This document shows, piece after piece, positions 1 through 64,000 of a stretch of 64,000 bases of DNA (position 1 is the first letter of the stretch; each line of letters begins with the position of its first letter). Position numbers and translations under genes: made by a program. This DNA is from Desulfurobacterium atlanticum. Its GTDB lineage: Bacteria > Aquificota > Aquificia > Desulfurobacteriales > Desulfurobacteriaceae. The stretch covers positions 62,001 through 126,000 of the forward strand of contig NZ_FZOB01000002.1 in assembly GCF_900188395.1 (NCBI RefSeq), written 5' to 3'. The notes beneath the pieces are model-generated. The model saw only the letters and a list, made by a program, of their open reading frames with translations. It did not search any database and was not told where the DNA came from.

Positions 1-1253
1 TCGTTGACCCGGCCCAAAACATTGAAGAGAAAAGAGATGTTTTAATAGAGAACGGTAAAATAGTTAAAACAGAAAAAAACATTCCAGAAAGTCAGGCATC
101 CAGAATCGTTGATGTAGAAGGTCTAATTCTTACGCCGGGCTTTATAGATATCCACACTCATCTTAGAGACCCGGGATATGAATGGAAAGAGGATATAGAA
201 ACAGGAAGCCTTTCTGCTGTAGCCGGCGGTATTACATCTTTGTGCTGCATGGCAAACACTGACCCTGTTAATGACAATCCTTCTGTAACAAGATATATTA
301 TAGAAAAAGCCAGAAAAGTTAATCTTTGTGATATTTTTCCTGTAGGTGCATTAACTAAAGGTCTTAAAGGAGAAGAGATAGCAGAAATAGGACAGATGGT
401 TGAAGCCGGTATTGTGGCTGTCTCAGATGATGGAGAAGTCCCTCAGGATACAAAACTTTTAAGAAACGCCTTTGATTACGCTAAAAGTTTTGGAATTCCT
501 GTTCTATGTCACAGTGAAGATAAAACACTTTCAGCCGGTGGCCATATGAATGAAGGTTATCTATCTACAATCCTTGGGATTCCCGGCATACCACCTGAAG
601 CTGAAGAGATAGGAACAGCAAGAGACATAATGATCGCAAAAATGACAGGAGCCAAAATTCACATCTGCCACGTATCAACAAAAGGTGCGCTTGAGATTAT
701 CAAAAAAGCAAAAGAAGAAGGAGTAAAAGTAACCTGTGAAATAACCCCCCATCATTTTTCTCTTACAGAAGCGGCCGTAAAAACATTTGACACAAACGCA
801 AAGATGGCTCCACCTTTAAGAACAGAAGATGATGTTAAAGCGTGTAAAAACGCTCTTTTTGAAGGAGTTGCAGATGTAATAGCAACAGACCACGCTCCCC
901 ACTCAAAAGATGAGAAAATGGTGGAATTTACCAATGCCCCTTACGGTATCATAGGATTTCCAACACTTCTGCCCCTTTCCTTAAATCTTGTAAGAGAAGG
1001 AATCCTCACCCTCTCCCAGATGGTAGAAAAACTTACAATCAATCCCGCAAAAGTAATAAACATGAAAGAGATAGGTTCTTTAAAACCGGGTAACCGTGCT
1101 AATATCACTATTTTTGATCCGGAAGAAGAGTTTACCCTTACAGAAGAGATGATATTTTCAAAAAGTAAAAACACACCATTTCTTAACCAAAAACTTAAAG
1201 GAAGGGTGAAATTGACTATTAAAAATGGTAAAATAGTATATAATAATTTATAA
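1..1253 (+). CDS. pyrC: Dihydroorotase, 5' end outside window
   Basis: Cyclises N-carbamoyl-aspartate to dihydroorotate in de novo pyrimidine synthesis (cytosol, zinc enzyme). The frame is open from base 3 and has no start in the window, so the N-terminus is missing. Visible are the metal motif DIHTHLRDPG around bases 145-175, the GGITS segment, a later HxxHVS stretch (IHICHVSTKG), EITPHH, and ATDHAPHSKDEK near the active-site loop. The C-terminus has the usual amidohydrolase end (GSLKPGNRANITIFDP). It is the class I bacterial type by motif order. The next gene starts 13 bases downstream, so it may be co-transcribed with it. Confidence 0.96.
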   Translation, partial: VDPAQNIEEKRDVLIENGKIVKTEKNIPESQASRIVDVEGLILTPGFIDIHTHLRDPGYEWKEDIETGSLSAVAGGITSLCCMANTDPVNDNPSVTRYIIEKARKVNLCDIFPVGALTKGLKGEEIAEIGQMVEAGIVAVSDDGEVPQDTKLLRNAFDYAKSFGIPVLCHSEDKTLSAGGHMNEGYLSTILGIPGIPPEAEEIGTARDIMIAKMTGAKIHICHVSTKGALEIIKKAKEEGVKVTCEITPHHFSLTEAAVKTFDTNAKMAPPLRTEDDVKACKNALFEGVADVIATDHAPHSKDEKMVEFTNAPYGIIGFPTLLPLSLNLVREGILTLSQMVEKLTINPAKVINMKEIGSLKPGNRANITIFDPEEEFTLTEEMIFSKSKNTPFLNQKLKGRVKLTIKNGKIVYNNL

Positions 1254-1266
1254 AATGAGGTGATTT

Positions 1267-2121
1267 ATGCAGGGAGGTTCTCCTTTTGATATTTTCTGGC
1301 TTCTAATTATTTTCTTCTCTTTATGGCCACTCTTCCAGCAAAAAAACATTGAGTGGGCAAGATTAAGACTTATAAAGAAAATTGAAGAAAAAAGGAAATC
1401 AAGAGTAATAACAATGATACACCGCCAGGAAAGGCTCGCTTTTATGGGTTTTCCACTTATGAAATTTATAACAATAGAAGATTCAGAAAGAATCTTAAGA
1501 GCCATCAGAATGACACCGGACGATATGCCGATAGATCTTATAATTCACACTCCTGGCGGACTTGCACTTGCAGCAACTCAGATAGCATCAGCTTTAACAA
1601 AGCACAAAAGTCCTGTGAGAGTTATAGTACCCCACTACGCAATGTCAGGCGGAACTCTCATAGCCCTTGCTGCAGATGAAGTTATAATGGATCCCAATGC
1701 TGTTCTCGGACCTCTTGACCCGCAGTTGGGACAGTTCCCGGCTCCATCCATTGTAAAAGCCTTTAAAATGAAAAAAGATAACCTTAAAGATGAAACTCTA
1801 ATCCTCGCTGATGTTGCCGAGAAAGCCTTAAACCAGATGAAAAATACTATTAAAAATATTTTACTTGTCAAAGGATATAAAGAAAATAAGGCAAAGGAGA
1901 TAGCTGAACTTTTAACCTGCGGTTATTGGACTCACGATTATCCTCTTACTGTTGATGTTTTGAAAGAGATAGGGATAAATGTAAAAACTGATGTTCCTGA
2001 TGAAGTTTATGACCTGATGGAACTTTATTACCAGCCGGGATTAACAAGTTCTGTTCAGTATATTCCTGTACCTTACGGAGAACCAAAAAAAGAAAACATT
2101 CCCATAAAGAAACCTCATTAG
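1267..2121 (+). CDS. Membrane-anchored ClpP-class serine protease (SDH/DUF114 family)
   Basis: 284 aa. One N-terminal hydrophobic segment (residues about 7-24) followed by a ClpP/crotonase-fold domain of the SDH_sah type (serine dehydrogenase proteinase, Pfam PF01972). HTPGG at about residue 95 and the nucleophile motif AMSGGTLIALAAD (Ser at about residue 127) are clear, as is the family signature LGPLDPQLGQ. ATG at 1267 has a good SD (GAGGTG). Members are probably membrane-associated proteases of uncertain substrate, and no function beyond that can be read. Ten bases separate it from the carD-like gene. Confidence 0.88.
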   Translation: MQGGSPFDIFWLLIIFFSLWPLFQQKNIEWARLRLIKKIEEKRKSRVITMIHRQERLAFMGFPLMKFITIEDSERILRAIRMTPDDMPIDLIIHTPGGLALAATQIASALTKHKSPVRVIVPHYAMSGGTLIALAADEVIMDPNAVLGPLDPQLGQFPAPSIVKAFKMKKDNLKDETLILADVAEKALNQMKNTIKNILLVKGYKENKAKEIAELLTCGYWTHDYPLTVDVLKEIGINVKTDVPDEVYDLMELYYQPGLTSSVQYIPVPYGEPKKENIPIKKPH

Positions 2122-2130
2122 GAGAGAAAA

Positions 2131-2622
2131 TTGATAAAAGTAGGAGATAAGGTCGCATATCCTCCCCACGGAGTGGGAGTGGTTGAGGGAGAAGAGAAAA
2201 GACAGATAGGAGATAAAAAAATAATATTTTTCCGAATCAAGATTCTTGGCAAAAACATGTCTGTTCTCGTTCCAGAAACTGTAATTGAAACATCCGGTAT
2301 CAGGCCTGTTTTAAGCAAAGAAGAGGTAGAAGAGATTTTTCACTTTTTAGCAGAAGTTCCCTCAGACATAAGCAACAAATGGACTGTAAGACATAGACTT
2401 AATGTTGATAGAATAAAAACCGGCGAAATAAAAGAACTTGCAATTGTTGTTAGAAATCTCTCTTATAGAACAAAAGATAAAGAGCTTTCATACTCAGAAA
2501 AAAGAATGTTTGAAGATGCTTTTGAAAAACTCTCCGAAGAGATAGCCTTATCACTTGGAAAAGATATAAAGGAAATTAAGAAGAAAATCAGGAAAATTTT
2601 AAAAGAGGTAAAAAGTAAATGA
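2131..2622 (+). CDS. carD: CarD/CdnL-family RNA polymerase-binding regulator
   Basis: 163 aa. The N-terminal Tudor-like RNAP-interaction domain begins KVGDKVAYPPHGVGVVEG, the classic opening of CarD_CdnL_TRCF proteins, and a helical C-terminal domain follows. CarD stabilises open promoter complexes through the RNAP beta subunit in the characterised mycobacterial and myxobacterial proteins. The start is TTG at 2131, preceded by GGAGAG. The stop overlaps the start of the PIN/TRAM gene. The order carD-PIN/TRAM-ispD is the same neighbourhood seen around yacL in Firmicutes, which supports the calls. Confidence 0.9.
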   Translation: MIKVGDKVAYPPHGVGVVEGEEKRQIGDKKIIFFRIKILGKNMSVLVPETVIETSGIRPVLSKEEVEEIFHFLAEVPSDISNKWTVRHRLNVDRIKTGEIKELAIVVRNLSYRTKDKELSYSEKRMFEDAFEKLSEEIALSLGKDIKEIKKKIRKILKEVKSK

Positions 2623-3605
2623 ATATCCAGCGTCTTATAGGCGTATTTTTCATATTTCTCCTTTTAGTTTCAACACTAATTTTTAGAAATTACGGATTTA
2701 CTTCTACCCAATCAATGTTCATTGGTATTCTAATAACAGCCTCGGCAGTTTTACTCTACACATTTGTATTTCATCAGAAAAAATTCAAACTCAGGGGACT
2801 TGTAGTATTCTGCGCAGGTTTTTTCCTTGGCCTCTATCTTGCCAAAGGAATCACAATATCCCTTTATGCAATATTTACAAATTTTCCTTACCTTCAGGAG
2901 ATTCTTTATCTGACTCTTCCTTACCTTTTCGGATTTGCTTTTCTTGAACTTATAGGAGACAAACCTCTGTCAGAAATATGGAAGGGGGAATCTGGACTTT
3001 ACGCAACAGTAAAAGTGCTTGATACAAGCGCATTGATAGACGGAAGAATTGTTGAAGTTATAAAACTTGGTTTTGTAGAAGGAAAAATAGTTATTCCAAG
3101 ATTTGTTCTTGAAGAATTACAGTATCTTTCAGACTCAACAGACCCTAATACACGGACAAAAGGGAAAAAAGGACTTGAGCAGGTAGCTTATCTTAAAGGA
3201 ATAAAAAAACCACCTGTAGAAATTTACGAAAAAGACCTTCCCCGTATTAAAGAGGTTGACGCCAAACTCGTTGAACTGTGTAGGTTACTAAAGGCAAAGC
3301 TTATAACAACAGATTACAACCTTAATAAAGTTGCTTCAATCAAAGGAGTAGAGATATTAAACGTAAACGACCTTGCAAACGCATTAAAGCCTGTTGTTGC
3401 TGTTGGTGAAGAGCTTGTAGTTTTTGTAATAAAAGAAGGAAAGGAGAAAGAACAGGGAGTGGGATATCTTGAAGATGGAACTATGGTTGTTGTTGACGGT
3501 GGAAAAGCATACATAGGACATAAAGTAAAAGGTGTAGTTAACAACGTTCTTCAAACATCCTCAGGAAAAATTATATTTATAAAGCCAAAAGAGGTAATTA
3601 AGTGA
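2619..3605 (+). CDS. PIN/TRAM-domain membrane protein (YacL-like)
   Basis: 328 aa. Four hydrophobic segments (about residues 8-25, 33-52, 58-78, 88-110) are followed by a PIN nuclease-like domain starting KVLDTSALIDGRI (acidic D in LDTSALID, later TTDYNLNK). A C-terminal TRAM segment follows (VGEELVVFVIKEGKEKEQGVGYLEDGTMVVVDGG). This is the architecture of B. subtilis YacL. Nuclease activity of the family is inferred from the PIN fold, and the natural substrate is not known. The start overlaps the carD stop and the stop overlaps ispD (GTGA). Confidence 0.9.
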   Translation: MNIQRLIGVFFIFLLLVSTLIFRNYGFTSTQSMFIGILITASAVLLYTFVFHQKKFKLRGLVVFCAGFFLGLYLAKGITISLYAIFTNFPYLQEILYLTLPYLFGFAFLELIGDKPLSEIWKGESGLYATVKVLDTSALIDGRIVEVIKLGFVEGKIVIPRFVLEELQYLSDSTDPNTRTKGKKGLEQVAYLKGIKKPPVEIYEKDLPRIKEVDAKLVELCRLLKAKLITTDYNLNKVASIKGVEILNVNDLANALKPVVAVGEELVVFVIKEGKEKEQGVGYLEDGTMVVVDGGKAYIGHKVKGVVNNVLQTSSGKIIFIKPKEVIK

Positions 3606-4303
3606 GATACGCTATTATCCCTGCAGCCGGAAAAGGAAAGAGATTCGGTAAGAAAAAGCAGTTTGTGAAAGTTAACGGAAAAACAATTATTCAATTTACG
3701 GTTGAAGTTTTTGAAAAAAGTGAATTTATAGATAGAGTTGTTGTTGTTGCACCGGAAGATGCTATAAAAGAGATGGAAAAAGAGCTTGAACATTTTTCAA
3801 AAGTTGAAGCAGTAGTTAAAGGAGGATGTGAGAGACAGTCCTCTGTTTTAAATGGATTGAAAGCTATTGAAGGAAAATGTAAAGAAGTTATCGTTCATGA
3901 CGGTGTAAGACCACTGGTGACAAAAAAACTCATATCTGAACTTTTTGGAGCCTATCAGGATTACGGAGTTGAAGGCGTTATAACGGCAGTAAAACCTAAA
4001 GACACTATAAAAGTGGTTGGTGCTAACCTTGAAGGAAATGATAGCCTTGTTATAAAAACTCTAAACAGAGAAAGGCTTATTTTAGTTCAAACGCCACAAC
4101 TTTTTAACTATGAAGTCCTATACCGTTGCCACAAGAAAGCATTTGAAGAAGGATTCTGGGGAACAGATGACGCTTCCCTTCTGGAACACTACGGACACAC
4201 AGTGGTGGCAATAAAAGGAGATTACAGAAACATAAAGATCACAACTCCTGAAGATATGGAAATCTTCAAAATCTTCCTTTCACAGATTAAAAGATTTGAT
4301 TAA
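3602..4303 (+). CDS. ispD: 2-C-methyl-D-erythritol 4-phosphate cytidylyltransferase
   Basis: 233 aa, normal length. Makes CDP-methylerythritol in the MEP isoprenoid pathway. The N-terminal nucleotide-binding loop PAAGKGKRFGKKKQF (residues 7-21) and the later VHDGVRP and TPQLF motifs are diagnostic. GTG start at 3602 overlaps the upstream stop in a GTGA, which suggests translational coupling. The protein ends with an IspD-type EDMEIF helix. ispF, often adjacent, is not next to it here. Confidence 0.96.
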   Translation: MRYAIIPAAGKGKRFGKKKQFVKVNGKTIIQFTVEVFEKSEFIDRVVVVAPEDAIKEMEKELEHFSKVEAVVKGGCERQSSVLNGLKAIEGKCKEVIVHDGVRPLVTKKLISELFGAYQDYGVEGVITAVKPKDTIKVVGANLEGNDSLVIKTLNRERLILVQTPQLFNYEVLYRCHKKAFEEGFWGTDDASLLEHYGHTVVAIKGDYRNIKITTPEDMEIFKIFLSQIKRFD

Positions 4304-4310
4304 ACTATAG

Positions 4311-4342
4311 ATTAACTTCTCATTAACTTTTTCGTGTATAAT
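4311..4342 (+). promoter_or_regulatory. Putative sigma-70-type promoter of ndk
   Basis: A perfect TATAAT sits at 4337-4342, 28 bases before the ndk start and in the 67-base ispD-ndk gap. The -35 is weak: TTAACT at 4312-4317 would leave a long 19-base spacer. The call rests mainly on the -10 and its position. Confidence 0.45.
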
Positions 4343-4370
4343 CCTACAACAAAACAACTGGAGGTAGCAG

Positions 4371-4796
4371 ATGGCTGTAGAAAGAACCCTTGTAATTGTA
4401 AAACCTGATGCAGTAAAGAAAAACGCTGTTGGAGACATTATAAGAATACTGCAAGAAAACGACCTGAAGCTTTTAGCTTTAAAAATGATTCACATGTCTA
4501 AAGAGGAAGCAAAAGGCTTTTATATCGTTCATAAAGATAGACCTTTCTATGATGAGCTAACAGATTTTATGTCTTCAGGTCCCTGCGTTCCTATGGTATT
4601 TGAGGGAGAAAACGCTATCGCAAAGGTAAGAGAAATCATCGGAGCAACAGACCCTGCAAAAGCAGAAGAAGGAACTATAAGGAAAAAATACGGAACAGAT
4701 GTTGGAAGAAACGCTGTTCACGCTTCAGACTCTGTTGAATCTGCAAATTACGAAATTCCTTACTTTTTCAGTGCTCTTGAAATTCACAATCTATAA
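4371..4796 (+). CDS. ndk: Nucleoside diphosphate kinase
   Basis: 141 aa, the usual size. Transfers the gamma phosphate between nucleoside di- and triphosphates through a phospho-histidine. The active-site motif NAVHASDS is present with His117, and the N-terminus ERTLVIVKPDAV is canonical. ATG at 4371 follows GGAGG. It appears to be its own transcription unit, with a TATAAT box upstream and a hairpin directly after the stop. Confidence 0.98.
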   Translation: MAVERTLVIVKPDAVKKNAVGDIIRILQENDLKLLALKMIHMSKEEAKGFYIVHKDRPFYDELTDFMSSGPCVPMVFEGENAIAKVREIIGATDPAKAEEGTIRKKYGTDVGRNAVHASDSVESANYEIPYFFSALEIHNL

Positions 4797-4802
4797 ACTT
4801 TT

Positions 4803-4826
4803 AAAGGCGGCTCTATGCCGCCTTTT
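4803..4826 (+). terminator. Rho-independent-like terminator after ndk
   Basis: Perfect 9-bp stem AAAGGCGGC / GCCGCCTTT with a 5-base loop, starting 7 bases after the ndk stop. The T run after the stem is short (TTTT then CTGG), so read-through into the next gene is possible. An ATG inside the loop (4815) is therefore unlikely to be a start codon. Confidence 0.7.
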
Positions 4827-4841
4827 CTGGAGTTAAGTCTT

Positions 4842-5669
4842 ATGAAAGATTTCCCTGGAATACCGTCAGAAACAAAAGAAAGATTATGTAAAAAAGCGAA
4901 AGATAAGGGAAAAACAAAAACTGTTGAGTATTTTGTATTTGAAGATATGCTTGATACAGGAGAAACTTTAATATCCCGCTCCATAGAAGAATCGGGGTTT
5001 ACCATCTTCACATATCATCTTTTAAAAAAAAGCAAAAACATATTTAAAAAATGGGATAAAATAGACCTTGGTTGTTTTATAGGTTTTAAAAAGGGAATTC
5101 TTTTAAAATTTGAAGATTTAAACTTTGCCATAAAAGAACTTGAAAATTTCACTCTTCTTGTTGAAGCAGTTGAAATAGAAACAGGTGCAATTATAAACTT
5201 TAACTTAATAAATGTTTCAGACTTACCAAAAGCTTTAAAGTATGAAGTACCAGTCAGAATAGCTTTATTTTCCGAAACAGAAAACCTTCTTCCAGAATCT
5301 CCTAAATCACCGATAGAAAAAGAGTGTATAGTCAAACTCATAAAGCTGGCTCTAAAAGGTATGGGAAAAGCAATAGATAAACTTGAAAAACTCCTTCCTG
5401 ACGAAAACGTTTCATTGCTTCTTAAAAGAATTAGAAGAAACCCTGAAAACTACTTTAAATCTGTAATCCTTCACACATCTAAAGAAAAATACACAATAAT
5501 CGGAAAAGTGATTCAGGTAGAAGAAACTGAAATTCAAGGAATTGAGCTTTTTCACATGAAAATCGCCGTTGAAAATTTTCTCCTATCAGTAATTACAAAA
5601 AAAACATTCAAAGCAGGCGAAAGAGTTAAACTATTTGGAAAACTCACCGGGTATTACGACCAAGCCTAA
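4842..5669 (+). CDS. Conserved-looking hypothetical protein
   Basis: 275 aa, no family recognised. I chose ATG 4842 because GGAG lies 9 bases upstream, whereas the in-frame ATG at 4815 lies inside the terminator loop. No signal peptide or membrane segment. The protein is Lys/Glu/Leu rich. The last ~60 residues (YTIIGKVIQVEE to AGERVKLFGKLTG) have the alternating pattern and terminal GKxxG of a small beta-barrel, possibly OB-like; this is only an impression. The 3' end overlaps the convergent EamA gene by 26 bases. Confidence 0.65.
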   Translation: MKDFPGIPSETKERLCKKAKDKGKTKTVEYFVFEDMLDTGETLISRSIEESGFTIFTYHLLKKSKNIFKKWDKIDLGCFIGFKKGILLKFEDLNFAIKELENFTLLVEAVEIETGAIINFNLINVSDLPKALKYEVPVRIALFSETENLLPESPKSPIEKECIVKLIKLALKGMGKAIDKLEKLLPDENVSLLLKRIRRNPENYFKSVILHTSKEKYTIIGKVIQVEETEIQGIELFHMKIAVENFLLSVITKKTFKAGERVKLFGKLTGYYDQA

Positions 5670-6519
5670 CTACCGTTCCTTTCATTTCCTTTAGAGAAAT
5701 TAAACTTCCAGAAATAACTATAAGCAACGCTTCGATAATCTGATTTACCGCTGGTACTGGTATCTGATTTAAAAAAAGATATGCAAGAATGGTGGCAAAA
5801 ACTATATCAAGGTATTGCAGAATGGAAGCTAAAGAAACAGAGATATAACTTAACGCATCATACCACAGAAAAAGAGCAAGAGCCGTATGAACAACTCCTG
5901 CTACAATAACAACTATTAGACTTTTAAAACTTAATCCCCACTTGCCTAAAAATAGGAAAGGAAAAGTAATAAAAACGGATATCAATATCTGCCATCCTGT
6001 AATTACAGTAGCTTTATGATAAAAAGTAGCTATTTTTGAAAAAAATCCAAGTAAACCGTAACTTAAAGCAGCAAGAAAAGCAATTAAAATCCCTTTACTA
6101 AATGTTAAGCTCCCACTACTAATAAATATTCCTATAAATGCTAAAACAACAGAAAGAACAACGAAAAAATCAACCTTCTCATTTAAAAATATTGATGCAA
6201 GAAGTATTGAAATTATCGGTCCTGCATAGTAAATAGTAACTACAGTTGCCACATCTATCACTTTAATTGCCCAGAAAAAGAACACCCAATTAACACCAAG
6301 CATAATACCACTTAAAAGTAATGGCCAGAAAGGCTTTACCTTGAAGAACTCTTTTAACGAAATATGTTTGAGAACAAAAAAGAAAATAAAAGGAAGAGCG
6401 AAAAGCACTCTGAAAAAGACAAAGATAGCACTTGGCAATCCTGACCATATACCCATAAGAGGAACACTTCCCCATATGAAAGTTGCTCCTAACATTTCAA
6501 TAAAGCCTTTCGTTCTCAT
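5644..6519 (-). CDS. EamA/DMT-family transporter
   Basis: About 291 aa with ten hydrophobic helices arranged as two EamA repeats (GATFIWGS opening, and AALSYGLLGFFSK opening the second half). This is the layout of drug/metabolite exporters such as RhaT/YdcZ-type permeases. The substrate cannot be read. I prefer ATG 6519, just after the hisB stop. A GTG at 6534 would overlap hisB but has no clear SD. It is the last gene of the minus-strand proC-dprA-hisB run. Confidence 0.85.
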   Translation of the reverse strand: MRTKGFIEMLGATFIWGSVPLMGIWSGLPSAIFVFFRVLFALPFIFFFVLKHISLKEFFKVKPFWPLLLSGIMLGVNWVFFFWAIKVIDVATVVTIYYAGPIISILLASIFLNEKVDFFVVLSVVLAFIGIFISSGSLTFSKGILIAFLAALSYGLLGFFSKIATFYHKATVITGWQILISVFITFPFLFLGKWGLSFKSLIVVIVAGVVHTALALFLWYDALSYISVSLASILQYLDIVFATILAYLFLNQIPVPAVNQIIEALLIVISGSLISLKEMKGTVVRLGRNTR

Positions 6520-6523
6520 GAAA

Positions 6524-7111
6524 TTAAATAACACCTTTTGTGGAAGGAATTTCTCCCATCATATCAGGATCTATCCTGACAGCCTGCTTTAAACTTCTTG
6601 CAACAGCTTTAAAAGTCCCTTCCGCCATGTGGTGAAGATTCAGTCCGTAAAAAAGATTTATATGTAAATTACACTTTAAGGCAAAAGAAAAGGATTTCCA
6701 GAACTCCCGCCACAGGTCAAACTCTATACCTTTTAAAACAGCCATCTCAGGAAACCCGTTATAGACAAAGTAAGGTCTGCCGGAAAGGTCAACAGCAACC
6801 ATTACAAGACTTTCATCCATCGGCAAGGTGCAACTTCCATATCTGTTTATGCCCCTTTTATCCCCAAGAGCATTTCCTACAGCTTTGCCAAGAACAATTC
6901 CAACATCCTCAATAAGATGATGGTGGTCAACATCAACATCTCCCGAAGCCCACACCTCAATATCAAATCTTCCGTGTTTTGCAAAAAGTTCCAGCATGTG
7001 AGTGAGAAAAGGTATATCGGTTTTAACCTTATATTCCCCTTTACCATCAAGGTTTATCTTTATTTTTATCTCCGTCTCTCCTGTTTTTCTCTTTACTTCA
7101 CCTGTTCTCAA
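6524..7111 (-). CDS. hisB: Imidazoleglycerol-phosphate dehydratase
   Basis: 195 aa, the monofunctional HisB size with no phosphatase domain. Dehydrates IGP to imidazole-acetol phosphate in histidine synthesis. Both manganese-binding motifs are present: DHHHLIED (residues 62-69) and LHHMAEGTFKA towards the C-terminus. The start overlaps the dprA stop in an ATGA (7108-7111). No other his gene is nearby, so the pathway genes are dispersed in this genome. Confidence 0.97.
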   Translation of the reverse strand: MRTGEVKRKTGETEIKIKINLDGKGEYKVKTDIPFLTHMLELFAKHGRFDIEVWASGDVDVDHHHLIEDVGIVLGKAVGNALGDKRGINRYGSCTLPMDESLVMVAVDLSGRPYFVYNGFPEMAVLKGIEFDLWREFWKSFSFALKCNLHINLFYGLNLHHMAEGTFKAVARSLKQAVRIDPDMMGEIPSTKGVI

Positions 7112-8148
7112 AACATACCTCCCGTTTCTGACAAGAAATAACGATTATTTTCAGATTTTACTATACCTTTTGATTCCATCTCAAAAAGAAGCGTTATAGC
7201 TTCACAGTAGGAAAGGCCACTTTCAGCAATTATCTTATCAATATGAGCATCTCCTTTTAAAAGAACATTAATAATCGGTTGATAAGCCTCATCAATTTCC
7301 ACCTTATTGATTTTTTTCTGCGAACTTTGCTTTAAATAAGGTAAATCTTCAAAAATCTGCTCAAAATCTGTAAGCGGAGTTGCTCCTGCTCTTAAAAGTC
7401 TATTACTTCCCCTGCTGTAAATTGAGTCTACATTTGCCGGAACAACAAAAAGCTCCCTTCCCTGCTCCACAGTAAATTGAGCTGTAATCAAAGCACCACT
7501 GTTTTCATTTGCCTCAATAACCACAGTAGCAAGGGCTAAACCGCTTATTATCCTGTTCCTTCGCGGAAAATTCTCTCTTGAAGGAGAAGTTCCAAAAGGA
7601 AACTCTGAAATTACAGCTCCACCCTTTTCAATGATAGCTTTTCTTAAATTTGAATTTCCTGCAGGATAATCAACATCTATTCCACAACCAAGAACAGCAT
7701 AAGTAATCCCGTCAGATTCAACAGCACCTTTATGAGCTGCTGTGTCTATACCGTAAGCAAGACCGCTGACCACAGCTATTTCATGAGAAGATAAAAACTT
7801 TGCAAGCTGATAAGCTATCTTCCTACCGTAAGAAGAACATTTCCGTGAACCCACTATAGCAACAGCAGAAGACTTTCCTATCTCACCTTTCACATAGATA
7901 ATCGGCGGAGGATGAGGAATTGTTTTAAGTTGAGAAGGATAATCCGGAGAGGTTATCGGGATAATACTAACTCTTAGCTTTTCAGCTTTTTCAATTTCAG
8001 CCCTTGCTCTATCTAAATCCGGCTCAAACTTTCCGGATTTATAAGCTATTTCAAAAGAACCGAACTCACAAATTATCCTTTCTATGGTCTTAAATCCTAT
8101 TCCTCTTTTTAAGTAAAAACCAAGAGCGTAAAGAGTTTCTTTATCCAT
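7108..8148 (-). CDS. dprA: DNA-processing protein DprA
   Basis: 346 aa. Binds incoming single-stranded DNA and loads RecA during natural transformation. N-terminal helix-hairpin-helix-like region (LKRGIGFKTIERII), central Rossmann fold with VGSRKCSSYG, SGLAYGIDTAAH, SEFPFGTSPSRENFPRRNRIISGLA and the conserved SGALITA and PA segments, and a C-terminal winged-helix (DMDP-like) domain around residues 280-346. ATG at 8148. Suggests that the organism may be naturally competent. Confidence 0.96.
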   Translation of the reverse strand: MDKETLYALGFYLKRGIGFKTIERIICEFGSFEIAYKSGKFEPDLDRARAEIEKAEKLRVSIIPITSPDYPSQLKTIPHPPPIIYVKGEIGKSSAVAIVGSRKCSSYGRKIAYQLAKFLSSHEIAVVSGLAYGIDTAAHKGAVESDGITYAVLGCGIDVDYPAGNSNLRKAIIEKGGAVISEFPFGTSPSRENFPRRNRIISGLALATVVIEANENSGALITAQFTVEQGRELFVVPANVDSIYSRGSNRLLRAGATPLTDFEQIFEDLPYLKQSSQKKINKVEIDEAYQPIINVLLKGDAHIDKIIAESGLSYCEAITLLFEMESKGIVKSENNRYFLSETGGMF

Positions 8149-8152
8149 AAAT

Positions 8153-8905
8153 CTATCCCTTAACTATTTTTACAGGTTCAATATTCCCGGAAACAACAAT
8201 TTTCCCATCAATAACACCAAATACCCCTGAAATTTTAGAATTTGTAAGTTTTTTTGAAACTTCCGCCATCTCTTCAACAGTTCTTGAATTTGCAATATAG
8301 GTAGCGGCACAATCTGCAACAATAGGGTCTTTATCAATAGCTGTAGCAACAACACTATTGCCCAAACTCAAAGAGTGACCTATCTTGCTGGAAGAGCTGC
8401 AAACCCCCCATTTTCCAGGTGGAATTTTAAGTCCAATGTTTTTATCTATCTTATCAATCCCTGTAAATAACTTTAACACTCTATCTTTTGAAGACGAAAG
8501 ATATACATCTCCCCCATTTTCAATTATGTACTCACAAATTCCATAACTTTCAAGCTTTCTACCTATAAAAAAATTTACCGCTCCAGCAACACCCGCCATA
8601 GGTCCAACTCCAATTTTTTCCGAAGCACTTATCATCAATCTTACAATTTCTGGAACCATTAAACCAACAGGCTTTATCGGCTCAAGACTTTTCAAAAACT
8701 CAGGCTGCACCTCAATATACCTTAAAAGCTCTTCCCTTAAAACAATCAAATACTCAGTCAGCTCTACCTTAATGTTTTCAGTTACAGCAGACCTGTCTAA
8801 AATATTTATCCATAGATTACTCTCACCTGCACTAATCTCAAAAGAAACACCTTCAGTCTTAACAAACTCCCTATAAAATCTCTTTTCCGGCCTTATCTTT
8901 TTCAT
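8153..8905 (-). CDS. UPF0280 family protein (ApbE-like fold)
   Basis: 250 aa. Matches UPF0280 by GPMAGVAGAVNFFIGRKL, IENGGDVYL, the KWGVCSSSSKIGHSLSLG segment and VADCAATYIANS. The family is distantly related to the FAD:protein FMN transferase ApbE; its own reaction is not established. It starts inside the last bases of proC (ATG 8905, overlap of 4) and precedes dprA by 4 bases, so the three genes are one transcription unit. Confidence 0.85.
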   Translation of the reverse strand: MKKIRPEKRFYREFVKTEGVSFEISAGESNLWINILDRSAVTENIKVELTEYLIVLREELLRYIEVQPEFLKSLEPIKPVGLMVPEIVRLMISASEKIGVGPMAGVAGAVNFFIGRKLESYGICEYIIENGGDVYLSSSKDRVLKLFTGIDKIDKNIGLKIPPGKWGVCSSSSKIGHSLSLGNSVVATAIDKDPIVADCAATYIANSRTVEEMAEVSKKLTNSKISGVFGVIDGKIVVSGNIEPVKIVKG

Positions 8906-9723
8906 CCTTTCTTTTTCATAAGTTCAGAAATCTCTTTTGAACGTTTATAAGCTGCAAACACCGCCTCTATAAAAGCAGACCTTACAGCCTTTTCCTCAAG
9001 TTTAACAATTCCCTCAGCAGTTGTCCCTGCAGGAGACATTACACTATCCTTTAAAATTTCTGGATGTTCCCCTTTAAGTACAAGTGCAGCAGCACCTTTA
9101 ACAGTTTGAGCAGCCAGCTTTATCGCTTTATCTCTTGGTAATCCAGCCCTGACACCTCCATCAGCGAGAGCTTGAATCATAAGAAAAACAAATGCCGGGC
9201 CACTCCCAGCAAGCCCTGTTACAGCATCCATAAGATACTCTTCAACCTTCACAACTTCTGCAATATTTTTAAACAAACATTCAAAAAACTCACAATCTTC
9301 CATCTCAACATTTGAATTTATACAGTAGCCTATCGTTCCCTCTTTTATTTTCACAAGAATATTTGGCATGGCACGAATTATTTTTTTATTGCTTCCGATA
9401 ATTGACTCAATAGACCCAATTGAAAGACCAGCTACAACACTTATAAAGAGCTGAGTGCTGAGAATAACCTCTCTAAGCTCCTCAAGAACAAGTTCTGCAA
9501 TCTGAGGCTTTACTACAAGAACAACAATATCAGAAATAGCTGCAACCTCAGTATTAAGCAAATATGTGTTAACTTTATATCTTTCCTTTAAATATTTTAG
9601 CCTCTCTTCACTGATATCAGAAACATTTATCTTTTCAGGTTTTACTGTTTCTGAATCTATTAAAGCTGATATAATTGCTTCTGCCATTTTACCGCCACCT
9701 ATAAAACCGACACTTGCATTCAT
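8902..9723 (-). CDS. proC: Pyrroline-5-carboxylate reductase
   Basis: 273 aa, usual length. Last step of proline synthesis (P5C to proline with NAD(P)H). N-terminal dinucleotide loop GFIGGGKMAEAI (residues 6-17). The central VKPQ, RAMPN and C-terminal GLAGSGPAFVFLMIQALADGGVRAGL and MSPAGTTAEGI motifs are typical. It heads the minus-strand operon proC-UPF0280-dprA-hisB-EamA and is divergent from the tRNA-Leu gene 47 bases away. Confidence 0.97.
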   Translation of the reverse strand: MNASVGFIGGGKMAEAIISALIDSETVKPEKINVSDISEERLKYLKERYKVNTYLLNTEVAAISDIVVLVVKPQIAELVLEELREVILSTQLFISVVAGLSIGSIESIIGSNKKIIRAMPNILVKIKEGTIGYCINSNVEMEDCEFFECLFKNIAEVVKVEEYLMDAVTGLAGSGPAFVFLMIQALADGGVRAGLPRDKAIKLAAQTVKGAAALVLKGEHPEILKDSVMSPAGTTAEGIVKLEEKAVRSAFIEAVFAAYKRSKEISELMKKKG

Positions 9724-9770
9724 AATTCCTCCGCATATTTTATTTTAAGCACAATAAGAATACCAAAAAA

Positions 9771-9857
9771 GCCCGGGTGGCGGAACTGGCAGACGCGAGG
9801 GATTCAAAATCCCTTGGGCGCAAGCCCGTGCGGGTTCGATTCCCGCCCCGGGCACCA
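9771..9857 (+). tRNA. tRNA-Leu (CAA)
   Basis: 87 nt including an encoded CCA. Acceptor stem GCCCGGG/CCCGGGC pairs perfectly. The anticodon stem AGGGA/TCCCT encloses loop TTCAAAA, giving anticodon CAA (reads UUG). The long variable arm (TTGGGCGCAAGCCCGT) marks a class II Leu tRNA, and the T arm has GGTTCGATTCC. An accessory island with no housekeeping gene begins directly after its 3' end. Confidence 0.97.
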
Positions 9858-9858
9858 T
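9840..9858 (+). other. Possible attL-like site (tRNA-Leu 3' end)
   Basis: The last bases of the tRNA gene through CCA and one more base match 17060-17078 at 15 of 19 positions; all four differences are transitions. tRNA 3' ends are classic integration sites. No integrase gene remains in the island, so the element would be an old, immobile insertion. Confidence 0.3.
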
Positions 9859-10321
9859 CCTAAATCCCTTGAAAAAAAGAGCTTCAGCAAACTTCAGAAA
9901 AACTTTACTGATTGTAAAGGATAAGCACATTCTCCTTACTCCCTTCCTAACAACCCCAACTTATTAACCACTTAACCACACCAAAAACATTCTTTGCTTT
10001 TTAATAGTATGCCGTATAGGTTAAAATTATCTATACACATAGGAGGGAATTTTAAAAACAAAAATGGCTTTCAGATTAGATAAGAATCTCGTAAAAAGGA
10101 ATCTAAAGATTTTTCTGTTTCAGAAGTTCCTGTGCTTCCTGTTGAAAAACTATTACAAGTATTAAAATTAAGAACTGAAAAACAAGCAAAATTAAAATAA
10201 GCAACTTTTATAGATAAAGAAGCTTTGTGAAAGGAGAAATATGGACAGATGAGAAACTTTGAAATTAGTAGATTTAATCTTGCTATAGAATTGATTAGCA
10301 ATAGTTAGGGGGGAAGAAAAC
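9858..10321 (+). other. Gene-poor junction between tRNA-Leu and the DUF262 genes
   Basis: No intact gene found. AGGAGG at about 10041 precedes a short ATG frame (10063) that soon stops. A second frame across roughly 10110-10199 reads VEKLLQVLKLRTEKQAKLK and then stops. This looks like a small decayed gene carried on the island rather than non-coding RNA. A GGGGGGAAG SD for the first DUF262 gene is at its right edge. Confidence 0.5.
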
Positions 10322-12076
10322 ATGCTCAAATCTATAGGTGAACTGTTATATGAAAAAAAACCGTTCTACGTTCCATTCTATCAAAGAGGATATAGATGGG
10401 AGAAAGAACACGTCTTAGCTTTACTAAATGATTTGTATAGTTTCTACATAGAATCAACAGACACGTCTAATGCAAAAGTTACATATTATTCGTTGCAACC
10501 TTTAGTTATAAAAAATGAGGAAGTTAAGTATACAGTTGTAGATGGACAACAAAGATTAACTACAATTTTCATTATACTAAAGGCTTTTGAGAATTTTATC
10601 AATAGAAAGGAACGAAAATTTTCCATAATTTACGACAGAGAAGGCAGTAAAGAGTTTTTAGAAAACATTCACAATGAAACCAAGGAAAAGGCAGAAGAAA
10701 ACGCAGACTTCTGGTACATGTATAATGCATATAAGGCAGTATTAAGCTGGATAAAAGGTGAGAATATACGTAATAAAAAGTTTAACGAGGATGAAATAGA
10801 AGAATTTATGAATTTTATAAAAAGAGGAAAACGTGAATTTGATGGAAGAGATATTAATAAAAATATCCGATTTATCTGGTACGAATTACCTCAAGATGAA
10901 GACGAATTTGAGGTTTTTATAAGATTAAACATAGGGAAAGTTCCTCTTACAGATGCAGAGTTAATAAAATCTTTTCTGGTTTCTCAAGGAAGAGACGAAG
11001 AAGAAAGATATGCAATATCAAAAGAATGGAATGATATGGAATATACCCTCAGAGACAACGAATTTTATGGTTTCATATCAAGTGAGGATTTAAAGAACAG
11101 GATTGAAATTGTCTTTCAGATTTTTTTGCAGAAGCCTTCATATAAGAAATATGAGCTGTATGAGGAATTGATAAGAAAATTTGAAGACGAATATAAGAAA
11201 GACATTAAGAGTCTCTGGAAAGATATAAAAGCAATATTTGGAATGCTTAGATTCTGGCATCAGGATAGGGAATTTTACCATTTAATAGGATTTTTGATTT
11301 CCCTGAGAAGCAAGGAAAAAAGGATGAGCATAGTAGATATTTACAAACTGTATGAAAAATCAACAGATAAGAAGGATTTCAGAAAAAAACTGATTGAGGA
11401 AATAAAATCTAAAACAAAATTTGAAAAACTTTTAGAACTTTATGAGATTATAGATAACGAAGATTTTAAGGAAAAAATAAAGGAGTATTATGACTTAACT
11501 TATGGTACTTCTTATAAGAATAAAACTATAGAAGACTTACTGCTTCTATTTAATATAGCAACATTGATTAATTCCTCTAAAGATTCCTACATAAAATTTT
11601 CATTTTATAAGTTTAATAACGACAGATGGAGCCTTGAACATATAACTCCGAGAACAGATAAGCTTAAACAAGATATAAGGAAGGTTATAGAAGAGATTAA
11701 AAAACTGAAATTATCAGACATTGAAATTCCTAAAAACGAGGAAGAGTGGGAAAGTTTTATTGGAGAAAAATTTATTGATGAATTCTTCAAAGAAGACGAG
11801 AACAAAGACTTACTTTTTAACCTGACTCTTTTACCCAGGAGCTTAAATTCAGCTATAAAAAATAATATTTTTCTTGTGAAGAGAAACCAAATAATAGAAT
11901 TTGATAGGAAAGGAGAATTTATTCCAATAGCAACCAAAAATGTATTTTTGAAGTATTACAGTGATTTTAGCAAGCATAGCTGTGATATGAAAAAATGGAG
12001 TATAGAAGATGCTAAAAACTACCTTAAAAATATGATAGAAAGTATAAAATCTTTGCTGGGGGAGAGCAATGAATAA
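10322..12076 (+). CDS. DUF262/DUF1524 protein (GmrSD-like, putative type IV restriction)
   Basis: 584 aa. The N-terminal DUF262 has VPFYQRGYRW (residues 17-26) and the nucleotide-site motif VDGQQRLTT (73-81). The C-terminal DUF1524 HNH-like region has WSLEHITPR (His440), then a LTLLPRSLNSAIKNN segment and a KRNQI end. In characterised GmrSD/SspE-type proteins the DUF262 half hydrolyses nucleotide and the DUF1524 half nicks DNA, used against phages with modified DNA. ATG 10322 follows GGGGGGAAG. The stop overlaps the next DUF262 gene by 8 bases. Very AT-rich compared with the flanks, consistent with acquisition. Confidence 0.85.
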   Translation: MLKSIGELLYEKKPFYVPFYQRGYRWEKEHVLALLNDLYSFYIESTDTSNAKVTYYSLQPLVIKNEEVKYTVVDGQQRLTTIFIILKAFENFINRKERKFSIIYDREGSKEFLENIHNETKEKAEENADFWYMYNAYKAVLSWIKGENIRNKKFNEDEIEEFMNFIKRGKREFDGRDINKNIRFIWYELPQDEDEFEVFIRLNIGKVPLTDAELIKSFLVSQGRDEEERYAISKEWNDMEYTLRDNEFYGFISSEDLKNRIEIVFQIFLQKPSYKKYELYEELIRKFEDEYKKDIKSLWKDIKAIFGMLRFWHQDREFYHLIGFLISLRSKEKRMSIVDIYKLYEKSTDKKDFRKKLIEEIKSKTKFEKLLELYEIIDNEDFKEKIKEYYDLTYGTSYKNKTIEDLLLLFNIATLINSSKDSYIKFSFYKFNNDRWSLEHITPRTDKLKQDIRKVIEEIKKLKLSDIEIPKNEEEWESFIGEKFIDEFFKEDENKDLLFNLTLLPRSLNSAIKNNIFLVKRNQIIEFDRKGEFIPIATKNVFLKYYSDFSKHSCDMKKWSIEDAKNYLKNMIESIKSLLGESNE

Positions 12077-14210
12077 TTTTCAGTATTTTGAGAAAATAGA
12101 GATACCTATAATCCAGAGAGATTACGTTTTGGGTCGTGATGATGCAAAAGAAATTAGAAAAAAATTTTTAAATGACTTGTTCAATGCTCTGGAGAATAAT
12201 GAAGTATTCCATTTAGACTTCGTATATGGGCAATATAACAATGGAACTTTTATTCCTATTGATGGACAACAGAGGCTTACTACTTTATTCTTACTATATT
12301 GGTATTTTGCAAGAAAGGAAAATAAAAATTATAAAGTTGACTTTAAATATAGAACAAGAAAATCTGCAGAAGAATTTTGCGAATTTTTATGGGAAGTGAA
12401 AGATATTGACTTTTCGCAAGATAAAATCTCAAGTCAGTTAAAAAATCATAAAAAATTCATACCTTTTTGGGAATTTGATCCAACGGTAGAATCTATGCTT
12501 ATAGTTCTGGATGAAATACATAAAAGAGGGAAATATAAAGAATATTTTGACAAATTGGAAAAAATTACATTTTCCATTTTTGAACTTGATATTATGGATA
12601 AGCAGGCTGAAGAGCTCTATAGAAAGATGAATTCAAGAGGGAAAGTTTTGACGGAACTTGAAAACTTTAAAACAATCTATGAACAAATTGCATATAAAGA
12701 AGGTATATGGAAATACAAACAAATAGCTGAAAAATTTGAAAAAAATTGGAGTAATTTTTTTTGGAAATATAAGGATGAAAACTACCTTATTGATAATCCA
12801 TTTATGAACCTAATAAGATTTATTACTGAAATGAGGTCTTATGAAAATGGAAAAAACTATGAAGATGTAAATATTTATAGTTTTAATTATTTGAGGGAAT
12901 TTTATAAGAGTAAAGATAATTTTTCACTTTTAGAAGAGTGTTTGGATAATCTTAAAAGGATTGAAAGTGTTTCTAAATACATTGAGGGAAAATTTATCTT
13001 TTTTGGAAAGAATGAAAGGATAAATTTATTTGTGGAAGTATTAAGAAATTATGATAATATGACGAACACTAATAAAATATTAGCTTACTTGATGATAAAA
13101 GCTGTTTTGAAGATTACAGACATTGAGAAAGACTTAAATAGAGTACTTGATTTGTTAAGGATATCAAGAAATGATCTACATAGACAGAGAACTCTAAAAA
13201 GGGGGAAGATAGAATATACTTTAACTATAGAAAACAAAGATATTCCTCAGCTCATTAAAGGTTATATGCCTTTGATAAAAAATATAAAAGATAAAGACCC
13301 TTATGAAAAATTGTTAGAGATAACCCCAAGAACAGAATCACTAAAACATGAGAAGGAAAAGGCTGAGTTAATAATAAAACATGGAGTAAAACAGGAAATT
13401 CATCAGTTAGAAGATTTTAAATATTTAAAAGGAGATCTAAGAATATTTTTAAGTAATAAATGTAATTTCATTAAAGATAAAGCTGAAAGAATGAAGTTTA
13501 TAAATAAAAAATTCATTTCATTATTTAACAATCCTGACAATTTAATATGCAGAGCATTGTTAGCCATAGGTGATTATAGCATTTGGTTGGGAACAGTATG
13601 TAGAGGAGACAAGTATTTCTTTGGGCAGAAAGGATACTGGGAGATTTTCTTTACCTATAAAGCAAGACAAATAAAGGTTTCGGGAGACAAGGAAGAATTT
13701 GAGAAGAGAGCAGAACTATATTCTCAGTTTTTCAGCAAACTACAAAATAAATCTCTTCAGGAAATTATAGATGAAAAACTCCATAACTATGAAAATAGGA
13801 ATAAAGATTGGATTTACTATTTCTTGAAGTATCCAATTATACTATCGAATCTTAATGATAAAAATCTTAAGAATGTATTTGGTTGGGTACAGGCATGGGA
13901 AGAAAACGCTAATTTAAATACAGGTTTTATTGAAAAACTCGAAAAAGAAACGCAAATCACAAGCTATCACATTAATGTAATTTTACTTGCCCTGTTGAAT
14001 GAGCTGTTAGATAATCTGGATGAATTTCAAGATTTAAGTAAATATTTACATAACGATAATAATTGTTCAACTTACCTAGTCTACAAAGATAAAAAGATAG
14101 AAATAAGTAGTGATAAAATCATTGTTGATGGCAAAGAGATACCTTTGTATGAAAATAAAGATGCTGTAGATAAAGCAAAAGTTTTATTGACCAGTTCAAT
14201 TGATCTTTAA
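12069..14210 (+). CDS. Second DUF262-family protein, large
   Basis: 713 aa. The N-terminal DUF262 is clear: IPIIQRDYVLGR (residues 12-23) and IDGQQRLTTLFLLYW with Asp65. The remaining ~550 residues are not recognised. I see no EHI-type DUF1524 nuclease motif, so it may depend on the upstream partner for DNA cleavage. A GGGGGAGAG SD precedes ATG 12069, which lies within the end of the first gene, so the two are translationally coupled and probably form one two-protein defence system. Confidence 0.8.
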   Translation: MNNFQYFEKIEIPIIQRDYVLGRDDAKEIRKKFLNDLFNALENNEVFHLDFVYGQYNNGTFIPIDGQQRLTTLFLLYWYFARKENKNYKVDFKYRTRKSAEEFCEFLWEVKDIDFSQDKISSQLKNHKKFIPFWEFDPTVESMLIVLDEIHKRGKYKEYFDKLEKITFSIFELDIMDKQAEELYRKMNSRGKVLTELENFKTIYEQIAYKEGIWKYKQIAEKFEKNWSNFFWKYKDENYLIDNPFMNLIRFITEMRSYENGKNYEDVNIYSFNYLREFYKSKDNFSLLEECLDNLKRIESVSKYIEGKFIFFGKNERINLFVEVLRNYDNMTNTNKILAYLMIKAVLKITDIEKDLNRVLDLLRISRNDLHRQRTLKRGKIEYTLTIENKDIPQLIKGYMPLIKNIKDKDPYEKLLEITPRTESLKHEKEKAELIIKHGVKQEIHQLEDFKYLKGDLRIFLSNKCNFIKDKAERMKFINKKFISLFNNPDNLICRALLAIGDYSIWLGTVCRGDKYFFGQKGYWEIFFTYKARQIKVSGDKEEFEKRAELYSQFFSKLQNKSLQEIIDEKLHNYENRNKDWIYYFLKYPIILSNLNDKNLKNVFGWVQAWEENANLNTGFIEKLEKETQITSYHINVILLALLNELLDNLDEFQDLSKYLHNDNNCSTYLVYKDKKIEISSDKIIVDGKEIPLYENKDAVDKAKVLLTSSIDL

Positions 14211-14399
14211 AGAGGCTATATTAAAATATCAAGTATAAAAGATTTTAAGACAGAATTATGGAAAAGGAAATGAATATTACCTTTTATAAAAGGAAACTTC
14301 TCTCTTTTAAAGAGGAACTGGAGAAAAAGTATGGAGTTGAGATGGACCCCAAAAACTGCTCCATACCCTTAGCTAAAAATTTTAGCCAAGGGGGAGTCC

Positions 14400-14560
14400 G
14401 ATAGGAAAGAGAAAGAACTTCTTGCCAGAATTTAAAGCCAAGGTAGCTATTGAAGCTATCAAGAAGATAGGCTACACCAAACACTTGGTTATCGAACACC
14501 AGATGAGGTTTATTATAGGAAAGAGGTATTAACTACGAATGATAGAATAGTGGTGCGACA
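14400..14560 (+). pseudogene. IS3 transposase fragments: orfA start joined to orfB end
   Basis: GKRKNFLPEFKAKVAIEAIKK is the typical N-terminus of an IS3 OrfA (transposase_8). About ten codons later, in the next frame, GYRTPDEVYYRKEV is the typical C-terminus of an OrfB. Everything between is gone, so an internal deletion fused the two ends. It stops soon after. Confidence 0.6.
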
Positions 14561-14787
14561 TTAGGGATCCATCTCAAACAGTGAAACACATTAAAAGACT
14601 GCTTTTTATTGTGAGTTTCATTGGAAGGGAAGAACGAGATACTTCAAAATTCAATCTATCACTGATGGGACAAAGAAAATTTTCTTTAATAAACAAAACC
14701 AAATAACCATAGGGAAATTCTGTTTCCTGAACCAATTTCTATTTCGTCAATTGCAAGATAAGAGTTTTCTATGTCTTTTATTTCTTT

Positions 14788-15153
14788 TTGAGTCAAATCA
14801 ACGGTTATCCTGAAGGAGCCATGGGCAAAGTGATAAAACTTGTCAGTGATCATGGAAGTCAACCTACGAGTAAAAGTTTTATGAAATTCTGTTCAGAACC
14901 TGGGATAAAGCAAATACTTGCAAGCTATAACAATCCGAAGGGGAATGCAGAGACTGAAAAGATGATAAGGACTATTAAAGAAGAGGTTATCTGTGTTAAT
15001 GAATTTGACAGCCTGGATGAAGCAAGGGAAAAAATAAAGGGATTCATAGAGTTTTACAACAGGGAGTATCCTCATTTAGCTATTGGTTATAAATCTCCTT
15101 CTCTTTGTTTTAAGAAATGGATGGAAAAAGAAGGAGGTGAAAAAGTTGCATAG
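14788..15153 (+). pseudogene. Integrase-core (rve) fragment of an IS3-type transposase
   Basis: 121 codons covering the C-terminal half of a DDE transposase: VSDHGSQPTSKSF (second catalytic Asp), then SYNNPKGNAETEKMIRTIKEEV (catalytic Glu region) and FYNREYPHLAIGYKSP. The first catalytic Asp and the N-terminal part are missing, so it cannot be active. It ends close to the right inverted repeat. Confidence 0.75.
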
Positions 15154-15183
15154 GGAACTTAACAAATTTTCTGATTTTTGGTC

Positions 15184-15912
15184 TTGATTTTTGGAGAGCA
15201 GTACAAGGTTGAAGAAGATTGCAGATTTAAAAAATTATCTAGCTTTTTGGGATTAAATACAAGAGTTTATCCTTTAATTATCTCACTGGAACTTAAGGGA
15301 TGATTAGACAATTCAATAATAAATATTATTGAAACATTAGATCTGAGAGTTTACAAAATACGGGGAACAGATCCACGAGCAAAACTGTACCGAGAAGTTA
15401 TATCTCATATAAAAACACATATAAATCTTGAAAATACAAAAACTGGAATTATTTCATTTATAAATGAATTCATGCCTGATCCATTATTCCAGCATTACCT
15501 AAATCAGAGTATTTATGATAATCCCGCTACAAAATTTATTTTATGGGAATATGAGAAGCACAAAGATCCCACTTTTGAAGAGTGCAATTACAGCTTATAT
15601 ATGGATTGCCAAAAAGAACATATTTTTGCTCAGAATCCAAAACCTACATTTCCATCATATGGATTTAACAATGAGGAAGAATATTTTGCAAATATTGATA
15701 GATTAGGCAATTTATGTTTACTAGAGGGAAAACTGAATAAACAATGCCAGAACAAATTACCCGATCAAAAAAAGCAATACTATCAACAGTCCAAAATAAA
15801 AAGAACCAAACAGTTAGGTTTTAGTATAGACAATAAAGGCTTAAATAAATCTGAGATTGATAAAATAACGCAGGACATTATAGACTTTTGCTTAGTTAGA
15901 TGGAAAATATGA
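15184..15912 (+). pseudogene. Broken third DUF262/DUF1524 protein, C-terminal part
   Basis: From 15472 the frame encodes 146 aa with the DUF1524 signature EHIFAQNP and IDRLGNLCLLEGKLNKQCQNKLPDQKKQYY, i.e. the HNH-like nuclease end of a GmrD/SspE-like protein. The same frame reads upstream through an in-frame TGA at 15301 to about 15184 (SSFLGLNTRVYPLII, family-like), where it abuts the IS3-type right end. It has lost its DUF262 half and carries a stop codon, so it is a dead relative of the intact pair upstream. Confidence 0.7.
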
Positions 15913-16147
15913 TTATTGGAACGTTGCACAACAAACAGGTATGTGGTTCACAAGATTATCTAAGTTGCCCGATAGGGCAACTTTGCATACCCGCCAACCA
16001 TTTAAAAAGGAAGTGAACAGATGCAAATTGGAAAGATTTGAAACTAATGGATATAATTGAGAAAGTAAAATAAGAGTGTTATGATCCACTAAATCACTGG
16101 ACAACCAAAGTAACAGATTAGACAATTTCATAAAAGGGGGACAAAAT

Positions 16148-16294
16148 GAATTAGTTAAAAGAGGTTTAGAGAAGAAAAAAGCGCTGATAGCTACGGCGAA
16201 GAAATTGGTTAAAGTAATATTTTTAGTTTTGAAAGAGAAAAAGCAATTTATGGATTTTGTTAATAATAAATGCAACCTCTGTACTGGAAATTGA
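16148..16294 (+). pseudogene. IS110-family transposase C-terminal fragment
   Basis: 48 codons ending in TGA: LVKRGLEKKKALIATAKKLVKVIF, the conserved C-terminal helix of IS110/IS1111 (Transposase_20) enzymes. The rest is missing. The last 52 bases plus 15 beyond the stop recur near 47022-47088. Confidence 0.65.
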
Positions 16295-16309
16295 CATCTT
16301 TCATAGGAG
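16243..16309 (+). repeat. 67-bp repeat, copy 1 (IS110 3' end)
   Basis: 62 of 67 bases match 47022-47088. It covers the end of the IS110 reading frame and its downstream element end (TTGACATCTTTCATAGGAG). Confidence 0.75.
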
Positions 16310-16318
16310 GAATGAGTA

Positions 16319-16990
16319 ATGATTACAAAAGAATTTAAAATTTTAATTAACCATTTGGGATGGGGAAACCCTGATGCTATTCTATGGACAATAGGCATTG
16401 AAGAAGCAGGAATATGGAGTTTAGACAAGAAAGAAGAAATAAAAAAATTTAATAAGAAAGTTATACCAGTATCTTCAGGAAAGGATCCTAAATTTTCTAT
16501 AGCTCATCCTATTGCAAAAATTGCATGTGGGATAAGCAATTCTTATCACAATTGGGAAAAAGAATGGAGAGATTATCGGAAAAATAAATTATGGAAAAAA
16601 GGTAGCAAAATCTGTAATCTCAATATCTATCCTCTTGGTAAGAAATCTTTAAAGAGCACCTTTCCTGACGACTACAAAGAGCTTTTTGGTATAAATAATT
16701 GGCAAGAATACGTTGAAATGGTAAAGAAAGAGAGATTTCAAAAAATCCAAGAATTCTATAAAAAGAATCAACCTCAAGCAATAATATGTTACGGAAAGTC
16801 TCATTGGGCTGAATTTGAAGAAATTTTTGAAATAGATAAAGGAAAAGCGGAGGAATATGTAGATAAATTAACGAGAATCTATCCGGGAAAAAAGATAATA
16901 TTAACAAGGCACTTCAGCAACGGTTTTAGAAATGATATCTGTGAATTTCTGATAGAAAAATTAAAAGAGTGGAATGTAGAACTTCCTTAA
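16319..16990 (+). CDS. Hypothetical protein on the tRNA-Leu island
   Basis: 223 aa. ATG 16319 has AGGAGG 9 bases upstream. No membrane segment. The opening ILWTIGIEEAG, the middle NLNIYPLGK, then AIICYGKSHWAEF and IILTRHFSNGF near the end recall the scattered motifs of uracil-DNA-glycosylase-superfamily proteins (short Asn/His-containing loops after strands). I do not regard this as proven. Its SD region derives partly from the IS110 end. It is the last gene of the island before the att-like repeat. Confidence 0.6.
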   Translation: MITKEFKILINHLGWGNPDAILWTIGIEEAGIWSLDKKEEIKKFNKKVIPVSSGKDPKFSIAHPIAKIACGISNSYHNWEKEWRDYRKNKLWKKGSKICNLNIYPLGKKSLKSTFPDDYKELFGINNWQEYVEMVKKERFQKIQEFYKKNQPQAIICYGKSHWAEFEEIFEIDKGKAEEYVDKLTRIYPGKKIILTRHFSNGFRNDICEFLIEKLKEWNVELP

Positions 16991-17026
16991 AGGAAATGTA
17001 TATCCACGTATGTAAAAATTAAATAT

Positions 17027-17057
17027 AAAGGTGGAGGAATATTCTTCTCCTCCCTTT
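17027..17057 (+). terminator. Possible terminator after the 16319-16990 gene
   Basis: Imperfect hairpin: AAAG and GGAGGA (17033-17038) pair with TCCTCC (17048-17053) and CTTT. Only a two-base T tract follows beyond the stem, so the call is weak. It lies between the plus-strand island gene and the convergent pcrA. Confidence 0.35.
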
Positions 17058-17059
17058 AA

Positions 17060-17078
17060 TTCCTACCCCAGACACCAT
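17060..17078 (+). other. Possible attR-like degenerate tRNA 3'-end repeat
   Basis: Matches the tRNA-Leu 3' end (9840-9858) at 15 of 19 bases including the CACCAT tail, on the same strand. With the tRNA it brackets every accessory gene of the 7.2-kb island and none of the housekeeping genes. Confidence 0.3.
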
Positions 17079-17144
17079 ACTTTAAATTTAAAAACTTTCC
17101 ATCAGAAACTAAATTAATTTAGAGATTAGATAATTTGGAATTTT

Positions 17145-19271
17145 TTACGCAAGAACTTTTAAAAATTTCATAACAATTGTTTTTTCACCAAAATTTGCAA
17201 AGTATGCAGTAACTTTCGCTGTATCCCCAGCCCCTTCAACCCTTTTAACAATTCCCTTTCCAAATTTTTTATGAAAAACTATTTTCGGTTTTTTCTTTAT
17301 AGAAGACCTGGAAGAGATAGAAGAGACCGAAGATGCTTGAGTTTTTTCTCCTGATGTTTTCCTTGAAACCGGTTTTATAAGATGGGAAGGAATTTCATCA
17401 ATAAACCGGGATTTTTCAGTTGGTCTGTATGAACCGAAAAATCTCCTGCTCCTAGCATAGGAAAGAACAAGCACTTTTTTAGCTCTTGTTATGGCAACAT
17501 AAAAAAGCCTTCTCTCCTCTTCAATCTGTTCATTTGCATCAAGTGAACGAGCATGGGGAAATAGACCTTCCTCAAGCCCTGTTATGAAGACCACAGGAAA
17601 CTCAAGACCTTTAGATGCATGAATTGTCATCAAAGTAACCTTTTCTCCATCTTCCATTTCATCCTGATCAGAAGATAAGGTAACAGTGTTTAGAAACTCA
17701 AGGTAAAGTTCTTCTCCTGACAGACCGCTTCTTTCTGCAAACTCTTCAAGGGTATTTCCAAGTTCTGTAATGTTTTCAACCCGTGTTTCCCAATCCTCTC
17801 TGTACTCTTTCCTCAAATAATCTTCATATCTTGAAATGGCGGTGATAAATTTTATGAATTCGTAAGGTTTAAGTGTTTCTAACTTTTCTTTACCAGCTTC
17901 AATTATTTCAAGAATCTCTTTAAATCCTTCTCTCTGCCTTAAAGGTGATTCTAATACAATTCTATTTAAAGCTTCTATGTTTGAATATCCTTCATCCAGC
18001 AACTTTTTCAATCTCTCTTCAGCTGCCTGACCAAGACCCCTTTTGGGAACATTTAAAATTCTGAAAAGAGAAAGTTTATCCTCCTCAAAAAGAATAACTC
18101 TCATATAAGCGATAATATCTTTGATTTCTTTTCGCTCGTAAAACTTCAATCCACCAACTATTTGATAGTTTATCCCTTCTCTTCTTAAAGCATCTTCAAC
18201 TATTCTTGATTGAGAGTTTGTCCTGTAAAAGATGGCTATTTCTGAAGGTTTAAAACCTGTATTGATAAGCTTTTTAACCGTCTTTCCCACAAACAAAGCT
18301 TCTTCCTGGTCAGTAGAAGCTTCAAAAAGTCTTATCGGCTCACCATCTTCATTATCAGTAAAAAGCTTTTTTCCTTTTCTTATAGTGTTATTTGCTATAA
18401 CAGCGTTTGCTGCAGAAAGAATAACACCAGAACACCTATAATTTTTCTCAAGTTTTACAACTTTTGCATGTGGAAAATCTTTTTCAAAATTTAAAATGTT
18501 GTTAATATTGGCTCCTCTCCATGTATAGATACACTGGTCTTCATCTCCCACAACACACACATTACCTTTTTCAAGGGTAAGAGCTTTTGTGATTTCATAC
18601 TGGATGGCGTTTGTATCCTGATACTCATCTATCAGAACATATCTGAAATAATCAACATATCTGTTCTTTATGTCCTCATGTTCTGTTAATAATTTTTTTC
18701 CATAAAGTAGAAGATCATCAAAATCAAAAGCGTTCATCTCTTTAAGTTTCTTGTTATAGAGTTCAAAGATTTCAATAACTCTGTCGTAACCTTTTAGTTC
18801 AAAGTTTTCTATTGAAACCATTCCGTTTTTAACATTACTTATCATTGAGCCGATGAGAGATGGATTGTAAAGTTCTGTATCAAGGTTGAGTTCTTTGAGA
18901 ATTTCCTTTAAGACACTTTTTTTATCGTCAGTATCTATAATTAAAAAGTTTGGTTTAAAGCCAATTCTTACACTATGAGATTTTAAAAGCTTTACACAAA
19001 AAGAATGAAATGTTGAAACGAAAACATCAGCCTTTCCTTTAAGAAGCTGACCAACCCGCTCCTTCATCTCATGAGCAGCTTTATTTGTAAAAGTCACTGC
19101 AAGGATTCTCTCAGGCTCATAGTTAAACTTCTCTATCATGTAAGCTATTTTATAAGTAATAACTCTTGTTTTACCAGAACCTGCACCTGCAAGAATTAAA
19201 AGAGGAGAGTCAAAATATGTAACAGCTTCTTTCTGTTGTGGATTTAACTCTTTTATAAGATTTTCTATCAT
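17145..19271 (-). CDS. pcrA: UvrD/PcrA-family 3'-5' DNA helicase
   Basis: 708 aa, typical PcrA length. Superfamily 1A helicase for repair and replication-fork clearing. Walker A AGAGSGKT (residues 28-35), VTFTNKAA motif Ia, DEYQDTN Walker B, GDEDQCIYTWRGA motif III, EKNYRC motif IV, MTIHASKGLEFPVVFI motif V and VAITRAKK motif VI are all present. The C-terminus carries the Tudor-like RNAP-binding module (HKKFGKGIVKRVEG). ATG overlaps the thrB stop by 4 bases. Confidence 0.96.
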   Translation of the reverse strand: MIENLIKELNPQQKEAVTYFDSPLLILAGAGSGKTRVITYKIAYMIEKFNYEPERILAVTFTNKAAHEMKERVGQLLKGKADVFVSTFHSFCVKLLKSHSVRIGFKPNFLIIDTDDKKSVLKEILKELNLDTELYNPSLIGSMISNVKNGMVSIENFELKGYDRVIEIFELYNKKLKEMNAFDFDDLLLYGKKLLTEHEDIKNRYVDYFRYVLIDEYQDTNAIQYEITKALTLEKGNVCVVGDEDQCIYTWRGANINNILNFEKDFPHAKVVKLEKNYRCSGVILSAANAVIANNTIRKGKKLFTDNEDGEPIRLFEASTDQEEALFVGKTVKKLINTGFKPSEIAIFYRTNSQSRIVEDALRREGINYQIVGGLKFYERKEIKDIIAYMRVILFEEDKLSLFRILNVPKRGLGQAAEERLKKLLDEGYSNIEALNRIVLESPLRQREGFKEILEIIEAGKEKLETLKPYEFIKFITAISRYEDYLRKEYREDWETRVENITELGNTLEEFAERSGLSGEELYLEFLNTVTLSSDQDEMEDGEKVTLMTIHASKGLEFPVVFITGLEEGLFPHARSLDANEQIEEERRLFYVAITRAKKVLVLSYARSRRFFGSYRPTEKSRFIDEIPSHLIKPVSRKTSGEKTQASSVSSISSRSSIKKKPKIVFHKKFGKGIVKRVEGAGDTAKVTAYFANFGEKTIVMKFLKVLA

Positions 19272-20164
19272 TTTACTTCTTCAACCCTTGCACCTTCTTT
19301 ATCAACATCAAGAACAAGATACTTTGCTTCTATTCCAAGACTTTCAAAAACATCACACATAGCCTTCCCAATATTATCAAAATTATTATCTGCAAGAGCA
19401 CCTATACAGCTGCCAGCTCCAGAAAGATAGACAGCATAAGCTCCTTCTTTATATCCCTGAGATAAAACATCCCAGAAACCGGGTATGATATCTCCCCTAT
19501 ACGGCTGGTGAATCCTATCCTTAACAGCTTCCTTTAAAAGGGAAAAATCTTTCTTCTGTAAAGCACCCATTAAAAGCCCTACTCGTTGAATGTTAAAAAT
19601 AACATCATCTCTTGAATATCCAGGTGGAAGAACAGCTCTTGAATCTTCAGTTGATAGAAAAAGCTCTGGAACAACCACAATTACCTTGAGTTCTTCAGGA
19701 AAGTCAAGTCTAACATAGGAAAGGTCTCCGTTTGTTGCAGCGACTACAAATCCACCTGTATATGCTGGCAAAACATTATCAGGATGAGGTTCAAATTTAA
19801 ATGCAACATCTATAACTTCAGGAAGTGACAGCTTTTTCCCGGCTATCTTTTCAGCTGCCAAAATACCTCCTACAATGGCAGTGGCAGAGCTACCAAGACC
19901 TCTTCCAAGAGGAATACGATTTACCAATTTAACACTAATAGGTTGAGAAAAACCAAGATACTCCGAAGTGCTTTTATAAGCCCTAAGAAAAAGGTTTGAC
20001 TCATCTTTTGGAAGATTAGAAACACCTTCTCCTTCAATATCAACGCAGTAACTGTTTGACGGTTCAACAAAAAAATCGTTATAAAGAGTCAAAGCAAGCC
20101 CAAGAGCATCAAAGCCAGGACCGATATTACTTGTAGAAGCAGGCACAGAAACTTTAAAACTCAT
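19268..20164 (-). CDS. thrB: Homoserine kinase
   Basis: 298 aa GHMP kinase. Phosphorylates homoserine in threonine synthesis. Visible are the N-terminal VPASTSNIGPGFDALGLAL, the ATP loop PLGRGLGSSATA (85-96) and the C-terminal YLSGAGSCIGAL motif. It heads a two-gene unit with pcrA through an ATGA-type overlap. This odd pairing seems to reflect compaction rather than function. Confidence 0.95.
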   Translation of the reverse strand: MSFKVSVPASTSNIGPGFDALGLALTLYNDFFVEPSNSYCVDIEGEGVSNLPKDESNLFLRAYKSTSEYLGFSQPISVKLVNRIPLGRGLGSSATAIVGGILAAEKIAGKKLSLPEVIDVAFKFEPHPDNVLPAYTGGFVVAATNGDLSYVRLDFPEELKVIVVVPELFLSTEDSRAVLPPGYSRDDVIFNIQRVGLLMGALQKKDFSLLKEAVKDRIHQPYRGDIIPGFWDVLSQGYKEGAYAVYLSGAGSCIGALADNNFDNIGKAMCDVFESLGIEAKYLVLDVDKEGARVEEVK

Positions 20165-20240
20165 AATTCCTCCAAAATATTTTTACCATAGAGATGATAA
20201 CTTTGAAAACAGGAAAAATCAAGAACATCAATAGAAAATT

Positions 20241-21122
20241 TCAATCTGCCTCAACCTTGAGGCCAAGCTTATTAACAAGCTCTTCAGGAGAAGCTGAATT
20301 AAAAAGAAAAGTTCCCAATCTGACAGGTTCATCAGGATGAATTTCAACTTTTATCAATCGCGGATTCTCAATAAATTTAATAAGAGCCTTTTTAATCATT
20401 AAAGATAGAATATCATTCCCAAGCTCCTTGTTAATTTTAAGTTTAATTTTCCTTTTTACCTCAACAGGAGAAAGGTTTCTATACTTTGCAATTCCAGTAA
20501 TGGCTCTTTCATAAAAACCTTTATCTTTATAAATAAGCACTCCATCTGCAATTTTAATAGACAAAAATTTAAAGATAAGGGATTCTATACCGCTAACATT
20601 TTTAAAATCAGGAATTTCATAAAGCTTTAAAGAAACAAAAAGACTGCCAGATTCTGGAACATCAAGAATATACTTATTTAAGGAAAACCTTCTCTTTTCC
20701 GGGTTAAAATGGTAACTAAATTCTGTATTGAAAGAGATAGTTTTCCTATAATCAAGCAAATTCAGAATATACCTTAAATTTTCAGGAAAATTTTCAATAG
20801 GAATTTCTACACTATCCACCACAATCCTGGCATATCGTGGAAAGTTCCCCTTTATATCAGGATTTTCCACTTCCAACTTATTAATACTTAAAGGCTTCTT
20901 CAATAAAGAACCTGAAACTGTAATATTTTCCAAAGTAACAGATTTCCTAAAAATAGAAACATCACAATTTTTATATTTTACATCAAACTCAGGCTTTAAA
21001 GCTTGAAGTTTTTTATCTATTTTTTCTTCCACTTTTTTGGTTATATAGTAATCAGCAGCAAAATAGATACCTATGAGAAAAGATACTAAAACTGCTAAGA
21101 AAACTCCAAATTTTTTTCTCAT
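20241..21122 (-). CDS. Membrane-anchored AsmA-like hypothetical protein
   Basis: 293 aa. One N-terminal transmembrane helix (residues 5-24), then a long extracytoplasmic part. It opens with a helix and the pattern VKYKNCDVSIFRKSVTLENITVSG plus INKLEVENPDI, which resembles the start of AsmA/DUF748-type proteins whose beta strands describe basis-like lipid-transfer grooves. No catalytic motif. Separate promoter region likely, since 76-60 bases flank it on both sides. Function not known. Confidence 0.6.
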   Translation of the reverse strand: MRKKFGVFLAVLVSFLIGIYFAADYYITKKVEEKIDKKLQALKPEFDVKYKNCDVSIFRKSVTLENITVSGSLLKKPLSINKLEVENPDIKGNFPRYARIVVDSVEIPIENFPENLRYILNLLDYRKTISFNTEFSYHFNPEKRRFSLNKYILDVPESGSLFVSLKLYEIPDFKNVSGIESLIFKFLSIKIADGVLIYKDKGFYERAITGIAKYRNLSPVEVKRKIKLKINKELGNDILSLMIKKALIKFIENPRLIKVEIHPDEPVRLGTFLFNSASPEELVNKLGLKVEAD

Positions 21123-21181
21123 AACTTTCCCTTTTAAAACAGCTCTAACAGAAAAAATATGCTATATGTGTTAAGCTAACA

Positions 21182-22192
21182 TTACGCCGATCTAAACATA
21201 TATAGAAGTTTATTTTTAAGCTCGTCAGGAGTTATCGGTTTTGCAAGAAACTCATCAAACAGATCTTTATACTTTTCATACTCTTTAGGATACATTGTAA
21301 GGGCAACAACTTTAGTATTTAAGTTGTGTTCTTTTATGTATCGTGCAACATCTATTCCAAGACCATCTCCAAGATTTATATCTGTAATAACAATGTCATA
21401 ATGTTTCTTCTTTAAAAATTCAAGAGCATCGCCGAGAGATTCAGCTTCATCTATCTCCTTAAAACATAAACCATCAAGATTTTTAGAAATTAACTTAAAA
21501 GTTTCTCTCATCACAAGTCTTGTGAAAAGAACATCTTCAACAATGAGAATAGAAATACATCTTTTACAGGAAGGTTTCAAACAGTAAGAGTCAGAAGCCC
21601 TTTTTACAATTTCATAAAGTTCAGACTTAACTTTTCTTTTTCTAAAACCTATAACAACAATACTTCCATCGGATAGCTTAAATCCATAAAGGAAAAGACC
21701 TTCATCTTCCATATGGTAAAAGTTCCTTTCTTCTGCCAGAAAACCGTCAATAAAAGTTTCCACCATTTCTTCTTGTATTTCTTCATGTTTATTCTTTATT
21801 TCAAGAACAACTTTACCATTTACATCTACTATCTTTGCAAACAGAAAATCCTCTCTTTTGACTATTTGAGAAACCAATACCTTAAAAAAGTCCACAGTAT
21901 TTCCTGACACAGGCTCCTCTACCAAAAGAAGCTCCTTTTTTAAATTTTCAGCATTTGAAGATTCTTTTTTAATAGAAGAGAGAAGCTTATTTATAACCAT
22001 AAGATGTTGTTTTTCAACTGCCTCACTCGGATTTTCATTTTCAGGAACATTCTCTATTCTTTTAACAACCTCACCATTTCTAAATATAAGAGTTACAACT
22101 TCTCCAGAAGTTTTATAAAACTCTGTCTGAATATGAAACACAGCATTACCAATTTTTATGTTATCATTTTTTGATAGAGTTGTATTATCCAT
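21182..22192 (-). CDS. Protein with C-terminal response-regulator receiver domain
   Basis: 336 aa. The last ~120 residues are a CheY-like receiver: SILIVEDVLFTRLVM (acidic pocket), DIVITDINLGDG with phospho-acceptor Asp271, ALTMY and the conserved Lys318 in LAKPIT. The first ~200 residues are not recognised: two alpha/beta segments and a SYCLKPSCKRC cysteine cluster just before the receiver. Having the receiver at the C-terminus and no DNA-binding domain suggests a signalling adaptor. It neighbours a diguanylate cyclase. Confidence 0.75.
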   Translation of the reverse strand: MDNTTLSKNDNIKIGNAVFHIQTEFYKTSGEVVTLIFRNGEVVKRIENVPENENPSEAVEKQHLMVINKLLSSIKKESSNAENLKKELLLVEEPVSGNTVDFFKVLVSQIVKREDFLFAKIVDVNGKVVLEIKNKHEEIQEEMVETFIDGFLAEERNFYHMEDEGLFLYGFKLSDGSIVVIGFRKRKVKSELYEIVKRASDSYCLKPSCKRCISILIVEDVLFTRLVMRETFKLISKNLDGLCFKEIDEAESLGDALEFLKKKHYDIVITDINLGDGLGIDVARYIKEHNLNTKVVALTMYPKEYEKYKDLFDEFLAKPITPDELKNKLLYMFRSA

Positions 22193-22244
22193 TTTTACCA
22201 GACCTCAAACAGTATTATTAGAAAATATAATTAGGAAAAAATAT

Positions 22245-23276
22245 TTAGCAACTTAAGGAAAAAACTGAAACTTTATTTTTACCTGAACGTTTAGAATGAT
22301 AAAGAGCTTCATCAGCTTTATTGATGGCATCATCAATACCTTTCTCAAAATCTACTTCAGCAACACCAAAACTTACTGTAACTTTGATTCCAAAATCATT
22401 GTTTTCTATCAATCTCCTTAACTTTTCTGCTAATTTTTCCGCTTCTTCAACACCAATATGAGGACAGAGAATAATAAACTCCTCTCCACCCCATCTTACA
22501 AGTTTATCACATTTCCTTATGTTTTCTCTGACAAGCCGTGCTATCTCTTTTAAAACCTCATCTCCTTTCAAATGACCGTGGGTGTCATTTATCTTTTTAA
22601 AGTCATCAATATCAAACATTATTATGGATATGGAAAACCCATATCTTTTAGCTCTCTCCATCTCTTCATTAATAAAATCAAGAAACGCATATCTGTTGTA
22701 AGCTCCCGTTAAAGGGTCTTTAATTGAAAGCTCTATCAGTTGAATGAAATTTTCCTCAACTATTCTCTTTAAAACAAAAGCTCCCACAGAAGAAACAACT
22801 ATAAATGCTGTTAAATTGATGAAGTAATAAGCAAATGCTCTAATATCATGATTGTGAATATATATTCCTGTATAAAGAAATCCAAAAATAAATAAAGTGA
22901 TAAACATTACTGCATCTTTAAACGGCAAAAGAAGAATTGAAAGCATTGGAACGGTGATGAACCACATGTAAAGTGAATGCTCTCTTTGAAGAAGAATAGA
23001 AAAACACACCATTACAATAGATGAGATAAAGACAATAGCAGAAAAATAATACTTTTCCAGTCTATATAGAAAAATGGAAAAAATGGTTAGAAAAATGGCA
23101 GCTGCTATTCCCTGCTCTATTATCTGTTTTTCAAAGTAATGCGCGGGAATAAAACCAACAAAAATAAAACAGAAAAGAGTGACAATTTCAATGTTTCTTA
23201 GAAAACAAATTCTATAGGGAATTAGTAAATAATAACTGTCTTTTTTATCTATTTTTTTTGCCAGATTATGGCACAT
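22245..23276 (-). CDS. Membrane diguanylate cyclase (GGDEF)
   Basis: 343 aa. Five to six hydrophobic helices over residues ~25-175 (sensor region of unknown ligand), then a GGDEF domain with the active-site signature GGEEF at 263-267 and a product-inhibition I-site RKCD at 254-257, correctly spaced. It should therefore make cyclic di-GMP from two GTP and be feedback inhibited. The start region begins MCHNLAKKID. It is divergent from a small DUF4911-like gene. Confidence 0.92.
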   Translation of the reverse strand: MCHNLAKKIDKKDSYYLLIPYRICFLRNIEIVTLFCFIFVGFIPAHYFEKQIIEQGIAAAIFLTIFSIFLYRLEKYYFSAIVFISSIVMVCFSILLQREHSLYMWFITVPMLSILLLPFKDAVMFITLFIFGFLYTGIYIHNHDIRAFAYYFINLTAFIVVSSVGAFVLKRIVEENFIQLIELSIKDPLTGAYNRYAFLDFINEEMERAKRYGFSISIIMFDIDDFKKINDTHGHLKGDEVLKEIARLVRENIRKCDKLVRWGGEEFIILCPHIGVEEAEKLAEKLRRLIENNDFGIKVTVSFGVAEVDFEKGIDDAINKADEALYHSKRSGKNKVSVFSLSC

Positions 23277-23342
23277 ACCTCTTTTCCTGTTTTATTTTCT
23301 TAATAATTATTTTATCATATTGAAAAACTTCAGGGAGTTAAA

Positions 23343-23594
23343 ATGATTAAAGGACGAAATTTATTATGTAAGGTAAGCGTAAAGGATATAGCATTTATCA
23401 ACGCCATATTTGAATGGTATCACGAAGTAGGAACAGTAAGAACACGGGATAGAAAAAACGGGATTATAGAAATCTGGCTCTCTCCAGACTTTTACGAAGA
23501 AGGACTGAAAGCTATAGAGTATTTAAAAAATGAAGGTTTTGTGCAGAAAATTGAAATCCTTGAAGAAGTTGGAGACAACTGGCACAGAGAATAA
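23343..23594 (+). CDS. Small DUF4911-like protein
   Basis: 83 aa, no signal or membrane segment. KVSVKDIAFINAIFEWYHEVGTVRTRD and the following IIEIWLSPDF strand resemble DUF4911, a small alpha/beta family of unknown role common in thermophilic anaerobes. ATG 23343 follows CAGGGAG. A strong hairpin terminator begins right after its stop. Confidence 0.6.
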   Translation: MIKGRNLLCKVSVKDIAFINAIFEWYHEVGTVRTRDRKNGIIEIWLSPDFYEEGLKAIEYLKNEGFVQKIEILEEVGDNWHRE

Positions 23595-23596
23595 AA

Positions 23597-23619
23597 AAGC
23601 CCCCGTTAACGGGGGCTTT
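23597..23619. terminator. Bidirectional terminator between DUF4911-like gene and pstS
   Basis: GC-rich stem AAAGCCCCC / GGGGGCTTT around GTTAAC, flanked by an A run on the left and T-rich sequence on the right. It can serve the plus-strand gene ending at 23594 and the minus-strand pstS ending at 23641. Confidence 0.8.
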
Positions 23620-23640
23620 ACTGTTTTAGACTATCAAGGC

Positions 23641-24678
23641 TTACTTAAAAACAACTTCGCTCCAGTAGCTTCTTATCATGCTTTTAACTTCAGATGGAAG
23701 TGGAACATAACCAAGTCTTTCAGCAGCTCTGTCTCCGTGCTTAAATGCCCAGTCAAAGAATTCTGTAACAAGTTTGTTTCTTTCTTTCTTTTCTCTTGGA
23801 AGAAGAATCATTGTAGCAACTGTTAAAGGCCAGCTGTTTCTTCCCGGTGCAAGAAGAAGGTTTCCATCAATGTAAAAGTGTGTTCTCTTTGTCCACTTTC
23901 CGTGAGCAGCAGCAGCCTTGAAAGACTCATCACTTGGCTCTACCCAGTGTCCATCAGCTGTTTTAAGAACGGCAGCAGAAAGGTTGTTCTGCTTCTTGTA
24001 AGCATACTCAACATACCCTATAGCACCTGGAATTCTTTTAACATAGTTTGTTACACCTGCGTTTCCTTTAGCTCCAATTCCAGTAGGCCATCTAACAACT
24101 TTTCCATATCCAACTTTCTCTTTCCACTCAGGAGAAATATGAGCAAGCCAGTATGTAAAGTTCCATGTTGTACCTGAACCTTCAGACCTGTGAACAACAG
24201 TTATTGGAAGATGTGGAAGTTTAACGTATGGGTTATCCGCTTTGATTTCTTTGTCATCCCAGTATCTTATTTTACCCATAAAGATATCAGAAACTGCTTT
24301 GTTTGAAAGTTTAAGTTCCTTGTCACCAACTCCCGGAAGGTTGTAAACAACCATAATAGAACCGATTACTGCTGGGAACTGGTAAAGTCTTCTTTTATCA
24401 AGGTCTTTTGGCTTGAGCATCTTGTCAGAACCGCCGAAATCAACAACTCTGTCTGTTACCTGCTTGATACCGCCACCAGAACCGATTCCCTGATAGTTAA
24501 CTTTGTTTCCTGTAGCTCTCTTAAACTCTTTAGCCCACTCAACGTAAACAGGGTAAGGAAATGTAGCACCAGCACCATTGATTGTCCAAGCTTTTGCAGT
24601 AGTTGCTGATGCGAATACTGTTCCTGCTGTTACTGCAACTGTTAAAGCTGCAACTGTAGCTTTTTTCATCTTTTTCAT
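23641..24678 (-). CDS. pstS: Phosphate ABC transporter substrate-binding protein
   Basis: 345 aa. Periplasmic phosphate receptor. Signal peptide at residues 1-30 (KKMKKATVAALTVAVTAGTVFASATTAKA). The mature part starts WTINGAGATFPYPVYVEWAKEF with the phosphate-binding loops GSGGGIKQV, DFGGSDK and HRSEGSGTTWNF. No pstCAB follows in the window, so the rest of the transporter is elsewhere. An AGGAGG SD and two TTAACA boxes precede it, and the PhoB/PhoR-like genes lie directly upstream on the same strand. Confidence 0.96.
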   Translation of the reverse strand: MKKMKKATVAALTVAVTAGTVFASATTAKAWTINGAGATFPYPVYVEWAKEFKRATGNKVNYQGIGSGGGIKQVTDRVVDFGGSDKMLKPKDLDKRRLYQFPAVIGSIMVVYNLPGVGDKELKLSNKAVSDIFMGKIRYWDDKEIKADNPYVKLPHLPITVVHRSEGSGTTWNFTYWLAHISPEWKEKVGYGKVVRWPTGIGAKGNAGVTNYVKRIPGAIGYVEYAYKKQNNLSAAVLKTADGHWVEPSDESFKAAAAHGKWTKRTHFYIDGNLLLAPGRNSWPLTVATMILLPREKKERNKLVTEFFDWAFKHGDRAAERLGYVPLPSEVKSMIRSYWSEVVFK

Positions 24679-24722
24679 CCTTACTTCCTCCTGAAATTTT
24701 AAGTTTTCAAAATTTGCTAACT

Positions 24723-24756
24723 AAAATATCTCACAAAATTGTTAAGAAGTTGTTAA
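24723..24756 (-). promoter_or_regulatory. Pho-box-like operator and -10 of pstS
   Basis: On the minus strand TTAACA occurs at 24751-24756 and 24740-24745, exactly 11 bases apart (TTAACA-N5-TTAACA). A TATTTT -10 at 24723-24728 lies 11 bases further. This is the PhoP-box spacing known from Bacillus, here in front of a phosphate-binding protein gene. The distal copy overlaps the stop codon of the kinase gene. Confidence 0.6.
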
Positions 24757-25709
24757 GATTTTGCTGGCATCTTAACAAAAAATGTTGTCCCCTCTCCAGT
24801 TTTTGAAACAAAATCTATTTCCCAGCCGTGATGCTTCACTATTGTTTTAACAAGGGAAAGACCTATCCCAAGGCCCGGACTTTCTTTCTCTTTTACAAAT
24901 TTTTCAAATATGAATGGCTGTATGTGTTCGGGAATTCCTCTGCCTGTGTCATTGACCTCTAAAATAATATCGTTTCCTTTCTTGTAGATTTTTAAACCGA
25001 TTTTACCTTTTTCTGTAAACTTTATTGCGTTATCGAGAAGATTGATTATCATCTGTCTGAAAAGGATTTTTTCCGCAACTACGATGATATTTTCATCAAT
25101 TTCAACTTCAAGTTTAATATCTTTTAGAGAGATTTTATCTTTTAGTTGTTCAGTTATTTCAGAAACCACCGACTTTACATCTACAGGTTCAAAGTTTCCC
25201 TTTTGTCCTTTCATAAGTAAACTTACAGAGTTTACAATGTTTATTACCTTGTCTATCTGGTTTAAAATTTTCTCGGTTAAATCGGATTCAGCATCAAGGG
25301 AGAGAAGCTCAACATAACCTCTAACAATTGTCAGGGGAGTTTTAAGCTCGTGAGAAATTGTGGAGATGATCTTTTTCTTAAACTCTTCTATATAAACATC
25401 CGATGTAATGTCTTCCAGTTCAAGGAGATACACTTCATTAAATGCTTTAGCTTTTATCTTAATATTTCTTCCCCTGTCTTCAAACTCAGCTGTTGCTTCT
25501 TTTTTCCCCTTTTTAAGACTTTCGTAAAGTTTTATTATAGAAAGATAGGGATATCTGTCCCATATCTTTTCGGATGTTCCAATAATATTCCCTTTTTTAT
25601 CAATGAAAATTATCCTATCAGAAACGGTATTTATAGCTTTTAGAGTGTCAAGATTCAAACTTGTATCCAACACCCCAGACGGTTTTGATTTTATTTCCCT
25701 CATTGCCAA
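24753..25709 (-). CDS. phoR: PhoR-like sensor histidine kinase, no membrane segment
   Basis: About 318 aa from the longest start. PAS-like N-terminal part (IIFIDKKGNIIGTSEKI), HisKA box ISTISHELKTPLTIVRGYVELL, HATPase with LLDNAIKFTEKG, DTGRGIPEHIQPFIFEKF and LGIGLSLVKTIVKHHG. It presumably phosphorylates the PhoB-like regulator upstream. Unusually there is no transmembrane helix. The longest start overlaps phoB by 62 bases. GTG or TTG codons around 25660-25675 would give a shorter overlap, so the N-terminus is uncertain. Confidence 0.85.
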   Translation of the reverse strand: MAMREIKSKPSGVLDTSLNLDTLKAINTVSDRIIFIDKKGNIIGTSEKIWDRYPYLSIIKLYESLKKGKKEATAEFEDRGRNIKIKAKAFNEVYLLELEDITSDVYIEEFKKKIISTISHELKTPLTIVRGYVELLSLDAESDLTEKILNQIDKVINIVNSVSLLMKGQKGNFEPVDVKSVVSEITEQLKDKISLKDIKLEVEIDENIIVVAEKILFRQMIINLLDNAIKFTEKGKIGLKIYKKGNDIILEVNDTGRGIPEHIQPFIFEKFVKEKESPGLGIGLSLVKTIVKHHGWEIDFVSKTGEGTTFFVKMPAKS

Positions 25710-26322
25710 GTTTCTCTCTTAAATTTTTAATATGAACATCTATAGCTCTGACAGAGCCTTTACTTCCAAGTTTCGTTGATATCTCATCTTTTCTTATGGC
25801 TTTTCCTTCGTTTTCTACAAGAATTCTGAAAATCATAAATTCTGTTTTTGTAAGATAAACTTTCCTGTCTCCTATCTCAACAGTTCTGTGGTCATCGTAA
25901 AACTTTATTTTTCCCCCATGGTTTGACGATGTGGATACCGATACCTCTCCCTTTCTTCTTAAAAGTGCCCTAACCCTTGCAAGGAGTTCTCTAACACTGA
26001 AAGGTTTTGTAAGATAATCATCAGCTCCACACTCAAACCCTTTAATTTTATCATCTTCACTTGAAAGAGCTGTAAGAATAAGAATAGGAACATCTATCTT
26101 TCTATCTCTTAACATTTTACACGCCTGTCTTCCTTCCATTCCAGGAAGCATTACGTCAAGGATAATAAGGTTGTATTTCTGGTCATACTCAATAATATCG
26201 TTCAGTAGTTTTTCAGAAGTATCAAAGACTCTTACTCTGTATCCTTCTCTTGTTAGTGCAAGTTTCAATATATTTGCTATCTCCATATCATCTTCAACTA
26301 CTGCTATTTTTATCTCTTTCAT
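25648..26322 (-). CDS. phoB: PhoB-like response regulator (OmpR family)
   Basis: 224 aa. Receiver domain with phospho-acceptor in NLIILDVMLPGMEG and Lys in YLTKPF, followed by a winged-helix DNA-binding domain (LTKTEFMIFRILVENEGKAI to IKTVWGVGYKFE). Its position before the kinase and pstS makes a phosphate-starvation role very likely. TTAACA repeats lie 41-87 bases upstream, which suggests autoregulation. Confidence 0.88.
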   Translation of the reverse strand: MKEIKIAVVEDDMEIANILKLALTREGYRVRVFDTSEKLLNDIIEYDQKYNLIILDVMLPGMEGRQACKMLRDRKIDVPILILTALSSEDDKIKGFECGADDYLTKPFSVRELLARVRALLRRKGEVSVSTSSNHGGKIKFYDDHRTVEIGDRKVYLTKTEFMIFRILVENEGKAIRKDEISTKLGSKGSVRAIDVHIKNLREKLGNEGNKIKTVWGVGYKFES

Positions 26323-26362
26323 TTTCTCCTCACAGGTACTAATTTATTTTAAAGCGTTTTGA

Positions 26363-26409
26363 TTAACAGTTTATATTTTATTAACAAATTTCTTAACATT
26401 CTCTTAACA
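26363..26409 (+). promoter_or_regulatory. Cluster of four TTAACA (Pho-box-like) repeats
   Basis: TTAACA at 26363, 26381, 26393 and 26404, the last three with 12- and 11-base periods. They lie in the divergent region between the phoB-like gene (-) and an 81-aa protein (+). The motif orientation faces the plus-strand gene, while the pstS copies face pstS, so both divergent genes are candidates for control. Confidence 0.5.
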
Positions 26410-26419
26410 GAGAGGAGTG

Positions 26420-26665
26420 ATGCTTCCGGAAGAATTTGAAGCAGCAGTGGAAAAGGTGCTTACTGACAAAGGTTTTGATCTGAAGGTTATTTTTACAGAT
26501 CTGGAGCAATGGGATGAAGCTCTTTTTATAACCCTTTCTATTCTTAATGAAAAGGAAGAAAGTTTTATAACTGTTCATGATACTTTTACAATAGAGTATC
26601 TGTTAAGCAACGGAAATGTTATAACTATCTCGTTCAGGCCTGTGCCTTTAGATTTTGATATATAG
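26420..26665 (+). CDS. Small hypothetical protein next to Pho boxes
   Basis: 81 aa, acidic, no signal or membrane segment; no family recognised. ATG 26420 is preferred over the adjacent GTG 26417 because it leaves a better distance to AGAGG. Pattern suggests an alpha/beta fold (ILNEKEESFITVHDTFTIEYLLSNGNVITISFR). It lies 12 bases before suhB and directly after the TTAACA cluster, so it may be a phosphate-responsive gene. Confidence 0.55.
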   Translation: MLPEEFEAAVEKVLTDKGFDLKVIFTDLEQWDEALFITLSILNEKEESFITVHDTFTIEYLLSNGNVITISFRPVPLDFDI

Positions 26666-26677
26666 TGAGAGGTGGTA

Positions 26678-27463
26678 ATGGAAATAGTTGATGTGGCGGT
26701 GAAGGCGGCAGAGAGAGCTTCAGAGATTCTGAAAAAATATCATAATGAACTTAAAAGTTTTGAAGTGGAATTAAAGGCTAAAAACGATTATGTAACAAAA
26801 GCTGACACGGAGGCGGAGAAAGCTATAATTGAGGAGATTAAAGCCTACTTTCCCGATCATTCAATAGTTGCAGAAGAGAGTGGAATTTTCACGGGAAACA
26901 GCTACAGGTGGTTTATAGATCCCCTTGATGGAACGAAAAACTTTATTCACGGTTTACCCTTCTTCTGTGTATCTATTGGCGTTATGTATAAGGATGAACT
27001 TGTAGCGGGAGTTATAAAAATTCCCTTTTTTGATGAAATTTTTACAGCTGAAAAGGGATGCGGGACTTTCAGAAACGGAGAGAAAGTAAAAGTAAGCGAA
27101 AGGAGTTTCAACGAAGGACTTTTTGCTACCGGTTTCCCTTTCAGAGGGAAAGATATGCTTGACGATTATTTACCCTGCTTTAAAGAGGTTTTTCTTAACG
27201 TATCAGGAATAAGAAGGTGTGGAGCGGCGGCAATAGATCTTGCATATACAGCCTGCGGTATATTTGACGGATTCTGGGAGTTATCTTTAAAGCCGTGGGA
27301 CATAGCAGCAGGAGTGCTGATGATAGAGGAAGCTGGAGGAATTGTTTCAGATTTTAAAGGTGGAAAAGAGTATTTAGAATCTGGAAATATCATCGGCGCA
27401 TCGGCAAAGAGTTATCAGCAGCTTTTTGCGATAGTAAACAAACATCTTGGCAGTAAATATTAA
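26678..27463 (+). CDS. suhB: Inositol-phosphate phosphatase family protein
   Basis: 261 aa. Mg/Li-sensitive phosphatase fold: first metal motif EESG, WFIDPLDGTKNFIHGLPFFCVSIG, and the second motif WDIAAGVLMIEEAGG. Substrates of family members include inositol-1-phosphate, fructose-1,6-bisphosphate and PAP, so the exact one is open. ATG 26678 is preferred to GTG 26672 because of the GAGGTGG SD. Twelve bases precede mrp. Confidence 0.9.
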   Translation: MEIVDVAVKAAERASEILKKYHNELKSFEVELKAKNDYVTKADTEAEKAIIEEIKAYFPDHSIVAEESGIFTGNSYRWFIDPLDGTKNFIHGLPFFCVSIGVMYKDELVAGVIKIPFFDEIFTAEKGCGTFRNGEKVKVSERSFNEGLFATGFPFRGKDMLDDYLPCFKEVFLNVSGIRRCGAAAIDLAYTACGIFDGFWELSLKPWDIAAGVLMIEEAGGIVSDFKGGKEYLESGNIIGASAKSYQQLFAIVNKHLGSKY

Positions 27464-27475
27464 GGAGGAAAAAAG

Positions 27476-28351
27476 ATGGATGAGAAATGCGGAACCTGCA
27501 GTCATAAAAGCACCTGTTCAGCTATGAAAGATCCGATGGATCAAAAGCTCCTTTGTAATCTCTCAAACATAAAACATAAAATTGCTATTTTAAGCGGAAA
27601 AGGTGGAGTAGGAAAAACAACTGTTGCTACAAACCTTGCTGCAGCCCTTGCAGAAAAAGGATATAAAGTTGGACTGCTTGATGCGGATATTCACGGTCCA
27701 AATGTTGCAAAGATGCTTGGAGGGGAAGGTTCAAAGCTTCACGTTAACCCTGAAACGGAACTTATAGAACCTTATGTTCCTGATGAAATTCCAAATCTTA
27801 AAATTGTAAGTATTTCGTTTCTGCTTCCCGATTCCGACCAGCCGGTTGTGTGGAGAGGTCCTTTAAAGCATCAGGCGATTAAGCAGTTTTTAGCTGAAGT
27901 TAACTGGGGAGATCTAGATTATCTGATTGTTGATCTGCCACCTGGGACAGGAGATGAGGTTTTAAGTATTACAAATCTTATTAAGCCCCTTGATGGATTT
28001 GTAATAGTGAGCACTCCACAGGAAGTTGCTCTTCTTGATACAAGAAAATCTATAAACTTCGCTAAAATGGTAAAAGTTCCGGTGCTTGGACTTATAGAGA
28101 ACATGAGCGGACTTATCTGTCCCCATTGTGGTAAACTGATAGAGATTTTTAAGAGCGGTAGTGGAGAGAAAACGGCTCAGGAGCTTGGAATAGACTTTTT
28201 AGGTAAAATCCCTATGGAGCCTAAAGTGGTGGAAGCTGGAGATTCTGGAAAGCCGGTAGTTATTGCCGAACCTGATTCTTCATCAGCAAAAGCTATAAAA
28301 GAGATAGTTGAAAAAATTATCTCCAAAATAGAAAAAGGAAAAGAGTGGTGA
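27476..28351 (+). CDS. mrp: Mrp/NBP35 family Fe-S cluster carrier ATPase
   Basis: 291 aa. P-loop [23 protein letters not shown] with the deviant Walker A of the MinD/Mrp class, the DADIHGPN switch and [16 protein letters not shown] (CxxC that bridges the cluster). An N-terminal [10 protein letters not shown] cysteine cluster extends the usual fold, as in eukaryotic NBP35-like forms. Likely delivers Fe-S clusters, which fits the multi-cluster ferredoxin two genes downstream. GGAGG SD before ATG 27476. Confidence 0.95.
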
Positions 28352-28494
28352 GAATAGATAAAAAAACAGGAGCGGCTCTGCTGCTCCTTATTCTTTCAAT
28401 AAGTTTTATCTTTATAGGTGTTAAAAGCAGGCAGTGGTGGTATGTTTACAAAAACGGGAAGATTCTGTGTCTTTCCTGCATAGGAATTGAATGA
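28348..28494 (+). CDS. 48-aa membrane peptide with CxxC
   Basis: GTG 28348 overlaps the mrp stop (GTGGTGA), and its TGA overlaps the ATGATG start of the next gene, so it is coupled on both sides. One transmembrane helix ([16 protein letters not shown]) is followed by a short tail [19 protein letters not shown]. The CxxC lies just beyond the membrane, probably outside, and could be a redox or metal site that serves the Fe-S membrane protein encoded next. I know no named family. Confidence 0.7.
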
Positions 28495-29333
28495 TGAAAA
28501 TTCCTTTTTATAAACACAGAAAGTTTTATGAAGCGATAACAACGATAATTTCAAATTTTGCACTCTGGAACTTTTTTACAGGAAGGCTTTACACCGGGAT
28601 TTTGAAAGCCATTCCATTTCCTATTATGAACTGCTACGCCTGTCCTGCATCTGTATTTTCCTGCCCTATAGGAACTTTATCTCACATGATGGTAATGGCA
28701 AAGTTTCCCTTTTATACCCTTGGAATTCTTACATCTGTTTCCATACCTTTTGGAAGATTTATATGTGGATGGATTTGCCCTTTCGGTTTCTTTCAGGATA
28801 TGCTTTACAAAGTCAGAACAAAAAAATTTAAAATGCCGAAAAAATTGGAGTATTTTAAATACTTAATGTTGATTTTCCCCGTTCTACTTCTCCCATTCAT
28901 ATGCAAAAAACATCTTTTCTGTATGATTTGTCCTGTTGGAACTGTTGAGGCAGGTATTTACTGGGTTGGTTTTCATGAAAATATAAGGAGAATGGCAGGG
29001 TGGCTTTTTAACTTTAAAGTGCTTGTAGCAGTTTTAATTGTTGCTGGAAGTGTTTTTACAAAAAGACCGTTCTGCAGATTTTTCTGTCCCCTCGGGGCGT
29101 TCTTCTCCCTTTTCAACAAGATTTCACCTATAGAGTTTACTCATGACAAACATCTATGCACAAAGTGTAATCACTGTCAGGATGTGTGTCCTGTTGACCA
29201 CAAAATTTATGAAGACCCGAATAGTCCATCGTGTATAAGATGTCTTAACTGTATAAGGGAGTGCAAAGCTCTTGATATTAAATATCCCTCCCTGTTTTCA
29301 GATATTGGGAAGTTTCAAAACTCATCAAAGTAA
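28491..29333 (+). CDS. NapH/MauN-like polyferredoxin membrane protein
   Basis: 280 aa. Four or five transmembrane helices carry cysteine motifs CYACPASVFSCPIG, CGWICPFGFFQD, CMICPVGT and CRFFCPLG, typical of NapH-type quinol-oxidising ferredoxin proteins. Two classic 4Fe-4S motifs follow at the C-terminus (CTKCNHCQDVCP and CIRCLNCIREC). Probably passes electrons between the quinone pool and a periplasmic enzyme. No partner reductase is adjacent except the CxxC peptide. Its 3' end overlaps the convergent spoVG gene by 19 bases. Confidence 0.85.
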   Translation: MMKIPFYKHRKFYEAITTIISNFALWNFFTGRLYTGILKAIPFPIMNCYACPASVFSCPIGTLSHMMVMAKFPFYTLGILTSVSIPFGRFICGWICPFGFFQDMLYKVRTKKFKMPKKLEYFKYLMLIFPVLLLPFICKKHLFCMICPVGTVEAGIYWVGFHENIRRMAGWLFNFKVLVAVLIVAGSVFTKRPFCRFFCPLGAFFSLFNKISPIEFTHDKHLCTKCNHCQDVCPVDHKIYEDPNSPSCIRCLNCIRECKALDIKYPSLFSDIGKFQNSSK

Positions 29334-29608
29334 AAATCGTACTTTTTAAGTTCCTCTTCAAACTTATCAAGAATTTTTCTGCGAATATGAGCATAAAGGT
29401 CTTTATTTTCCACTTCAACAACAGGAACAAATTCTCCATTTCTCGTTTTCCGTGTTGGCATCTGAATAAAATAACCTTTATTTGACTCTATTATCTTTAT
29501 ATCTTTTATTTTTAGAATTCCATTAATTGTGATTTCTGCTACAGCTTTTACATTACCGCCTATAGAGGAGGTGTCAAAAGGGTATATCTTTACATCTGTA
29601 ACCTCCAT
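29315..29608 (-). CDS. spoVG: SpoVG family RNA/DNA-binding regulator
   Basis: About 97 aa from ATG 29608 (MEVTDVKIY), the start used by the family. A TTG at 29623 would add five residues. The conserved strand VTDVKIYPFD, then KAVAEITINGILKIKDIKIIE, GYFIQMPTRKTRNGEFVPVV are SpoVG hallmarks. In Firmicutes it is a site-specific nucleic-acid-binding regulator; its role here is inferred only. It lies 42 bases after the DUF104-like gene on the same strand. Confidence 0.85.
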   Translation of the reverse strand: MEVTDVKIYPFDTSSIGGNVKAVAEITINGILKIKDIKIIESNKGYFIQMPTRKTRNGEFVPVVEVENKDLYAHIRRKILDKFEEELKKYDFYFDEF

Positions 29609-29650
29609 GTCCATAACGGGCAATCTTTCAAGGACTTTCCTGTTCAGTTT

Positions 29651-30106
29651 TTACCCCCTAAGTAGTGAAATTCCGTTCTCTATCTGATAAAAAATCTCTC
29701 TATCAAAATCTTTCCACCGCTTAAGGCGTTTTTTTGATATAACCTGTATCGGTAGAAAAACCCCTGTTGTCTGGTAAATTCCATAACCGGTTTCCATTAT
29801 AGGCTTTAAAAATCCTGCTTCATCGTTTTCAAGGATAACAACGATCTCGTAATCATCGTCCCGATTTATAAGCTTAACCTCTTCAGGAATTACAACCGAT
29901 GTAATTTTTTCAATAAATGACTTTAGAGCCCTTTTAAACTCTTCATCTTTATTAACAATGTCCCACCAGTGGGGAAGTTTTTCTGTTATATTTTTTTCTG
30001 AATATACAACTATTCCTTCTGTTCCTTCAGGGATAGAAACAGGTTCTAAAGGAACAAAAACGCCGTCTTTGAAGATAACTTTTACGGAAATTAAGCCTTT
30101 CTCCAT
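29651..30106 (-). CDS. DUF104-like N-terminus with unidentified C-terminal domain
   Basis: 151 aa from ATG 30106, which follows GAGG (a TTG at 30118 is less likely). Residues ~6-35 read VKVIFKDGVFVPLEPVSIPEGTEGIVVY, the pattern of AF2212/DUF104 antitoxin-like proteins. The C-terminal half (YEIVVILENDEAGFLKP to FYQIENGISLLRG) resembles the end of minimal nucleotidyltransferase (MNT) proteins, but the GSxxRG catalytic motif is missing. No toxin gene is adjacent. A fusion or a degenerate toxin-antitoxin relic are both possible. Confidence 0.55.
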   Translation of the reverse strand: MEKGLISVKVIFKDGVFVPLEPVSIPEGTEGIVVYSEKNITEKLPHWWDIVNKDEEFKRALKSFIEKITSVVIPEEVKLINRDDDYEIVVILENDEAGFLKPIMETGYGIYQTTGVFLPIQVISKKRLKRWKDFDREIFYQIENGISLLRG

Positions 30107-30175
30107 TTTAAACCTCAAAAGGTTGTTGGTAATGTTAAAATATAACCCAAAAAGATATTAGCGGAGGTAGAAAAG

Positions 30176-30754
30176 ATGAAAGTTTTGGGGATTAACGGTT
30201 CTCACAGAAAAGGTTCAACGTTAAAACTTCTTGAAGTAGCATTTAATGAGATAGATGAGAAAATAGAGAAGGAGATAATCTCCCTTTCAGATTATGAAAT
30301 AGGATATTGTAAACTCTGCGGTGCGTGTAAAAAGAACGGGGGTATTTGCGTTTTAAAGGATGGTTTTCAGGAAATTTCTGAAAAGATGAAAAGTGCAGAT
30401 TTTATCATTATCGGTTCTCCAGTCTATTTTGGTTCTGTAAGCGGAAAACTTAAATCTCTTTTTGACCGCTCAAGAGCCTTAAGAGTCAACTGGGAACTTA
30501 AAAATAAATTCTGCGGAGGTATTGCAGTAGGAGCTACAATTCACGGTGGGCAGGAACACACACTTCAGGCGATTCACAGCTGGGCATTGATTCACGGAAT
30601 GGTAGTTATAGGAGACACATCACCTACAGCTCATTTTGGTGGAGCGGCAGTGGCAAAGCAGAAAGATGAAAATTTTGAGTTTAATCCCGAAGGTGTTGAA
30701 ACGGTGAAAAGTCTTGGAAGACACATTAACGAAATAGCGGCAATGTTGAAATAA
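30176..30754 (+). CDS. Flavodoxin-like NAD(P)H-dependent FMN reductase / iron-sulfur flavoprotein
   Basis: 192 aa. N-terminal FMN loop GINGSHRKGSTLKLLE (residues 5-20), a compact cysteine cluster CKLCGACKKNGGIC (residues ~46-59) as in iron-sulfur flavoproteins, and GSPVYFGSVSGKLKSLFDRS. Likely an electron-transfer flavoprotein of the anaerobic oxygen-defence or redox type. AGCGGAGG SD before ATG 30176. The Calp-type genes follow after 31 bases on the same strand. Confidence 0.85.
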   Translation: MKVLGINGSHRKGSTLKLLEVAFNEIDEKIEKEIISLSDYEIGYCKLCGACKKNGGICVLKDGFQEISEKMKSADFIIIGSPVYFGSVSGKLKSLFDRSRALRVNWELKNKFCGGIAVGATIHGGQEHTLQAIHSWALIHGMVVIGDTSPTAHFGGAAVAKQKDENFEFNPEGVETVKSLGRHINEIAAMLK

Positions 30755-30785
30755 TCAATGTTAAAATGGGAAAGGAATAGAAAAT

Positions 30786-31247
30786 ATGAAACTTTACGAA
30801 GAAAATTTAAAACAGATATACAGGTCTCTTTTTGAAAACGAACTTAAGGCTTCTCCAGATGAGTTGTGCAGGGATGCTCCCTGTCTTTTTCTTACACTTA
30901 ACCTTCCTGCTGTTTCGTCAATGTTGAGGGTTGACCTTGGGATAAGGAGGGGAAGGAAAAAGAGACCTTTGATAACTTTCAGAAAAGTTAAAGGAAGATT
31001 TAAAGTTATTTTTTTGACAACTCAAAAGTCCAACTTTTTTGGGATTTCTCTTGAAAGGATTCCAATTGAAAAGTGTTCAAAATTCAAGTGTCGTGAAGAT
31101 TTCACATTCAGAAAAGAGTGCTACAAATTTGTTTATGTTGATAGAAGAAATGGGGAAGTGAGGGAGTGTTTTTTCATTCCAGAACATATTTTGATGGATG
31201 AATCACTTTTTAAACTTTGTGGCAAATGCGAGGATTTTGATGGTTAA
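30786..31247 (+). CDS. Cysteine-rich protein coupled to the CalpS-like sigma factor
   Basis: 153 aa, no named family. Ten cysteines, several in pairs: CRDAPC, CSKFKC, LCGKC. The middle reads KKRPLITFRKVKGRFKVIFLTTQKS, a layout reminiscent of MazF/PemK-type barrels (RP followed by a strand and LTT), then a YKFVYVDRRN strand and IPEHIL. Its last codons overlap the sigma-like gene (ATGGTTAA at 31240-31247), so the two are translationally coupled. It could be a toxin-like effector, a zinc protein or a partner of CalpS. It heads the putative Calp operon. Confidence 0.55.
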   Translation: MKLYEENLKQIYRSLFENELKASPDELCRDAPCLFLTLNLPAVSSMLRVDLGIRRGRKKRPLITFRKVKGRFKVIFLTTQKSNFFGISLERIPIEKCSKFKCREDFTFRKECYKFVYVDRRNGEVRECFFIPEHILMDESLFKLCGKCEDFDG

Positions 31248-31854
31248 AAATTTAAAAAGCATCCTTTTTCCGGAGATAGACAAAGAAAAGTTAAGAGAGA
31301 TAGCTGGAAAAATTGCAGGAACGCTTATTAAAAGGTTTAGTGAGTATGAAAAACATCTTTTGAAAGAACAGTTTGGTGATATTACATCCGAAGTATTGGA
31401 GTCGGAAGTTGTAAGAATTATTCTTGAAAAACGTCAAAAACTTCAGGATAGAGAGGAAGTTTCTTTTAGCTTTTTATATACAATCGTAAAAAATAAGCTC
31501 ATAGACGAATATGTAAAGAAAAAGACGGTAACGGGCAGTGAACCTATTGAAGCGGATGTTTTTAAAGAGGATGTTAACTATGTGAGGAAAATTTTTATTC
31601 TTGAACTTGTAGAAATAGTTAAAGAAAATTTTTCAGAAAGGGAGCTTGAAATCCTATGCTGGGTTATTTCAAAAGAAAGGAAAGAGGAGAGTGGCTTTTT
31701 AAAGGAAATGAGTCAAAATGCGAAATATAAAGCCTGGAGCAGATTGAAACCAAAACTTTCTGATGTGTTTAAAAATTGTGGAGGAGTGAACGAAGAGGAA
31801 TTTTTCCTTTTTTGTGAAATTTTTATGTCAGAGATTTGCAGTAGGTTTCGTTAA
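31240..31854 (+). CDS. ECF-sigma-like protein, candidate CalpS
   Basis: 204 aa from ATG 31240; an ATG at 31198 would run 50 bases into the previous gene. Region 2-like helices: DITSEVLESEVVRIIL and FSFLYTIVKNKLIDEYVKKK (compare the sigma-2.2/2.3 pattern of ECF factors). Region 4-like: FSERELEILCWVIS then a helix-turn-helix-like MSQNAKYKAWSRLKPKL. In the characterised Calp system, CalpS is an ECF-like sigma factor held inactive by CalpT and freed when CalpL cleaves CalpT. The position before the MazF-like and Lon-SAVED genes supports the assignment. Confidence 0.7.
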   Translation: MVKNLKSILFPEIDKEKLREIAGKIAGTLIKRFSEYEKHLLKEQFGDITSEVLESEVVRIILEKRQKLQDREEVSFSFLYTIVKNKLIDEYVKKKTVTGSEPIEADVFKEDVNYVRKIFILELVEIVKENFSERELEILCWVISKERKEESGFLKEMSQNAKYKAWSRLKPKLSDVFKNCGGVNEEEFFLFCEIFMSEICSRFR

Positions 31855-31956
31855 TTAGTATTAAAGAAAATGGAAAGGATATTTTTAGAGGATTCATTAT
31901 AAGGATTACACGGCTTTTAAATTACCGTTTTAGTTTTACTAACGTGAGAGAGGGAT
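31855..31956 (+). promoter_or_regulatory. Spacer between calpS- and calpT-like genes
   Basis: 102 bases, the only real gap in the operon. It is AT-rich, with no clear sigma-70 promoter. GAGAGAGGG provides the SD of the next gene. It is a reasonable place for an internal promoter, possibly one read by the sigma factor itself, but nothing in the sequence proves this. Confidence 0.25.
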
Positions 31957-32778
31957 ATGATGGTATTTTTAAAGGATTTACTGGAAGATTATGTGGAAAA
32001 TTCAGGAATAAAATTGATAGTTAAAGATGGTATTGATGTAAAAGATTCCAATATAGAAGAAGGAACAGTTTTTGAGATAGAAACAGAGAAAAACCCTATT
32101 CTTGTCGCTGTTATAAATGCAGGAGAGCTTAACGAGGTTGTTCTTATGTCCTACCAGTATGAGTTTGCTACAGAGAATGACCTTATAATTCACTTTGAAC
32201 ACCCTCTAAGAGATGTGTGGATGCTTGAAGGTGATTTTGTTTTTTACCTTTCTGAGGGGTTTCTCAAGAGATGCACTCCAGTTGGAAAAATTCCAGAGGA
32301 AGCACTGAAAAAAATGAAAAAATTTTTAGAAGATGATGATTACTATTTTGACAAAACAGAAAGTGGGGTTGGGAGAAATCTACCTATTAAAGTAGCTTTC
32401 AAGAAGTTTGAGGCGGAAAGGACAAAAGCTCTCCTTGGAGAACTTCTGACAAAGATTGATCAGGAAGAAGAATCTTCCATTCCAAAAGTTTTAACCTTTT
32501 TTGTGGAAGAAAATGTAGAACTTCCAGCAGCTGCAAAATTGGAAAAAACAGCTGTTGAAATGGCAGATTATCTTTTGTTTAAAGAAGATTCACATACAGT
32601 AAAGGTAAAAGTTATTAATCCAAAGCTTATAAATAGAGAAGCTAAAATTAAGCTTGGAAGCACTGAACTTGAAATTTCTGCTCTCCCTGAAGAGTTTCGG
32701 ATCGTACTACAAAATCCTGTAAACCTTGAAGCTTTTTCAAAGATATTGGAAATTGAGGTTGATGATGAGCTGGGTTGA
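31957..32778 (+). CDS. MazF-homologue-like protein, candidate CalpT
   Basis: 273 aa. Residues ~35-125 have a MazF/Kid barrel layout: EEGTVFEIETEKNPILVAVI, strands, then FLKRCTPVGKIPEEALKKMKKFL at the typical MazF C-terminal helix. A flexible acidic linker (DQEEESS) leads to LPAAAKLEK at residues 189-197, then an 80-residue C-terminal domain. I recall the characterised CalpT being cut by CalpL into roughly 23- and 10-kDa pieces; a cut in the Ala run here would give about 22 and 9 kDa. The stop lies 13 bases inside the CalpL-like gene. Assignment by size, fold impression and context. Confidence 0.65.
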   Translation: MMVFLKDLLEDYVENSGIKLIVKDGIDVKDSNIEEGTVFEIETEKNPILVAVINAGELNEVVLMSYQYEFATENDLIIHFEHPLRDVWMLEGDFVFYLSEGFLKRCTPVGKIPEEALKKMKKFLEDDDYYFDKTESGVGRNLPIKVAFKKFEAERTKALLGELLTKIDQEEESSIPKVLTFFVEENVELPAAAKLEKTAVEMADYLLFKEDSHTVKVKVINPKLINREAKIKLGSTELEISALPEEFRIVLQNPVNLEAFSKILEIEVDDELG

Positions 32779-34222
32779 TCTATATAGGGATGGAAAACTA
32801 AGAGAGGATGAAGCTTTAAAGCTTGTAGAAAGTGGAGAGATTGGGGAAAAGGATCTTAGTGAACTCTTAATACTTTCAAAGGAGAAAAAGTTACCTATTA
32901 GAATTCAAACTGCTCTATTCTTTGCAATTAGACAGTTTGCCCATTTGAAACAGCTGGAAATAATATCTGAAATTTTAAATGTATCTATCAGCTCAGCAGA
33001 AGCTTTCGTTAACAATCAGATAGTACAGGCCTATTTTCCAATAGTTTCTGAAGATGGAAACGGTGACATTGTAACAGCCTTTGTTGTTCCGCTCCCATCT
33101 GGATTGATCAACTTTTCCCACATACCAGATGAAAAACTGTTGCCAATTGTAAAATCTACAGGAAAAGGGATAGCTGTCGCTTTTACTCACGATTTCTGTC
33201 AGGAATCGTTTATGCTTTCTGTTTGTGCTGCTCTTATTTCGGAAATAGACATAACTTACCTTGCATTTACAGGGAGAGTTGACAGTTTCGGTAATGTTTT
33301 AACGGTTAACAATATAGGTCAGAAAGAAGTTATATCCAGAAAATCCGGAAAAATCCTTATCACGCCAGAAGATGTAAACCATCTAAGTTTATTGAAAAAG
33401 CACCTTGGAAAGTCTCTGGATTTACCGTTTCCTGTTGTAATTGGAAAGCCTGAAACCGCTGTTGATCTTTTTTTTAAAAGCTTTTCGGAGAAAACAGGAA
33501 TCCAGCCTGACCTTTTAGCCAAGATTTACAAAATAGATAAAGCAGTAATGGGAATACACATGTCTGAAAGAATAGAGAACAGTCCGGAAGTATTCCACAA
33601 GATTATAGACACGGCGAAAGAAAATCTTGCTGAAATTTACAGGAAGATTCCACAGGCAACGGTTCATATAACAGGCACTATATCAACTGTTATGTTTGGA
33701 ATTGGTGTTGCTTTTGGAATAAGAAGAAGATTTATTCTTCACCATTTTCAGGATGGACAGTATATTCCTGTCATTGAAACGAGTAGAAGTTTAAAAGAGA
33801 TAAAAGAAAAACTGACTTACGTGAAGACAAAAAAATTGAAAGACGGAACTGAAAATGAATTAGTGCTTATACTTCATATTGCCAGTCACAATCCTGTAAG
33901 CACTGTAATGGATTTTTCAGATAAAAAGCTTAAAAATATGCCTGTTTATACCATCACTTTGAAAGATAGTCTTGGAAATCTTCCAATTGATGGGAAACTC
34001 TGGACAGAGATCTCTTCAGAAATCTATTCAGAAATAAACAGACTGAGGTTGAAGGAGAAAGTTAAGAGATTTCACATATTTTTAAGTGTTCCCTGTCCGA
34101 TAGCTTTTACGGTGGGAGCAGCATCGGGACATTTCATTCCTGCAACAGTATATAACTATCATTTTACAGAAGATATTTACAAACCTGTGATAAACACAGA
34201 AAAGATAGAAAATCCGTTTTAA
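32765..34222 (+). CDS. Lon protease-SAVED fusion, candidate CalpL
   Basis: 485 aa from ATG 32765 (GAGG six bases upstream); 32726 would give 13 more residues without an SD. Helical N-terminus, then a Lon-type proteolytic domain: VAFTHDFCQESFMLSVCAAL with candidate nucleophile Ser148, AFTGRVDSFGNVLTVNNIGQKEVI with candidate Lys187. Their spacing of 39 resembles Lon dyads (S679/K722 in E. coli). The C-terminal ~200 residues end FHIFLSVPCPIAFTVGAASG, the SAVED sensor signature for cyclic oligonucleotides. Known CalpL is activated by cA4 and cleaves CalpT. It immediately precedes cas10. Confidence 0.8.
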   Translation: MSWVDLYRDGKLREDEALKLVESGEIGEKDLSELLILSKEKKLPIRIQTALFFAIRQFAHLKQLEIISEILNVSISSAEAFVNNQIVQAYFPIVSEDGNGDIVTAFVVPLPSGLINFSHIPDEKLLPIVKSTGKGIAVAFTHDFCQESFMLSVCAALISEIDITYLAFTGRVDSFGNVLTVNNIGQKEVISRKSGKILITPEDVNHLSLLKKHLGKSLDLPFPVVIGKPETAVDLFFKSFSEKTGIQPDLLAKIYKIDKAVMGIHMSERIENSPEVFHKIIDTAKENLAEIYRKIPQATVHITGTISTVMFGIGVAFGIRRRFILHHFQDGQYIPVIETSRSLKEIKEKLTYVKTKKLKDGTENELVLILHIASHNPVSTVMDFSDKKLKNMPVYTITLKDSLGNLPIDGKLWTEISSEIYSEINRLRLKEKVKRFHIFLSVPCPIAFTVGAASGHFIPATVYNYHFTEDIYKPVINTEKIENPF

Positions 34223-34309
34223 AACTGTCAAAAATTTGAAATGCTATTCGTTCATCTAAGATGAAAACGGATTTTTGATACAATTTTAAACCAAAAAGGG
34301 GTTTAAATA
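34223..34309 (+). promoter_or_regulatory. Likely promoter region of the csm operon
   Basis: 87 bases between the CalpL-like gene and cas10. GATACAAT at about 34277-34284 could be a -10, and AAAGGGG near 34297 is the SD. No terminator hairpin is seen, so read-through from the Calp operon is also possible. Confidence 0.35.
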
Positions 34310-36802
34310 ATGAAAAAGAAAAGGGAACTTGAAATAGTCACAACAGCCGCTCTTTTGCACGATATTGGAAAATTTTTAAGAAGAGCAAAGCAGAAATCTG
34401 TAACTCATCAGGAAGCTTCTGAACTTGCAGTTTTAAACGATTTAAAACAAGGACTTAGCAGGTATTTCAACGAAGATGAGATAAAAGAGATAGCGGCTAT
34501 ATGTCGGAACCACCACTATGAAAGGGATAGAATAAAAGGAATAGATGAAAAAACAAAATCTGTTGCAACTGGAGACAGGTTAAGTGCCGGTCTTGACAGG
34601 CACTCTATGGATAAAATTGAATATGAAGAGAAATCAGCAACAGAAAAAAGCCTCTTAATTTCAATATTTGAAGAGATAAGCTTTAAAGAAAATAAAAAAA
34701 TACAAGCGATTTCCCAGCTTCTTGGCGGTGAAGTTAATGTGAAAGTATATAGATTCCAGAAGCTAACTCCAGATTCTGCATTTCCGGTAGAAAAACACAA
34801 GTACGTAACGGCTGAAACAGATTACAGCAACCTCTGGGATGAATTTGTAAAAGAGTTTAATAAGATTGAACCTACAGAAAACTTTAATCTTTTCTTTGAA
34901 GCGATGAAGTCAATCATAATCAAATATACGTGGTGTATCCCTTCAAGCACCTATTCTCCCAGGGGATTTACGCTCCCGGATGTGCCACTCTGCGACCATC
35001 TTTTATCTTCAGCCGCCATAGCAACAGCAACCCACAGACTAAAGCTTGAAAATGCTAAAAAAAGCAGCTTTTTGATACTTTCAGGAGATTTTTCAGGTAT
35101 TCAAAAATTTATCTTTTCAAGATACGGAGAGTCCAAAAAGGAAGCGGCAAAAATTTTAAGGGCAAAATCACTTGCTGTTTCTCTTGCTCTTGAAATTGTT
35201 ATAGACGAAATCGTTAAAACGTTTAATGTAAATAGGTCTGTTATTCTCCTCAATGCCGGCGGAAAGTTTAAAGCTATTCTTCCCGATATAAATGGAGAAG
35301 AAAAGATAAAAACCTTAAAAAGGAAAATGGAAGAGAAACTGATTAAAAACCATTACGGAATCCTCTCTATAAATCTTGCTTTTGTTAAAGCAGAAGAGAA
35401 AGACTTTGAAAAGGAAAACTTTAGAAAGAAACTTGAAGAGCTTTCACTAAAAGAGGCAGAAGAGAAGTTTAAAACCTTTGAAATAAAAGATACAGATAGA
35501 TTTGCAATTACAAACTATATAGATTCGCTTCATGGGGAACAGCCCTGTGAAATATGCGGTTTAAGACCAAGAGAGAACAGTAAAAATAGTTGTTCTTTAT
35601 GCAATCATCTATCAGATATAGGTAAAAATCTACCAAAATCAACATTTATGGTTATAAAACCTTCTGAAAAATTTTATCCCCTTCCTGAAATTGAACTTTA
35701 TGAAGCCAACGACAAAGAAGAGCTTTTAAATAGATATAGAGAGATAGAGCCTGATGAGGACGTGTTGATTTTTTCTATTGATGATACGGTTTGTTCTTCA
35801 ATTCCCGTGGCAAACATAAATGTTCACCTTCCTAAAAATAACGGAAAAATAGAAGATGTTGTAAAGATTTGTATGCAGGAGAAGGAAATAGAAAATACTT
35901 CCATAAAAACATTTGAACAGCTTGGATGTGAATCCCTTCAAGAAGAAAACGGAGAGATCTACGGTAAACCTTTCATAGCTGTTTTAAAGGCTGATGTTGA
36001 CAATCTTGGCTTTATCTTCTTGGATGGATTTTTAGAAGAGAGAAGCTCAAATGAGAACGGAGAAGAAAAAGTAAACAATCTCTACTCTGTCTCAAGGGTG
36101 ATGTATCTAAGTAGAATGATGAACTACTTTTTCACCGCTGTTCTTACAGAAAAGATAAAGAGGGATTTCCCTGATATTTATACAGTATTTGCCGGTGGGG
36201 ATGACCTTTTCCTGATAGGACCGTGGGAACAGATAATAAAGTTTACAAAGGAGATGCGGAAAGAGTTTAAAAGATATACCGCAGATAATCCCGATATAAC
36301 AATCTCATCAGGTATTTTTATAACGAAACCTTCAATTCCCGTTTACTCCCTTGCAGAAGGGGGAGAAGAGCAGCTTGAAATTGCAAAGAAAAAGAAAAAT
36401 AGAGTTGCTGTGTTTAACAAAAGCGTAACTTATGAGGATTTCTGTAAGCTTTTGGAAATATCAGAAAAACTTGAGAAAGAGATTAAGGAAGGGAAAGTGT
36501 CAACAGCACTTGCTTATAGATTGATAGAGCTTTCTGATATGGCGAACAAAATCTACAAAAACAGTAAAAATGCCCTCTGGAAAGCCTACTTAAGCTATGC
36601 AGTTTACAGAAATTACGGCAGAAACGGCAAAGTTAAAGATGAGGAAAGAGAGAGATTTTTGAAAGATTGGATTGAGCTTATTGAAAACTTTTCTCAAAAC
36701 ATAAGTAAAAAAGAGAAAGAAAATACCCTTTACATAGCGATAGCAAAAGCTTTATACAGGAGGAGAAGGTATGGGAAACTTTACTCAGCAAAGAAAAAAT
36801 GA
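34310..36802 (+). CDS. cas10: Type III-A Cas10 (Csm1)
   Basis: 830 aa large subunit of the Csm complex. N-terminal HD nuclease motif LLHDIGK (His17-Asp18). Zinc ribbon CEIC...CSLC (residues ~413-431). The second Palm domain has KADVDNLGFIF and the cyclase motif GGDD at 629-632. The first Palm-like part (LLNAGGKFKAILPD) lacks GGDD, as usual. With an intact GGDD it should make cyclic oligoadenylate when target RNA binds, feeding CalpL and Csx1, while HD would cut ssDNA. Helical D4-like C-terminus. Confidence 0.96.
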   Translation: MKKKRELEIVTTAALLHDIGKFLRRAKQKSVTHQEASELAVLNDLKQGLSRYFNEDEIKEIAAICRNHHYERDRIKGIDEKTKSVATGDRLSAGLDRHSMDKIEYEEKSATEKSLLISIFEEISFKENKKIQAISQLLGGEVNVKVYRFQKLTPDSAFPVEKHKYVTAETDYSNLWDEFVKEFNKIEPTENFNLFFEAMKSIIIKYTWCIPSSTYSPRGFTLPDVPLCDHLLSSAAIATATHRLKLENAKKSSFLILSGDFSGIQKFIFSRYGESKKEAAKILRAKSLAVSLALEIVIDEIVKTFNVNRSVILLNAGGKFKAILPDINGEEKIKTLKRKMEEKLIKNHYGILSINLAFVKAEEKDFEKENFRKKLEELSLKEAEEKFKTFEIKDTDRFAITNYIDSLHGEQPCEICGLRPRENSKNSCSLCNHLSDIGKNLPKSTFMVIKPSEKFYPLPEIELYEANDKEELLNRYREIEPDEDVLIFSIDDTVCSSIPVANINVHLPKNNGKIEDVVKICMQEKEIENTSIKTFEQLGCESLQEENGEIYGKPFIAVLKADVDNLGFIFLDGFLEERSSNENGEEKVNNLYSVSRVMYLSRMMNYFFTAVLTEKIKRDFPDIYTVFAGGDDLFLIGPWEQIIKFTKEMRKEFKRYTADNPDITISSGIFITKPSIPVYSLAEGGEEQLEIAKKKKNRVAVFNKSVTYEDFCKLLEISEKLEKEIKEGKVSTALAYRLIELSDMANKIYKNSKNALWKAYLSYAVYRNYGRNGKVKDEERERFLKDWIELIENFSQNISKKEKENTLYIAIAKALYRRRRYGKLYSAKKK

Positions 36803-37217
36803 CGAATTAGGTGAAATCAGACTTTTGGTTAAAGAGTTTGTGGAAGGAGACAATGAAAAAAAAGCAGATATTCTTTTGAATCAACTTGAAAGTAAATTTG
36901 TTAGAAAGTTAAAAGATGACAAAACATCTAAACACCAGATAAGAAAGCATTACCACAGGTTGCTTGAGATTAAAGAACAGATAGAGGCATCAGGAGCAAA
37001 AGATATAAAACCGTTTCTACCTGAGATAGCGATGACTTCAGCATATGCCACTTATGATAGAAACCGACAGGGAACTAAGATAGGACAACTTTTTGAGGCT
37101 TTTCTTAAATCACTGGTTAAAGAAGTTGTGGAGAGAAAAGATACACAAACCTTTTTAGACCTTATGAAACTTTTTGAAGCAGTGGTAGGACTTTCATCTA
37201 AATATTTAAGAAACTAA
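36771..37217 (+). CDS. csm2: Csm2, small subunit of the Csm complex
   Basis: 148 aa all-helical protein. ATG 36771 with perfect AGGAGG lies inside the end of cas10 (32-base overlap). The C-terminal block PFLPEIAMTSAYATYDRNRQG to SSKYLRN is typical of Csm2, which forms the inner helical filament of the complex. It is basic and RNA-facing in characterised complexes. Confidence 0.88.
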   Translation: MGNFTQQRKNDELGEIRLLVKEFVEGDNEKKADILLNQLESKFVRKLKDDKTSKHQIRKHYHRLLEIKEQIEASGAKDIKPFLPEIAMTSAYATYDRNRQGTKIGQLFEAFLKSLVKEVVERKDTQTFLDLMKLFEAVVGLSSKYLRN

Positions 37218-37229
37218 AGGAGGAAAGCT

Positions 37230-37940
37230 ATGGATAGACTTAAAAAGATTATAAAACTTGAAGGCACGATGAAAGTTATAACAGGACTTCACATAGGAGC
37301 TGGAAACGATGAAATAAAGATAGGAGGAATAGACACTCCTGTTGTAAGAGACCCTGTAACAAATGAGCCCTACATTCCCGGTTCATCAATAAAAGGGAAA
37401 ATGCGCTTTCTCCTTGAGTGGTATCTTGGAAAGGTTGACACAGAGAAAGGGGACGTTTTTAAAGATGTTAACGATAGTTCTGAAGAAGCAAAAGCTATAC
37501 TTAAAATCTTTGGTCTGTCAGGAGATAGTAAAGTTTCCATTGGACCAACCAGAGCATCGTTCTATGACATTTTTCTTACAGATGAGAGTAAAGCGCTTCT
37601 TAAAGAGAAGGTTGGAAGTTTAATGACAGAAGATAAAACAGAGGTAAGGATAAACAGGATAAAAGGGACAGGGGAGCATCCGCGACACACAGAAAGAATT
37701 CCTGCAGGAGCTGAGTTTGCTTTCAAGCTTGTTTACAAGGTGTTTGACGACGAAGATGAGAAACTGTTTACCTACATACTTAAAGGACTGAAGCTTATAG
37801 AGTTTGACGGGCTTGGGGGAAGCGTTTCAAGAGGATACGGTAAAGTGAAGTTTGAAAACCTTAAGAAAACCGTTTTTGAAAAAGGTAAAGAAGCAGATTC
37901 AAAGGATATAACAGAAGAATTTGAAACTATGGGGCTTTAA
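37230..37940 (+). CDS. csm3: Csm3 backbone RNase (Cas7 group)
   Basis: 236 aa RRM-fold protein that forms the crRNA-binding backbone and cuts target RNA every six bases. IGGIDTPVVRDPVTNEPYIPGSSIKGKMR holds the conserved Asp (Asp35) of the catalytic loop and the G-rich crRNA contact. The C-terminal FDGLGGSVSRGYGKV is the second RAMP glycine loop. GGAGG SD before ATG 37230. Confidence 0.95.
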   Translation: MDRLKKIIKLEGTMKVITGLHIGAGNDEIKIGGIDTPVVRDPVTNEPYIPGSSIKGKMRFLLEWYLGKVDTEKGDVFKDVNDSSEEAKAILKIFGLSGDSKVSIGPTRASFYDIFLTDESKALLKEKVGSLMTEDKTEVRINRIKGTGEHPRHTERIPAGAEFAFKLVYKVFDDEDEKLFTYILKGLKLIEFDGLGGSVSRGYGKVKFENLKKTVFEKGKEADSKDITEEFETMGL

Positions 37941-37941
37941 A

Positions 37942-38889
37942 ATGGAGAGAATCAGGATAAAAATAGAACCTGAAACTGCCTTTGCCTCGCCGATTCAAAG
38001 TGATACGCTGTTTGGTGAATTTTGCTGGCATTATAGATTTCTCTACGGAGATAGAAAACTTAATGAACTTCTTGATGGCTATAATAACAATCCTTCAATC
38101 GTTTTTTCCGACGGTTTTCCCGAAAACACTCTTCCAATGCCGACTTTAACCTTTAAAGAAAGTCCGTTTAAAGGAATAAAATTTAAGAAAGATAGAGTTG
38201 AGAGATACAAGCTGCTTAAAAAATTTAAGAAGAAAACGCTGATTGAGAAGTCACTTCTTGCTTCTCTTATAAAAGAGAAAACACTATCTGCAGACATTTT
38301 CTTGAAAATCGTGGAAGAAGAGAAGGAAGAGGAGAAAAAACCTGTCCATTTACATCAAAAGCAGATACACGTTGCCATAGATAGAGCTACCGGAAAAAGC
38401 CGTGAAGGGATACTTTTTGAGAAAAACTATACATTTTTCAGCACTCCGATAGAGATATACTGTAAATTTAATACGGAAAAAATATCCATTGAAGAGATAG
38501 AAGAGACTTTTAGATTTATGGGGATGAACGGCTTTGGAGCTGAAAAAACAACTGGAAAGGGAAAATTTATTCACAAGATTAAGGATTGGGATTTGCCAGA
38601 AATAGAAAAGCCGAACGGCTTCATCTCACTTTCAACGGGAATGCCAGAAGAAGTAGAAGTAAAAGAGCCTTATCATGTGAAATTTTTTACAAAGTTTCCA
38701 AAGCACGGCACGGAGATATTTCTTGAGAAGGATGCAAACATTTTTAAGAATCCTGTTATTATGACAGCGAGAGGTTCTGTATTTTCTTTGAAGGAGAAAA
38801 AGGAAGTTTACGGTAGAGTTTTTTATCTTTCAAAAGTTAAAACTCATATTCACTGTGGAAAAATAATCCCACTTTTTGTGAGGTTTTAA
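37942..38889 (+). CDS. csm4: Csm4 (Cas5 group)
   Basis: 315 aa from ATG 37942, next to the csm3 stop; a TTG at 37921 would only add an out-of-family extension. N-terminal RAMP strand ERIRIKIEPETAFASPIQSDTLFGEFCWHY binds the 5' crRNA handle. GFGAEKTTGKGKF is the glycine-rich loop. Contacts Cas10 at the base of the complex in known structures. Confidence 0.92.
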   Translation: MERIRIKIEPETAFASPIQSDTLFGEFCWHYRFLYGDRKLNELLDGYNNNPSIVFSDGFPENTLPMPTLTFKESPFKGIKFKKDRVERYKLLKKFKKKTLIEKSLLASLIKEKTLSADIFLKIVEEEKEEEKKPVHLHQKQIHVAIDRATGKSREGILFEKNYTFFSTPIEIYCKFNTEKISIEEIEETFRFMGMNGFGAEKTTGKGKFIHKIKDWDLPEIEKPNGFISLSTGMPEEVEVKEPYHVKFFTKFPKHGTEIFLEKDANIFKNPVIMTARGSVFSLKEKKEVYGRVFYLSKVKTHIHCGKIIPLFVRF

Positions 38890-38890
38890 A

Positions 38891-39997
38891 ATGGAAACTT
38901 ATAAAATCAGATTGAAAGTTGAAACACCAGCTCATATAGGAACGGGAGAGGAGCATTATGCTACCGATTTTGCGATAAAAGATGGAAAATTCTATCTGAT
39001 TGACCATAATAAATTCTTTAACCATCTTGAAAAGTTAGGAAAGGTTGATGAGTTTATTGAAATCGCAACATCAGACAATCCCTCATCAATACTTAAAATA
39101 AGGAAGCTGATAAAGGAAACCTTTAAACCAGAATTTGCAAAAGCTGAGATAGAAATAGATGAAACAGTTGCAAAAGAGATAGAAAAAAAATATACGGAAG
39201 TCTCAAAAGTGGAGGTATCAAGAAGAGAAGTTAATAAAGTAATAAACAGACTTTCCATCAAAAAAGTGTATAAATGTCCTTTAACTTTTAAACCAGTAGT
39301 TCCCGGTTCAAGCCTGAAAGGTGCAATAAGAACGGCAATAATAAGCTACATTCTGAAAAATAAAAAGGAAAATAATCCAGGATTAACAGCTTTTTTAACA
39401 AAGAATATCAAACTGCTTGATGACAAGACAATTTTAGATTTTAAAGTTGATGAAAATTTATCAAATCCAAAAACAGCAAGAGACCCTTTTAGATTTATAA
39501 AAGTTTCAGACTTTAACCCTATTGATACAGGTGTAAAAATAGGTAAAAGTCAGATGTATCACATAAAAAAAGGAAGCCTTAATCTTCCGGTTTATCTTGA
39601 GTATGTTAAAGAAGGTTCAACCTTTGAAGGAGAAATTAAAATAGATAGAGACATGGCGGAAAAGATATTTAAAGACACAGGTTTTCCATTTGAAATTCTT
39701 GAAATTGAAAATTTGCTAAAACAGATAAGAATACACTTTGGCAACTACGTTTATTACAAAAAAGAGAAAGAAAGAAATTTGAAATTTTCAAAGTGGAAGT
39801 TAAGAGCAAATAAACATAAAATGGAAGCGCCTTTAAAGATAGGATTTCACTCAGGAGCTTATGCAACAACAGTGGCTGATGACGAATTGAGGCAGGTTTA
39901 CGACAGGAAAAGAAAGACAACAAAACCGGATCCATTAACCTTCTGGATGATAAATCAAAAGCCGATGGGATGGTGCTATTTAGAGGTGATTGAATAA
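38891..39997 (+). CDS. csm5: Csm5
   Basis: 368 aa Cas7-like RAMP protein that caps the 3' end of the crRNA. ETYKIRLKVETPAHIGTGEEHYATDFAIKDGKFYLID is the usual opening, and PVVPGSSLKGAIRTAIISYIL is the conserved glycine loop. One base separates it from csm4, and the stop overlaps the cas6 ATG. Confidence 0.93.
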   Translation: METYKIRLKVETPAHIGTGEEHYATDFAIKDGKFYLIDHNKFFNHLEKLGKVDEFIEIATSDNPSSILKIRKLIKETFKPEFAKAEIEIDETVAKEIEKKYTEVSKVEVSRREVNKVINRLSIKKVYKCPLTFKPVVPGSSLKGAIRTAIISYILKNKKENNPGLTAFLTKNIKLLDDKTILDFKVDENLSNPKTARDPFRFIKVSDFNPIDTGVKIGKSQMYHIKKGSLNLPVYLEYVKEGSTFEGEIKIDRDMAEKIFKDTGFPFEILEIENLLKQIRIHFGNYVYYKKEKERNLKFSKWKLRANKHKMEAPLKIGFHSGAYATTVADDELRQVYDRKRKTTKPDPLTFWMINQKPMGWCYLEVIE

Positions 39998-40773
39998 TGC
40001 CGGGAAGAATAAGAATAGGATTTAAAGCAGAGGAAAAAATCCCTTTGAAAGAGATAACACCAGATAGAATACACGGTTTATTTTTTTCGTTGCTTGATAA
40101 AAAAACCGCAGAGTTGCTACATGAAATAAAAGGCTTTAAACCCTTTACCCTCTATTCGCCTCTTTTCTTTTCTGATAGTGAAGAAACGACCGATTTTATA
40201 CCTCTTGAGATTACATTTCTGGACGATGAGCTTTTCTCAAAAACCACAACAGCGGTAATTTTATACGGAAACAGAAAAGAGTTAAAGCTTGGAAATGTTG
40301 TTTTAAAAGTTTTAAGAGGTTTTAAGATAGAAGAAAACGATGTGATAAGCTTTGAAAAGCTTCTTGAAAATTCAGAACCAAACAGAGATTTGATAATGGA
40401 TTTTGTTTCGCCGACCACATTTAAGAGGGGAAAATTTGATTATCCTATCCCCGTTCCTGAATTGATTTTTAAAAGTTTGCTGAAAAAATGGAATGTTTTT
40501 TCATCTGTCAAATTGGACTACAAAGAGTTTCTTGAAAAAGTTGGCAGGGATGTTCATATTTCTGGATGCTGGATAAAAACATATAAATTTGAATTCTCCA
40601 GTCTCAAAAAGATAACAGGATTTAAAGGTAGAGTTTTCCTTTTTAACAGCAGTAAAGATGAAAATTTCAGAAAAACCGTTCAGGCACTTGTGAACTTTGC
40701 AACTTTCTCAGGTGTTGGAAGAAAAACAACGATGGGATTTGGAAGGATCAAGAATATAAAATTTAGAATTTAA
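39997..40773 (+). CDS. cas6: Cas6 crRNA endonuclease
   Basis: 258 aa double-RRM protein. The C-terminal glycine loop FSGVGRKTTMGFGRI is the Cas6 signature. Cuts within CRISPR repeats to leave an 8-nt 5' handle, here predicted as ATTACAAC for the large array. The start overlaps the csm5 stop (TAATG). Probable catalytic His residues are not obvious (His29 in DRIHGLFF is the best candidate). Confidence 0.9.
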   Translation: MPGRIRIGFKAEEKIPLKEITPDRIHGLFFSLLDKKTAELLHEIKGFKPFTLYSPLFFSDSEETTDFIPLEITFLDDELFSKTTTAVILYGNRKELKLGNVVLKVLRGFKIEENDVISFEKLLENSEPNRDLIMDFVSPTTFKRGKFDYPIPVPELIFKSLLKKWNVFSSVKLDYKEFLEKVGRDVHISGCWIKTYKFEFSSLKKITGFKGRVFLFNSSKDENFRKTVQALVNFATFSGVGRKTTMGFGRIKNIKFRI

Positions 40774-40825
40774 ATAGATATTGAAAGTATGGAATTGCTT
40801 TTCGGGAGCTTTTTGGGGGAATGGA

Positions 40826-41773
40826 TTGGGAATAGAAAATCTTAGAAACATATTTATTACAACTCATGGAGCGGTTATTAGAAAAAGAAAGTATGAGCTT
40901 ATAGTAGAAGTTAAAAACAGGAAATATTCAATTCCATTTGGAACTTTCTCTAATGTCTTTATAGTAGCAAATGTAAATTTAACAACTCCGGTTATAAAAT
41001 CTTTATCTGGAAGTGGAAAATATATATTTATTGTTAGAACAAATGGAGAGCTTTCTTCTATAATACTTCCTCAATTTCTTAGATCCTCATCAAAAAGAAG
41101 AATTAACCAATATAAGAGTTTTGAAATTGAGTATAAAAAGGTAGCAATGATACAGGAACTTTTGCGCAGGAAAGCTCTTTTAGCTCAATGGATTCTTGAG
41201 AAATTTTACGACTATTCTGGAAGACACTATTTGGAAAAAAGTGTTATAAAGTCATTTTATAAAGATACTGCTAAATGGATAGAAAAGTCGGATAAAATCT
41301 CTTTACTAAGAAGTATAGATGGATTTATAATGAATTCTCTTTATAGACACTTCTCAGCAGCTATATCTGGAAAGTGGAAATTTGAGAAGAGAACCTATAA
41401 TCCGCCGGAAAATGAGGTAAACAGTCTTTTAAGTTTGGTATATACTTATACCTATTCTATATTGATACCTTTAATAGTATCTTTTGACCTTGATCCCTAT
41501 TGTGGTTTTTTTCATGAAAAGAGAGGAAAACATGCAGCTCTTGCTTCAGATATTCTGGAGATTTTAAGACCTGGTCTTATATTTTTTGTAGCAGATATGC
41601 TAAATAGTGAATTTCTAACAAAAAGCGATTTCCGAAAGACAAAAAGAAGTGTACTTATTAAACCTGAAGCCTTAAAAGTCATATCAAAACTATATTCTGA
41701 AAAAATTTTGAATTCAGACTTCTTTTTTCCAGTTTCCCTATTTATTCACGAAGTAGTATTAAAATATTTGTAA
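40826..41773 (+). CDS. cas1: Cas1 integrase, Glu-to-Asp at one metal site
   Basis: 315 aa from TTG 40826, which has GGGGGA five bases upstream and starts just before the normal Cas1 N-terminal strand (LRNIFITTHGAVIRK). TTG 40781 would add 15 unlikely residues. The metal His and Asp are present (GFFHEKRGKHAALASDILEILRP: His230, Asp242). The first metal ligand, normally Glu in an EG.a...Y context, is Asp165 (RSIDGFIMNSLYRHF). Asp can still bind metal, so activity is not ruled out. Confidence 0.93.
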   Translation: MGIENLRNIFITTHGAVIRKRKYELIVEVKNRKYSIPFGTFSNVFIVANVNLTTPVIKSLSGSGKYIFIVRTNGELSSIILPQFLRSSSKRRINQYKSFEIEYKKVAMIQELLRRKALLAQWILEKFYDYSGRHYLEKSVIKSFYKDTAKWIEKSDKISLLRSIDGFIMNSLYRHFSAAISGKWKFEKRTYNPPENEVNSLLSLVYTYTYSILIPLIVSFDLDPYCGFFHEKRGKHAALASDILEILRPGLIFFVADMLNSEFLTKSDFRKTKRSVLIKPEALKVISKLYSEKILNSDFFFPVSLFIHEVVLKYL

Positions 41774-41783
41774 GGTTACTGAT

Positions 41784-42047
41784 ATGAGATACCTTATAGT
41801 TTATGACATATCAAACGATAGAGCTCGTAATAAAATTTCCACAAAATTGAAAAAGTATGGGAAGAGAATTCAATATAGTGCTTTTGAGATAGAAATAGCT
41901 TCAAAAGAAATAGAAAGATTAATTAATGAGATGGAGAAACTTATAGATAATACTACCGATTCTATATTCCTTTTTCCACTTTCTTCTTATTTAATTCAAT
42001 GTATTATAAAGCTTGGAAAAGTTGATGAAAATGAGGTAGCTCTATGA
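41784..42047 (+). CDS. cas2: Cas2, first copy
   Basis: 87 aa ferredoxin-fold protein. MRYLIVYDISNDRARNKISTKLKKYGKRIQYSAFEIEI is canonical, with the conserved Asp in YDIS. Bridges Cas1 dimers during spacer capture. It ends in an ATGA overlap with a second, different cas2. Confidence 0.93.
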   Translation: MRYLIVYDISNDRARNKISTKLKKYGKRIQYSAFEIEIASKEIERLINEMEKLIDNTTDSIFLFPLSSYLIQCIIKLGKVDENEVAL

Positions 42048-42364
42048 AATTTAAATTTTCGAAAAGAATTAATAACTATGTAGTAATATATGATATACTT
42101 TCTGATAAGCGTAGAGGTTGGATTTCGGCGGCAAATAGAAGAAGGACAAAAGTTTCAAGAATATTGATGGAATATGGGGTTAGAACACAAAAAAGTGTAT
42201 TTGAAATTGAGATTAATACTCAGAAAGATTTTAATAGGCTGATCAGAAGTTTGCAAAAGATAATGACGAAAGACGACAAAATATACATTTACCCTATTGA
42301 TTCAAAAAGTTTAAAAAGAGTTAGAAAACTTGGAAGTATGATAGAATATGACTTTTTCTTTTGA
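42044..42364 (+). CDS. cas2: Cas2, second divergent copy
   Basis: 106 aa. YVVIYDILSDKRR and EYGVRTQKSVFEIEI show the Cas2 fold, but a basic insert (GWISAANRRRTK) interrupts the first helix and the C-terminus is longer than in the first copy. Overlaps the first cas2 by 4 bases. The two proteins are only distantly similar, which argues against a recent duplication and suggests a heteromeric or dual-function Cas2. Confidence 0.88.
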   Translation: MKFKFSKRINNYVVIYDILSDKRRGWISAANRRRTKVSRILMEYGVRTQKSVFEIEINTQKDFNRLIRSLQKIMTKDDKIYIYPIDSKSLKRVRKLGSMIEYDFFF

Positions 42365-42484
42365 AATAGATATGTTATAATGCGCCTAATAGTTCTTTGA
42401 AAGATGAATATGCTTTAGTATTCTAATATTAAAATGCATTATAGTATCTAATAACTATTGTAAATAAGCTTGTTTAAGGCAAGT
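42365..42484 (+). promoter_or_regulatory. CRISPR leader of array 1
   Basis: 120 bases of AT-rich DNA between cas2 and the first repeat, on the side opposite the degenerate terminal repeat. TATAAT at 42374-42379 and TATAGT around 42443 are candidate -10 elements. Ends in a small CTTG/CAAG hairpin just before the first repeat. Placement and repeat decay agree that this is the leader. Confidence 0.7.
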
Positions 42485-44274
42485 GTTGAAATGCCCTATA
42501 AACTGAGAGGGATTACAACTTGTAGTAATACATACCTACTACTCTCCTTCAGCTTACACACTAGTTGAAATGCCCTATAAACTGAGAGGGATTACAACTC
42601 CTATTTCTTCTAGTAACATTTTAACAACTGGTTGAAATGCCCTATAAACTGAGAGGGATTACAACTCATGACAACTTCTTCCATTCTCAACCTCCTTGAT
42701 GTTGAAATGCCCTATAAACTGAGAGGGATTACAACCCCTCTTCAAGTTTTTGAGGAAATTGAATCATAACGAATTTCGTTGAAATGCCCTATAAACTGAG
42801 AGGGATTACAACAATTGTTACATCATCAATAGTTTCAGAATCATCATAAGTTGAAATGCCCTATAAACTGAGAGGGATTACAACTTTAGCCTAGAAATCC
42901 TATAGATGAGGAATTATCACCAGTAGCATGTTGAAATGCCCTATAAACTGAGAGGGATTACAACTTCTTTCCGCAATTCTTTTATAATCCTCTTTTTCCC
43001 AGTTGAAATGCCCTATAAACTGAGAGGGATTACAACTCAGCTTGGTTGCTGAAACGATCCTTTTTCCGAAATGTTCTTCGTTGAAATGCCCTATAAACTG
43101 AGAGGGATTACAACTTTATTTTGAAATAATCTTCAAATGTGTCATAACAATTTGTTGAAATGCCCTATAAACTGAGAGGGATTACAACTATAAGATATGC
43201 AGTATCCGTATTTGGCCGGATTGTGAACTTAGAGTTGAAATGCCCTATAAACTGAGAGGGATTACAACTTAATTTTTGCTGATTAATATTAACGTGTTTA
43301 TTATCGGATTTTTCGTTGAAATGCCCTATAAACTGAGAGGGATTACAACCGGGCTTTCATCCCCTCCCGCAAAAAATAAAAAAGGGGAGGACCGTTGAAA
43401 TGCCCTATAAACTGAGAGGGATTACAACACAACTTCCATTTCAACCTCCTTGATTTTATTTTCACGTTGAAATGCCCTATAAACTGAGAGGGATTACAAC
43501 TTTCAAGTCATTGATATATTCTTTCGTCATTTCAATCGAATTAGTTGAAATGCCCTATAAACTGAGAGGGATTACAACTTCTTTATCATGTTAACCTCCT
43601 ATAATCATATGTAATTAAAGAAGAGTTGAAATGCCCTATAAACTGAGAGGGATTACAACATGTTTACAATGAAGATGATTCACAAGATGGTGAAGAAAGT
43701 GTAGGTTGAAATGCCCTATAAACTGAGAGGGATTACAACATTCTTCGTCTATTAAAACAAATCTGTATCGTACACCTTCGGTTGAAATGCCCTATAAACT
43801 GAGAGGGATTACAACCTGTTTGTAGACAATATATTTATTAATGATTTTATATCTGTTAAGTTGAAATGCCCTATAAACTGAGAGGGATTACAACTCTAAA
43901 TCAATTATTTGCCACGGTCCCCCTATTTTTTTTGGTTGAAATGCCCTATAAACTGAGAGGGATTACAACCTAATAATTATGTACTTATCTGTTTCCTTGA
44001 TCTTTGTTGAAATGCCCTATAAACTGAGAGGGATTACAACCAGAAAAATATGTATAATCTCTGCAAGTATAAAAACACCGCAAGTTGAAATGCCCTATAA
44101 ACTGAGAGGGATTACAACCAGAAAAATATGTATAATCTCTGCAAGTATAAAAACACCGCAAGTTGAAATGCCCTATAAACTGAGAGGGATTACAACCAGA
44201 AAAATATGTATAATCTCTGCAAGTATAAAAACACCGCAAGTTGAAATGCCCTATAAACTGAGAGGGATTACGAT
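42485..44274 (+). CRISPR. CRISPR array 1: 24 repeats, 23 spacers
   Basis: 35-bp repeat beginning GTTGAAATGCCCTAT and ending GGGATTACAAC, first copy 42485-42519 and last 44240-44274. Spacers are 32-46 bp. The repeat has inner CCCT/AGGG and outer GTTG/CAAC complementarity. The last copy has lost its AAC end (reads GAT), marking the leader-distal end. The three final spacers (44041-44083, 44119-44161, 44197-44239) are identical, so 21 spacers are unique. The repeat end GGGATTACAAC resembles GGGATTGAAAC repeats of type III/I-B loci, consistent with transcription on this strand. Confidence 0.98.
44041..44239 (+). repeat. Triplicated terminal spacer unit
   Basis: A 43-bp spacer occurs three times in succession separated by perfect repeats, a 78-bp tandem unit. 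All copies are identical. It sits at the oldest end of array 1. Confidence 0.97.
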
Positions 44275-44424
44275 GAGTAGGTTTATTTTTTAGTTTAAGT
44301 TGTCCTAAACTTGATAGCTAAAAGCGAATTTTTGTTTTTAAAGATTCCCTGTCCAACGAAAAAAAGAATATTTTTATTTTAGAAAAACTTAAATCAAAAA
44401 GAGTTATATGTATGAATGAATTTT

Positions 44425-45777
44425 CTAAGATTTCTGAATGAAATCTTCTATAATTTTTATAGTCTGCGTATCATTTTTGTATCTTATGCTTCTTGTAATA
44501 GGGTTATACTCCAATAGATTAGTTAAAAGTCCTGAGTGAGCTATAAAATTCCTATGGCTGGGGTTTTTGCTTGTTTTAAATTTCTCGTTTTCATACTCTT
44601 GTGCATTTTTCCACATTTTTTCTATTATAGGATTGTCTTTTCCGAAATTAAAACTGATACTGGAATTTGATGATTTATGATTAGAGGTTAATTTCTTTAG
44701 TCTATCTATATCTTTAGCTAGCAAGATTTCGTTTGGAGAGTCTTTTCCAAATATTTCCCTATAAATAGAGGAAAATTTCTCATAAAGATCGTCTATAACT
44801 TCTCCTTGTTTGCCATTTTCAGGAATTCCATTTTTTTCAAGTAGGGCAGAAATTCCTCCATAGAATGAAAAAAGTAGAAAAGTGTTAGATATTAATCTGT
44901 AGTTGATTCCTTCTTTTGTAAATAGATAGTTTATTATCTTGTTTTTTTCATTTTTTTCGAATTTTGGAGGGCTTTCACTACTTCCCATTATAGGAGAAAG
45001 TTCTGAGATGAGATTTTTCATTATTTTTTTAATTTTTTTTTCAGGATAATATCCCAAGTGATATATAACCAAAGGAAAATTTTTAATTGTTGAAGTAAGA
45101 ATGTATAAGGCACTTTTTGTGATTTTTTTTAGTTCATTTTTCATTTCACTGCTTACAGGTAGTTTATCTATGTTGCTCTCCACATCTCTTATTTCTTTCC
45201 ATTTTATAGGTAGTGATAGGAACGCTTTAGGTTTAAAAGTTTCTTTATAAATATTAAATCTTACTTTATCAGAGTTACTGCCAATTACTGGTTCCGAATA
45301 TACTATGTAAAATTTAGGTTTTTTCCTCTTTCCTAAATTTAAAAATTCAACAAATATTCTGAAGAATTTAAATGCTTCCAGCATAGCAAATGTTAATTGA
45401 TTCATTCCGACAGAAACATCTGCAAAGAATTTTAGATTTTCTGTTTCTTCTGAAAGAAATTTTTTCGTGAAGTTGTGAAAGTAGAAGAATACAAGCTGGT
45501 AAAACCTTATATTATATTCATAATCATATTTTCCAAAACTTGGAGAAATTACGAAGTCAAATTCTATTTCGGAATTATTGGAAAGTTCTTTAATATCATT
45601 TAAAATACCTGATTCTAAAAGACTGTGAGGGATAAAGATTAAAGGTTTAACGTTTTCTTCTCTGCTAACAACCAAAGTGGAAAGTTTGGAAGGTTTTGAG
45701 TTTTTCCCTTCGTAAGAAAAGTTAACTTCTCTCCACCCTTTTACATTACCAAGAGTCGCACATATAAAACCTTGCAT
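44425..45777 (-). CDS. csx1: Csx1: CARF-HEPN CRISPR ribonuclease
   Basis: 450 aa. N-terminal CARF domain opens FICATLGNVKGWREVNFSYEGK, typical Csx1, with FFADVSVGMNQLTFAMLEAF at the ligand-binding second motif. The C-terminal HEPN domain has the catalytic R-x4-H motif RNFIAH (Arg409, His414). It should be switched on by the cyclic oligoadenylate made by Cas10 and degrade RNA. ATG 45777 follows AAGGAG and lies 32 bases inside the small basic gene, forming one minus-strand operon with three small genes. Confidence 0.9.
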   Translation of the reverse strand: MQGFICATLGNVKGWREVNFSYEGKNSKPSKLSTLVVSREENVKPLIFIPHSLLESGILNDIKELSNNSEIEFDFVISPSFGKYDYEYNIRFYQLVFFYFHNFTKKFLSEETENLKFFADVSVGMNQLTFAMLEAFKFFRIFVEFLNLGKRKKPKFYIVYSEPVIGSNSDKVRFNIYKETFKPKAFLSLPIKWKEIRDVESNIDKLPVSSEMKNELKKITKSALYILTSTIKNFPLVIYHLGYYPEKKIKKIMKNLISELSPIMGSSESPPKFEKNEKNKIINYLFTKEGINYRLISNTFLLFSFYGGISALLEKNGIPENGKQGEVIDDLYEKFSSIYREIFGKDSPNEILLAKDIDRLKKLTSNHKSSNSSISFNFGKDNPIIEKMWKNAQEYENEKFKTSKNPSHRNFIAHSGLLTNLLEYNPITRSIRYKNDTQTIKIIEDFIQKS

Positions 45778-45916
45778 TTCCCTTTCTCCTTGTTCTTTTC
45801 CAATAAAACTTTTTATTTTCCTTTATCCATCTTTTTCTGTTATGATGCTTACTTAATTCATGGTTATACTCAGCATGCATAACTATTTTAACATTTTTTA
45901 GCTTTCTTTCTCTCAT
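45746..45916 (-). CDS. 56-aa strongly basic protein overlapping csx1
   Basis: ATG 45916 has a perfect AAGGAG eight bases upstream. The product is extremely basic (Arg/Lys/His rich, e.g. HELSKHHNRKRWIKENKKFYWKRTRRKG) with a few aromatic residues. It overlaps the preceding 75-aa gene by 29 bases and csx1 by 32. Overlapping frames make codon evidence weak, but the SD and the exact chain of overlaps are good signs. Could bind nucleic acid. No family known. Confidence 0.5.
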   Translation of the reverse strand: MRERKLKNVKIVMHAEYNHELSKHHNRKRWIKENKKFYWKRTRRKGNARFYMCDSW

Positions 45917-46115
45917 TGCGAAATCTCCTTTTTAGTTTTTCGCTAAAGCTTGCTGAATTTTTTCCGGAAACATATCCTATAATAGTAAATATTACAAATG
46001 GAGAAATGCATGCCATTAAAGTAAACAAAATTAAAACCTTTATTAAAATTGGAATTAATATTTTTGCTAAAAGCCAGAGAGCAACTATTCCTACAACTGC
46101 CAGTAGTAAAGGCAT
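45888..46115 (-). CDS. Small membrane protein A, upstream of csx1
   Basis: 75 aa. Two transmembrane helices (residues ~3-27 and ~29-50) and a basic tail (KLKRRFRNERKKAKKC) that should stay inside. ATG 46115 follows AAAGGAGG. It is a paralogue of the next upstream protein: both share AKILIP / SKILIP and ISPFVIF / ISPFIIF at the same spacing. Location between two CRISPR arrays, in front of csx1. Confidence 0.65.
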   Translation of the reverse strand: MPLLLAVVGIVALWLLAKILIPILIKVLILFTLMACISPFVIFTIIGYVSGKNSASFSEKLKRRFRNERKKAKKC

Positions 46116-46174
46116 TTTTCCTCCTTTTTAAAGCTTTATATCTATAAATAACGAAATTTTTGCAGAAATTCTGA

Positions 46175-46360
46175 CTAATTTTCCCTGTTTAAGGTATTTA
46201 TAATTTCCCATATAGCAGCACCAAGTACCATAAATATGATAAATGGACTAATTGCGCTTAAAAGGGCAAATAATTTAAGGATAGCTGTGAAAAAAGGTAT
46301 TAAAATTTTGGATGCAAAATAAAGGAAAACAAATATGAGTATTAAAACAAGCACAGCCAC
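46175..46360 (-). CDS. Small membrane protein B, paralogue of A
   Basis: 61 aa from GTG 46360, which has AGGAGG five bases upstream; longer starts in this frame lack an SD. Two helices with FASKILIPFF and SAISPFIIFMVLG aligning with the neighbouring protein. It is the first gene of the four-gene operon ending in csx1. Such paired helices might form a membrane target or anchor for the effector, but this is only inference. Confidence 0.6.
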   Translation of the reverse strand: MAVLVLILIFVFLYFASKILIPFFTAILKLFALLSAISPFIIFMVLGAAIWEIINTLNREN

Positions 46361-46799
46361 CTTTTCCTCCTGATATATTTTTTTACTCCTAATACTTGCT
46401 CTGAATTTAACAACCAAAAACTATAATCTTTACTGTACTTTGTGCGTTTACATCACTTCCTTTGTCTTCACTTAATAATTAACGATTTTTGAATAAAATT
46501 CTGACATTAATTATGCTTTTTTCTGTTTTTAATTACCGTGCCATGTAGAAATTTCTATTGTGTATGAAAGTACAAAACGGAAGATTAAATGGAAGTAATG
46601 ATTTTATTAGCAAAGGAGATTTTATAGAAATAATGGAAAAGTGTTAAGTTATAATAGTTTTCCCCATTTGTTATTTTTGCTTTTATATGCAAGTGTAGAT
46701 GATCTAAAAGAGTAGTAAACGGTTTTTTTGGACCAAAAAGAAAATTTAAGAAATGTTCTCTATGAGATATCCCAAATAGCTTACACAAGATTTTTTACA

Positions 46800-47014
46800 T
46801 AACCCGGTTGTTTCTGTAGTTGTTTTTTCTGTTCGTTCATATTTTGAGTATCCTAAGAATTTTTCTAATTCAGCTTCTAATGCTTCTTGAAGTGTTTACT
46901 GAATTAGTGTCTTTATCTTCTGTTTTACTTCTTCAGGGTTGTATCCGCTTTTCATGGTGTCCACCTCCTTGTTTTGTCTGTTGTTTATTTTTACACACTT
47001 TGGTGGACACTCCC
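46800..47014 (-). pseudogene. IS256-family transposase N-terminal remnant with inverted-repeat end
   Basis: The minus strand has GGGAGTGTCCACCAAAG, an IS256-type end, then GGAGG and ATG 46955 encoding 19 residues (MKSGYNPEEVKQKIKTLIQ) to a TAA at 46896-46898. The same frame resumes as TLQEALEAELEKFLGYSKYERT, which is the N-terminal IS256 transposase (transposase_mut) signature. It then fades. Dead copy. Confidence 0.6.
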
Positions 47015-47021
47015 AGAAAAG

Positions 47022-47088
47022 GCAATTTATGGATTTTGTTGATAATAAATGCAACCTCTGTGTTGGGAGTTGACATCTTTCATAGGAG
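47022..47088 (+). repeat. 67-bp repeat, copy 2 (IS110 3' end)
   Basis: Matches 16243-16309 at 62 of 67 bases, including the last codons of an IS110 transposase (QFMDFVDNKCNLCVGS stop). The rest of the IS110 gene has been replaced by the IS256-like remnant, suggesting one element inserted into another. Confidence 0.75.
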
Positions 47089-47117
47089 TTATTATGAATT
47101 ATGAAGAGTTGACAGAA

Positions 47118-47684
47118 GTCGTAATCCCTCACGTTTTTCAGGGCATTTCAACCTTCCCTGAAATTACTGATGAGTGGTGGGAGGAGTAGCCTCTGTCGTA
47201 ATCCCTCACGTTTTTTAGGGCATTTCAACTCGTAGAATTGAATGCAAAATCAATAAAGATGAAACAATTAAAGGTCGTAATCCCTCACGTTTTTTAGGGC
47301 ATTTCAACTAACACAACAGATATAATAGATATAGATGATCTAATAGCGCCGATGTCGTAATCCCTCACGTTTTTTAGGGCATTTCAACAGAAAATTCCCT
47401 TCAAAAATAAAGGAATTGCTCTCCCCCAAGTCGTAATCCCTCACGTTTTTTAGGGCATTTCAACACCTTACAGTCGGGGCTTGTAAATGGCCCCGTTTGT
47501 AAGTCGTAATCCCTCACGTTTTTTAGGGCATTTCAACTATAGTGAATAAAATAAAATAGGAGGTTGGTATGTTGTCGTAATCCCTCACGTTTTTTAGGGC
47601 ATTTCAACTAATAGTTTGAGAATTATCAATTAATGAAAGTATGTATATCGTCGTAATCCCTCACGTTTTTTAGGGCATTTCAAC
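47118..47684 (-). CRISPR. CRISPR array 2: 8 repeats, 7 spacers
   Basis: 35-bp repeat, written on the plus strand starting GTCGTAATCCCTCACG and ending GGGCATTTCAAC. Its complement begins GTTGAAATGCCCTA and ends GGGATTACGAC, i.e. the array 1 repeat with a changed middle (AAAAACGT for TAAACTGA) and one end base. Copies start at 47118, 47195, 47274, 47354, 47430, 47503, 47574 and 47650. The 47118 copy has a T-to-C change and is the likely leader-distal end, so transcription is on the minus strand. No cas genes lie next to it; it probably uses the upstream Csm/Cas6 machinery. Confidence 0.97.
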
Positions 47685-47800
47685 AGTGGCAAAATTCGGG
47701 CATTGAAATTCAATGCCTACAAAACTTAAAGTTTTAATAAATATCTAATATAGGCTACAGCTCAAAGCCTCTGACCCTCTAAAAATTTACCTTATTCATA
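47685..47800 (-). promoter_or_regulatory. Probable leader of array 2
   Basis: AT-rich region at the end of array 2 opposite the variant repeat. It contains two perfect short palindromes: GGCATTGAA-A-TTCAATGCC (47699-47717) and AAAACTT-A-AAGTTTT (47721-47735). The first contains pieces of the repeat (GCATT, TTGAAAT), so it may be an integration anchor or an old repeat relic. Confidence 0.4.
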
Positions 47801-47899
47801 TTACAAAGAGCTACACATAAATGATAGCAAATTTTTCCACTTAAATACAGTCAAGTTTGAGAATGTTTGAAAATTCTCATTTGTTTCTAAAAGGTATTA

Positions 47900-47970
47900 A
47901 GATTCTTCGGCTGCAAAGCAGCCTCAGAATGACGATGAAAGTCATCCTGAGGGCAAAGCCCGAAGGATCT
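47900..47970. repeat. Imperfect palindromic repeat (REP/MITE-like)
   Basis: Left arm AGATTCTTCGG...CTCAGAATGAC and right arm GTCATCCTGAG...CCGAAGGATCT are inverted copies. Each arm also carries a small hairpin (GGCTGC-AAA-GCAGCC and GGGC-AAA-GCCC). This type of CTTCGG/CAGAATGAC palindrome is a recurrent small repeat in many bacterial genomes. It lies between array 2 and purB. Confidence 0.75.
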
Positions 47971-48020
47971 CTTAAAATTCATAGCCATTTTTCAAACAGC
48001 CTCAGTTAAGTTTCAAGGTT

Positions 48021-49343
48021 TCAAGTATTAAAAACTCTGTTAAAAATGTAATCCACATGTTTTGTATGGTAAGAAAGGTCAAAGATATCTTCTATCTCTT
48101 TATCTGTAAGAACTTTCTTAACTCTCTCATCCGATTTTAAAAGTTCTTTAAAGTCTTTTCCTTCCTGCCACACTTTCATTGCATTTTCTTGAACTACAGC
48201 ATAAGCATCTTCTCTTGAAAGACCTCCCTTTTCTATAAGTGTAAGGAGCACTCTTTGTGAGAAAACAAGCCCTTTAAGAAGATTTAAGTTTTTCATCATA
48301 TTTTCAGGATATACAACAAGATTATCTATCAGCCATTCAAACTTTTGAAGCATGTAATCAAGAGCTATACATGCATCAACAAAAGTTGTTCTTTCAGTAG
48401 AAGAATGACTTATATCTCTTTCATGCCATAAAGCTATATTTTCCATTCCTATAATGGAAGCACTCCTTACAACTCTTGCAAGACCGCACAATCTTTCTGA
48501 TAAAATCGGATTCCTTTTATGAGGCATTGCAGAAGACCCTTTCTGCCCTTTTCTGAAAGGTTCTTCAACTTCCCTGACTTCTGTTCTTTGAAGGTGTCTT
48601 ATCTCTGTAGCAAACTGTTCAATGGAGCTTGCAGTAATTGCAAGTGCGTTTAGAAACTCTGCATGTCTATCTCTCTGAACAACTTGATTTGAAACTTTAG
48701 CATACCCTATTCCAAGCTCCCTGCACGCTATCTCTTCCACTCTCGGGTCTATATTCGCATAAGTCCCAACAGCTCCAGATATCTTACCCACCGCAGCCCT
48801 TTCAATAGCTGCTGATAGTCTTTCCCTATTTCTTTTCATCTCCTCATACCAGATGGCAAGCTTTAACCCGAATGTTATCGGTTCAGCGTGGATACCGTGT
48901 GTTCTACCAATCATCACGGTATACTTATGCTCAAGCGCCCTTCTTTTTATAGCTTCAAGTATTCTGTCTATATCTTTTAAAAGAATTTCCCCAGCCTGTT
49001 TTATCTGAATGGCAAAGGCTGTATCAAGCATATCTGATGAAGTCATCCCAAAATGAAGATATTTTGCCGAATCTCCGACAATTTCCTTAATGTATGTAAG
49101 AAAAGCGATAACATCGTGATTTGTTATCTCTTCTATTTCATTTATCCTTTTTATATCAAACTCTTTCCTGCCTTCTATAAAGTCTCTTGTCTTTTCTTCT
49201 ATCTCCTTTAAAGCCTCTTCTGGCACTTTACCAAGCTGAACCCACGCTTTTGTAGCAGCAATCTCTACTTTAAGCCATGCTCTATATTTGTTCTGCAAAT
49301 CCCAAACTGCACTCATTTCAGGGAGAGAATAACGAGCAATCAT
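48021..49343 (-). CDS. purB: Adenylosuccinate lyase
   Basis: 440 aa. Acts twice in purine synthesis (SAICAR to AICAR, adenylosuccinate to AMP). Fumarase/aspartase-superfamily signature GSSAMPHKRNP, plus GRTHGIHAEP and HFGMTSSDMLDT. Last gene of the minus-strand fau-rny-hslO run, 14 bases after the PilZ-like gene. Confidence 0.97.
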   Translation of the reverse strand: MIARYSLPEMSAVWDLQNKYRAWLKVEIAATKAWVQLGKVPEEALKEIEEKTRDFIEGRKEFDIKRINEIEEITNHDVIAFLTYIKEIVGDSAKYLHFGMTSSDMLDTAFAIQIKQAGEILLKDIDRILEAIKRRALEHKYTVMIGRTHGIHAEPITFGLKLAIWYEEMKRNRERLSAAIERAAVGKISGAVGTYANIDPRVEEIACRELGIGYAKVSNQVVQRDRHAEFLNALAITASSIEQFATEIRHLQRTEVREVEEPFRKGQKGSSAMPHKRNPILSERLCGLARVVRSASIIGMENIALWHERDISHSSTERTTFVDACIALDYMLQKFEWLIDNLVVYPENMMKNLNLLKGLVFSQRVLLTLIEKGGLSREDAYAVVQENAMKVWQEGKDFKELLKSDERVKKVLTDKEIEDIFDLSYHTKHVDYIFNRVFNT

Positions 49344-49357
49344 ATAACCTCCAGCAA

Positions 49358-49942
49358 TTACGTAATTTCCATAGTTTTTAATAGATGCTTAAGCTCAACA
49401 GTTAGATTAAGCATAAGCTCTTTAGCAAACTCCGTTTTACCTTCAAATCCAAAAACCACAATATCAGAAGTTGCTCTTATAATGTAAAAAGGTAATACAG
49501 GTGATTTCAAACCCATCGCAGGGAAAAGCAATCTACCGTTTATCTCTTTATTTTCAGGAAAGACAGGTGCATCACCTATAGGATTAACAGCTATCGCTTC
49601 AAATGAAATATCCCTTAGTTTATACACATCTGGCACATCATTAATGGCAGAAACAAAGAAACCTTTATACCTTCCAATAAAAGGCAATCTAATTGACTTC
49701 CTTCTATTTTCAAAAGTAGCTACTTTTTCAACATTTAAAACATTACCTTCTACAGACTTTATGTCATAAACCTGAACCTTATTTGTATGGTCAATAAGTT
49801 TTAATCCTTTAGAAGTATCAATAAAATTCATTATTTTTAAAGCAGGAACTAAAACTCTATTTCCTTCAAATTCAACATTCACAGGGAAATCAGCCTTTGG
49901 AAGTGCAGGAATATCAAGAGTTAAAAATGCTATTGTTTTCAT
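49358..49942 (-). CDS. PilZ-like domain protein
   Basis: 194 aa, no membrane segment. The middle reads VATFENRRKSIRLPF, then KLRDISFEAIAV, which fits the PilZ pattern RRxxxR ... DxSxxG except that the last Gly is Ala. A cyclic di-GMP receptor role is possible because a diguanylate cyclase occurs in the window, but the motif is imperfect. It lies between hslO and purB on the same strand with short gaps, so it is co-transcribed. Confidence 0.55.
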   Translation of the reverse strand: MKTIAFLTLDIPALPKADFPVNVEFEGNRVLVPALKIMNFIDTSKGLKLIDHTNKVQVYDIKSVEGNVLNVEKVATFENRRKSIRLPFIGRYKGFFVSAINDVPDVYKLRDISFEAIAVNPIGDAPVFPENKEINGRLLFPAMGLKSPVLPFYIIRATSDIVVFGFEGKTEFAKELMLNLTVELKHLLKTMEIT

Positions 49943-49958
49943 TAAAGTATCTCCATAA

Positions 49959-50912
49959 TTACTGTGGTTCTTTTTCCTTCAATTTTATAATATTTTCTAT
50001 CTCCTGAGGAGTGAAATAATAAGCAGTAGAGCAGAAATTACATTTTATTTCTGCCCCTCCTTCTTCAATAAGCTTTTTCAAATCTTCCACTGGAAGAAGG
50101 AAAAGGCTCTGTTCGGCTGTTTCTTTTGAACATCTACATTTAAATGAAAGCTCTTTAAGTGCAAGAACCTTAACCGTGAACCCTTCAAGCACCTGCTCAA
50201 TTATATCTTCAGGTCTCTTACCAGATGTCAAAAGCTCTGTCATAGGCGGGAGTTTCTTCACATTTTCTTCAATCTTTGCAATATTCTTGTCCTTTGCTCC
50301 AGGTAGCGGCTGAACCAGAAAACCGCCTGCTGCCTGCACTTTTCCATCTTCACCTATTAAAACTCCAAGTGAAACTGCCGATGGAATTTGCTCCGATTTT
50401 AAAAGATAATAGGCTATGTCTTCTGCTATTTCTCCAGAAACAATCGGAACAGAACTTTCATAAGGAGTTCTAAGTCCTAAATCTTTCACCACAGTCAGAG
50501 TTCCTTTCCCTATTGCACTTTTAACGTCAAACTTCTTTTTCCCGTTAACAACCTTTGATTTAAGCTCAAGATGTTTATTCTGTATAAATCCTCTGACTTC
50601 TCCTTTCCCGTTGGCTTCAGCAACAACAAGTCCAGCAGGCCCATCTCCTTCTATACGAAGTAAAACTCTCTGCTCTGTAGCATGCTTTACAAGAGTGGTC
50701 AGAAGGATAGCCCCTGCCATTGTCCTTCCAAGAACAACAGTTGAAAGAGGAGTAAGCCCGTGTTTTAACCTTGCAATATCTGTAAGGTTGGTTGTTCTTA
50801 TACAAAAAATTCTTATAGCATCTTCCCCTGTAACAGCTACAACACCGTAATCTCTATCACCGAAATACTCTTTAAAGTCTTTCTTTACTTGCTCATCAAG
50901 CTTCTTAAGCAT
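49959..50912 (-). CDS. hslO: Hsp33 redox-regulated chaperone
   Basis: 317 aa. Opens with KKDFKEYFGDRDYGVVAVTGEDAIRIF and has the redox switch CRCS...CNFC at the C-terminus (four zinc cysteines). Oxidation of these cysteines activates the holdase in the characterised protein. ATG 50912 is 12 bases after the rny stop. Confidence 0.95.
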   Translation of the reverse strand: MLKKLDEQVKKDFKEYFGDRDYGVVAVTGEDAIRIFCIRTTNLTDIARLKHGLTPLSTVVLGRTMAGAILLTTLVKHATEQRVLLRIEGDGPAGLVVAEANGKGEVRGFIQNKHLELKSKVVNGKKKFDVKSAIGKGTLTVVKDLGLRTPYESSVPIVSGEIAEDIAYYLLKSEQIPSAVSLGVLIGEDGKVQAAGGFLVQPLPGAKDKNIAKIEENVKKLPPMTELLTSGKRPEDIIEQVLEGFTVKVLALKELSFKCRCSKETAEQSLFLLPVEDLKKLIEEGGAEIKCNFCSTAYYFTPQEIENIIKLKEKEPQ

Positions 50913-50923
50913 AAAACAACTCC

Positions 50924-52597
50924 TTACTTTGCATAATCTACAGCTCTTGTTTCTCTTATAACAGTTATTTTAATCTGGCCTGGATACTGAACCTCTTCCT
51001 CTATCCTTTTTGCAATCTGGTGAGCAAGAAGTGCTGCCTCTTCATCGGTAATTTTATCATGTTCAACCATTATTCTAACTTCTCTTCCAGCCTGTATTGC
51101 AAAAGCTTTTGAAACTCCAGGGAAGGATTCAGCTATACTTTCAAGTTTTTCTATCCTTTTAATGTAAGCTTCAAGGCTCTCTCTCCTTGCTCCAGGTCTT
51201 GCAGCAGAAAGGGCATCTCCCACCTGCGCAAGAACAGACTCAACATATTTAGCTTCCACCTCTCCGTGATGAGAAGCTGCAGCGTTAACAACCTCATCAG
51301 GTTCACCATAACGTTTTAAGATTTCAGCACCAACAGCAGCATGAGAACCTTCAGTTTCATGAGATACAGCCTTTCCTATATCATGGAAAAGTCCCGCCCT
51401 TTTTGCAAGTTCAGGGTCAGCATCTATTTCAGCAGCAAGCATTGAAGCAAGATAGGCCACTTCTTTCACATGCTGTAAAACATTTTGTCCGTAGCTTGTT
51501 CTGAATTTAAGACTTCCAAGAAGCTTGATGAGTTCTGGATGAACGTTTGAAATACCAAGCTCAAATAGTGTTTCTTCACCTGCAGAGATTATCTCCTGGT
51601 CTATCTCTTCTCTTACTTTTTCAACAACCTCTTCTATCCTTGCAGGATGAATTCTTCCATCTGCAACAAGTCTTTCAAGTGCTATCCTTGCAACTTCTCT
51701 TCTTACAGGGTCAAAACAGGATATTGCAACAGCTTCTGGAGTATCATCTATGATAAGGTCAACTCCTGTAGCAAGCTCAAACGCTCTGATATTTCTCCCT
51801 TCCCTTCCGATAATTCTTCCTTTCATCTCGTTATTAGGAAGGTCCACAACAGCAACTGTTGTCTCAGCAACGTGCTCTGTCGCAAGCCTTTGAATCGTTG
51901 TAGAAAGAATTCTCCTCGCCCTTCTTTCAGCCATAAACTCAAACTCTTCTTCCATCTTTTTATATCTTGCAGCAAGTTCAGACTTTATCTCATCTTCCAT
52001 CCTTCTTAAAAGCTCTTCTTCTGCTTCCTCTTTTGTCATACCTGAAATCTCTTCAAGTTTTTTAAGTTCTCCCTCAATCAATCTTGCAAGCTCAAGCTCT
52101 TTTTCTGAAAGTTCCGCTTCAAGCTTTTGAAGTTCCTGTTTTTTAGCTTCAAGTTCTTTTTCTATCCTTTCAAGAAACTCAGCACGTTTATCAAGATTTT
52201 CTTCCCGTTTATCAAGGGAAATTTCCCTTTTATCAAGAAACTCCTCCCTTTTTAAAAGCCTTTTCTCAAACTCCTGAAGTTCCCTTCTCTTTTCTCTAAG
52301 CTCTTCATCTATACGCTCTTTCTCAAGTTGAACCTTCTCCTTTGCATGAAGAAGTGCTTCTCTCCTTATTTCCTCAACCTTTTCCTGAGCCTCTTTTAGA
52401 ATAGAATCAGCTTTCCTTTTTAAATCTTCAGCTTCTTCTCTGGCTCTTCTTATAACTCTTTCTGCTTCCTCTTTAGCTTCTTCTCTAATCTGCTCTCTTA
52501 TCCTTTCAATCTCGGCTTTCTCTTTTTTTGTTCCTACAACAAAGCCGGCACCAACACCTGCAATGATAGATAAAATAACTATCATTAACTGTTCCAT
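50924..52597 (-). CDS. rny: Ribonuclease Y
   Basis: 557 aa. N-terminal transmembrane helix (residues 2-20), long charged coiled coil (25-215), KH domain ([22 protein letters not shown]) and HD domain ([23 protein letters not shown]). Membrane-bound endoribonuclease that starts mRNA decay in Firmicutes and many thermophiles. GGAGG SD; the start overlaps fau by 13 bases. Confidence 0.97.
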
Positions 52598-53148
52598 TTT
52601 TTCCTCCTTATTACTCTTTTTTCAGAAACAACAACATCAACAGGCACATCAAACGGCTCAACGGGAAGTCTGTCAATTATCTGAAAGTCAAAACAAACTC
52701 CGACCTTAAAATAGTCTTTTCCGGATAAAAACCTGTCGTAGAATCCACCACCGTAACCAAGACGGTAACATTCAAGGTCAAAAGCTATACCGGGAACAAA
52801 AACAACATCGGGCTTGTAGCTTTTTGAAAGAAAAACAGGTTCAAAAATACCTTTAAAACCTTTAGAAAGTTCATCTAAAGATGAAACTTCAATAGGAATA
52901 ATCTCTTTTCCAACAACTTTAGGAAATAGAACTCTCTTTCCATGATCTTTTAAAAAAGAGAAAAGAGAAAGGAGAGAAACCTCTCCCTTGTGGGGGTAGT
53001 ATAGAAGAAAACTGCTAAATTCAAGAAGGTTTTCTATGTTAAGAATATGCCCACAAACCTCAATGCTCAACTTCTCAGCGCAGGTTTTATCAAGCAATAA
53101 ACGTTTCTCTTTTATTCTTTTCCTTATCTCAGCTTTAAGCTCTTTCAT
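52585..53148 (-). CDS. fau: 5-formyltetrahydrofolate cyclo-ligase
   Basis: About 187 aa from ATG 53148, which follows AGGGG; the in-frame ATG at 53169 would overlap poor sequence and lacks an [13 protein letters not shown] is the ATP/substrate loop, and the [17 protein letters not shown] block is conserved in MTHFS/YgfA. Recycles 5-formyl-THF. zapA lies immediately upstream, the same zapA-fau neighbourhood as in proteobacteria. Confidence 0.93.
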
Positions 53149-53184
53149 ACTACCCCTATAATGGGGCATAAGGGGAAGGGAAAA

Positions 53185-53487
53185 CTACGGCGCTATTTTT
53201 TTCTTTGAATTTATTAAAACCTTCGCGCCTTCCTCATGAAGTCTCTGAATTTCAAGACCAAGATCTCTTATCTGCTCTCTTAACATCTCATTTTCATCAA
53301 GAAGATACAAGCATGCTATGACAAGTGCCTTATCGTATGTAATCTTTGTATTGGCAGACCTTATACGCTCTATCATCTTTTCAAGTCTGACACCAAGATG
53401 CCTTACATACTCAGGGTCTTTATCGGTCCTTATGGTAAATCTCCTGCCGGAGACAATTATATCTACAGTATTAGGCAAATTTGCCAC
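53185..53487 (-). CDS. zapA: ZapA-like cell-division protein
   Basis: 100 aa. TVDIIVSGRRFTIRTDKDPEYVRHLGVRLEKMIERI then a long coiled coil, the ZapA fold that cross-links FtsZ filaments. GTG start at 53487. Between it and fau only ~37 bases remain, so the 6S RNA gene that separates the pair in proteobacteria is not present here. Confidence 0.88.
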   Translation of the reverse strand: MANLPNTVDIIVSGRRFTIRTDKDPEYVRHLGVRLEKMIERIRSANTKITYDKALVIACLYLLDENEMLREQIRDLGLEIQRLHEEGAKVLINSKKKIAP

Positions 53488-53500
53488 TTTCCACTTCCTC

Positions 53501-55891
53501 TTATGCCCTTAAATGGATATTTTCTTTTTCAAGATTTTTTACAACTTTCTCTATTATACGTGAAACTTCTTCATCTGACAATGTTTTTTCCGAAGAACGG
53601 AAAGTCAGGGAAAACGCAAGGCTTTTCTTGCCTTCAGGTATATTTTCCCCTTCATATATATCAAAAAGCTTAATTTTTTCTAAAAGTTTACCGGCAGACT
53701 TAACAATTATCTTTTCAACATCTTTTGCAAAAACATCTTTATCCACAAGAACAGCAATATCCCTTGTAACAGGTGGAAACTTCGGAAGCTTTTTAAATTT
53801 AGCAACTTTCCCCTTTGCAAGTTCAAGGAGAAGTTCAAGGTCAATTTCAGCAATATAAACAGGTTGCTTTATCTCAAACTTTTCATCAATATCAGGATGG
53901 AGTCTTCCTAAAAACCCTGCATATTTTCCGTCAATAATCAATTTTGCTGCCTGTCCGGGATGGAGAAAAGATTTATCCTCTTCTCTCTCAAACTCAGGAG
54001 TAAGATTCAGAAAATCCACAAGTTCTTCAACAAATCCTTTCAGGTCATAGAAATCAACTTTTCTCTCTCTGAACATTCCTTCGGAAACTTTCCCAGAAAG
54101 AAGAATTGAAAGGTGCAACCTTTCTTCAGGTAAGTCTTTACCAGTATCTTCAAATGTCACAGCCGTTTCAAAAATCGCAATATCTTTTTCGTTTCTTTTG
54201 ATATTTTGAACACAGTTATTTATAAGAGAAGGGAAAAGAACATCTCTCATACCAACCCACTCTTCTGAAAGCGGATTGGAAATTTTAACAAGGGAATCAA
54301 AATCAAGACCAAAAGTTTCATACAATTTTTTACTTATAAAACTGTAATTTATAACTTCTGTAAGACCTTTAGCTGCAAGAAACTCTTTTATCTCAACAAT
54401 GTTAAAAAAGTCTCTGGGTCTTTCAACATCTGAATGCATAAGAGGATAGGTGCTCTTTACATTCTTCATTCCATAAATGCGAACAATCTCTTCTATAATA
54501 TCAACTTCCCTTGAAATATCATATTTTCGCCAGGAAGGAACCTTAACAACAATATAATCCTGCTCTTTCTTAACAGGGAAACCAAGAGAAGCAAGAATCT
54601 CAAAAGATTTTCTTGGCGGAATATCAACACCTATAAGCTTTTTAACTTTATCCGGATTAAAGACTATAACCTTAGGAGTATAAGGTTTCGGGTAAAACTC
54701 AACTTTTCCAGATAAAATATTAGCATCAGCATATTTCTGTAAAAGGTGTAAAGCTCTTTCAGCGGCAAAAATTGTAGCTTCAATATCAGCACCCCTTTCA
54801 AACCTGTAAGACGCATCGGTTGAAAGACCAAGTCTTTTTGCCGTTTTCCTTATGGTAAATGGGTCAAAATGGGCACTTTCAAGAACAACATCTGTAGTAT
54901 TATAAGTAACTCCTGAATCCTCTCCACCCATAATGCCTGCAAGAGCAAGAGGTTTTTCAGTATCAGCAATAACAAGGTCTGAAGATGTAAGAGTTCTCTC
55001 AACACCATCAAGAGTTACAATTTTTTCTCCATCTTTTGCCTTTCTAACAACAATCGTTTTATCTTTTATTTTACTTTCATCAAAAGCGTGTAAAGGCTGT
55101 CCAATCTCATACAAAACGTAGTTTGTAATATCAACAACGTTATTAATAGGCCTTAAACCCACAAGATAAAGTCTTATCTGCATAAAAAGTGGAGAGTGCT
55201 TTACTTTCACATCTTTGGCAACAAAACCATCATACCTTGGACATCCCTTTTCATCTTCAACAACAAGCTCAAGCTCTTCAGAAGCTTTCTTTTCAATGGT
55301 AGTGTAGGAAATTTCCGGAAGAACAATCTCCCTTCCGAGAACAGCTTTTAATTCCCTTGCTATTCCAAGGATACTGAGAGCATCTGGACGGTTTGTTGTT
55401 ATTTCATACTCTATAATCCAGTCATCAAGACCAAGAGCCTTAACAGCATCAGCACCAAGCTCAAGATTGGCATCTTCAGGAAGAATCATTATCCCGTCTG
55501 AATGGGTAGTAAGACCCAGTTCCTCTTCAGAACAGAGCATTCCGTTTGATTCAACACCTCTTAACTTGCTCTTCTTTATTCTTATTCCTATTGGAAGCTT
55601 TGAGCCGTGAAGAGCAACAGGAACAACAGCTCCCTCAAAAATATTATCAGCACCTGTTACTATTTGTAAAACGGTATCTCCAATATCCACCTGACAGATT
55701 TTAAGCTTATCAGCATTTGGATGTTTCTCAATCGTAAGGATTTTACCTATAACAACCTTTTCAATATCTTTTCCAGCGTAGTAAACAGAATCAACTTCTA
55801 TACCTATATCTGTAAGAATATCAGCTATCTCTTCAGCTGAGTAATCTTCAATGTTTATAAATTCTTTAAGCCAGTTATATGTTATCCTCAT
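53501..55891 (-). CDS. pheT: Phenylalanine-tRNA ligase beta subunit
   Basis: 796 aa, full length. N-terminal EMAP/OB domain ([26 protein letters not shown]), B3/B4 editing core, B5 ([14 protein letters not shown]) and C-terminal ferredoxin-like anticodon-binding domain ([16 protein letters not shown]). ATG overlaps the pheS stop in an ATGA, so the two subunits are translationally coupled. Confidence 0.97.
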
Positions 55892-56922
55892 ATTTCCAAC
55901 CCTTTAAACTGTTTTATAAATCTTAAATCGTTTTCAAAGAACAATCTTAAATCATCAATACCGTATTTGAGCATCGTAAGCCTTTCAACACCCATTCCAA
56001 AGGCAAACCCCTGATATGTTTCCGGGTCTATATTAACAGAGCGGAAAACTGCAGGATCAACCATACCGCAACCAAGCACTTCAAGCCAACCTGTTCCTTT
56101 ACAAACTTTACAGCCACTTCCACCGCAAATAACACACCCTATATCAACTTCAGCACTGGGCTCTGTAAAAGGGAAAAAACTCGGTCTGAACCTGACCTTT
56201 GTGTCAGAACCAAAAAACTCTTTAAGGAAAAGCTCAAGAACACCTTTAAGGTCGGCAAAAGTTACAGAAGTATCTACCATCAATCCTTCAACCTGATGAA
56301 ACATTGGAGTGTGAGTAACATCAGCATCTTTTCTGTAAACTTTACCCGGTGCAATTATCTGAACAGGAGGTTGTGTTGATTCCATAACCCTTATCTGAAC
56401 AGGAGAAGTGTGTGTTCTTAAAACAGTTTCTTCATTTATATAAAAAGTATCCTGCATCTCTCTTGCTGGATGTCCTTTAGGAATGTTTAAAGCTTCAAAG
56501 TTGTAAAAATCGGTTTCTATCTCAGGACCTTTAGCAACGGCAAAACCCATAGAAGTAAATATGTTAACAATTTCCGTTAACGTTTTTGTTATTGGATGAA
56601 GAGCACCCGAAGAAACTTTTCTGCCTGGAAGTGTTATATCTATATATTCCTGCCTTATTTTCCTTTGTTTTTCTATTTCCTTAAGCCTTTGAACCTTTTC
56701 TTCAATAAAAGACTCTATCTCTTTTTTTAGTTCATTACACGCCTTTCCAAAATCCTTTCTTTTTTCAGGAGGAAGTTCCGGTATTCTTTTCAAAAGAGAA
56801 GTTATCTCACCTTTTCTCCCAAGATACTTTACCCGCAGTTCTTCAACTGCTTTTAAAGAAGAAATTTTTGATAACTCTTCCTGAACTTTTTTCTTTATAT
56901 CATTTAAAATTCCAATATCCAT
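55888..56922 (-). CDS. pheS: Phenylalanine-tRNA ligase alpha subunit
   Basis: 344 aa. N-terminal coiled-coil arm, then class II motifs: [36 protein letters not shown], and motif 3 [15 protein letters not shown]. The cysteine pair [17 protein letters not shown] is the usual PheS loop. A terminator or attenuator hairpin separates it from rplT. Confidence 0.98.
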
Positions 56923-56954
56923 TTTCCCCTCTTAAAATTCACTTCCTTAAAATG

Positions 56955-56978
56955 AAAAAGGGGAGGCTTAACCTCCCC
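56955..56978 (-). terminator. Terminator/attenuator between rplT and pheS
   Basis: On the minus strand GGGGAGG-TTAAG-CCTCCCC is followed by TTTTT, a 7-bp GC-rich stem with a T tract. It comes 17 bases after the rplT stop and 33 before the pheS start, so it may reduce read-through into pheST. Confidence 0.8.
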
Positions 56979-56994
56979 ACAGATTATAGCAGTT

Positions 56995-57342
56995 TTAAAT
57001 AACCGCCTTCACTCTTTCAACAATAGCTTTGAAACCTTCAGGGTCTCTTACAGCAATATCTGCAAGAACTTTTCTGTCAAGCTCAATTCCAGCTTTTTTA
57101 AGACCATTGATAAATCTGCTGTAATTGAGACCAAACTGCCTAACTGCCGCATTAATTCTTGCAATCCAGAGTCTTCTGAACTCTCTTTTTCTCTCTCTTC
57201 TATGCTTGTAAGCATAAAAGAGAGACTTCATTACCTGAATTTTCATAGTTCTGTAAAGCTTATGTTTTGCACCAAAGTAGCCTTTGGTCATCTTCTTCAA
57301 TTTCTTTCTTCTGTACCTTCTTCTACTTGTTTTAACTCTCAT
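56995..57342 (-). CDS. rplT: Ribosomal protein L20
   Basis: 115 aa basic protein: [31 protein letters not shown] and the C-terminal [36 protein letters not shown]. Assembly-initiating 50S protein. GGAGG SD. rpmI is 63 bases upstream. Confidence 0.98.
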
Positions 57343-57405
57343 CTTCTCTCCTCCTTTTTTGCGAGCTACGGGCGCCTTCTAAGGCTTTATGCCCGATTGC
57401 ATCAC

Positions 57406-57603
57406 TTACTTGTAAAGCACAAGTTCTCTGTAGTTTGCAGCCTGAGCACCTGAAAGATAGCCAGCTTTCCTGAGCCTTCTTTTTCTCTTTCTACTCTTTT
57501 TTGTAAGGATGTGACCTTTGTTAGGATGCCAGTGTTTCACCTTACCTGTAGCTGTAACCTTTACTCTCTTTGCTGCAGATCTGCGAGTCTTTATCTTTGG
57601 CAT
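57406..57603 (-). CDS. rpmI: Ribosomal protein L35
   Basis: 65 aa from ATG 57603, with AAGGAGG upstream; an ATG at 57621 would add six unlikely residues. [25 protein letters not shown] is the standard L35 start. infC, the usual third member of this operon, is not upstream (tldD is). Confidence 0.96.
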
Positions 57604-57676
57604 ACCAATCGCCTCCTTCAAAAATTAAACGGTAGTAATTATATACTCTAAAAAGCATATTTCAAGGCTACAAAAG

Positions 57677-59068
57677 TTATCTTTTCGTTCCGCCTACAGT
57701 AATCTCTTTTATTCTAATAGTCGGAAGAGCATCAGAAACCGGCACACCCTGACCGTCTTTGCCGCACGTTCCTATTGCGAAACCAAGGTCATTACCAACA
57801 GCATCAATATTTTGTAGCACTGCAGGTCCGTTACCTATCAAAGAAGCTCCCTTAATCGGATAAGTAATCTTTCCGTTCTCTATCATATACCCTTCCGATA
57901 TTTCAAAAACAAAATCTCCGTTTACAGTATTAACCTGTCCTCCACCCATCTTTACAACATATATTCCACGGTCGGTTCCTTCTATAATATCCTGAGGATT
58001 ATCATTTCCTGGAGCTATAAATGTGTTTGTCATTCTTGGAATAGGAACATGCATGTATGATTGTCTTCTTCCGTTTCCTGTCAGGATAAACGTTCCAGAC
58101 TGTTCAGATTGAAGCCTATCATACATAAAGCTTTTAAGGATACCGTTTTCTATAAGAACGGTTTTACCTGTAGGAACTCCCTCGTCATCATAACCTGAAG
58201 AACCGTATTTTCCTTTAAGAGTGCCATCATCTATAACAGTTACAAGTTCTGAAGCAACCTTCTCACCTAACTTACCAGAATAGACAGAAAGCCCCTGATT
58301 AGCAATGTCAGCTTCAAGTCCATGCCCCACAGCTTCATGAATCATAGTTCCGCCAGCTTTTGATGAGATAACAACTGTAAACGTTCCTGCCGGAGCAGGC
58401 TCTGCAGAAAGCATTTTTAGTGCTCTTTCCGCAGCATTTAAAGCTATATCTTCAGGTTGATATTCATTGAAAAGGGAGTAATCACCAAGGTGACCTACAG
58501 GTTCATAACCTGTCTGTAAAGATTTCCCGTCTGAAGCAACAACAAGAACGTAAAAAACAACCCGCGGCCGTATATCTTCAACTATATGACCAAGAGAGTT
58601 AACAATTACTACTTCCTGAATGGAATCTTTAAGAACAACCGTTACCTGCTTTATCCTGTCTCCACACTCCCTTGCCCTGTAATTTGCCCTTTTTAAAAGC
58701 ATTATCTTATCTTCAGATGAAACGTTGAAATCAACACCACCGTCAACAACCTGCTGGTATCTTTTTTCTTTAGGTTCCCAGTTGATAGAGACCGGTTTAT
58801 CACCATTTGCAGGAGCAAGGTTATTGATTACATTAAGAATCGCTTTTTGAGTTATATCGTTTGTAAAACCGTAAAAGGTCTTACCTCCCTTTATCATTCT
58901 TATACCGACACCTATCTCTATCCCGTTTGAAACACTTTCAACCTTGTTATCCTCAAGCTTGGCAGTAAATGTAAATTTCTTTTCAAAGAAAAGGTCAGCA
59001 AAATCAGCACCGCGCTTTATAAGCTCTTTAACACCAAATTCTCCAAGCTCTTTAAAATCAACAAGCAT
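57677..59068 (-). CDS. tldD: TldD-type metalloprotease
   Basis: 463 aa from ATG 59068 after GGGGGA. The zinc motif HEAVGH lies in MIHEAVGHGLEAD, with the typical C-terminal CGKDGQGVPVSDALPTIRI. TldD with its partner TldE/PmbA trims peptides such as microcin B17 precursor. The partner is not in the window. Overlaps the nadE stop by a few bases only at longer starts. Confidence 0.94.
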   Translation of the reverse strand: MLVDFKELGEFGVKELIKRGADFADLFFEKKFTFTAKLEDNKVESVSNGIEIGVGIRMIKGGKTFYGFTNDITQKAILNVINNLAPANGDKPVSINWEPKEKRYQQVVDGGVDFNVSSEDKIMLLKRANYRARECGDRIKQVTVVLKDSIQEVVIVNSLGHIVEDIRPRVVFYVLVVASDGKSLQTGYEPVGHLGDYSLFNEYQPEDIALNAAERALKMLSAEPAPAGTFTVVISSKAGGTMIHEAVGHGLEADIANQGLSVYSGKLGEKVASELVTVIDDGTLKGKYGSSGYDDEGVPTGKTVLIENGILKSFMYDRLQSEQSGTFILTGNGRRQSYMHVPIPRMTNTFIAPGNDNPQDIIEGTDRGIYVVKMGGGQVNTVNGDFVFEISEGYMIENGKITYPIKGASLIGNGPAVLQNIDAVGNDLGFAIGTCGKDGQGVPVSDALPTIRIKEITVGGTKR

Positions 59069-59070
59069 AC

Positions 59071-59910
59071 TCAAATCCCCCAATCTCTAAAATAAAGGAA
59101 ATCTTTATCCACCGTTCTCTGTGCTATCTTGCAAACTATCGGTAATTTCCTTTTATACTGACTTCTTTTAACCATTTTTAAAATCTTCTCAACAATAGAA
59201 GCATCAAAACCAAAACCTACAATTTCATCTTTTCTCATTTTAAAATCAACATAAGCAACAAGAATCTGGTCAAGAAGGTTATATGAAAATCCAAGCTCTC
59301 CCTCGTCTGTCTGGCCGGGCCACAAATCCGCAGAAGGTTTTTTTCTAACTATCTTTTCAGGAACTCCTATAAACTCTGCAATCTCCCAGACCTGTGTTTT
59401 ATAAAGGTCGCCAAGAGGATTAATGTCATGAGCGTTATCTCCCCAGCGGGTGGAATAACCTATAAGAAGCTCACTTTTATTGCTCGTTCCTACAACAAGA
59501 GCTTTATTAGCGTAAGCAAAGTCGTAAAGTATGGACATCCTTTCCCTTGCCATCTTGTTTCCACGGCGAAGGTTTGAAGCATCTGGAAAGTTTCTGTAGT
59601 AAGCATCTATCTGCGGAGTTATATCTATCTCGTGAAACTCTGCTCCAAGCACCTCTCCAACAAGCCTTGCATCTTCTACAGATTCTCTTGAACTCTCTCT
59701 ATACGGCATAGAAATTAAAATAACGTTTTCCCTTCCAAGAGCTTCAACAGCAAGAAAAGCTGAAAGGGCAGAATCAACTCCCCCGCTTACAGCTATAACA
59801 GCTTTTTCAAATCCAGCCTTTTCAATTTCTTGCTTTATAAAGTTTGTAAGAACATTAACAACAAAGTGCTTATCCTCTATTTTTAACAATTCTTTTAGTT
59901 TCTCTTTCAT
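59071..59910 (-). CDS. nadE: NAD+ synthetase (NH3-type core)
   Basis: 279 aa. P-loop VSGGVDSALSAF (Asp46) of the ATP pyrophosphatase fold, and the conserved KPSADLWPGQTDEGELG with its Asp/Glu pocket. No fused glutaminase domain. The neighbouring glutaminase-like gene ends two bases before its start, which suggests that the two halves act together as a split glutamine-dependent enzyme. Confidence 0.94.
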   Translation of the reverse strand: MKEKLKELLKIEDKHFVVNVLTNFIKQEIEKAGFEKAVIAVSGGVDSALSAFLAVEALGRENVILISMPYRESSRESVEDARLVGEVLGAEFHEIDITPQIDAYYRNFPDASNLRRGNKMARERMSILYDFAYANKALVVGTSNKSELLIGYSTRWGDNAHDINPLGDLYKTQVWEIAEFIGVPEKIVRKKPSADLWPGQTDEGELGFSYNLLDQILVAYVDFKMRKDEIVGFGFDASIVEKILKMVKRSQYKRKLPIVCKIAQRTVDKDFLYFRDWGI

Positions 59911-59912
59911 TT

Positions 59913-60752
59913 TCAGTTTCCTTTTAAAAATTTATCAAGCTCTCTCTGAAGAATGTGTGGTTTTTCATCTCTTAAAAGTGGAAGATTTATCCTTGCTGAC
60001 CTTATAAGTGATTCTTCAATATCTGCAATTACTATCTCCTCGCCAAAGGTGGACCCTTCAGCAACAACATTTCCGTAAGGATCGCATATAAAGGAATTAC
60101 CTGAAAAGACAAAACCGTCCTCAACGCCAACCCTGTTTGAATAGATAAAATAGGAACCGGTTAAACGGGAATAAAACTCTCCCATATTTTTCCAAACCTC
60201 TGTATTCCCGAACATTCCTTTATCTTTATAACCTCTCCCAGGGCTTGCAGACTGAGCAAATATCAGCTTTGCTCCTTTTAAAAAAGGAATATAAAGGGAA
60301 GAAAAGTGCCAGCAGTCCTCACATATTAAAACAGTTGATTTAAATCCGTTTGTAACAAAAGTTTCAAATCTATCTCCGGCACCTACAAACCTTGCCTCAT
60401 CAAACATACCGTAAGTTGGAAGGTAAACTTTCCGATGAACAAATCTGACAACTCCACCTTCTATATAAAAAGCACTGTTGTAAAGTATATGCTCCTGAGA
60501 TTCCTCAATACCGCCAACGATTATACCTATATGGTGACTCAATCTTTTCAAAGGAGCAAGCCTTTCATCATCAGGTGTTATAGCTATTTCAGAAGTGATA
60601 TCCTGAAGATAGTATCCTGTTAAAGAAAGCTCTGGGAAGATGCAGACAGAAACTCCCCGCTCTATACACTTTTCAACAAATCCACAAATTTTTTCAATGT
60701 TTTTTTCAAGTTCGCCAAGAACCGTATTTATCTGAACAGCCGCTATTTTCAT
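59913..60752 (-). CDS. Carbon-nitrogen hydrolase, likely glutaminase partner of NadE
   Basis: 279 aa from ATG 60752 (AGGTGG upstream); a longer start would begin inside the upstream terminator. Nitrilase-fold triad visible: Glu41 in FPELSLTGYYL, Lys108 in HRKVYLPTYG, Cys144 in LICEDCWH. The ICEDxW form is that of the glutaminase half of glutamine-dependent NAD synthetases. Paired with nadE (2-base gap) in the same direction. Confidence 0.85.
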   Translation of the reverse strand: MKIAAVQINTVLGELEKNIEKICGFVEKCIERGVSVCIFPELSLTGYYLQDITSEIAITPDDERLAPLKRLSHHIGIIVGGIEESQEHILYNSAFYIEGGVVRFVHRKVYLPTYGMFDEARFVGAGDRFETFVTNGFKSTVLICEDCWHFSSLYIPFLKGAKLIFAQSASPGRGYKDKGMFGNTEVWKNMGEFYSRLTGSYFIYSNRVGVEDGFVFSGNSFICDPYGNVVAEGSTFGEEIVIADIEESLIRSARINLPLLRDEKPHILQRELDKFLKGN

Positions 60753-60831
60753 AACAAATAACCACCTGAAAGTAATAGTTTTTAAACCTAACTCTATTTT
60801 AGAAAAGAAATGACAGGTTTTCAAACTCCAG

Positions 60832-60851
60832 AAAAGCCGGCAGCAGCCGGC
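60832..60851 (-). terminator. Terminator after ilvE
   Basis: On the minus strand GCCGGC-TGCT-GCCGGC is followed by TTTT, a 6-bp all-GC stem, 22 bases after the ilvE stop. It shows that the CN-hydrolase gene has its own promoter between here and 60752. Confidence 0.75.
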
Positions 60852-60881
60852 AGACAATTAATATAGCAGACAATTAATATA
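60850..60881. repeat. 16-bp tandem duplication at the ilvE stop
   Basis: GCAGACAATTAATATA occurs twice in direct succession, spanning the ilvE stop (60874-60876) and the region before the terminator. It may be a recent slippage event. Confidence 0.8.
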
Positions 60882-61791
60882 TAGGAATCAACCAATGGGA
60901 ATACTTATCAACGTTACCTTTAACTATATCAAAATAAAGCTCTTGAAGTTTTGAAGTAATTTTTCCTATCTCTCCCGTTCCTATAACCCTTCCATCTATC
61001 TCTGCAATAGGTGCAACCTGCGCTCCCGTTCCTGTAAAGAAGGCTTCATCAGCAATGTAAAGCTCACTTCTTAAAATAGGCCTTTCAACAACCTCAACTC
61101 CAAGCTCTTCCTTTAAAAGCTCTATAACGGCGTTTCTTGTTATACCTTCAAGAATATTACTGTAAGATGGTGTTGTTATAGCAACACCATTTCTTATAAT
61201 GAAAAGGTTTTCTGCACTTCCTTCAGCAACAGTTCCATCTGTGTTAAGCATTATAGCTTCATCTGCCCCAGCTAATATCGCTTCTGTCTTTGCAAAAGCA
61301 CTGTTTACATAAGCTCCTGCAACTTTACACCTTGCAGGTATCATTGAGTCGTTAATTCTGCGGAAAGAAGATGTAATAACTTTAAGTCCCTTTTTAGTAT
61401 CAAGGTAATCTCCAAGTGGAACTGTATATATTGCAAGCTCTGTATCGTAACCGATGAGTTTCGGAGATATTTGAAGATTAGGGAAGTAAGCGATAGGTCT
61501 TATGTAAACGTTCTCTTTATGCTCACATCTCCTTAAAAGCTCAACCGTAATCTCTGTTAACTCATCAACCGTTTTATCCAGCTTCATATTTAAAATTTTG
61601 CAGTTTGCAACCATCCTTTCATAATGCTTTTTAAAGAAAAGACCAAAAAGCTGATTTTTCTCTTCATTCCAGTAAGCTCTTATACCTTCAAAAATAGCCG
61701 TGCCATAATGAAAAGAGTTTGTCTGAATATTTATGTTTGCTTCATCTATAGGAACAAATTTCCCTTCAAAATAGGCATAACGTTGAGCCAT
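60874..61791 (-). CDS. ilvE: Branched-chain amino acid aminotransferase
   Basis: 305 aa fold-type IV PLP enzyme. HYGTAIFEGIRAYW, the lysine-containing ARCKVAGAYVNSAFAKTEA, EGSAENLFIIRNG and the EGITRNAVIELL block are typical. Interconverts valine, leucine and isoleucine with their keto acids. A 16-bp tandem duplication covers its stop codon region. Confidence 0.95.
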   Translation of the reverse strand: MAQRYAYFEGKFVPIDEANINIQTNSFHYGTAIFEGIRAYWNEEKNQLFGLFFKKHYERMVANCKILNMKLDKTVDELTEITVELLRRCEHKENVYIRPIAYFPNLQISPKLIGYDTELAIYTVPLGDYLDTKKGLKVITSSFRRINDSMIPARCKVAGAYVNSAFAKTEAILAGADEAIMLNTDGTVAEGSAENLFIIRNGVAITTPSYSNILEGITRNAVIELLKEELGVEVVERPILRSELYIADEAFFTGTGAQVAPIAEIDGRVIGTGEIGKITSKLQELYFDIVKGNVDKYSHWLIPIY

Positions 61792-61825
61792 CTATAACCT
61801 CCTTCTATCGCCGTTTAAACTGGAA

Positions 61826-62584
61826 TTATACCTTTTTATAAACTCTTCTTCTATAAATAACAATAGCTATCCCGAAAAGAACCATAAAGACACTCAAAAT
61901 CTGATTATTACTAAGCATCCCGAAAAACTCTTTAGGTGTTGCTCTCCAGAATTCTATAAGAAAACGGAAAATCCCGTAAAAGATAAAATAAAATCCAAAA
62001 ATCTCTCCAGGAGCTTTACGTCTTTTGTAAAGAAGATAAAGAATTCCAGCTATTAAAAAATTTGCAACAGCAGAAACCGGTTCTGTAGGATAGAGAGGAA
62101 CATTTAAAGGAGCCGCAGAATGAGGGTCTTTAAAAACTATAGCAAAACGGGAATGACATTCCTTCCCGTAGCAACATCCAGCCATGGTGCAGCCTATTCT
62201 TCCAAAAGCAAGACCAACTTCTCCTGCAATAACCGCTATATCCGCCGTTTTCCATATCGGGATGTTCCACCTTTTAGCAAGAAAAAGGGCCGTAGCAAAC
62301 CCGAACAGAAACCCTCCATACCAGACGAGTCCCCCTTCCCAGAAGTAAAAAATCTTCCAGAAACTCTTGAAATACTGTGGATTATAGAAAAAGAAGAAAA
62401 CCCTTGCACCTATAAAACCTGAAACAATTGTCCATATCATAAGGTCTGAAAGGGCATTTTTATCTATTCCTTCCCTTTCTCCAAGCTTTATAAGGATGAA
62501 ATAGGCACAGATAATTCCTATTGCAACCATAACCCCAAAAGTATAAACAGTAAAAGGACCTATTTTAAAAAGAATCGGATGCAC
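61826..62584 (-). CDS. lgt: Prolipoprotein diacylglyceryl transferase
   Basis: 252 aa, seven transmembrane helices. First step of lipoprotein maturation (diacylglycerol onto the lipobox Cys). GRIGCTMAGCCYGKECHSRFAI is the Lgt signature with catalytic Arg. GTG start 62584 has AGGAGG five bases upstream and overlaps the murJ stop (TAGTG). Confidence 0.96.
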   Translation of the reverse strand: MHPILFKIGPFTVYTFGVMVAIGIICAYFILIKLGEREGIDKNALSDLMIWTIVSGFIGARVFFFFYNPQYFKSFWKIFYFWEGGLVWYGGFLFGFATALFLAKRWNIPIWKTADIAVIAGEVGLAFGRIGCTMAGCCYGKECHSRFAIVFKDPHSAAPLNVPLYPTEPVSAVANFLIAGILYLLYKRRKAPGEIFGFYFIFYGIFRFLIEFWRATPKEFFGMLSNNQILSVFMVLFGIAIVIYRRRVYKKV

Positions 62585-64000
62585 TATACCCTCCTGCCGA
62601 TTAACTTAAGAAGAATTCTATCTTTTGCTGTGTAAAGAGTGGCAAAGTAAAAAAGAGCGGCGAAAACTACAGTTAAAACAATAACAGCCACTTTTAAAAC
62701 AGTCATTGAAACGTGAAAATAGGCTATACTACCTAAAAAAGCAACAGGAATTACAGGAACAGAAAGAAGAAAATACCTGAAAGTATCCTTTATCCATGCG
62801 CTTTTAAAAGAAACTCTCTTTTCAAGTTCTCTCACAAGGAACACAACATTTAAAAGAGACGTTAGCGAAGTGCCAAATGCAAGCCCTGCAGCTCCAAGTC
62901 CAAAAACAAAACAAAAAATAATATTTGCAACAACATTGAAAACAAGTGTTATAGCTCCAACTTTCACAGGATATTTATAATCATCAAGAGAATAAAAAGC
63001 GTTAACAACTATCTTCTCAAAAGAGTAAAAGAGAAGTCCCACACCGTATCCGCAGAGAACATAGTATGTTCCGTTTAAATCTTTCCATGTAAACTCTCCA
63101 TGGTGGAAAACGACATCAATTAAAGGTTTTCCAAAAAATATAAGACCATACATTGAAGGAATTATTATCATAGAGCAAAGGATTAAACCCATAACAAGAT
63201 TTTCTTTAAAACCTTTCTCACTGTCAAAGTTTTTAGCAAGGCGGGGAAGAAGAACCTGAGAGATACCTATGGCAAAAATCCCAAGCGGTAGCTGAACAAA
63301 ACGGTTTGCATAGTAAAGATAAGAAATAGCTCCTGCATAAAGGAAAGAAGCTATAACAGTATCAGCAAGCATTGAAAGCTGACGAACTCCAAAGCCAAAA
63401 AGTCCAGGTATTATATTTCTAAGAGCTTTTTTCACCTCATCATCTATTTCAAAAATCGGCTTTGGAACAAAAGCAACTTTTTTAAGAAAAACTACCTGAA
63501 GAAGCAGTTGCAAAACTCCGCCTAAAACAACACCCAGAGCAAGAGCGTGAACAGAGATAACACTTTTGAGAGAAACAGCACAAACTATAAGAGAAATATT
63601 AAAAAGCACTGTAGAAAAAGCCGGAGCAAAAAAGTGCTCATAACCGTTAAGAATTCCTCCGAAAAAAGCAACAAGGCTAACAAGTAAAATATAGGGAAAC
63701 ATCTCCCTTGTAAGTGAAACAGCAAGAACTTTAGCATCACCTTTAAAACCGGGAGCTATGATTTTAATAATCAAAGGGGCAAAAATCTCACCAAAAAGAA
63801 CAGTAATGATGAGGGAAACTAAAAGAACAGAGAAAAACTTTCCTGCGAAAAGTCTGGCATCTTCCTCACTTCCTTTCAGTTTTCTTGCAAAAGCTGGAGT
63901 AAAAACAGAACTGAAAGCACCTTCTGCAAAAATTCTTCTTAACATGTTTGGAACTCTAAAAGCAACGAAAAATATATCTGTTAGAATACCTGCACCAAAA
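62584..64000 (-). CDS. murJ: Lipid II flippase MurJ, 5' end outside window
   Basis: At least 470 aa; the frame stays open to the window edge (FGAGILTDIFFVAFRVPNMLRRIFAEGAFSSVFTPAF is the normal MurJ start region, so only ~25-30 residues are missing). MOP-superfamily protein with 13-14 helices that exports the peptidoglycan precursor lipid II. Coupled to lgt by a one-base overlap. Confidence 0.95.
   Translation of the reverse strand, partial: FGAGILTDIFFVAFRVPNMLRRIFAEGAFSSVFTPAFARKLKGSEEDARLFAGKFFSVLLVSLIITVLFGEIFAPLIIKIIAPGFKGDAKVLAVSLTREMFPYILLVSLVAFFGGILNGYEHFFAPAFSTVLFNISLIVCAVSLKSVISVHALALGVVLGGVLQLLLQVVFLKKVAFVPKPIFEIDDEVKKALRNIIPGLFGFGVRQLSMLADTVIASFLYAGAISYLYYANRFVQLPLGIFAIGISQVLLPRLAKNFDSEKGFKENLVMGLILCSMIIIPSMYGLIFFGKPLIDVVFHHGEFTWKDLNGTYYVLCGYGVGLLFYSFEKIVVNAFYSLDDYKYPVKVGAITLVFNVVANIIFCFVFGLGAAGLAFGTSLTSLLNVVFLVRELEKRVSFKSAWIKDTFRYFLLSVPVIPVAFLGSIAYFHVSMTVLKVAVIVLTVVFAALFYFATLYTAKDRILLKLIGRRV

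Follow-up and report, generated by a model that had tools for sequence, protein, structure and literature searches.

A type III-A CRISPR locus of Desulfurobacterium atlanticum encodes two different Cas2 proteins, Cas2a and Cas2b, in tandem downstream of cas1. They represent two position-specific Cas2 lineages, both under selection and both predating the divergence of the module copies, and the pair is inherited jointly with a clade of Cas1 proteins that has an altered metal site. From these observations we consider it probable that Cas2a and Cas2b form a dedicated heterodimer, which would lie at the core of an asymmetric Cas1–Cas2 integrase in the type III-A adaptation module. The window (the whole stretch of 64,000 nucleotides that was analysed) contains the following features.

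34310..39997, + strand: csm1 (cas10), csm2, csm3, csm4 and csm5, all five above the NCBIfam cut-offs
39997..40773, + strand: cas6 (TIGR01877, 58.5 bits, slightly below the cut-off of 58.65)
40781..41773, + strand: cas1, 330 aa, Cas1 domain alone with no reverse transcriptase (RT) or Cas6 domain, metal site Asp-His-Asp
41784..42047, + strand: cas2a, canonical Cas2, 87 aa, above the Pfam and NCBIfam cut-offs
42044..42364, + strand: cas2b, second Cas2, 106 aa, identified by the Pfam and NCBIfam cut-offs, a structural model and Foldseek
42485..44274, + strand: CRISPR array, 24 repeats of 35 nt, starting 120 bases past cas2b
44425..45777, − strand: Csx1/MJ1666-like CARF protein on the far side of the array (76.7 bits, short of the 110-bit cut-off)

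The csm1–csm5, cas6, cas1, cas2a and cas2b genes and the array share one strand of the window, and the system is of type III-A, with Csm1 to Csm5 all found. Within it, cas1, cas2a and cas2b would constitute one adaptation module. The only degenerate repeat of the main array is at its far end, away from cas2b, and we therefore assign the leader to the cas2b side. Close to the far end (44006–44271), identical repeat–spacer units follow each other consecutively (3.4 copies of 78 bases, with 100% matches). A second array (47118–47684) has eight repeats resembling those of the main array, on the opposite strand, and two small ORFs adjoin the Csx1-like gene (45888–46115 and 46175–46417, − strand; 75 and 80 aa); both have hydrophobic stretches and they look similar by eye.

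Both cas2 genes are complete ORFs on the same strand, and the earlier note on this DNA was correct in describing an 87-residue Cas2 that overlaps a 106-residue Cas2 by four bases (ATGA). The two proteins are both members of the Cas2 family: Cas2a and Cas2b score 73.9 and 65.3 bits, respectively, against PF09827 (cut-off 23.8) and 55.8 and 51.2 bits against TIGR01573 (cut-off 24.5), with 40% identity to each other across 86 aligned residues. The sequence of Cas2a matches solved Cas2 structures, and the predicted fold of Cas2b is ferredoxin-like (model pLDDT 83.6), the top Foldseek matches of the model being solved Cas2 chains. The idea that the second copy is a mis-called member of another family is ruled out by the PF09827 and TIGR01573 cut-offs and by Foldseek; it is a genuine Cas2. 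Its 19 extra residues consist of a nine-residue N-terminal extension and about ten residues located mostly in the β1–α1 loop. In the model a strand (residues 10–17) is followed by a loop (18–28) and a helix (29–42), with a mean pLDDT of 73 at residues 21–30; what had been called a basic insert in the first helix is thus, according to this model, mostly a longer loop before helix 1 together with the N-terminal extension. The features specific to Cas2b are this extension, with a KRIxxY motif, the long basic β1–α1 loop and a C-terminal DxFF-like tail. The Asp of the YD motif at the end of β-strand 1 is invariant in both tandem alignments (that of the first genes covers 12 tandem first genes) and in both halves of the Cas2 fusions described below, and 15 columns are invariant in 11 Cas2b proteins that are 37–65% identical to the window copy.

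The D. atlanticum genome encodes seven Cas2 domains, arranged as three tandem pairs and one single gene, and four Cas1s. The survey of tandem cas2 that had been proposed for Aquificota, carried out here for the 22 genomes of our Desulfurobacteriaceae set (G000–G021), revealed 12 tandem pairs and five fusions. With nine single genes, these make up the 26 cas2 sites of the family, which are spread over 13 genomes; the two-Cas2 module is present in 11 of the 22 genomes, and a Cas2b-like protein is found in none of the nine single-Cas2 modules. The four-base overlap of cas2a and cas2b is seen in nine of the 12 tandem pairs. The window pair is not there by chance, because the genome has three such pairs and the family nine more, with this recurrent overlap. 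In one tandem pair cas2b is truncated to 75 aa (G017, locus L023/L042); the same genome also carries a fused module.

Several other genes accompany these loci. The second type III locus of D. atlanticum has, between cas6 and cas1, genes for two large GTPases of 539 and 647 aa (L009:5526-9085), the first of which has dynamin-like domains above the Pfam cut-offs. Near cas1, a Card1-like nuclease is encoded at L018 and L008 (L018:6553-8804 and L008:12794-13924), and Csx3 together with a weakly CARF-like protein below the Pfam cut-offs at L018 and L020 (L020:10568-11675). The mean spacer length beside the tandem modules of D. atlanticum is 41.3 nt (SD 3.8) in the window, 40.6 nt (SD 2.8) at L008 and 40.2 nt (SD 3.2) at L009; beside the single-Cas2 module of the same genome (L010) it is 34.9–36.9 nt (SD 1.0), varying with the repeat length taken. 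These lengths are no evidence for a different ruler, since type III arrays are loose in general and the short array beside the fused module L026 (five repeats) has a mean spacer of 35.2 nt (SD 1.3).

In a Cas2 tree of 61 rows, the second tandem genes, the first fusion halves and the second fusion halves each form one group (support 89/98, 99/96 and 98/96, respectively), two changes are needed for the first tandem genes and for the upstream genes of modules in which two cas2 genes flank cas1, and three for the downstream genes of such modules. The seven position labels require seven changes on this tree, compared with 40.2 when shuffled. The Cas2 trees are weak (94–95 columns, with poorly supported deep branches), and the group of second tandem genes, though kept in a quick 147-row tree, has an SH-aLRT support of 18% there. 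The AU tests reject a recent tandem duplication that would make the two window genes sisters (p-AU 3e-6), as had been supposed for two Cas2s so unlike each other. Duplications in two nearer ancestors are rejected as well, at p-AU 0.009 for the ancestor that the window module shares with its closest copy and at p = 0.008 for the other, the groups for these tests having been named after inspection of the tree. A duplication within the family ancestor is compatible with the data (p-AU 0.45). A joint clade of the tandem and fused Cas2b proteins is neither shown nor rejected (p-AU 0.46), and that of the tandem and fused Cas2a proteins has a support of 65/56. Both cas2a and cas2b are under purifying selection, with dN/dS values between G001 and G002 of 0.12 and 0.15, respectively; the value for the fusion (G017/G019) is 0.08. 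Moreover, the pairwise distances over nine tandem loci are correlated for Cas1 and Cas2a (0.70), Cas1 and Cas2b (0.93) and Cas2a and Cas2b (0.84), each with a Mantel p of 2e-4, which is the floor of 5000 shuffles.

Full-length fusions of Cas2a and Cas2b in a single ORF are found in five of 136 Aquificota genomes, all Desulfurobacteriaceae and all in the order Cas2a then Cas2b; three of the five fusion loci come from records titled Thermovibrio or Desulfurobacteriaceae, in keeping with Aquificota. The proteins are 204–212 aa long and have 48 invariant columns in common, and in two of the five the second half starts with the KRIxxY lead-in of Cas2b. When the window Cas2b was compared with the Cas2 ORFs of 80 fetched loci, the three fusions present there matched it best; the sole further tandem Cas2b in those loci is the truncated copy. 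To assign single genes to one half or the other, we built HMMs from the first and second fusion halves and compared their scores. By this measure, 11 of the 12 tandem first genes are closer to half one and 11 of the 12 second genes to half two, the exception being G018 (L024), where both genes fit the opposite half. Only the half-two assignments are informative, because 62 of 64 single Cas2s of other taxa also fit the first half; within the phylum, three of five single Cas2s are closer to half two, at low scores (means of 30.4 and 29.6 bits). An AlphaFold prediction of the fusion on a three-sequence alignment gave a model too poor to use (pLDDT 45.6, pTM 0.32). Viral contigs scanned with the fusion alignment contained no relative, and a plasmid search with the fusion returned 51 records, with one place covering at least 80% of the fusion and a single cas2 named under the match.

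The earlier note would have been contradicted by a second copy that is a fused or mis-called different family, or is frameshifted in relatives. The second copy belongs to no other family; in five relatives it is fused to Cas2a, which favours joint action of the two proteins, and it is truncated in the one tandem pair mentioned above. These natural fusions, always in the same order, lend weight to the Cas2 heterodimer that the earlier note had named as a possibility, the dimer itself being an inference; as a whole, the interpretation given in that note is partly supported. A fusion provides proximity and an equal dose of its halves, and homodimers could still form in trans.

The Cas1 partner is also distinctive. 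In a quick Cas1 tree the Cas1s of ten tandem and five fused modules form one clade (99% SH-aLRT), and an eleventh tandem row, a degenerate protein from L024, falls outside it on a very long branch. All 15 Cas1s of this clade, the window copy included, have an Asp-His-Asp metal site, with Asp replacing the catalytic Glu. The Glu is retained in the Cas1 of all nine single-Cas2 modules of the family, as well as in all 67 Cas1 rows of other taxa, which come from 77 loci (rows spanning more than 230 residues were counted, and the four Asp rows in this set are Desulfurobacteriaceae). The altered site and the possession of two Cas2s are found together in just one clade, and must therefore be counted as one event and not as independent support for each other. 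Degenerate Cas1-like proteins that lack the metal triad precede the tandem cas2 pairs at L022:7860-8678 and L024:8545-9366; the two genomes each also hold, elsewhere, an Asp-His-Asp Cas1 with a fused Cas2.

Sister families have cas1 lying between two cas2 genes in 11 loci (L037 being a variant layout), and the flanking layout was found in 12 of 20 further loci; of the remaining eight, three are cut by contig ends and the others are L121, L133, L134, L136 and L137. The flanking Cas1s have Glu in all six examined from the 11 loci and in all 14 further rows that cover the three positions (two of these in modules cut by contig ends), and a fifteenth row (L140) shows the Glu before its sequence ends. 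A tree that unites Cas2b with the downstream cas2 of the flanking cas2–cas1–cas2 modules in a single clade is rejected (p-AU 0.005), although 17 of 24 downstream genes are closer to the second fusion half; the flanking pairs may therefore share the origin of the tandem pairs or have one of their own. At L037:8900-11278 and L121:3278-5659, a Cas1 that keeps the triad is accompanied by two cas2 genes and a degenerate Cas1-like ORF, in other orders; L134 has two cas2 genes after cas1, with 784 bases between them, and L137 has two nearly adjacent cas2 genes, with no cas1 within the fetched stretch. Seven flanking loci of one sister family also encode, upstream of the first cas2, a diverged Cas1 paralogue of 284–299 aa that we call Cas1x:

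L131:3575-4474, Cas1x
L029:10217-11116, Cas1x (L029 and L131 are 99% identical)
L122:2343-3200, Cas1x
L036:10243-11100, Cas1x
L127:1835-2707, Cas1x
L129:1160-2026, Cas1x
L128:6355-7209, Cas1x

An hhalign comparison of Cas1x with Cas1 gave a probability of 83.6% (E 8e-6, 235 columns), with the catalytic His aligned with Asn, and a Pfam scan of one Cas1x (L131) gave no match. The Cas1x profile has no match in the other flanking loci of the same sister family (L035, L124 and L125); among the ORFs of the fetched loci it otherwise matches, up to E = 1, Cas1s and one Cas1-like fragment (best E 4e-4).

In Cas1–Cas2 integrases, the prespacer duplex is carried by a Cas2 dimer that has a Cas1 dimer on either side. 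The fusions and the co-inheritance support Cas2a and Cas2b acting together, and in the mechanism that we favour they would form an obligate heterodimer that takes the place of the usual Cas2 homodimer as the bridge between the Cas1 dimers. The heterohexamer would then be asymmetric, one Cas1 lobe docking on Cas2a and the other on Cas2b, and the basic loop of Cas2b would be placed beside the conserved Asp, where the prespacer DNA passes. Such an asymmetry may let the complex distinguish its two ends during capture or integration, and might thereby serve spacer polarity or prespacer choice. Several points count against the heterodimer: the fused halves could homodimerise in trans, the altered metal site adds no independent support and the flanking two-Cas2 modules of the sister families keep Glu, the Cas2 trees are weak, a duplication within the family ancestor is compatible with the data, some single Cas2s of the phylum also fit half two, both genes of L024 fit the opposite half, two tandem modules follow a degenerate Cas1 and one tandem cas2b is truncated. 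The two proteins may instead form separate homodimers, with Cas2a working with Cas1 in adaptation and Cas2b having a second job, as a nuclease, as a regulator of the module or as an alternative bridge for other prespacers. Cas2 proteins alone can show nuclease activities, and the basic loop, N-terminal extension and DxFF tail of Cas2b, all absent from Cas2a, would suit a separate role. We nevertheless judge two homodimers to be unlikely, given the five 1:1 fusions in the same order, the absence of a Cas2b-like protein from the single-Cas2 modules of the family and the correlation with Cas1 distances, which is at least as strong for Cas2b as for Cas2a. It is more improbable still that the second cas2 is a redundant or decaying duplicate, an unneeded leftover of module exchange. 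Many CRISPR modules are gained and lost, one tandem cas2b is truncated and two tandem pairs follow a degenerate Cas1-like gene, yet both genes are under purifying selection, invariant columns persist among the divergent Cas2b proteins and half of the family genomes have the module.

The type III-D RT–Cas1 module of Vibrio vulnificus YJ016 reportedly has a Cas2A and a Cas2B, both needed for spacer acquisition. This is an experimental precedent for two Cas2s acting jointly, and one may wonder whether the window pair belongs to a system of this kind, taking spacers from RNA. Tandem cas2 pairs do occur at RT–Cas1 loci: two adjacent cas2 genes are present in 11 of the 77 fetched loci of other taxa, including RT–Cas1 loci of Vibrio, Methylococcaceae and Nitrospirae, and RT and Cas1 domains (Pfam) are found in all eight of these 11 that were scanned, whereas L060 and L110 are RT–Cas1 loci with one cas2. 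The 77 loci were retrieved with patterns taken from the fusion alignment; they give no estimate of frequency. Such a system is nonetheless very improbable here, since the window Cas1 has no RT domain, the second Cas2 of the RT-linked pairs groups apart from Cas2b (0 of 11 fit half two), and the six RT-linked Cas1s labelled in the Cas1 tree fall outside the Desulfurobacteriaceae clade, the Cas1 rows of other taxa all having Glu. Three further Vibrio loci (L050, L067 and L077, YJ016 itself not being among them) have tandem pairs that fall outside the Cas2b lineage in the half-HMM test, and no Cas2–Cas2 fusion was seen among the 11 RT-linked pairs. A shared origin of the Aquificota and RT-linked pairs is likewise unsupported: they form separate groups in a tree with weak deep branches (94 columns), and none of the 11 fits half two. 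At L049:5967-8270, a single ORF of 767 aa with RT, Cas1 and Cas2 domains is followed by a second cas2; this is one metagenome contig and may be a sequence error.

Known Cas1–Cas2 integrases have a twofold symmetric core, yet spacers are inserted with polarity. If the core in Desulfurobacteriaceae consists of two different Cas2s, in some cases joined in one natural chain, the role of symmetry would become testable, as each half could be changed separately. The Glu-to-Asp replacement in Cas1 offers natural variation at a position that is otherwise Glu in all of the other-taxa rows, the Cas1 paralogue of the sister family could help to separate catalytic from structural Cas1 positions, and a thermophilic vent host family may ease purification and structural work. 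More tentatively, and with clearly less confidence than in the heterodimer, we can imagine that Aquificota integrases have dedicated symmetry-breaking subunits: the Cas2a–Cas2b heterodimer, tandem or fused, with an Asp-His-Asp Cas1 in one case and, in the four-gene module of a sister family, Cas1x as the fixed noncatalytic partner of each Cas1 dimer. The chemically different ends might then fix the leader-side end of the prespacer without Cas4 or a PAM.

The canonical integrase, with four Cas1s and two identical Cas2s (Synechocystis 7cr6/7cr8, Escherichia coli and Enterococcus faecalis), has the same families, the same cas1–cas2 order beside the array and the same conserved Cas2 Asp as the window locus, and 7cr6 is the best PDB sequence match of Cas2b (E 2.8e-6). 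The window differs from it in having two different Cas2s per cas1 instead of one, and an Asp-His-Asp Cas1 metal site instead of Glu-His-Asp. Cas1 is ordinarily paired with a single kind of Cas2, as the earlier note stated, and this holds in general, with an exception in V. vulnificus. The latter module, as reported, resembles the window in that a type III cas1 is accompanied by two unlike cas2 genes; its Cas1 is fused to a reverse transcriptase, whereas that of the window has the Cas1 domain only. The Cas6–RT–Cas1/Cas2 complex of Thiomicrospira (7kft/7kfu, the former being among the Foldseek matches of the Cas2b model) is described as a type III integrase with two Cas2 chains at its core; unlike the window, it has a single Cas2 gene, and its Cas1 carries RT and Cas6 domains (PMC8102632). 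Cas2/3 of Pseudomonas aeruginosa is also a fusion, but Cas2 is joined there to another Cas protein and here to a second Cas2 (PMC12259127). Methylacidiphilum strain V4, whose cas1 is truncated, is mentioned as having two Cas2 proteins (PMC6688271). Among the matches listed in our literature searches, and in a few passages, tandem or fused Cas2 of Aquificota is not described, and two earlier RT–CRISPR papers make no mention of a second Cas2 in their passages on Cas2. Two different Cas2s, both of them required, are already reported for the RT–Cas1 module of V. vulnificus; new here are an RT-free two-Cas2 module, its fusions, its Asp-His-Asp Cas1 and the four-gene version of a sister family, in which a Cas1 paralogue lacks the catalytic His.
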